Shown: positions 1-22,279 of the stretch, piece by piece | Layout of the letters: each line of letters starts with the position of its first letter | How positions within the stretch are numbered: the stretch's first letter is position 1 | DNA from: a virus | Virus record (IMG/VR): IMGVR_UViG_3300035698_016142 | Coordinates: 1-22,279 of that record | Reading direction: 5' to 3' (one strand) | Length of the DNA: 22,279 nucleotides | The notes under the pieces: model-generated | Databases searched by the model: none | Told to the model about the DNA's origin: nothing | What the model saw: only the letters and a program-made list of their open reading frames with translations | Translations under genes and position numbers: made by a program

Positions 1-46
1 CGCCGCACGCGCCCTGGTTCTTTCCTGCTTTTCTCATGCTTGCCAT
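1..46 (-). CDS. Partial CDS at left edge, head-region gene, unknown
   Basis: Only the first 15 codons are in the window (MASMRKAGKNQGACG). The ATG is preceded by a good Shine-Dalgarno site (AAAAGGAG, 7 bases before the ATG), which supports this start. The same frame stays open upstream through about 120 bases with a coding-like composition (acidic residues around AEEDDELRERL) but contains no standard start codon before a TAA, so the true N-terminus may lie further upstream if a frameshift is present. Downstream of a Mu F-like head gene, a scaffold, protease or decoration gene is usual, but 15 residues do not allow a family call. Confidence 0.45.
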   Translation of the reverse strand, partial: MASMRKAGKNQGACG

Positions 47-119
47 CTTAATTCTCCTTTTCTGTGTTTCCGAATAGTCACCGTCTGCGACAGCCGCAGC
101 GGTTAGTCTCTCGCGGAGT

Positions 120-200
120 TCATCGTCTTCTTCGGCGATTGTTGCCGCACTGCTGACAGATGAATTCTGTGTTATGCTGCATTAGTTGTTTATCCTTCAT
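120..200 (-). CDS. Small Cys/Arg-rich ORF of doubtful status
   Basis: A 26-residue ORF with an ATG that overlaps the stop of the preceding ORF (ATGA) and a GAGGAG site upstream. It contains a CQQC pair followed by a run of five arginines and then TGA. The start signal looks real but the product is very short. From about position 150 leftward the coding-like frame is a different one (first codon positions rich in G and A), so this may be the 5' part of a gene broken by a frameshift rather than a complete protein. Reading on through the TGA in frame gives a second Cys pair (CGC), another TGA, and a TAA just before the ATG at 46. Confidence 0.3.
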   Translation of the reverse strand: MKDKQLMQHNTEFICQQCGNNRRRRR

Positions 201-388
201 TTCAAACACTCCTCTTTCACCATATCCCGAATTGTCCTCCGAACCTCTGTCCGATAGATCATCCTGTAATTTACTTTCTGTTTCATCCAAGCAGATACAT
301 ACCATAATGCCAGTAGAAACAAAAAGGCAAGGAGGGTGAATATCCACACCTCCTTGCCACGTATATCGCTTTCAGGTTTTCAGTTCAT
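197..388 (-). pseudogene. Small membrane protein ORF interrupted by TGA at codon 3
   Basis: The frame encodes one strongly hydrophobic segment (WIFTLLAFLFLLALWYV) followed by a basic tail ending KEECLK, typical of a single-pass phage membrane protein of about 63 residues. A strong Shine-Dalgarno site (GAGGAGG, 7 bases before the ATG) precedes ATG AAC TGA at 388-380, so initiation gives only two codons before a stop. The rest of the frame then stays open to 197, where its TGA overlaps the next ATG. The only other in-frame start near the hydrophobic segment is a GTG at 349, which directly abuts an AAGGAG motif and so has no proper spacing. The gene is either inactivated (TGG to TGA would do it), translated by re-initiation or readthrough, or contains a sequencing error. 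Function is unknown; a holin or accessory lysis role is possible but unsupported. Confidence 0.45.
321..358 (-). terminator. Terminator-like hairpin that also buries a Shine-Dalgarno motif
   Basis: In the minus-strand RNA, GGCAAGGAGG (358-349) pairs perfectly with CCTCCTTGCC (335-326) across a 13-base loop and is followed by TTTTT. This has the form of a Rho-independent terminator. It lies about 120 bases downstream of the Mu F-like gene but inside the interrupted membrane ORF. The 5' arm contains AAGGAGGTG, a near-perfect ribosome-binding motif, and the 3' arm resembles the 16S anti-Shine-Dalgarno sequence, so the hairpin could instead control translation. The stretch 389-476 between it and the upstream gene shows nothing beyond a Shine-Dalgarno site. 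Confidence 0.5.
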
Positions 389-476
389 TGAACTGCCTCC
401 TCAAATAGCCAATAATTTCTTTATCTCTCTGAGTCCTTATTATCGGTTCAGGTTATTTAGAAAGCCAACATTTTCT

Positions 477-1325
477 TTATTTCTTCAAAGCCGGGTCCGG
501 GCCGGGTATCCAAGCACATCTGCAATTCGGGTGCAGAGGGATCCACCCCCGGGCCTCTTCAACCGTGAAAAGGTCCCCCTCTCGTTCAGCACAACGGGCA
601 CAAACACGATTGTCTCCTGCTGTACTCCACTCTACTTGAAGATGGATCTTGTCCACTCCCAATACCACAAACCCGTCCAACTGTCCCTCTGCATGGGCAT
701 AGATCATCTCTGTCCGGGCTATTGTCATTCCCCGGGTACGTGTGAGACCATCAATGCTTTCCGTTAGTGCCCGGGCTGTCTTTGCTGCCCCATGGCCCCC
801 GGCCAGTGCTTCAGCAAGAACCCGTGTTGTTGTCTGGGACATCGCATCTGTATACCCCTTCAACTGGGCAAAGGACCGGGTGTAGAGTAACTGGAGTTTG
901 CTGATAGATTCAGGGGCAGCAAATGCTTGTGTTAAGAATTGCTCCTTTGTGCCGTCAAAGAAGTCTGTCGATTTCGCCAACTCAGCATGGTGGACATCTG
1001 TATATGCCCGGACCATCCCTTTCTTGTATGAGGATTCAATGTAGGGATTAGTCCAAGGATACCCGGTGCCTATCTGGGTAAGAACACCTGAATCTACTTC
1101 AGCCTGCAACCATGCCTGAAAAGATTTAACCTTTCCCGCATCCGTCTGGAATACCCACCTCTGAGCTTCGGCATTTAGCTTCAACTTTTTCTGTGGTACT
1201 ATCCCGAAGGCATCCTCTGTCATAATTAAATTGACAATATCTTTCTTTAACTTTCTGACCCGGCGATTGATGTCTGCCATAAACTTCCGCCGAAGTCCTG
1301 TCGTCCGTGTGGGGTCTTTGGACAT
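477..1325 (-). CDS. Mu F-like minor head protein
   Basis: This 282-residue protein has the C-terminal signature of the phage Mu gpF / SPP1 gp7 minor head family: an ARTE segment (TIARTEMIYAHAEG, about residues 201-214), then VCARCAEREG (241-250), and HPNCRCAWIP (265-274), the conserved Cys/His block. Family members sit at or near the portal and help initiate head assembly or carry DNA-ejection functions. Its ATG lies at the portal stop codon (AATAATG) with an AAGGA site upstream, so the two are translationally coupled. The order terminase-portal-MuF is the classical head operon order. The N-terminal half (basic, helical) shows no recognised domain. Confidence 0.88.
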   Translation of the reverse strand: MSKDPTRTTGLRRKFMADINRRVRKLKKDIVNLIMTEDAFGIVPQKKLKLNAEAQRWVFQTDAGKVKSFQAWLQAEVDSGVLTQIGTGYPWTNPYIESSYKKGMVRAYTDVHHAELAKSTDFFDGTKEQFLTQAFAAPESISKLQLLYTRSFAQLKGYTDAMSQTTTRVLAEALAGGHGAAKTARALTESIDGLTRTRGMTIARTEMIYAHAEGQLDGFVVLGVDKIHLQVEWSTAGDNRVCARCAEREGDLFTVEEARGWIPLHPNCRCAWIPGPDPALKK

Positions 1326-2767
1326 TATTTTTCCTTATCTTCAAGGCCAGCCACTGTATCCTCCAATGGTGGATTAGCATCTACATCATTTTCGTCCTCA
1401 GTGTCTTTTATGAATCCATCCAAACCATCCTTAATGGCCTTGATTTGATCTATGTCGAGTCCACCGAAAATCCTGAAAAATTCATCAGGGGCAATCATTT
1501 CCTCTACACCACCAGCTACATACTTGGCACCAGCCTCTGCCCACTTAGCGGCCACTGCTGCCTTCTCTTCATCCGTCTGGGTGTCTATATCCGGCCACTT
1601 GACAAAATACTCCTTGGGCTCCGGGAGGACTCCCACTGCAATCAATCTATCCACAAAGTTCCGAACAACCATGGGGGTGAGATACTTTTCCTGTCTCCTC
1701 TTGGTTCTGCCGTTAGCTGTCTTGGTGTCCTGCCCGGAAGCTAACTGACCCTGCTCACTACCAAGGAACTTTCGCTTTGGTATCCCTATGGCAATAGCGA
1801 TGGAATCCAACTGTGCTTCCAGATGGGGTCCCGGGTCCACTGCTTGGGGTGAAAGGCTCTTTGCTGACACTCCAGTTAATGCCAGATACCGTTGGAGGCC
1901 GTTCATGTAGTTTTCCATTTCATCCCGAAGAGAGGCTGTGTCCATTTCTACATTATTTTCTTGATCCCCACTGACTTCAAAGCTGTACCCGGGGAAGGCT
2001 CCCTTCCAAAACATCTCACCACTACCGGACAGGATCTTTCGAATGTCCAGAAGTCTATTATAATTCTTCTGCATCCGGGGGGTGCCATACACATCAGACA
2101 TTTGTCGTTGATCCGCAAGATGGACAACACGGGTCCAATGGACGGTGGAAGTTGTTGCCGAGTTGTTATTAACACCTTCAAACTCTATGCTGTAGTTGAG
2201 CGGCTGTCCGTATCGCTCATTCTTAGTGTCCTTCTCCAGTCCCTTTACTGTGACTACTGACTCTTCGAATGGTCTGAGGAAAAGTAAATCCTTTGGGGTG
2301 GTCTCTACTGGTTGATCCAAAGACTTACCATCACTGAGGCCGAGAAGGATTATTCCGAATCGACCTACACCAGACAGTTTATCAGCACGTTCCAGTTGAT
2401 AATAAATATGAAATTTCTTCACCAAGGCATCCCATACTGCTTCAAACTCTGTCTCTGTGTCGGGCTTCTCATCTTCATATACTTCAGGATCGTTAATCCA
2501 AGACTCTTCCGGCATGATATCCACCACCCGGGCAGCAACACCCTCCCTTTCATACATTTCATGGTATTGCTCTGATGATATGGAAGACGGATAGCCGCAT
2601 TCTGAATTGAGATCCCGCCCGGGACCATCCAGAAGCTTCCTCATAACCTCCTGCCTCATGGAAGATGCATTCATGGTGAACTCCCGCATCGACGCAACAT
2701 CATTCTTCTTCTTAGATACTGCCTTATTAGATACTACCTTCGCTCTGCTTGCCTTCTTCTTAGCCAT
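1325..2767 (-). CDS. Phage portal protein (DUF1073-like)
   Basis: This 480-residue protein lies directly after the large terminase. Features typical of the DUF1073 portal family are an early block with YEREGVAARVVDIMPEESW (about residues 73-91), a following stretch ending in GRFGIILLGL, and a later block with GIPKRKFLGSEQGQLASGQD. Portals form the dodecameric ring through which DNA is pumped. The N-terminus is a lysine-rich tail (MAKKKASRAK), similar to the start of the small terminase. The ATG overlaps the terminase stop (AATAATGG), with GGAGG nine bases upstream. The C-terminus is acidic. The family call rests on remembered sequence pattern and gene order. Confidence 0.88.
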   Translation of the reverse strand: MAKKKASRAKVVSNKAVSKKKNDVASMREFTMNASSMRQEVMRKLLDGPGRDLNSECGYPSSISSEQYHEMYEREGVAARVVDIMPEESWINDPEVYEDEKPDTETEFEAVWDALVKKFHIYYQLERADKLSGVGRFGIILLGLSDGKSLDQPVETTPKDLLFLRPFEESVVTVKGLEKDTKNERYGQPLNYSIEFEGVNNNSATTSTVHWTRVVHLADQRQMSDVYGTPRMQKNYNRLLDIRKILSGSGEMFWKGAFPGYSFEVSGDQENNVEMDTASLRDEMENYMNGLQRYLALTGVSAKSLSPQAVDPGPHLEAQLDSIAIAIGIPKRKFLGSEQGQLASGQDTKTANGRTKRRQEKYLTPMVVRNFVDRLIAVGVLPEPKEYFVKWPDIDTQTDEEKAAVAAKWAEAGAKYVAGGVEEMIAPDEFFRIFGGLDIDQIKAIKDGLDGFIKDTEDENDVDANPPLEDTVAGLEDKEK

Positions 2768-4218
2768 TATTTGAGTCCTCCAACACGCCTTCGAATCATC
2801 GTCAACAACGTAAATGCTCCTGAACTTGAATCCACTTGGTCTTTATACCTACTATTGGGGAAGAATTGAAGCTCATTTATGTAAATAGCATTCCACTCTG
2901 CCTTTGCCATCCAAACATTATCCTGTGCCACCTGTACCGCAAGGGGTTCCGCCCGGACTGTCTTGTCCCCTGTTGGCCTATCTATCTTGACAACCCACCC
3001 GGCCAACATCCTGCTGCTGTTCTGGGCACTCTCCTTGCCCCCTGAGCCCGGTTCTTGTTCAATGCCTACCCACACACCCCGGCCATCAATCTCTGCCGTC
3101 TGCTTGATTATACGCTCTCTCTCCCCCGCATCCCATTGGCCCCTGATTACATCCAGAATCCAGAATTGATCGTGTTCATCCCGTCCCATCTTCAAACCGA
3201 CTGTGAAAGCACCACCCTTGGCCGTCCCCGCCTTATCCCAGAATCGGACGATCCTCTTGAATTTCTTTGGTGGTGTCCCTATCCTGATTTTCTCTGTTCT
3301 GAACTGACCACCACCCCGGGGCACTGGGTTCTGTGTGAACTGGCCAGCATATCCATACTCACCAAGAGCTATCTTGAATTCATCCAGTGATTTTTGATTT
3401 AATCGTTTGGGATCCATCAGACCATTGACATACTTCTTCTTCAACTTTGCCGGTCTTATCTCACCCACATGGGGAGAATCATCCTCGTATTCAACAATCT
3501 CTGCAGGAAGGCATATATGACGAATGTCACCCGGGAGGGCTCTTTCCAACCATTCCCCGGTGCAATCCCCCTCATGAAGCCTCTGCATGATAAGAATAGT
3601 AGGGACGATTTCCTTATCAACCTTTCTGGTGGGCAGTGTCTCCCGCATCCACCGGTTTGCTGTGGCAAGCATGACATCTGAGAAGGCTTGCTTCGGGTCA
3701 AGTGGGTCATCTATTACAAGGAAATGACCATGGAATCCCGTGATGGATCCGCCCACTGATGTTGAACGCCGTCCTCCACCCATCTTATTCGTGAAATGGC
3801 CCTTGGCATCCTGATCCTCATGTATGCTGATTCGGGGGAATAACGTCTGGTATTTCTCACTCTTAACAATGAGTCTACTCTTCCGGGATAATTCCAAGGA
3901 TAGATCGTAGGAGTAACTTCCACAGATAGTTCGGGCGGAAGGCATCCGAGTCCATACCCATGCAGGAAACATGATGGAACAGATAGAACTCTTGGTGGTG
4001 CCCGGGCTAATATTTATTATTAAGTCATGAGTCTTGGGGAGTCCTAGGAAGACTCGTTCTGCTAATATCTGGAGTTCGTTGCAAAGATATTCTATATGCC
4101 AGTTTAGAACCATTTCCTCTGGGATTACCTCCGACCACATAGAACACACAAAGTCAAAGAAACTGTCTCTGCATATAGTTGATTCCATGGAGGTGGGGAG
4201 GTATTCCGCCTTCATCAC
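2767..4218 (-). CDS. terL: Terminase large subunit
   Basis: This 483-residue packaging motor has an N-terminal ATPase domain with a Walker A-like ISPGTTKSS (about 70-78) and a Walker B FLVIDDP (166-172). The C-terminal RNase H-fold nuclease has its first aspartate in RFWDKAGT (D328), the acidic VGIEQEPGSGGK block, and a last acidic segment DQVDSSSGAF near the C-terminus. It cuts concatemers and pumps DNA into the prohead through the portal encoded next. The start taken is the GTG at 4218, which lies 9 bases after GGAGG; an ATG at 4215 in the same frame is the alternative. It overlaps the end of the small terminase gene by four bases. Confidence 0.95.
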   Translation of the reverse strand: MMKAEYLPTSMESTICRDSFFDFVCSMWSEVIPEEMVLNWHIEYLCNELQILAERVFLGLPKTHDLIINISPGTTKSSICSIMFPAWVWTRMPSARTICGSYSYDLSLELSRKSRLIVKSEKYQTLFPRISIHEDQDAKGHFTNKMGGGRRSTSVGGSITGFHGHFLVIDDPLDPKQAFSDVMLATANRWMRETLPTRKVDKEIVPTILIMQRLHEGDCTGEWLERALPGDIRHICLPAEIVEYEDDSPHVGEIRPAKLKKKYVNGLMDPKRLNQKSLDEFKIALGEYGYAGQFTQNPVPRGGGQFRTEKIRIGTPPKKFKRIVRFWDKAGTAKGGAFTVGLKMGRDEHDQFWILDVIRGQWDAGERERIIKQTAEIDGRGVWVGIEQEPGSGGKESAQNSSRMLAGWVVKIDRPTGDKTVRAEPLAVQVAQDNVWMAKAEWNAIYINELQFFPNSRYKDQVDSSSGAFTLLTMIRRRVGGLK

Positions 4219-4799
4219 TGACTTAATTCCTCCTCTTGCTTCTTCTTCATGGCCTCAAGGATGGCCCGGCGAACTGATACCGGTAATTCCAGCTTATCTA
4301 TTTCTGCCACCTCATTGATCGTCCGGATAGGAGTTGCTCCCCCTTCAATCGTTATGTGGCTGGAGACTGGGACATCCAGACCAAGCAGCTTCCGCCTGTT
4401 CTCGCTTACCTTCAACCACCTGTCGATCGCTGCCATATCTCCACGCCTCACCCGGGGATACAATACCCGAAGAATCATATCAAACCTCTGTACCTCAAGG
4501 TCCCTGTAAATGGAGACTATTCCATCCTTCTCTTCAGACACCCGGGACATTTCAATGGCAAGATCATTGCAGATAACAGACCGGCTTGCTGTAATCTTGT
4601 GACGTTCCTTTAATGCCTGTGATATCATGAGAAGATTGAGTCCGCCCATTCGGTATTCCAGAACCAGCTTTCTCCGGATATCCATCTTGGCCTGCCTTGC
4701 GTCCTCCTTCGCTGTGGTCTTCTTCTTCACCTTCCCCGTTCTCACACTTGTTGTCCGGGGTTTCACGGGTTTGGATATAGAAGTTTTTTTCTTAGCCAT
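4215..4799 (-). CDS. terS: Terminase small subunit
   Basis: This 194-residue protein begins with a very basic tail (about 40 residues, MAKKKTSISK...), then a helix-turn-helix-like region (LLMISQALKERHKITASRS), and a segment DRWLKVSENRRKLLGLDVP (about 126-144) that is characteristic of small terminases. TerS recognises the packaging site and stimulates TerL. The gene lies immediately upstream of terL, with overlapping stop and start. GAGGAGAG stands 8 bases before the ATG. The C-terminus is a charged helix. No pac or cos site could be identified from sequence alone. Confidence 0.85.
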   Translation of the reverse strand: MAKKKTSISKPVKPRTTSVRTGKVKKKTTAKEDARQAKMDIRRKLVLEYRMGGLNLLMISQALKERHKITASRSVICNDLAIEMSRVSEEKDGIVSIYRDLEVQRFDMILRVLYPRVRRGDMAAIDRWLKVSENRRKLLGLDVPVSSHITIEGGATPIRTINEVAEIDKLELPVSVRRAILEAMKKKQEEELSQ

Positions 4800-5137
4800 T
4801 ATTCCACTCTCCTCTGTTTATCATTTTGTTTTTCACATTCTGCCTTGGCATCATTAGCCATGGAAATATCAGCTTTAACAAGTTCCGCCTGCATACTGTC
4901 CGCCACTTTTACCAAATATCTGGCAAGGCCCTCTGCCTTGACTGCATCTATGGACTCAAGGGCTTCCCTACACTTCTCTTCACTTTTATACACTGCCTTC
5001 ATATCCAAGCTGCATCCATCAAAAGTCATTGTCTGATGTAGTTGTTCCTCATTCTCATCATTGTTGGATTCTGTATAGAAAAGGATCTGTCCGTAGGGGG
5101 TATCAAATACCCTAGCAAACTGCTGTCCTGCTATCAT
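4799..5137 (-). CDS. Hypothetical protein, 112 aa
   Basis: I do not recognise this protein. It starts with a compact segment (MIAGQQFARVFDTPYGQILFY) followed by an acidic linker and a long charged helical region with a probable coiled coil (about residues 50-105). It has no membrane segment or signal peptide. GAGGGGG lies before the ATG, and its TAA stop touches the small terminase ATG, so it is cotranslated with the packaging genes. A role in packaging or head assembly is only a guess from position. Confidence 0.7.
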   Translation of the reverse strand: MIAGQQFARVFDTPYGQILFYTESNNDENEEQLHQTMTFDGCSLDMKAVYKSEEKCREALESIDAVKAEGLARYLVKVADSMQAELVKADISMANDAKAECEKQNDKQRRVE

Positions 5138-5165
5138 TTGTGCCCCCTCTTAATCACAAAATTAC

Positions 5166-5336
5166 TCATGTCCCATCTTTCCGACTAAACAAAAGATAAA
5201 TAATCACTAATGGAGTTCCTAGAATGCTTCCAACAATAGCACCAATGATAATGGGGATGAATACTACACAAGTTATGAAAGTACTTTCTATGCTATTCTC
5301 TACAAGCCACTGAAAGTACTTTCCTTTCCAATTCAT
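5166..5336 (-). CDS. Small membrane protein, 56 aa
   Basis: This short ORF begins MNWKGKYFQWLVENSIES and then has a long hydrophobic stretch (about residues 20-50, FITCVVFIPIIIGAIVGSIL, continuing VIIYLLF), with a small basic tail. That fits one long or two short membrane helices with a glycine/proline hinge. The ATG overlaps the stop of the upstream gene (TGATG), and an AGGAGAGG site lies just before it. The first third of the gene contains two identical 12-bp palindromes. Single-helix and hairpin membrane proteins of this size in phages are often holin-like, but there is no endolysin beside it, so no function is assigned. Confidence 0.65.
   Translation of the reverse strand: MNWKGKYFQWLVENSIESTFITCVVFIPIIIGAIVGSILGTPLVIIYLLFSRKDGT
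5277..5323. repeat. Two identical 12-bp palindromes, GAAAGTACTTTC
   Basis: A perfect palindrome GAAAGTACTTTC occurs at 5277-5288 and again at 5312-5323, with an identical extra T on the left of each. The start-to-start distance is 35 bp. Both lie in the 56-residue membrane protein gene but are read in different codon frames (as KYF and ESTF), so the duplication does not reflect a repeated peptide. I saw no other copy in the window. It has the form of a paired operator for a dimeric DNA-binding protein, or two small RNA hairpins. Confidence 0.6.
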
Positions 5337-5617
5337 CAGTGTCCTCTCCTAATCTTCGCATTCTTCATTTTCATATTCTCACCAATCTTTCCTGTTATTT
5401 CTTCTGCCTCAATCTGGGTGCCGTCTGCCTCAAGGATGGATACATTCCGGAATTGCATAATACCACTCGCCTGCTGTATCCTCTCCAATATTGGTTCTGG
5501 TTTTCTCTCTGCCTGTTTTATACTGAAATGCACATATATCCCGGATATGCTTCCAATCAGGAATATGAGGACAAAAATAACATCAGACAGTTTCAATGGG
5601 TCTCTCCTGCTTATCAT
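5336..5617 (-). CDS. Single-pass membrane protein, 93 aa
   Basis: The N-terminus MISRRDPLKLSD is followed by a transmembrane helix (VIFVLIFLIGSISGIYV, about residues 13-29), then a soluble, probably helical and charged domain of about 60 residues. The basic residues before the helix predict an inside N-terminus and an extracytoplasmic C-terminal domain. The family is not recognised. It is the first gene after a 73-base gap that holds a strong interleaved inverted-repeat structure. No strong Shine-Dalgarno site lies in the A-rich leader (AAGATAAAAAAT) just before the ATG; the nearest purine motif is inside that structure. Confidence 0.6.
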   Translation of the reverse strand: MISRRDPLKLSDVIFVLIFLIGSISGIYVHFSIKQAERKPEPILERIQQASGIMQFRNVSILEADGTQIEAEEITGKIGENMKMKNAKIRRGH

Positions 5618-5634
5618 ATTTTTTATCTTAAATT

Positions 5635-5689
5635 ACCTTCCCGGTGCCCCCTTATGAGAGCAAACGCCGGGAAGGTCCTTGAGGGGCAC
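5635..5689 (-). promoter_or_regulatory. Interleaved inverted repeats (possible pseudoknot) upstream of a membrane gene
   Basis: Two inverted repeats interleave in the order A-B-A'-B'. ACCTTCCCGG (5635-5644) matches CCGGGAAGGT (5667-5676) over 10 bp, and TGCCCC (5645-5650) matches GGGGCA (5683-5688) over 6 bp, 7 if base 5644 pairs with 5689 instead. They fill most of the 73-base gap between two genes on the minus strand. No U-run follows either stem, so an ordinary Rho-independent terminator is not supported. In the minus-strand RNA the structure ends about 17 bases before the next ATG, within reach of translation control. The two stems could form at once as a pseudoknot or compete as alternatives. 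Confidence 0.5.
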
Positions 5690-5690
5690 T

Positions 5691-5999
5691 TTATCTATCC
5701 AAAAGGAAAGTTTGCCAGCATTCCTCCGAACAAAACTTCATTCCCTTAATAGCTGTTGTCCATGGGGACCCGGGAAACCTGCCTCTACATCCATGACAGA
5801 AATACACCATTTCATTCTCCCCACTGTGTTCCTTAATGAAAATGCGTCTACTGTCCTCCTTCTGCCTGTCCTTTTCCTTCTTCAGTGCCTCCACTAATTC
5901 CTCCAGAAGAATAATCAAGGCATTCCTCTTTCCGGACTGGGACCACTCCCAGAGGGCAATACACAGAACCCCGGATAACCACATCATAAATAAATTCAT
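5691..5999 (-). CDS. Membrane-anchored protein with C-terminal zinc site, 102 aa
   Basis: The start is the ATG at 5999, which overlaps the stop of the upstream gene (ATATGA) and has GAGAAGG upstream; the frame is open further but the longer form would run into that gene. The N-terminal helix (LFMMWLSGVLCIALWEW, about 3-19) looks membrane-spanning. A charged coiled coil follows (LLEELVEALKKEKDRQKED), then a four-cysteine zinc-finger-like module, CHGCRGRF ... FCSEECW (about 73-96). The layout is anchor, stalk and metal site. I do not recognise the family and assign no function. Confidence 0.6.
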   Translation of the reverse strand: MNLFMMWLSGVLCIALWEWSQSGKRNALIILLEELVEALKKEKDRQKEDSRRIFIKEHSGENEMVYFCHGCRGRFPGSPWTTAIKGMKFCSEECWQTFLLDR

Positions 6000-6151
6000 A
6001 TTGTATCCTTCTCCCATCTGCAGGCAAAAAAGATATAGGACATCCACCGGACGAACCAATTGGGTTCCTTGCCCATGGCCGGGGTGAACTTCATACCACA
6101 TTCCTCAGTACCGCCCCACATATAGCAATGCCAAGGGGATTGTTTGGGCAT
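5996..6151 (-). CDS. Hypothetical small protein, 51 aa
   Basis: This short, aromatic-rich ORF (MPKQSPWHCYMWGG...) has three cysteines and a tryptophan-rich C-terminal part (NWFVRWMSYIFFACRWE). The chosen ATG lies just after the stop of the IbrB-like gene with an AAGGA site between; a longer start at 6208 would overlap that gene. Its end overlaps the next gene by four bases. It is too short to classify. Confidence 0.45.
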   Translation of the reverse strand: MPKQSPWHCYMWGGTEECGMKFTPAMGKEPNWFVRWMSYIFFACRWEKDTI

Positions 6152-6153
6152 CT

Positions 6154-6810
6154 CTATTCCTTGGAGACTTCTGTGGTTCTCAACTGTAACTGGTTTTTGG
6201 TCATCCATGCCTTATTATACTCCTTATCTGCAAAAAGTTTAGAAAAGCCCGTTATGTGCTTCAGTCTCAAAAGTTCCTCTGCTTCCATGCCGAGTTCGTT
6301 GCAAATCTCTGCATCTGTCATCCCATTATCCAGCATTTTGAAGGCCATAGAAGCCATACCAGTTACCGAATGTTTGCCCCGGGCTCTGTTATGCCTGATA
6401 GTTGAGGCCATTCTGTCGTTCATCCCCTTTTCCATGACAACAATCGGCAAGTACCCTTGAGTCCGGTCATATATCTTTTTTGAGGACTTCATGACGAAAT
6501 AGCGATGGAATCCATCAACTATGACATACTTATTAGATTCTTTATCATAAATTGTAACAACCGGCTGTGTGTAGTTATCATGTTCGATGGATCTGAGGAG
6601 CAATCTCATCTCAATTTTAGCCACTGAATTGGGATTGTAATCGTTTGGGGATACCCTGTCCAGATGGACCCACATGACCTTTGCAACGGGCTGTGAAGCC
6701 ATTGGGGTGCTGTCCATGGTCTGCGCAACTATGATGTTGGCAAGACTCATCTTTGCTTCTAAGTCTGGGGTCCCGTCAAGTGCTTCCTTGATCTGTGCTT
6801 TTATATTCAT
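6154..6810 (-). CDS. ParB/Srx-fold protein, IbrB-like
   Basis: This 218-residue protein has a ParB-like N-terminal domain: LDRVSPNDYNPN (about 50-61), then the nucleotide-contacting box IVDGFHRYFVM (97-107), and HNRARGKHS (140-148). A helix-turn-helix-like region follows (NGMTDAEICNELGMEAEELLRL, 162-183), as in ParB. The family includes CTP-dependent partition proteins and sulfiredoxin-like enzymes. A stand-alone member next to a PAPS-reductase-like gene matches the IbrA-IbrB pair known from enterobacterial prophages, where they were described as regulators. Here it overlaps the IbrA-like gene by 35 bases. A role in a DNA-modification or regulatory unit is inferred. Confidence 0.75.
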   Translation of the reverse strand: MNIKAQIKEALDGTPDLEAKMSLANIIVAQTMDSTPMASQPVAKVMWVHLDRVSPNDYNPNSVAKIEMRLLLRSIEHDNYTQPVVTIYDKESNKYVIVDGFHRYFVMKSSKKIYDRTQGYLPIVVMEKGMNDRMASTIRHNRARGKHSVTGMASMAFKMLDNGMTDAEICNELGMEAEELLRLKHITGFSKLFADKEYNKAWMTKNQLQLRTTEVSKE

Positions 6811-8005
6811 TCCACCACTCCATCAGTTCAACTTTTTTGTATGCCGGGATAAGTTTATCCTTCAGGCCCTTCAAGACCGTGGCCCGGCACCATTTATCCT
6901 TCTTCCACATTATACGATGGTAATTGTAGATTGGCTGTCTTCTCTCAAAGTTTGTGATCTTTGTGAAGTCCCAATCAGCACTGAGAATTGTGTTAATAAC
7001 GTGCTTCCACATCATTGTGATGACTGGTTCTGTGATATACAATGCCCGGAGTCTCTCTATTTCAGTCGAGAGCATGGGTTTCCGGTCATCTGGGACCATG
7101 TTATCAGCCAAGTGCATTGTGTACTCCTCCCATGTCTTAAACATGTAGGGGAGCTCCTTGGGACTGGCGAAGGAGAAGCGGGATACCTGATTGATGGTAT
7201 TCGCCCCGGGGATCTTATGAGCTACCTTCAACCATGTCTCTGGTTCTATCTCCTGAATGAACTGCAGGATCTGAATGGCGGTCTCATGGTGGACATTGGA
7301 AACCCGCATATCCTTCACCTGAAAACCATATTGATACATTTTATCATAAACCTTGTTGTACTTCCACTGGTTATCATGGATGGCCTTCCAAATGTCTTCT
7401 ACTGCCCAATCATACAGTGGGTAAAAAGTGTAGAGGCCCTTCCGTGGATTCAGTTTTTTACCCCATGTAATTGCTTTGTAGGTTACCCCGGTGGTCAAGG
7501 ACACATATCGCTTGGGTGCCTCCTCTGCCCTCACTCCGGAGATATAGCAGGCATTCCCCTCTGGAAATTCATGGGCAAGGATGGGCAGGAATAATTCGTG
7601 GAATCTGTCTGTCCCGTAAACATTGGTTTTCCGGGAGAGGGGGTGCTTCCCATGGATCCAGTTTTCGTCATCCCCCTCTTTCCAACACTGTGCATACCTC
7701 TCAGTAGAGCTTGCATTATTGGTAATGACAATGGGCATCTGGAACCACATGGGGTCAATATCTGATTGGGTCAGAATATCAGTACAGTAGTTCACCGTTG
7801 ATTGCCATTCGGCCTCTTGGTCCAGCCACATGACTTTCAACGGCAGTCTCCCCCTCTCCCGGGCAACAATTAAAGTAAGCTGCAGAGTTACTGTCGAATC
7901 CTTTCCTCCGGAGAACCCCACCACCACATTGGGGAACTCATCAAACAGTCCCCGGATCCGGTCCAACGATTCTTCGAACACATTATTTTTGAGATATATT
8001 CTCAT
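6776..8005 (-). CDS. PAPS-reductase-like protein (IbrA/DndC type)
   Basis: This 409-residue protein carries the PP-loop motif SGGKDS (about 32-37) that binds and activates with ATP in PAPS reductases, DndC and related adenylating enzymes. Further matches to the phage IbrA/DUF3440 type are KVMWLDQEAEWQSTV, SGVRAEEAPKR, and FYPLYDWAVEDIWKAI, a block conserved in sulfotransfer enzymes. It lacks an obvious iron-sulfur Cys set like that of DndC. The ATG at 8005 was chosen; a TTG six bases upstream is closer to the ideal distance from AAGGA. The gene overlaps both neighbours. Likely chemistry is ATP-dependent activation, possibly with sulfur transfer. Whether the substrate is DNA, RNA or a small molecule cannot be read from the sequence. 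Confidence 0.8.
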   Translation of the reverse strand: MRIYLKNNVFEESLDRIRGLFDEFPNVVVGFSGGKDSTVTLQLTLIVARERGRLPLKVMWLDQEAEWQSTVNYCTDILTQSDIDPMWFQMPIVITNNASSTERYAQCWKEGDDENWIHGKHPLSRKTNVYGTDRFHELFLPILAHEFPEGNACYISGVRAEEAPKRYVSLTTGVTYKAITWGKKLNPRKGLYTFYPLYDWAVEDIWKAIHDNQWKYNKVYDKMYQYGFQVKDMRVSNVHHETAIQILQFIQEIEPETWLKVAHKIPGANTINQVSRFSFASPKELPYMFKTWEEYTMHLADNMVPDDRKPMLSTEIERLRALYITEPVITMMWKHVINTILSADWDFTKITNFERRQPIYNYHRIMWKKDKWCRATVLKGLKDKLIPAYKKVELMEWWNEYKSTDQGST

Positions 8006-8582
8006 GTTCAATCAGTTCCTTTATCACCCGAATGCACTTCCCATTATAATCAGACATCACAAATCTTTTTCCCTGCCTGAGAAATCGGAGTCCCGTGCCC
8101 CCAAACCCACAACAGAAGTCACCTACACATTTGTACTGCTTTGCAAGGGTGTTGATGACCTGTACTGTGGTGCGAAGAGACACAGGCTCCACTTGATAAT
8201 AATATGCCTTCACGGGATCCCCATTGAGTTCAAGATCACCAACATGATCTGCATGGACCATAGGAGCTTTCTTCATGTTGATAATAATGGCAGGTTTGCC
8301 AAGACGATGTATTTCAGAATCAATGGTAGAGAGAACATCCTTGTAACTGGACTCTATGCCTGACATTTCATTAAAGAATTTCATGCCGGGCCTGAAGGGA
8401 GGTTCTGCATACAGGAAGTCACATTGCTTGTATTCCTCTGGGAGACCTCTGGAAGCATCCCATTGAAAAGCTATGTTCCCCCGAAACTCATACCTGTCGA
8501 GTCCTTGAGCCTCACTTGTGCTAGACTCCTCCCGGGACCTCTTCAATGCCGAATGGTAGGGTAGGTGACAAACCGTTTTCAT
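7983..8582 (-). CDS. DNA methyltransferase-like protein with EPPF motif
   Basis: This 199-residue protein has the two key regions of an amino-methyltransferase in permuted order: a catalytic-type motif FLYAEPPF (about 56-63), then a SAM-binding motif GDFCCGFGGTGLRF (154-167) with the following SDYN (177-180). Active N6-adenine/N4-cytosine enzymes carry (D/N/S)PP(Y/F/W); here the first residue is glutamate, so base methylation may be lost or changed. It lacks a visible target-recognition domain and is small. Its ATG overlaps the stop of the glycosyltransferase-methyltransferase gene (GCATGA), so the two are coupled. It could be a divergent enzyme, a partner subunit, or a catalyst of another SAM-dependent step. 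Confidence 0.65.
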   Translation of the reverse strand: MKTVCHLPYHSALKRSREESSTSEAQGLDRYEFRGNIAFQWDASRGLPEEYKQCDFLYAEPPFRPGMKFFNEMSGIESSYKDVLSTIDSEIHRLGKPAIIINMKKAPMVHADHVGDLELNGDPVKAYYYQVEPVSLRTTVQVINTLAKQYKCVGDFCCGFGGTGLRFLRQGKRFVMSDYNGKCIRVIKELIEHENISQK

Positions 8583-9844
8583 GCCGGGGCCCTTACTTCC
8601 TCAATAACCATCTTTTTCTTCTCCGCCCATCCAAGCAGCTTCGACAGTTTATTGGGATTCAACTCTATTCCGTGGCAGACCATTCCGGCTGTCACGGCCT
8701 CCCGGAAGAACTCTCCAATACCCACAAAAGGATCACAATAATTCTTGAAACCTGCCTCTGCCAAATACTGAATATATGCCCGGGTGAATATTTTCCCCTT
8801 CGAACAATCTATGTCTGCCGGAGGTATAGCCATTCCCCCGAAAGATCCAACCCAGATACTATATGGAATCCCCTTACCATAATAGGATTCAAACACCTTG
8901 CCCTCTATGCCGCCCTCCGACACCAAAGCTTTCTGGAGTTGGGGAAAGCAGGGGTTTCCAAATTCTACCACCATATGTGCCTTCGGAAAGTGTTGCTTTA
9001 ATCGGGAGACAATACGGGGAATCATTTTATCAATATCAATCTTGGTGTCATAACCGGCGTGTTTGTAGAAGGAGGAGGCAATAGCAGAATTCCATGGGGG
9101 ATCCGTATATACACAATCTATTTCCCGTCCATTGAATAACTCTGAAAGATCATCCTCTGTACAGTCTCCACACATGATTCTGTGCTTCCTGTCTATCTGC
9201 CAAATACTTCCACGACCAAGACCATACTTGTTTTTTCCACCATACCACTCCCTATGTTCTTTCTTCTCTGTAGTTGCCCCGGGGACCTCCCCATAATGTT
9301 CAATGTAAGATTGGCTTTGTCGATTCCGTGGCCGAGGTCCCAATAACGATTTTTCATGGGCATGTTGAACCAGTGAGGGGATTGCCATCAGGTATGGAAT
9401 GCGATACTTCCTGAAAAAGTCTTGCATCAGATAATCGTCTGCAGTTCTCTTTTCGTGTGTCTGTCCCTCTGTGTCTATCCACACCCGGGCATACTTCCGA
9501 AGGGACTCCATCAAATACCCGGGAAGGTAAACACATTGCATCCACAAAAAGGAACTGGCAGGCATCATTTTTTCTTCCTGCACCTTCTGACAGAACCCAC
9601 GAATAACCCGCTTCGTATGTTCCTTCTCATAGGCCCTACATCTGTCAAGGAAATCTGATGGAAGAATAACATCGTCCTGCAGTCTCCAATGTCCCCCTTC
9701 CATCTGTAGGGTGTCCCAAAAGGTTTCCCAGAACTCCCCCCGGGGTCGTGCGCAAACTGTGACATCCTGCCCGGCCAGTCCCTCCAACATCTGTTCCCGG
9801 AGTACAAGACGTTCCCCCTCTGTCGCATGGATGACAAATTTCAA
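8579..9844 (-). CDS. Glycosyltransferase-DNA methyltransferase fusion
   Basis: This 421-residue protein is composed of two parts. Residues about 1-185 resemble phage GT-A glycosyltransferase-like proteins: HWRLQDDVILPSDF (52-65, with the metal-type DD), SSFLWMQCVYLPGYL (97-111) and PSLVQHAHEKSLLG (156-169). Residues about 205-421 form a beta-type amino-methyltransferase: SIWQIDRKHRIMCGDC (213-228), VYTDPPW (245-251, catalytic motif IV) and YCDPFVGIGEFF (369-380, SAM motif I), then GIELNPNK. The TTG at 9844 is chosen as start because it overlaps the upstream TGA and has GAGGAGA seven bases before it. The MT half resembles that of ParB-methyltransferase fusions; here ParB is a separate gene two loci upstream and a glycosyltransferase-like domain takes its place. 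Likely acts on phage DNA, and the fusion suggests more than simple methylation. Confidence 0.72.
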   Translation of the reverse strand: MKFVIHATEGERLVLREQMLEGLAGQDVTVCARPRGEFWETFWDTLQMEGGHWRLQDDVILPSDFLDRCRAYEKEHTKRVIRGFCQKVQEEKMMPASSFLWMQCVYLPGYLMESLRKYARVWIDTEGQTHEKRTADDYLMQDFFRKYRIPYLMAIPSLVQHAHEKSLLGPRPRNRQSQSYIEHYGEVPGATTEKKEHREWYGGKNKYGLGRGSIWQIDRKHRIMCGDCTEDDLSELFNGREIDCVYTDPPWNSAIASSFYKHAGYDTKIDIDKMIPRIVSRLKQHFPKAHMVVEFGNPCFPQLQKALVSEGGIEGKVFESYYGKGIPYSIWVGSFGGMAIPPADIDCSKGKIFTRAYIQYLAEAGFKNYCDPFVGIGEFFREAVTAGMVCHGIELNPNKLSKLLGWAEKKKMVIEEVRAPA

Positions 9845-10128
9845 AATGGTTTCTCCTCTGCCTTGTTTATTAAAATGGTATCCCGAACACGGTCCCCCAT
9901 GGTCCAATACTTCCAACCGTTGTAATATAGATAAATAAAGGTCCTGCTGTAGAACCTCTCTTCAACACCATTCGCCCGGATGTATCGGACAACATCCCGG
10001 AAATCTTTTGGATCGTCCCAAGTATCTCTGAGGGTGTACCAATGTGGTGTCTGTGGCATGGACTTTGCAAACTTATATGTAGCACCCGTGAGATTCTGGA
10101 GAAGCTTATCCTTCAAGCTCAAATTCAT
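9841..10128 (-). CDS. Conserved phage protein of unknown function, 95 aa
   Basis: This small protein is rich in aromatic residues: TPHWYTLRDTW, FRDVVRYIRANGVEERFYSRT, and YLYYNGWKYWTMG, followed by TILINKAEEK. I recall this pattern as an N-terminal module on some phage SAM-dependent methyltransferases; here it stands alone just upstream of a methyltransferase gene, with a four-base overlap. The start taken is the ATG at 10128, with GGAG upstream; a GTG at 10134 is also possible. It may recognise the same substrate as the enzymes that follow. This is inference. Confidence 0.6.
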   Translation of the reverse strand: MNLSLKDKLLQNLTGATYKFAKSMPQTPHWYTLRDTWDDPKDFRDVVRYIRANGVEERFYSRTFIYLYYNGWKYWTMGDRVRDTILINKAEEKPF

Positions 10129-10663
10129 GTCCACACTCCGGGCAAATGGCTTCCATCTTTTCCCTGTTACGGTCCATGTTGTCCGCCATATCTGCAGCCT
10201 TCTTATTTATGTCCTCATCTGATACATTGGAATCATCAAAATCAGGATTGTCATTGGGGGAGAATCCACCTAATGATGCAAAGTCTGTGGGGTCGAAGCC
10301 AAGAGTCTCCAGTTCTGGTATCTCCCATTCAGTGCCAAGAACATCGAAGTCCCATTCACCGGCCATACCATCTGGGGCATTGTCAACAAGAATAAATCTT
10401 TTTTTCTGTTCCTCACTCAAATCCTTTGCCCGGACTGCCCAATCATAGGGGATCTTCCTCTTCTCCAGAAGTAGGCAAGCATGATACCTCTGAGTGCCCC
10501 CGAGAATCAGATTGGTCTCATCTATTACGATGGGACGAAGGACCATGAATTGCGGATCCCTCTCTATGGAAGCGGCAAGCTTCTCCAATTTAGCCTGAGT
10601 GATCCTCCGAGGGTTTTTCTCATTGACCCTCAAGTCCTCTAACTTCCAACTACGTTTTGCCAT
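10106..10663 (-). CDS. ParB-like nuclease-domain protein with C-terminal zinc site
   Basis: This 185-residue protein begins MAKRSWKLEDLRVNEKNPRR, the usual opening of ParB-like domains, followed by the box LGGTQRYHACLLL (about 54-66) and SEEQKKRFILVDN (83-95). The segment after that (GEWDFDVLGTEWE ... LETLGFDP) matches the linker found between ParB and methyltransferase domains in phage fusion enzymes. It ends with a single zinc-type pair, CPECGHEFE (174-182). The ATG at 10663 is chosen because GAGAGGA lies before it, and a promoter lies upstream. It is the first gene of the minus-strand operon. A role in targeting or regulating the following modification enzymes is inferred. Confidence 0.78.
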   Translation of the reverse strand: MAKRSWKLEDLRVNEKNPRRITQAKLEKLAASIERDPQFMVLRPIVIDETNLILGGTQRYHACLLLEKRKIPYDWAVRAKDLSEEQKKRFILVDNAPDGMAGEWDFDVLGTEWEIPELETLGFDPTDFASLGGFSPNDNPDFDDSNVSDEDINKKAADMADNMDRNREKMEAICPECGHEFELEG

Positions 10664-10704
10664 GATAATCCTCTCTGTCCTCAGAAAAAGTGTTCGCCAA
10701 AAGA

Positions 10705-10732
10705 AATATACAAAATAAATCGGGATAGTCAA
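10705..10732 (-). promoter_or_regulatory. Sigma70-type promoter for the minus-strand operon
   Basis: Reading the minus strand, TTGACT (10732-10727) is separated by 16 bases from TATATT (10710-10705). Transcription would start near 10698, giving a leader of about 35 bases to the ParB-like gene. The sequence is AT-rich and lies back to back with the plus-strand promoter. Confidence 0.6.
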
Positions 10733-10751
10733 TTACCTTTTAATTTTCTTG

Positions 10752-10885
10752 AACCGACTATATAGTAGGAGTATAACCCTGCAGTAACTCATTGCTGTAT
10801 TTCATCAGCTTAAAATAAAGTGAAAATAAATTTCATTTTGTTATTGACAAACATTAACCGACGATATATAGTATGAGTATAACCC
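10752..10885 (+). repeat. Direct repeat pair in the divergent control region
   Basis: Two copies of AACCGAC, a 2- or 4-base spacer, then TATAGTA(G/T)GAGTATAACCC occur at 10752-10779 and 10856-10885. The right copy covers the -10 box and start region of a strong promoter. The left copy has the same TATAGT but no good -35 box 16-18 bases upstream. This suggests an operator shared by both sites or a second, weak or activator-dependent promoter. The rest of the 254-base intergenic region is AT-rich and shows nothing else clear. Confidence 0.6.
10844..10872 (+). promoter_or_regulatory. Strong sigma70-type promoter, first plus-strand unit
   Basis: A consensus TTGACA (10844-10849), a 17-base spacer and TATAGT (10867-10872, one mismatch to TATAAT). 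The start point would be near 10879 and the first gene begins at 10918 after AGGAGAAACAAAA. The same spacing and leader appear at the second plus-strand promoter. Confidence 0.8.
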
Positions 10886-10917
10886 ATATGGTATGGGGGA
10901 ACACAGGAGAAACAAAA

Positions 10918-11190
10918 ATGGGAACTGCAGAAATCAAAGTCCGTATAACCGACGAAACTGAAGGGGATGAAATAATGGAAGCTTTTGGAACCTACGGATA
11001 TGCCCTGCAACACGGTCCAGATACAAGACACCTCATATGCTCAGAAAAATTTAAGCTTCTCCGAAATGCCAAGGCCAAGGTGGACAGTCTCCCGGAGGGA
11101 AGGGCATTCCGTCTGTGGAGGCTCCTGACAGATGGCAAGGAGTTTAGCACACTGTTTGACGGCGGAACCATTTCGGAACGTATTGTTTAG
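10918..11190 (+). CDS. Hypothetical early protein, 90 aa
   Basis: I do not recognise this small soluble protein. It begins MGTAEIKVRITDETEGDEIM and contains a mixed alpha/beta pattern, with a basic middle (KFKLLRNAKAKVD). The ATG at 10918 is chosen over the upstream in-frame ATG at 10873 because AGGAGA lies at the right distance and the upstream one would fall in the promoter start region. It is the first gene behind the strong promoter, so it is likely expressed right after infection. Confidence 0.65.
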   Translation: MGTAEIKVRITDETEGDEIMEAFGTYGYALQHGPDTRHLICSEKFKLLRNAKAKVDSLPEGRAFRLWRLLTDGKEFSTLFDGGTISERIV

Positions 11191-11203
11191 AGGAGAATTA
11201 AGA

Positions 11204-11440
11204 ATGATACCAAAAGGCATTGAAGTGAAGAGGTGTTGGGCGTGGCATTACTGGTATGAAGGTCCCCGGCGTTGGGTGGCTGAATATCAAAATAAGGATA
11301 GGGAAACAGTAGGATCCAAGCTATATGGCTTCTGTGAAATCGATCTGGTATTCCGGATGGGGCAATCACAGAAAAGATACACACAGCTTGGGCTTGAAAT
11401 GAAAAAAGAAGTGAAAGATGGTATGGATGGTAGAAAGTAA
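11204..11440 (+). CDS. Hypothetical early protein, 78 aa
   Basis: This small protein is rich in tryptophan and tyrosine near its N-terminus (CWAWHYWYEGPRRWVAEY) and basic at its C-terminus. No family is recognised. The ATG at 11204 is set by AGGAG eight bases upstream, placed right after the stop of the previous gene. It shares the first plus-strand transcript. Confidence 0.6.
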   Translation: MIPKGIEVKRCWAWHYWYEGPRRWVAEYQNKDRETVGSKLYGFCEIDLVFRMGQSQKRYTQLGLEMKKEVKDGMDGRK

Positions 11441-11474
11441 ATCACGTTTTTTTGAGGAAGCGAAGGGGAGTATT

Positions 11475-12197
11475 ATGATTCAAGTATATGGAGCAAATAC
11501 CACAAGAGCGGATCTGAAAGAAGTTGTCATGGAAAGACCTGATACTGCCGGGCGTTACTGGATGGGGGTTCCACACCATGATCTGATTGAAACCATTGAG
11601 GAGTCCGCCCGGACCCGTGGTTGGGAAGTCACCGACGAAAAGTATGCTCTGAGCAACGACCGGGCAGACTTGGCCGGTGCCCTCTCCCTCCACATCCCGG
11701 AGACCGATGCACCAGAGGGGCAAACATTCTCTCTGGGGTTCCTTACATCCAATGCAATGCGCCGGGCCTTGAAGATGGTAGCAGGTACTGAGATCCGGGT
11801 TTGTAACAATGGAATGGCAACAGGTGAGATTGTGCTGAACCGCCGTCACACTTCCGGTCTGAGCCTCTTTGATGAAGTAGATGATGCTATGGACATCTAC
11901 GGGGACAAGATTCGTGAGGTGCCCGGCATTGTGGCAGGATGGAAGGACAGGGAACTCTCCCGGAATGATGTGGACAATATTCTCATGAAGACTGGTGAAG
12001 AATTGATTCTGCCATGGTCCCGGGTGGGCAAGGTCCTGAATGAATACAAGAACCCAACCTTTGCAGAGCACAACGAACCGACATCATGGGGGCTCTTGAA
12101 TGCCTTCACTTATATTGCACAGAAGCAACCTCCTCTGAGCCAACTGGATTGCCTCTGCCATTTCAAAAATCTGCTGCCTGCTGCTGCCGTCAACTGA
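11475..12197 (+). CDS. DUF932-like protein
   Basis: This 240-residue protein resembles the DUF932 family of phage and plasmid proteins, best seen in the block FSLGFLTSNAMRRALKMVAG with VCNNGMATGE after it (about residues 87-119). The upstream segment contains the usual N-terminal region with LSNDRADLAGALSLHIPE. The molecular role of the family is unknown. The start is the ATG at 11475, preceded by AAGGGGAG; an in-frame start at 11418 would overlap the previous gene. It is the last gene before a pair of hairpins, so it closes the first plus-strand unit. Confidence 0.6.
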   Translation: MIQVYGANTTRADLKEVVMERPDTAGRYWMGVPHHDLIETIEESARTRGWEVTDEKYALSNDRADLAGALSLHIPETDAPEGQTFSLGFLTSNAMRRALKMVAGTEIRVCNNGMATGEIVLNRRHTSGLSLFDEVDDAMDIYGDKIREVPGIVAGWKDRELSRNDVDNILMKTGEELILPWSRVGKVLNEYKNPTFAEHNEPTSWGLLNAFTYIAQKQPPLSQLDCLCHFKNLLPAAAVN

Positions 12198-12199
12198 CT

Positions 12200-12254
12200 C
12201 CGGCTTGTTGTATATATACCACAAGGCCGGGGGGTCAAATCCCCGGTCTTATTT
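12200..12254 (+). terminator. Tandem hairpins, probable terminator
   Basis: Three bases after the DUF932-like stop, CCGGCTTGT can pair with ACAAGGCCGG (one bulged C). A second stem CCGGGG (12227-12232) and CCCCGG (12241-12246), with an 8-base loop, is followed by TCTTATTT. The stems share the bases at 12227-12230, so they cannot form fully at once. The weakly U-rich tail supports termination of the first plus-strand unit, just upstream of a new promoter. Confidence 0.6.
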
Positions 12255-12293
12255 CCACTTTAAAACTTTTTCATATTTTTTTTGAAAAAGTTA

Positions 12294-12322
12294 TTGACAA
12301 AGCATATGCAGTATGTTATAGT
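12294..12322 (+). promoter_or_regulatory. Strong sigma70-type promoter, second plus-strand unit
   Basis: TTGACA (12294-12299), a 17-base spacer and TATAGT (12317-12322). The gene at 12365 follows after a leader ending GAGGAGAAACAAAAATGG, identical over its last 17 bases to the leader of the first plus-strand gene. The two promoters share TTATTGACAAA and the same -10 box, though the spacer sequence differs. Confidence 0.8.
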
Positions 12323-12364
12323 CTCAATAGCTGGAATAAGCCGGCACACTGAGGAGAAACAAAA

Positions 12365-12652
12365 ATGGCAAAGATACTGAAAACAATTCAAGAAAATGTT
12401 TATACCGGGGATAGCGTCCGGGTGGATTATACCATGATAAAAGAGAGCCGGGGAATTCTGAAACGCTTTGTGGTTTTCTTCCACGGAAAATTTATCACAG
12501 ATTGCTATAAGGTGGAGGATGCTATATCCAAGGCAAAGAAATATGAGGGCAGGCCCATGAGTTTTTTAGATGAGCAGTGGAGCACCTTGTTCTCGGATCT
12601 CTCCGCCGCAGAGGGTCGCATACGGGCATCTTGTAAAAAATGTTCTTGCTAA
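12365..12652 (+). CDS. Hypothetical early protein, 95 aa
   Basis: This small protein begins MAKILKTIQENVYTGDSV and contains a beta-rich block (RFVVFFHGKFITDCY), then a helical part. It ends in a cysteine cluster (CKKCSC) that could bind metal. The family is not recognised. It is the first gene behind the second plus-strand promoter, with an AGGAGA site, so it is likely early. Confidence 0.65.
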   Translation: MAKILKTIQENVYTGDSVRVDYTMIKESRGILKRFVVFFHGKFITDCYKVEDAISKAKKYEGRPMSFLDEQWSTLFSDLSAAEGRIRASCKKCSC

Positions 12653-12684
12653 TTTTTTTAACCCATTTTCTGAGGAGATTTAGA

Positions 12685-13002
12685 ATGCCCACAAATATGA
12701 CAAGGGAAGATATGGTACTGAGGGATCTGGAAGGTAAGTACACAGTTTTCATTTCAATGGCCCAACCATATAACGGCCATGTGAATCCGGTTTTCTGCCA
12801 AGGACCTTATGAAGGCATGACTCTCCGGGATGCTGCCCGGAAGCATATCGAAATGGAAAACGCTTCAGCCCAAACCATCGGTGAACTGCTGGAGAAATAC
12901 AGCAAGTACAAAAAACTCTGGGCATACCACGGAAATGATGAATCCAGTTTTGATGACTGGTTCCGGAATCAGGTCCTCCACGCAAGAAAGGAAGTGGCAT
13001 AA
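12685..13002 (+). CDS. Hypothetical protein, 105 aa
   Basis: An acidic to neutral protein starting MPTNMTREDMVLRDLEGKY and containing PYEGMTLRDAARKHIEME and a C-terminal aromatic segment (LWAYHGNDESSFDDWF). I do not recognise it. The ATG at 12685 is set by TGAGGAG upstream. Its stop overlaps the next start by one base (TAATG), so the two genes are coupled. Confidence 0.6.
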   Translation: MPTNMTREDMVLRDLEGKYTVFISMAQPYNGHVNPVFCQGPYEGMTLRDAARKHIEMENASAQTIGELLEKYSKYKKLWAYHGNDESSFDDWFRNQVLHARKEVA

Positions 13003-13388
13003 TGAGTGCAATGACAGAAATCTTTGGCAAACCTATCTCCACATACACCCGGGTAGAAGCGATTGCAGACGGCTTTCTTGTGGACCTCACAGAATGGGCA
13101 AATGAGTCTGGGAACTTTACTCTCCCGGTGGCAGTGACCTCCTCAGTATGGGCAGACATTGAAAACATCCCGGCAAGTAAAAAAGGCTGGCAAGATGTTA
13201 GGGGCCGGGCGCATGACTTGTTCTGGATGGCCTATCTTGCAGTGAGAAATAACAGCCACAAAACAGAATTATATTTTAAGTTTATTATGCACGTTGGCCG
13301 CTCAACTTATCAGACCTATAAAGTAGTTATGGCCTGTGATGATACCGGCGCACCTTCAATCACAATCATGCAAACAAACGAAGACTGA
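13002..13388 (+). CDS. DUF6573-like protein
   Basis: This 128-residue protein fits a family seen in phages and plasmids (DUF6573): the opening ISTYTRVEAIADGFLVDLTE, then LPVAVTSSVWADIE, then a block DVRGRAHDLFWMAYLAVR (about 65-82), and a C-terminal DDTGAPSITIMQTNED. The family's role is unknown. The assignment rests on my recall of that pattern. Confidence 0.6.
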   Translation: MSAMTEIFGKPISTYTRVEAIADGFLVDLTEWANESGNFTLPVAVTSSVWADIENIPASKKGWQDVRGRAHDLFWMAYLAVRNNSHKTELYFKFIMHVGRSTYQTYKVVMACDDTGAPSITIMQTNED

Positions 13389-13450
13389 AAAAAGAAATCA
13401 TTTCACTTGCCAAGAGGCATGTGATGGCCTATTATCTGAGGAGCAAAACC

Positions 13451-13996
13451 ATGGCGGGATTCAATCTGGATCAAAAGAAAGTCTCTAAAACAAGTAATTT
13501 CATAGCTGCAAATCGGGAATGGGTGACGAATACTCACTACATTCTTAAAAGAGAATTCTGGCTGAAAACAGTGAAAGCCAAGGCAAATATCATGGCACTT
13601 ATCCAACACATTCCTGAAAAAACTGTCCACGTATTTATGGATGGAAAGTTGGATCCTGATAATACTAGAATGCCTGACTGTGAACAAGTACTCCGGGGAA
13701 TGACCTTCTGGGAAGATGAACCAAATGCCCTATATAAAACAGGTGTAATTTTTAACCCCGAAGAGAAATTCTACATCACTCTCCTACAAACACCGGAAGG
13801 CAAATCCCTTTGGGTGGACTGCAATTACATTCCCTTGCTGAAACTGCCTGAAACCATTCTGCTGGAGAAGTCTGGAACTACATTGGCCCTCTACCACAAG
13901 GCAGAGATGGTTGGGGTCCTGTCTGGGGTAATGTTGGAAGATGCTACAAAGACAAAGTGTATTGAAAAGGCTATTTTTGAAAGTACAAACTCTTAG
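13451..13996 (+). CDS. Hypothetical protein, 181 aa
   Basis: I do not recognise this protein. It begins MAGFNLDQKKVSKTSNFIAA and has a basic helical N-terminal part (REFWLKTVKAKANIM) and a beta-rich C-terminal half. The ATG at 13451 is chosen because GAGGAG lies at the right spacing; GTG and ATG codons at 13421-13426 in the same frame are weaker alternatives. The 62 bases between it and the previous gene show nothing clear. It lies just before the sigma-like gene, so it is likely early. Confidence 0.6.
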   Translation: MAGFNLDQKKVSKTSNFIAANREWVTNTHYILKREFWLKTVKAKANIMALIQHIPEKTVHVFMDGKLDPDNTRMPDCEQVLRGMTFWEDEPNALYKTGVIFNPEEKFYITLLQTPEGKSLWVDCNYIPLLKLPETILLEKSGTTLALYHKAEMVGVLSGVMLEDATKTKCIEKAIFESTNS

Positions 13997-14008
13997 GAAA
14001 GGAAGTGC

Positions 14009-14503
14009 ATGATGGGTGCAATGGCGGAAGCACGTTGGGGAGAAGTTGATAAAATGGTGTATGGTATCATCTGGAAGCACGTTAGATACTACGGGGGTGA
14101 TTTCCATGAACTCCTGACAGAAGCATGGTTGGGATATAATCACGCTTGCAATACCCATGATCCGGAGAAAGGGAAATTCTCCTCATGGGTGACCACGAAA
14201 GTCTCTGGATGGTTGAGGGATCAACACAGGTATGATCGAATTCGTGAAGGCCGGGAGAAGGTCCGGGACACAAATGCGGACATCCACCTTGAGTACCTTC
14301 CGAAGAGAAAAGACATTCATTCTCTGGCAAAGGAACTGTCTGGGGATGCCCAATGTCTACTGGGGATGATCCTTGACGAAACCGGAAAGGTGAATACACC
14401 CCGCTCCCGAAAACGTTTATCCAATGCAGTAAAGTCCATGCAAAAAATGATTCCGGACATATCCATCGACAAGGCCATTGAAGAACTGAAGGAAATACTG
14501 TGA
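14009..14503 (+). CDS. Sigma-like factor with sigma70 region 2
   Basis: This 164-residue protein has a sigma region 2-like segment (about 17-71): VYGIIWKHVRYYGGDFHELL, then TEAWLGYNHACNTHDPEKG, then KFSSWVTTKVSGWLRD. Region 2 binds core RNA polymerase and the -10 element. The C-terminal part does not look like a standard region 4, and no clear helix-turn-helix is seen, so this may be a phage-type shortened sigma or a polymerase-binding regulator. The ATG at 14009 has AGGAAAGGAAG upstream. Encoded before the replication genes, it could switch transcription to later genes, for which I found no matching alternative promoter. Confidence 0.65.
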   Translation: MMGAMAEARWGEVDKMVYGIIWKHVRYYGGDFHELLTEAWLGYNHACNTHDPEKGKFSSWVTTKVSGWLRDQHRYDRIREGREKVRDTNADIHLEYLPKRKDIHSLAKELSGDAQCLLGMILDETGKVNTPRSRKRLSNAVKSMQKMIPDISIDKAIEELKEIL

Positions 14504-15861
14504 CAGACCTCTACCCATATCAAGAGAAAGGTGTTCGGAAGATAAATCATTTCAAAGGCCGGGTACTACTAGCTGATGAAATGGGATTGGGCAAGACACT
14601 GCAGGCATTAACTTGGCTTGTGGAGGATCCAGAAAAGAGAATGCCGGCAGTGGTGGTCTGTCCTGCTCATCTGAAATACTCTACTTGGGAATATGAGGCC
14701 CGGGACAAGTGCGGAATTATAAGTAATGTTCTTGAGGGGCAGAAGGCACAAAGAAGGCATGTGTCCCCCCGTAACAAGATCATCATTGTTAATTATGACA
14801 TTGTGAAGTATTGGAAGGAAGTAATTCTGGAGTTGGGTGCCAAGACTCTTATTCTGGATGAAACCCACTTCATCAAAGAGGAGACATCAGACCGGACAAT
14901 CGCCTGTCAGAAAATGGGGAAACTCTTTGACTACATGATACTGATATCCGGAACACCATTATTGAATAGACCCATCGAACTCTTCCCCTCCCTAAAAATG
15001 ATCCGCCCTGACCTGTTCAAATCAAAATGGCTATTCGGAAAGCGGTATTGTCATATCCGATATTTCCGGGGATGGAAATTTGAGGGTGCAAAAAATATGG
15101 ATGAACTGCACTCCATCTTATCCAAGACCATGATGATTCGGAGAAGAACAGAGGAATGCGAAATAGACTTGCCTCCGAAGTCCCGGGTCATTCTCCCTCT
15201 GGACATAGGCCGGGAGGGGCGGAAGGAATACCGGGAGGCGAAGGATCATTTTCTTCAATGGCTTTATGCAAAATCTCCCGGAAAAGCTGCCCGGGCTAAG
15301 AAGGCTGAATCGATAACAAAGATAGGATACCTGAAAAGACTTATTGGCCTATTGAAACTCCGGGCTGTAACTAAATGGATTGAGGACTTCTTGGAAGATA
15401 CAGATGAGAAGTTGGTTCTCTATGGGGTGCATCGAAAGGTGTTGCAACATCTTCAACGTAAATTCCCGGAGATATCTGTCACAATCAATGGAGGATCTTC
15501 AAAAGGGAATCGAAAACATGCGGTCTCCTCCTTCCAACAGAATCCTAACAAAAGACTTTTCCTTGGGCAGATACAAGCGGCCGGGACTGGGATCACTCTC
15601 ACAGCCGCTTCCAAACTGGCCTTCGTAGAATTTGGATGGACCCCGGGGGAACACCTCCAAGTAGAGAATAGAATATATCGGATCACACAAGAGAGGCATT
15701 CAACAATCTATTACCTGATGGCCAAGGATACGATTGAGGAAGTTATGGTGCGATTACTTCATAAGAAATACAAACACATGAATGACGTTCTGGACGGTGG
15801 GGTGGGTAATGACTTCAACATACTGGCTGAATTGGAAGAGGCCCTGAAGAATGAAAAGTAA
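14500..15861 (+). CDS. SNF2-family helicase
   Basis: This 453-residue protein has the full helicase motif set: LLADEMGLGKTLQ (motif I), VVVCPAHL, LILDETHF (motif II, DETH), ILISGTPLLNRP (motif III), KLVLYGVHRKVLQ, GTGITLTAASKLAFVE, and a motif VI-like QVENRIYRITQ. The SNF2 family translocates on double-stranded DNA; small phage members resemble the HARP/SMARCAL1-like fork-remodelling type, and a role in replication or fork repair is likely. The start is a GTG at 14500, overlapping the stop of the previous gene (GTGA). The end overlaps the primase start. Confidence 0.92.
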   Translation: MTDLYPYQEKGVRKINHFKGRVLLADEMGLGKTLQALTWLVEDPEKRMPAVVVCPAHLKYSTWEYEARDKCGIISNVLEGQKAQRRHVSPRNKIIIVNYDIVKYWKEVILELGAKTLILDETHFIKEETSDRTIACQKMGKLFDYMILISGTPLLNRPIELFPSLKMIRPDLFKSKWLFGKRYCHIRYFRGWKFEGAKNMDELHSILSKTMMIRRRTEECEIDLPPKSRVILPLDIGREGRKEYREAKDHFLQWLYAKSPGKAARAKKAESITKIGYLKRLIGLLKLRAVTKWIEDFLEDTDEKLVLYGVHRKVLQHLQRKFPEISVTINGGSSKGNRKHAVSSFQQNPNKRLFLGQIQAAGTGITLTAASKLAFVEFGWTPGEHLQVENRIYRITQERHSTIYYLMAKDTIEEVMVRLLHKKYKHMNDVLDGGVGNDFNILAELEEALKNEK

Positions 15862-16741
15862 TCTGGTGGACATACTTCAAGAACACGGGATCCGGCAAGC
15901 CCCAGAAGACCACCACCATTCCCGATATGGGTGGGCACAATTCGATTGTCCATTCTGTGGCCGGGGAACCAAGAAATACCATCTGGGATACTCACTCCAG
16001 AATGACTACTTCAATTGCTGGCAGTGTGGACACAAATCCGTTAGTGCAGTAGTTCAAGCCTTTCTCCAACTATCTTATCAGGATGTGACCAAACTCCTTG
16101 AAGGGGTGACCGTTACCAGAACAGAGAGAAAGGAAAAGCCAACAGGGGTGTACCGGGCACCCCATGGCCTTGGTCCTCCTCAGCTTGCCCATATCCAATA
16201 CCTGAAAAAGCGTGGATTTAATCCGGAGGAAATAATTTCTCTGTGGGGACTGCGGGGGACTGACTGGAAAAGCAATGACATTCCATGGAGATTGTTCATA
16301 CCAATAGTTCACCGAGGGAATACAGTTTCATGGACCTCCCGGGCTATTGGGAAGGATGTTCGGCCAAAGTATTATAGTGCTGCAGAAGTAAATGAAAATA
16401 TCCCCCACAAGTCCCTCCTGTATGGAATGGATTTCGTCCGGGATACCTGTATTGTGGTGGAGGGTCCAACAGATGTCTGGAACATAGGCCCGGGGGCCGT
16501 GGGTACTTTCGGCCTCTCATACTGCCCGGCACAAGTCAGTGCTATATCTAAAGTGCCTAACCGATACATTGCCTTTGATAACTCTATTCAGGCACAAAAG
16601 GTTGCAAGAAAATTATCCCGGGACCTGTCTATCTTCACTGGGAATACTTATCTGATGGAAATTGATGCCGATGATCCGGGCAGTGCCTCTCGTTCTGAGG
16701 TGCAGAAGGTACGGGAATTTTGTTTTGGAAAGGGTGAATAA
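15851..16741 (+). CDS. DNA primase, zinc-finger and Toprim type
   Basis: This 296-residue protein has an N-terminal zinc ribbon (FDCPFCG, about 31-37, and NCWQCGHKS, 55-63), then a Toprim domain with IVVEGPTDVWNIG (201-213, catalytic glutamate E204). The usual second Toprim motif DxD is replaced by AFDNSIQAQ (241-249), and a later IDADDPGS (271-278) carries acidic residues. The layout is that of a phage-type primase working with the DnaB-like helicase encoded two genes on. The start overlaps the stop of the helicase gene. Confidence 0.88.
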   Translation: MKSNLVDILQEHGIRQAPEDHHHSRYGWAQFDCPFCGRGTKKYHLGYSLQNDYFNCWQCGHKSVSAVVQAFLQLSYQDVTKLLEGVTVTRTERKEKPTGVYRAPHGLGPPQLAHIQYLKKRGFNPEEIISLWGLRGTDWKSNDIPWRLFIPIVHRGNTVSWTSRAIGKDVRPKYYSAAEVNENIPHKSLLYGMDFVRDTCIVVEGPTDVWNIGPGAVGTFGLSYCPAQVSAISKVPNRYIAFDNSIQAQKVARKLSRDLSIFTGNTYLMEIDADDPGSASRSEVQKVREFCFGKGE

Positions 16742-17781
16742 TGGAAGAGAAGAAGCACTTCCGGGGGGTATGGATTCCAGCGGATATCTGGTTCATGGTG
16801 GAGAATGGAGAAATCTCAACGCAGGATATGCTTGTACTTAGTATGGTGGACAGTCTTGTAGACGCTGAGAATCAGGTTGGATGCTATGCTTCCAATGAAT
16901 ATATTGGAAGTAAACTGGGAATGTCTGGAAGAAACGCCCGACATATAATAGGCAAATTAAAAGAAATGGGGTTGGTTTATCAAATTAAAAATGATGGTAG
17001 AAAGCGATATTTGGTCACAAGATATTCTATTACCCGGGCAGAGTGGCCGAAAAGTGGCCAATCAGAGTGGCCAAATATCAGCCAACCAGAGTGGCCAAAT
17101 ATGGCCGGGCAGAGTGGCCAAATTCAGCCACCATATAAAGTAAGTAATAAAATAAGTAATACTACCGGGGAAATAGACCATTCCCCGGGTGGTGATTCTG
17201 AATCCAAGAAACCCAAAGGACTTGGTCTGGAGAAGGAGAGGACCATCACTCCCCGGGCACTCTCGCCAAGGAATCAAAAGAGGATGGAGAATGTGATAAA
17301 TAAAATCAAAGACCTCCTCATATTTACTGGATTCCCTGTGGAGGATGTGGAGGAAACCACCCGCCTGACATTCAAACGATACTTGACTTGGCAAAAGGAA
17401 TCCATGAAGACCCTCCGGAGACACCAAGAAACCAATAACTTCTTGGTGTCCATGGTGGAGAAGGAGGACCCATCTACATTCACCTACCATTGGATGGAGG
17501 GTCTTGCCAATTATCTGAAAGGGGGATCCGTGGACTTCAAATCCCAGATGAAGGTCTTAGCATGGACACCTGAGAATAAGATATTCCAGAATTCCATGAG
17601 AAGTCTTTCCACCCAATATTGTGCCTCTGATAAATATTGGGTACTTCTGAGAAAGGTGCTGTGCATCAAATCTTCTCATAAAGCAACCTCCTGGCCACGT
17701 AGCGAACCGATAACAAAGGAGAGGGACTCTGACACCCCGGGGCTTGATAGAGATCGTCAGACTGGAGAATTGGAGATATGA
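16741..17781 (+). CDS. Replication initiator-like protein with winged helix
   Basis: The N-terminal domain of this 346-residue protein (about 1-96) looks like a winged helix: GEISTQDMLVLSMVDSL, then ASNEYIGSKLGMSGRNARH, then KEMGLVYQIKNDGRKRYLVT. A central low-complexity segment (about 100-130) encodes repeated EWPN and SGQ motifs and coincides with a DNA repeat array. The C-terminal part is basic and helical. The layout resembles phage O-type initiators, whose origin lies inside the gene, with the helicase gene next. Its ATG overlaps the primase stop, and its end overlaps the helicase start (ATATGA). The initiator role is inferred from domain, context and iterons; a phage regulator with a winged helix is the alternative. 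Confidence 0.7.
   Translation: MEEKKHFRGVWIPADIWFMVENGEISTQDMLVLSMVDSLVDAENQVGCYASNEYIGSKLGMSGRNARHIIGKLKEMGLVYQIKNDGRKRYLVTRYSITRAEWPKSGQSEWPNISQPEWPNMAGQSGQIQPPYKVSNKISNTTGEIDHSPGGDSESKKPKGLGLEKERTITPRALSPRNQKRMENVINKIKDLLIFTGFPVEDVEETTRLTFKRYLTWQKESMKTLRRHQETNNFLVSMVEKEDPSTFTYHWMEGLANYLKGGSVDFKSQMKVLAWTPENKIFQNSMRSLSTQYCASDKYWVLLRKVLCIKSSHKATSWPRSEPITKERDSDTPGLDRDRQTGELEI
17039..17166 (+). other. Predicted replication origin: iterons plus AT-rich segment
   Basis: Five copies of a core AGTGGCC(A/G) occur at 17042-17049, 17053-17060, 17066-17073, 17090-17097 and 17113-17120; three extend to CAGAGTGGCCAAAT. Degenerate GCC-containing units fill the remaining positions (17081, 17103, 17127), so GGCC/GCC recurs every 10-13 bases across eight units, about one helical turn. 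Copies 1, 3 and 4 read as EWP while copies 2 and 5 read as SGQ in another frame, so the DNA rather than the peptide is conserved. An AT-rich run (17131-17166) with repeated AAGTAATA follows, as a DNA unwinding element would. Confidence 0.7.
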
Positions 17782-19163
17782 AAGTTCAGCAAATTGATTC
17801 GAAGGCTGAGAAAAGGGTTCTAACCGGGATGATCGTCAATAAAGATGTGTTGTCCCGGCTGAATCTCCAATGGGATGGGGAGATGTTCCGATCCCGTTGG
17901 GCCAACATCATTGGAGAGTGGTGCATAAAGTATTTCAGAAAGTACCATACCCCTCCGGGCCGGGCCATAGAGAACCAATTGGAACGGTGGTCACAGAGAA
18001 TAACCGACGATGATAGTCTTGAACTCATGGAAACCTTCCTGTCGGATCTGTCCGAGGAATATGAATCCTATGCCGAAGATATAAACCCCCAACACACCAT
18101 CGACATTGCCGGGGACATCTTCAATCAAATCCGTCTGGAGACACTGGCCGAAAATATCCAAGAGGAACTGGAGGATGGAAAGCTTGACAGTGCAGAGCTT
18201 ATCCTTGCCAAGCACAAGCGAGTGGAAGTCGGGGTGGGTGCCGGTATTACCCTTGAAGATGAAGATGCTCTGGTGGCCGCTCTGGAGGAGAAGAGAGAAA
18301 GCATCATTCAGTACCCCGGAGCTCTGGGAGAATTCTTCGGGGACGATCTGGAAAGGGATGGGTTTATTGCCTTCATGGGTCCGGAGAAGAGAGGCAAGTC
18401 ATTCTGGCTGATGGATATAGCCTACCGGGGGATCCTGCAGAACCGAAAAGTTGCGTGGTTTGAGGTCGGAGATATGTCACAGAATCAAGCATTGCGTAGG
18501 CTAATGTCCCGGGTAACTCGTCACCCAATCAATCCTTGTACTGTAAATTATCCAATGGGTATATCACGGCTTCAAGGGGAGTCCATGCCAGAGGTGGAGA
18601 TTGGTGAGAAAGTTTTTGAAATAGGTCTTCAGAAAGAGAAGGCCATAGATCGCATAGGCAAGTTAATTCGTAAGGGTAAGAGGTCCCGGGGGAAAATGCT
18701 TCGACTGGCCTCCTTCCCGAGCATTTCTGTTAATGGTATACGGGAGGTCCTTGAAATCTGGGACAATGAAGATTGGTCCCCGGATATCATAGTGATCGAC
18801 TATGCCGACATTCTGGAAATGGCCATGCCCGGCATGGATAAGCGGGATCAAATAAATGAGACTTGGAGGCAGCTTCGCAGAATCTCACAAGAAAGGCATG
18901 GTCTGGTAGTCACAGCCACACAAACGAATGCCGAATCCTATGACACCACCAATATCACCCGGAAGCATTTCTCTGAGGACAAAAGGAAGTTCTCTCATGT
19001 AACTGGGATGATTGGATTGAATCAGACTGATGAAGAAAAAGAGAACGGACTGATGAGACTTAACTGGGTTCTGAAGCGTGAGGGGGACTACTCCGAGCGT
19101 CATAATGTTTGGGTGGCAAGCTGCCTGCCCATCGGCAATCCTGCTGTCCGTAGTTGTTTTTGA
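17778..19163 (+). CDS. DnaB-like replicative helicase
   Basis: This 461-residue protein has a helical N-terminal domain (about 1-150) and a RecA-like core with Walker A MGPEKRGKS (200-208) and Walker B PDIIVIDYADIL (335-346), followed by VVTATQTN (377-384). This is the DnaB/DnaC-type replicative helicase layout; Walker A is a phage-style variant of the usual GxxxxGKT. It unwinds DNA at the fork and works with the primase. The ATG at 17778 overlaps the stop of the initiator gene. The C-terminus is short, ending SCLPIGNPAVRSCF. Confidence 0.88.
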   Translation: MKVQQIDSKAEKRVLTGMIVNKDVLSRLNLQWDGEMFRSRWANIIGEWCIKYFRKYHTPPGRAIENQLERWSQRITDDDSLELMETFLSDLSEEYESYAEDINPQHTIDIAGDIFNQIRLETLAENIQEELEDGKLDSAELILAKHKRVEVGVGAGITLEDEDALVAALEEKRESIIQYPGALGEFFGDDLERDGFIAFMGPEKRGKSFWLMDIAYRGILQNRKVAWFEVGDMSQNQALRRLMSRVTRHPINPCTVNYPMGISRLQGESMPEVEIGEKVFEIGLQKEKAIDRIGKLIRKGKRSRGKMLRLASFPSISVNGIREVLEIWDNEDWSPDIIVIDYADILEMAMPGMDKRDQINETWRQLRRISQERHGLVVTATQTNAESYDTTNITRKHFSEDKRKFSHVTGMIGLNQTDEEKENGLMRLNWVLKREGDYSERHNVWVASCLPIGNPAVRSCF

Positions 19164-19176
19164 AAGGGAATGGGAC

Positions 19177-19374
19177 ATGTGCATTGTAAAAGGTTGCGGA
19201 AATGAAAAAGAGCAAGGGGAAATGGAAGGTGCCCTTTGCCTTCCTTGTGCCGAGCAATTGAAGAGAGGGAAATTCACCAGTGGAACTTCTTTTGTGCTCG
19301 ATCTGCAGAATGAATGTAAAAAATATAAGCAACGTCAAGCCAGATGGGATTTGTTCTTCCTGAATATAAAATAA
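19177..19374 (+). CDS. Small zinc-site protein, 65 aa
   Basis: This small protein opens MCIVKGCGNEKEQ and carries a second pair CLPC (about 21-24), giving a possible four-cysteine metal site, followed by a helical charged C-terminus. Similar short proteins with Cys pairs near the N-terminus are common in phage replication regions, and their role is unknown. The ATG at 19177 follows AAAGGGA. Confidence 0.55.
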   Translation: MCIVKGCGNEKEQGEMEGALCLPCAEQLKRGKFTSGTSFVLDLQNECKKYKQRQARWDLFFLNIK

Positions 19375-19404
19375 CAATTTGCTTTGATGCAGAGGGAGTA
19401 AAGA

Positions 19405-19578
19405 ATGAGGTCCTTAGAAGATTTTGTACAGGATAGAGTAGATGCAGGCCGGACCTTCAATCAGATCCGGATGATTGCCCGGGGAAGTAGATGGGAAGGC
19501 CAGATGGAGACTGTCTCCTCTGTAGCTAAAAAGAAAAGGATTGAGAAGAAGAGGGCAATAGCCCTGTTGAACCGATAA
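19405..19578 (+). CDS. Small basic protein, 57 aa
   Basis: This short ORF begins MRSLEDFVQDRVDAGRTFNQ and ends in a lysine/arginine-rich helix (AKKKRIEKKRAIALLNR). The spacing and the GAGGGAG site before the ATG, together with codon use like its neighbours (CCGG-rich: GCCGG, GATCCGG, GCCCGG), support real coding. No family is recognised. It may bind DNA or RNA. Confidence 0.55.
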   Translation: MRSLEDFVQDRVDAGRTFNQIRMIARGSRWEGQMETVSSVAKKKRIEKKRAIALLNR

Positions 19579-19597
19579 CAAAGTAGAAAGGGACAGT

Positions 19598-20119
19598 ATG
19601 AGTGTGGTAAAAATAACAAGAGCAGAAGGGAATCGGTTGTGTAAGGCATTGCGATTCAACACAGCAGAAGGGTGGTCGTCCACTCGCATGGCGAAGAAAT
19701 TGCAGAAGGTTACAGCACTGGTGACAGATGACTCCGACCTTGACGACAAGGAGGCAAGCAATACCCTCCTGAAGATTCTGGAGGGTGGGGTGGGTGCCCG
19801 AGTTAAGATTGTAGAAGCTGCAGATAAGGCCGAACCAGATAAGAAGGCCCCCTCCAAAACACAGAAGCAGTTGCGTGAGAAGAAAGATATGTGCCGCTAT
19901 ACTTCTGCAGCAACTACCATGAAAAACCAACTGCAGACCATTGAGGCCGGGGCTCTTGTCCGGCTGTGCAATGACCACTATATTGAATGCGGTGGTAAGA
20001 ACAATTTGAAAGAGAGTGCCATAGTAGTGGCCCGGATAACAAAGGTGTTCCGGGTCCTTGGTCTGTATAAAGAAGAAAATGTGGAAGTAATTGTACCCAC
20101 TGGAAAGGAAGAGGTATGA
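19598..20119 (+). CDS. Hypothetical protein, 173 aa
   Basis: I do not recognise this protein. It opens MSVVKITRAEGNRLCKAL and has a helical N-terminal half (WSSTRMAKKLQKVTALVTDD), a central lysine-rich linker (about 78-100, EPDKKAPSKTQKQLREKK), and a beta-rich C-terminal region (SAIVVARITKVFRVLGLY). The start has AAAGGGA. It ends overlapping the clamp gene by four bases (ATGA), so it is probably made together with it and may act in replication. Confidence 0.6.
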   Translation: MSVVKITRAEGNRLCKALRFNTAEGWSSTRMAKKLQKVTALVTDDSDLDDKEASNTLLKILEGGVGARVKIVEAADKAEPDKKAPSKTQKQLREKKDMCRYTSAATTMKNQLQTIEAGALVRLCNDHYIECGGKNNLKESAIVVARITKVFRVLGLYKEENVEVIVPTGKEEV

Positions 20120-21120
20120 ACGTAAACAGGGAAGACCTATTATCTCAATTACTTTCTGTGCAGTATGGTGTCAGTAAAGCAGAGGTGATTGAACAAAGCA
20201 ATTGTGTGATATTTGATGGTGGTATGGTGAAGACCTTCAATGATGAAGTGGCTTGTTCATCTGAATGCGAAATAAAAGATATCACCGGGGCCGTTAATTG
20301 CGGTCCCCTCCTGACACTCCTTCAGAAGATGGTGGAAGAAGTGATTGTCATTTCAGAAGAGGAAGGGGAATTGAGGATCAAAGGTAAGAGAAGGAAAGCA
20401 GGATTCCGAATGGAGGCCGAAATCCTATTGCCTGTGGAAGAGGTGGAGGTTCCTGAATCATGGGCCAGTCTGCCTGATGATTTCTGTCAGGCTGTAGATG
20501 TAGCCCAAAAATGCTGTGCCAAGGGAGAGTCTAATTTTGATCTATCCTGTGTCCACCTCACTCCGGAATGGGTAGAGTCCTGCAACAACTTCCAGCTTGT
20601 CAGATACCCTCAACACCTACCACTGACTGAGGATTGTCTAGTCCGCCGGGAGTCCATGAAATCTATTGCCGGGCTGGATGTCTGCGAAATGGCAAGCACT
20701 CCGAACTGGATCCACTTCCGCAATCTGGGTGGTGTAGTTATCTCCTGCCGGAGATACATGGAGGATTTTCCGAGCCTAACAAATCTATTGAATGTTAGCG
20801 GAACGGAGGTCAAACTGCCAAAGGGTGCTGCAGAGGCCACAGCCATCGCCTCAATCTTCTCCAATGACAAGCAGGAGGATGGTGTAGTAGTCTCCATTCA
20901 AGCGGGCCGGATCTCTGTAACTGGCCGGGGGGATTCTGGATGGTATAAAGAAAGCAAGAAGATGAAATACGATGGACCCTCTTTTATGTTCACCATCGCC
21001 CCGGACCTCCTGAAAGAAATCATCAATGATTATTCTGTGTGTGAGATATCGGAAGGGAAGGTATTGAAGGCAACAACAGACTCCTTTGTATTTGTCTCTG
21101 CTCTGGGGGATATTAAGTGA
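20116..21120 (+). CDS. DNA polymerase sliding clamp-like protein
   Basis: This 334-residue protein resembles the DnaN-type beta clamp of phages: an N-terminal part with CVIFDGGMVKTFNDEVAC, a central region of repeated beta-sheet elements, and the end KVLKATTDSFVFVSALGDIK, typical of the clamp C-terminal strand with its hydrophobic terminus. A clamp tethers the polymerase encoded next. Length is slightly below bacterial DnaN (about 370). Position directly before the polymerase, with an overlapping start, supports the call. Sequence divergence is high, so this rests on pattern and context. Confidence 0.75.
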   Translation: MNVNREDLLSQLLSVQYGVSKAEVIEQSNCVIFDGGMVKTFNDEVACSSECEIKDITGAVNCGPLLTLLQKMVEEVIVISEEEGELRIKGKRRKAGFRMEAEILLPVEEVEVPESWASLPDDFCQAVDVAQKCCAKGESNFDLSCVHLTPEWVESCNNFQLVRYPQHLPLTEDCLVRRESMKSIAGLDVCEMASTPNWIHFRNLGGVVISCRRYMEDFPSLTNLLNVSGTEVKLPKGAAEATAIASIFSNDKQEDGVVVSIQAGRISVTGRGDSGWYKESKKMKYDGPSFMFTIAPDLLKEIINDYSVCEISEGKVLKATTDSFVFVSALGDIK

Positions 21121-22279
21121 AAGGGTTTTTCAAAACATCGTCCAGCAAGGCCCCCTTTCCAACCATTCCCCGGTGTGGTTCCTGTGGTCTCCGGAGGAAA
21201 TGCAAGACTCCAAAGATGACAGTAGTGGGGAGGGGCAGGAAGTCCATTCTTGTGGTGGGTACACACCCCACTAAGGAAGCGGATTCCCGTGGTGGTCCTT
21301 TTACCGGGAGTCATGGGGAAAGGGTCCGGGACGACTTCAAAGCAGCCGGGCTTGATCTGGAGAAGGATTGCTGGAAAACCTATGCTGTAAACTGCTGTGT
21401 TCGGAGTGGTGAGATTCCAAAACAGTCTGTGGCCTCCTGTCGTCCTCTACTACTGAAAGCAATTGCCGAATATAAACCAAAGGTGATTGTGCTTATGGGA
21501 TCAGAGGCTATTGAAAGTGTCTTTGGATATATTCGAAGTGAAGAAAAGTCTATTCAGAAATGGGCAGGATGGACCATACCATACCATGATTGGAATGCAT
21601 GGATCTGTCCCATCAAAGACGTTGCCCATGTAGAAGAGGAGGACAGTAAAGCCATTGATCTGGAATGGGGGAGGCATATCCGAGCTATTGCAGGGAAAGT
21701 AGGCGAGGCACTGCCCCCTATTCCCAAAGCAAATATTGAAATTGAATTTAATAATGACCGGGCTGTGGGGATCTTGACCGAATTCTATGAAAACCCCGCC
21801 CCAATTGCCTTCGACTATGAAACTAACATGTTGAAACCAGACTCCCCAGAGGCAGCAATAGTTACATGTTCAGTATGTTGGGCTGGTAGGAGGACAATCG
21901 CTTTCAACTGGACTGAAGAAACTAAATGGGCAATGTGGAAATTACTTCTCTCGCATGACCACCCAAAGATAGCAAGTAATATGAAGTTTGAAGAGAGGTG
22001 GACCCGGGCCATCATGGACATTTCAGTTCAAGAATGGCAATGGGATACCATGCTTGCTGCCCATGTTTTGGACAATCGCAGTGGAATAACATCCGTTAAA
22101 TTTCAGGCATTCGTCCTGCTAGGACAGGAATCCTATGACGATGAAATAAGTTCTTACTTAAAATCAGATAATAGCAACACCCCGAACCGAATATATGAGT
22201 GTGACCGGGAGAAGCTACTGGAGTATAATGGCCTTGACTCTTTTTTAGAATACCGGGTTTCACAGATACAGATGAAGGC
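21117..22279 (+). CDS. UDG-DNA polymerase A fusion (partial, C-terminus cut)
   Basis: The frame stays open from the GTG at 21117 (overlapping the clamp stop, AAGTGA) to the window end, 387 codons. Residues about 18-125 resemble a family 4 uracil-DNA glycosylase: C20-x2-C23 at the start of an iron-sulfur-like site, GTHPTKEAD (48-56) and GPFTGSHGE (60-68), later cysteines C93/C94 and C108 in the usual NCC and SCRP positions, and PKVIVLMGSEA. Residues about 225-387 are a 3'-5' exonuclease: exo I FDYET (D233, E235), exo II SNMKFEERW, exo III YNGLDSF (Y370, D374). The polymerase domain should lie beyond the edge. The second residue of the glycosylase motif GExPG, acidic in active enzymes, is threonine here. 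Confidence 0.88.
   Translation, partial: MKGFFKTSSSKAPFPTIPRCGSCGLRRKCKTPKMTVVGRGRKSILVVGTHPTKEADSRGGPFTGSHGERVRDDFKAAGLDLEKDCWKTYAVNCCVRSGEIPKQSVASCRPLLLKAIAEYKPKVIVLMGSEAIESVFGYIRSEEKSIQKWAGWTIPYHDWNAWICPIKDVAHVEEEDSKAIDLEWGRHIRAIAGKVGEALPPIPKANIEIEFNNDRAVGILTEFYENPAPIAFDYETNMLKPDSPEAAIVTCSVCWAGRRTIAFNWTEETKWAMWKLLLSHDHPKIASNMKFEERWTRAIMDISVQEWQWDTMLAAHVLDNRSGITSVKFQAFVLLGQESYDDEISSYLKSDNSNTPNRIYECDREKLLEYNGLDSFLEYRVSQIQMK

Follow-up and report, generated by a model that had tools for sequence, protein, structure and literature searches.

Background

What does a combination of ParB-like, transferase-like and PAPS-reductase-like proteins do next to the packaging genes of a virus? The question is raised by the virus record IMGVR_UViG_3300035698_016142, analysed here as a single window of 22,279 nucleotides, in which six overlapping genes precede the terminase genes. 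An earlier note on this DNA had proposed that the set makes a composite base or backbone modification protecting the phage genome. No description of such a cassette was found in the open-access papers searched, and phage proteins of the kinds encoded here, namely PAPS reductases and IbrA/IbrB, “deserve further investigation” according to a recent paper (PMC11437467).

Results and discussion

Organization of the cassette

All six ORFs claimed previously, here termed P1 to P6, were confirmed at positions 6154-10663 of the minus strand, each overlapping the next (Table 1). The terminase genes lie downstream, in agreement with the earlier placement of the cassette at the start of the packaging operon, and this linkage recurs in other viral loci. 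The probable starts are ATG codons at 10663 (P1), 8005 (P5), 6810 (P6) and 8582 (P4, forming an ATGA overlap with the P3 stop), and either GTG 10134 or ATG 10128 for P2. For P3, the start at 9916 called by the ORF program is too early, because the glycosyltransferase (GT) homologues begin at the residue of TTG 9844, a probable start that overlaps the P2 stop and has GGAG just 5' of it. The single sigma-70-like 10/12 match upstream of P1 is consistent with the one shared promoter claimed previously, but it is no proof of it, since the region is already enriched in sigma-70-like matches (20, against 9.4 in shuffles).

Table 1. Features of the cassette and of the adjoining packaging genes, with the basis of each assignment
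Feature	Coordinates	Strand	Basis
P1, ParB-type protein, 185 aa, C-terminal CPEC knuckle, core	10106..10663	-	phrog_620, phrog_498, CPxC motif
P2, small conserved protein, 97 aa, core	9841..10134	-	homologue alignment, model, co-occurrence with P5
P3, GT-A glycosyltransferase domain plus DPPW methyltransferase, slot A	8579..9844	-	phrog_854, fold, phrog_498, DPPW
P4, methyltransferase-like, EPPF, slot B	7983..8582	-	10-sequence alignment; weak Pfam matches
P5, PP-loop ATPase, IbrA/DUF3440 type, core	6776..8005	-	PF01507, DUF3440, SGGKDS
P6, IbrB-type ParB/sulfiredoxin-superfamily protein, DGFHR, core	6154..6810	-	phrog_2159, DGFHR
Promoter-like TTGACT-16-TATATT, 5' of P1	10705..10732	-	consensus scan only, 10/12
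Putative small terminase subunit, downstream	4215..4799	-	inferred from position before TerL; PHROG name 'Rnase E'
Large terminase subunit, downstream	2767..4218	-	phrog_38, 1.1e-79

A constant frame with an exchangeable interior

A megablast of the cassette region against phage records gave no match. The search for phages with the same gene order, which the earlier note had suggested, found it in two viral loci (L002 and L003), where five of the proteins share 38-57% identity and the P3 methyltransferase (MTase) domain about 20%, and where the GT half of P3 is absent; because of this recurrence, the six-gene order is more than chance. The cassette order was found in phages whose terminase is unrelated. 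A comparison of 59 non-redundant viral loci showed little change in the frame P1-P2-...-P5-P6-terminase and a variable P2-P5 interval. The finding named beforehand as contradicting the proposal, homologues that never co-occur, is thus the opposite of what was seen in dozens of these loci. P1, P2, P5 and P6 stay constant, with the GT and MTase genes as interchangeable cargo, a point absent from the earlier reading. Cultured carriers or relatives include the Microbacterium phages Leaf, Hendrix and Rasputia and the Mycobacterium phage Baloo.

Slot A is occupied by a GT2-like protein or by a GT and a DPPW MTase, singly or together, and slot B contains P4, a GNAT protein or a 171-aa HxD..H protein; on a P5 tree of 56 rows, the former changes at least 25 times and the latter at least 19 times. 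In sister phages with 80-94% DNA identity, the P2-P5 interval is replaced near-exactly: the alignments of sister contigs extend across the 3' part of P2, break off, and pick up again directly at the next conserved gene or no more than ~30 bases from it. Such replacements exchange GT for MTase (L033/L034), GNAT plus MTase for GT plus the 171-aa protein (L067/L097), and MTase, GT2 and GT for one another (L021/L025/L099); the enzymes identified in the interval include GNAT proteins and TylF/FkbM MTases. Together with the co-occurrence of the frame genes, these swaps bear out the notion of a cassette that co-evolves and is rich in enzymes of the DNA-modification type.

In one clade, an S-adenosylmethionine (AdoMet) decarboxylase gene follows P1 (3e-22, with the ESH...C active-site letters). 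Slot-B genes were present in 0/8 of the decarboxylase cassettes versus 39/48 of the others (Fisher 1.7e-5, confounded by shared ancestry); as only two changes occur on the tree, a tie between the two features was rejected.

Constant proteins

P1 is ParB-like, as previously suggested (phrog_620, 5.9e-27), and a CPxC-type motif is present in 75/76 of its homologues. It also matches the ParB part (35-193) of phrog_498, a family of phage ParB-DNA methyltransferase fusions, and the C-terminal half of P3 matches the start of the MTase part of the same family (5.3e-11); in contrast to these fusions, two genes are involved here, with P2 and the GT domain intervening. P2 has invariant PH, YW and N residues across 37 homologues and a predicted structure of high confidence (pLDDT 91.9) that has no convincing match in the PDB (Foldseek best E 0.5; VIA best Z 3.9), and therefore no function was drawn from its fold. 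P5 accompanies P2 in 18/18 viral loci fetched, and P2 is a core component of the cassette, not filler.

The PAPS-reductase-like nature of P5 and the IbrB type of P6 were both upheld. P5 matches PF01507 (PAPS_reduct, 3.3e-14, 53.7 bits; cut-off 22.5) and DUF3440 (26.3 bits; cut-off 25), with SGGKDS in 88/88 proteins; P6 matches the IbrB-like ParB family phrog_2159 (1.7e-67), with DGFHR in 98/98 homologues. The two genes overlap, and the IbrA/IbrB pair of phages and prophages (phrog_2302/phrog_2159) consists of the same families, likewise adjacent. Here, however, the pair is only the 3' end of a cassette that also encodes P1, P2 and swappable transferases.

Exchangeable enzymes

The description of P3 as a glycosyltransferase-methyltransferase fusion proved correct. 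Structure prediction, proposed earlier as a fold check, recovered a GT-A fold for the N-terminal half (pLDDT 78.7; VIA Z 15.0 to GlcNAc-transferase I, 1foa, rmsd 2.6 over 170 residues), in which the invariant Asp residues of the GT family are retained; 17/20 homologues match the phage glucosyltransferase family phrog_854, from which P3 differs in its exchangeable position and, in this contig, in the MTase joined to its GT. In the C-terminal half, DPPW (motif IV) is placed before GxG (motif I) in the beta order of N6/N4 amino-methyltransferases, and DPPW is found in 31/31 P3 proteins, that of the window included. A Pfam scan of P3 gave no match, the homologue in L002 scoring 24.0 for N6_N4_Mtase versus a cut-off of 26.7, and P3 as a single query against viral contigs retrieved no relatives. 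Unfused GT and short MTase genes stand side by side in L019, L027, L050, L058 and L072, an arrangement that backs the fusion only indirectly.

In P4, Glu replaces the Asp/Asn of motif IV. The EPPF motif noticed previously is real in its Glu, E60 being invariant in all 10 aligned homologues together with G159xG161; its PP is variable. All Pfam MTase matches of P4 are weak and under the cut-off. P3 (DPPW) and P4 (EPPx) could presumably be likened to METTL3/METTL14, an analogy weakened by the occurrence of P4 without P3. The 171-aa protein has no match in the PDB or Pfam; its invariant HxD...H pattern resembles that of 2-oxoglutarate dioxygenases, which is a lead only.

Proposed function and alternatives

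We consider it probable that the cassette makes a hypermodified base (a modified backbone being less likely) in the DNA of the phage itself, at a late stage of infection just before this DNA is packaged. P1 and P6 would bind or load on DNA, P5 would activate a group via adenylation, and P2 may recognise a nucleotide or bridge the enzymes; jointly, the four would install or expose an acceptor group, which the products of the genes between P2 and P5 would then decorate. In this phage, P3 would add a sugar, plus a methyl or other SAM-derived group through the DPPW domain, and P4 might be a second SAM-binding partner or a transferase. In relatives, decoration would fall to the GNAT acyltransferase, the 171-aa protein, sugar O-methyltransferases or other GTs; decarboxylated SAM could come from the AdoMet decarboxylase in the clade that has this gene. 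Decorator genes swapped by recombination would give sister phages different anti-restriction coats, with protection of the genome as the presumed benefit.

A precedent exists in the 5-carboxymethylcytosine hypermodification of Synechococcus phage S-B43 by CmoA/CmoX/CmoY, which combines a modified SAM, an MTase fold, an AMP-forming ligase and ParB neighbours on phage DNA (PMC12783734). An MTase-fold enzyme, an ATP-dependent adenylating enzyme (presumably P5 in the cassette) and ParB neighbours are common to both, and the decarboxylase clade perhaps shares the modified SAM. The systems differ in their frame and swap architecture, in the adenylating enzyme (a PAPS-reductase-type PP-loop enzyme here, an amide ligase there) and in the transferase motif, the SPPC of CmoX/CmoY being replaced by DPPW in P3 and EPPF in P4.

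Several observations count against DNA hypermodification: the GT-MTase fusion was seen only in this contig, P5/P6 pairs occur without P2 or decorators in Flavobacterium and Streptococcus phages, and P2 is also found in many bacterial genomes that do not carry the cassette.

A phosphorothioate-type modification, with P5 as a DndC-like sulfur transferase, P6 as a DndB-like regulator and the MTase and GT as separate additions, appears unlikely. In Dnd/Ssp systems, too, a PP-loop enzyme and a ParB/Srx protein act together near DNA (PMC10853773), and P5 weakly matches DndC models (PADLOC 7.1e-9). Its TIGR03183 score of 29.9 bits, however, is far under the cut-off of 290.4. A CxxC pair occurs in 0/88 P5 proteins, and no Cys column is invariant, the two commonest both being absent in 8/67 rows of an alignment of P5 alone. 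No profile match to DndA, DndD or DndE, nor to the TGT-type DpdA of the 7-deazaguanine (Dpd) systems, was found among the scanned ORFs of the window, the contig being a fragment. The Dnd-type sulfur chemistry invoked in the earlier note finds little support.

We assign a similarly low probability to a regulatory or anti-defence module, in which IbrA/IbrB would be transcription co-activators or ParB-type anti-restriction factors, and the MTase alone would methylate DNA. IbrA/IbrB are reported co-activators of prophage gene expression (PMC4490671), the only role found for them in the literature, and ParB-MTase fusions are common in phages; this reading nevertheless leaves unexplained the constant gene order and the replacement of GT, GNAT, 171-aa and sugar-MTase genes between P2 and P5.

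A target other than DNA, whether protein, RNA or a small molecule, is quite improbable. The GT-A, GNAT, TylF and FkbM families also include enzymes whose substrates are proteins, glycans or natural products, and to that extent the decorators weigh against a DNA substrate; the two ParB proteins, the relation of the P3 domain to DNA methyltransferases (phrog_498; N6_N4_Mtase in L002) and the fixed terminase linkage all point to DNA. Least credible of all is P5 as a CysH boosting host sulfate assimilation beside unrelated neighbours: phage cysH is routinely called a sulfur-cycling gene in virome studies (PMC9301287), but the cassette is not for sulfate reduction because the catalytic ECGxH is absent from 88/88 P5 proteins, the CC...CxxC of APS reductases occurs in 0/88, and P5 is linked to P6, P1, P2 and terminase rather than to sulfur genes.

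Within DNA hypermodification, a more specific scheme is possible though doubtful: IbrA/IbrB with P1 and P2 may constitute a new DNA-base activation machine that installs a handle by PP-loop adenylation, phages swapping decorators to change the coat, and in the clade with AdoMet decarboxylase, decarboxylated SAM might serve the DPPW enzyme as the source of an aminopropyl group that it transfers to DNA.

Conclusions

Many unrelated bacterial viruses carry the same cassette by their packaging genes, with constant outer and exchangeable middle genes, which looks like a kit for coating DNA. The analysis suggests a function for IbrA/IbrB and for the phage 'PAPS reductases' that virome studies report as widespread sulfur-cycling genes (PMC9301287). 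With the constant genes as bait, new DNA-modifying enzymes can be sought in the slots, and the cultured carrier phages make the chemistry directly testable.

Gene content and genomic context

A six-gene cassette had been claimed in the earlier note, and this observation was confirmed: six minus-strand ORFs (P1 to P6), each overlapping its neighbour, are present in the window, a 22,279-base IMG/VR virus record that is possibly a fragment and for which no close DNA relative was found in the phage collection. The start of P3 was placed at 9844 rather than 9916, since homologous glycosyltransferases (GTs) start there and the TTG codon is preceded by GGAG. On the 3' side, the cassette is followed by a few small genes and then by genes for a putative small terminase subunit, the large terminase subunit (TerL), the portal and head morphogenesis proteins; the divergent right arm encodes a helicase, a primase, DnaB and a processivity factor. 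The divergent intergenic region contains near-identical direct repeats (ACCGAC..ATATAGTA.GAGTATAACCC), the second of which overlaps a plus-strand TTGACA-TATAGT promoter-like site, and which possibly represent a phage operator or promoter family. A DUF932 protein is encoded near the cassette; in Flavobacterium phage FPSV-F7 (locus L005), the IbrAB pair and a DUF932 gene are separated by a few kb.

Coordinates of the cassette and associated features (L-numbers denote loci fetched for comparison)
Locus	Position	Strand	Feature
Window	6154-10663	minus	Six overlapping ORFs, P1 (10663 end) to P6
Window	10753-10779		First direct repeat
Window	10857-10885		Second direct repeat
Window	11418-12197		DUF932 protein
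Window	21117-22277		Truncated ORF; uracil-DNA-glycosylase-like N-terminal region and DNA polymerase I exonuclease-like region (by eye)
L021	7594-7962		AdoMet decarboxylase gene between P1 and P2
L124	934-2388		Bacterial P2-family ORF
L130	8590-9261		Bacterial P2-family ORF
L159	9001-10836		Bacterial P2-family ORF
L131	3340-4311		Bacterial P2-family ORF
L163	7216-8184		Bacterial P2-family ORF
L141, L144, L149	around 4400-11000		Divergent P5-P2-P3-P6 order

Conservation and modular architecture of the cassette

The main new result is an architecture of modular swaps, in which a near-constant frame (P1, P2, P5 and P6) encloses two variable slots, A and B. The search with P4 identified two loci (L002 and L003) in which the complete six-gene set lies immediately before the terminase genes in unchanged order. 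Identity to the window proteins is 38-57% for five of them and about 20% for the methyltransferase (MTase) domain of P3, and the GT half of P3 is missing. About 100 viral loci were collected using the P4, P2 and P6 alignments, and 59 remained after removal of near-duplicates; the P6 matches were the best 80 of 280, and this set is therefore biased to the clade of the window. P5 was present in 18/18 viral loci fetched with P2, and P1 and P2 in nearly all loci among these best 80 P6 matches that reach far enough upstream. In the 59 loci the frame reads P1-(AdoMet decarboxylase)-P2-slot A-slot B-P5-P6-terminase. Exceptions are few: P1 comes after P6 in L023 and L031, and an acetyltransferase (GNAT) gene precedes P3 in L067. 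The TerL of the window is not matched by the profile that matches the other loci; the packaging genes that accompany the cassette thus appear to differ greatly between phages. More distant P5/P6 pairs occur in cultured phages without P2 and without slots.

Slot A contains a GT, a DPPW MTase, both, or a GT2-like protein, and slot B contains P4, a 128-aa GNAT (5e-9 in a profile comparison with GNAT structures), or a 171-aa protein in which an HxD...H pattern is invariant. Sugar-type O-methyltransferases (TylF, FkbM) are additional in some loci, and a canonical-looking AdoMet decarboxylase (PF02675, 3e-22; ESH...C kept) occurs in one clade and in L023, its gene lying between P1 and P2 in L021 and about 14 loci.

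The P5 tree, with 56 rows, requires a minimum of 25 changes in slot A and 19 in slot B. Pairwise DNA alignments of sister contigs allowed us to read individual swaps. L033 and L034 are 94% identical up to the 3' end of P2, do not align in slot A (a GT in one, an MTase in the other), and align again from base 1 of the GNAT gene (92.7%). In L067 and L097 both slots differ, and the alignment returns no more than one base from the start of P5. When L021 is compared with L025 and L099, the differing stretch runs from the P2 end to a point about 7-30 bases short of the start of P5. Such constancy of the outer genes with exchange of the inner ones would be expected if the frame served a shared step and the product were varied by the inner enzymes.

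The P2 family is also found in bacterial genomes, usually without the cassette, in ORFs that by eye run on into ADP-ribosylglycohydrolase-, Nudix-, DUF262- or class I methyltransferase-like sequence. The divergent gene order in Bacteroidota, Ignavibacteria and Kapaibacterium genomes (L141, L144, L149) may represent a form of the system that is cellular or carried by prophages.

Protein families and folds

P1 matches ParB families, including the ParB half of the ParB-MTase family phrog_498, and the C-terminal half of P3 matches the start of its MTase half; P1 and P3 thus resemble a split phrog_498. The N-terminal half of P3 groups with the phrog_854 glucosyltransferases (17/20 homologues) and is modelled as a GT-A fold (pLDDT 78.7; Foldseek 7e-5; VIA Z 15.0, rmsd 2.6 over 170 residues), and DPPW is conserved in all 31 P3 proteins. 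P4 retains the GxG region that binds SAM. In the homologue alignment a Glu is invariant at the position that Asp/Asn occupies in amino-methyltransferases; the Pro-Pro after it varies. The confident model of P2 (pLDDT 91.9), a 97-aa protein with invariant PH, YW and N, had no convincing match in structure comparison. DGFHR was found in 98/98 homologues of P6. The SGGKDS and DW...D(V/I)W motifs are present in 88/88 homologues of P5, a PP-loop protein, whereas the ECGxH motif of PAPS reductase and a CxxC pair were each found in 0/88. The solved structures most closely related to P5 are those of FAD synthase, CysD and PAPS reductase; FAD synthase and CysD are adenylating enzymes.

Predicted function

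The cassette likely modifies DNA, as the earlier note proposed, but the sulfur chemistry suggested there is not supported by P5, which has no conserved sulfur-handling cysteines. In outline, the two ParB/Srx proteins and the PP-loop ATPase parallel DndB/DndC of the phosphorothioation system Dnd (PMC10853773), from which the cassette differs in this absence. For the same reason we prefer base adenylation over sulfur transfer: the frame would act on DNA, with P5 adenylating a base that is then attacked by another nucleophile. The slot enzymes would transfer sugar, methyl or acyl groups, so that a hydroxyl or an amine is the probable acceptor. The linkage with terminase suggests that the cassette acts late, before the DNA is packaged.

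A published precedent for several of these elements is the CmoA/CmoX/CmoY system, in which carboxy-SAM made by CmoA is put on cytosine in phage DNA by CmoX, a protein with an MTase fold, and glycine is adenylated and coupled by CmoY, with ParB neighbours (PMC12783734). The AdoMet decarboxylase could supply decarboxylated SAM to the modification of DNA, and we hypothesize by analogy that its clade may use decarboxylated SAM as the CmoA system uses carboxy-SAM.

Three cultured phages carry related genes. At one end of its genome, Microbacterium phage Leaf has GT genes together with an acetyltransferase gene, a gene that joins a P2-like domain to an MTase, and P5; the parts consulted of the paper on its relative Hendrix do not discuss DNA modification (PMC7302621). 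Microbacterium phage Rasputia has three ParB genes and the terminase at the other genome end, and Mycobacterium phage Baloo has ParB, two small genes, a PAPS-like gene, ParB and terminase. Since these phages are in culture, the cassette is testable.
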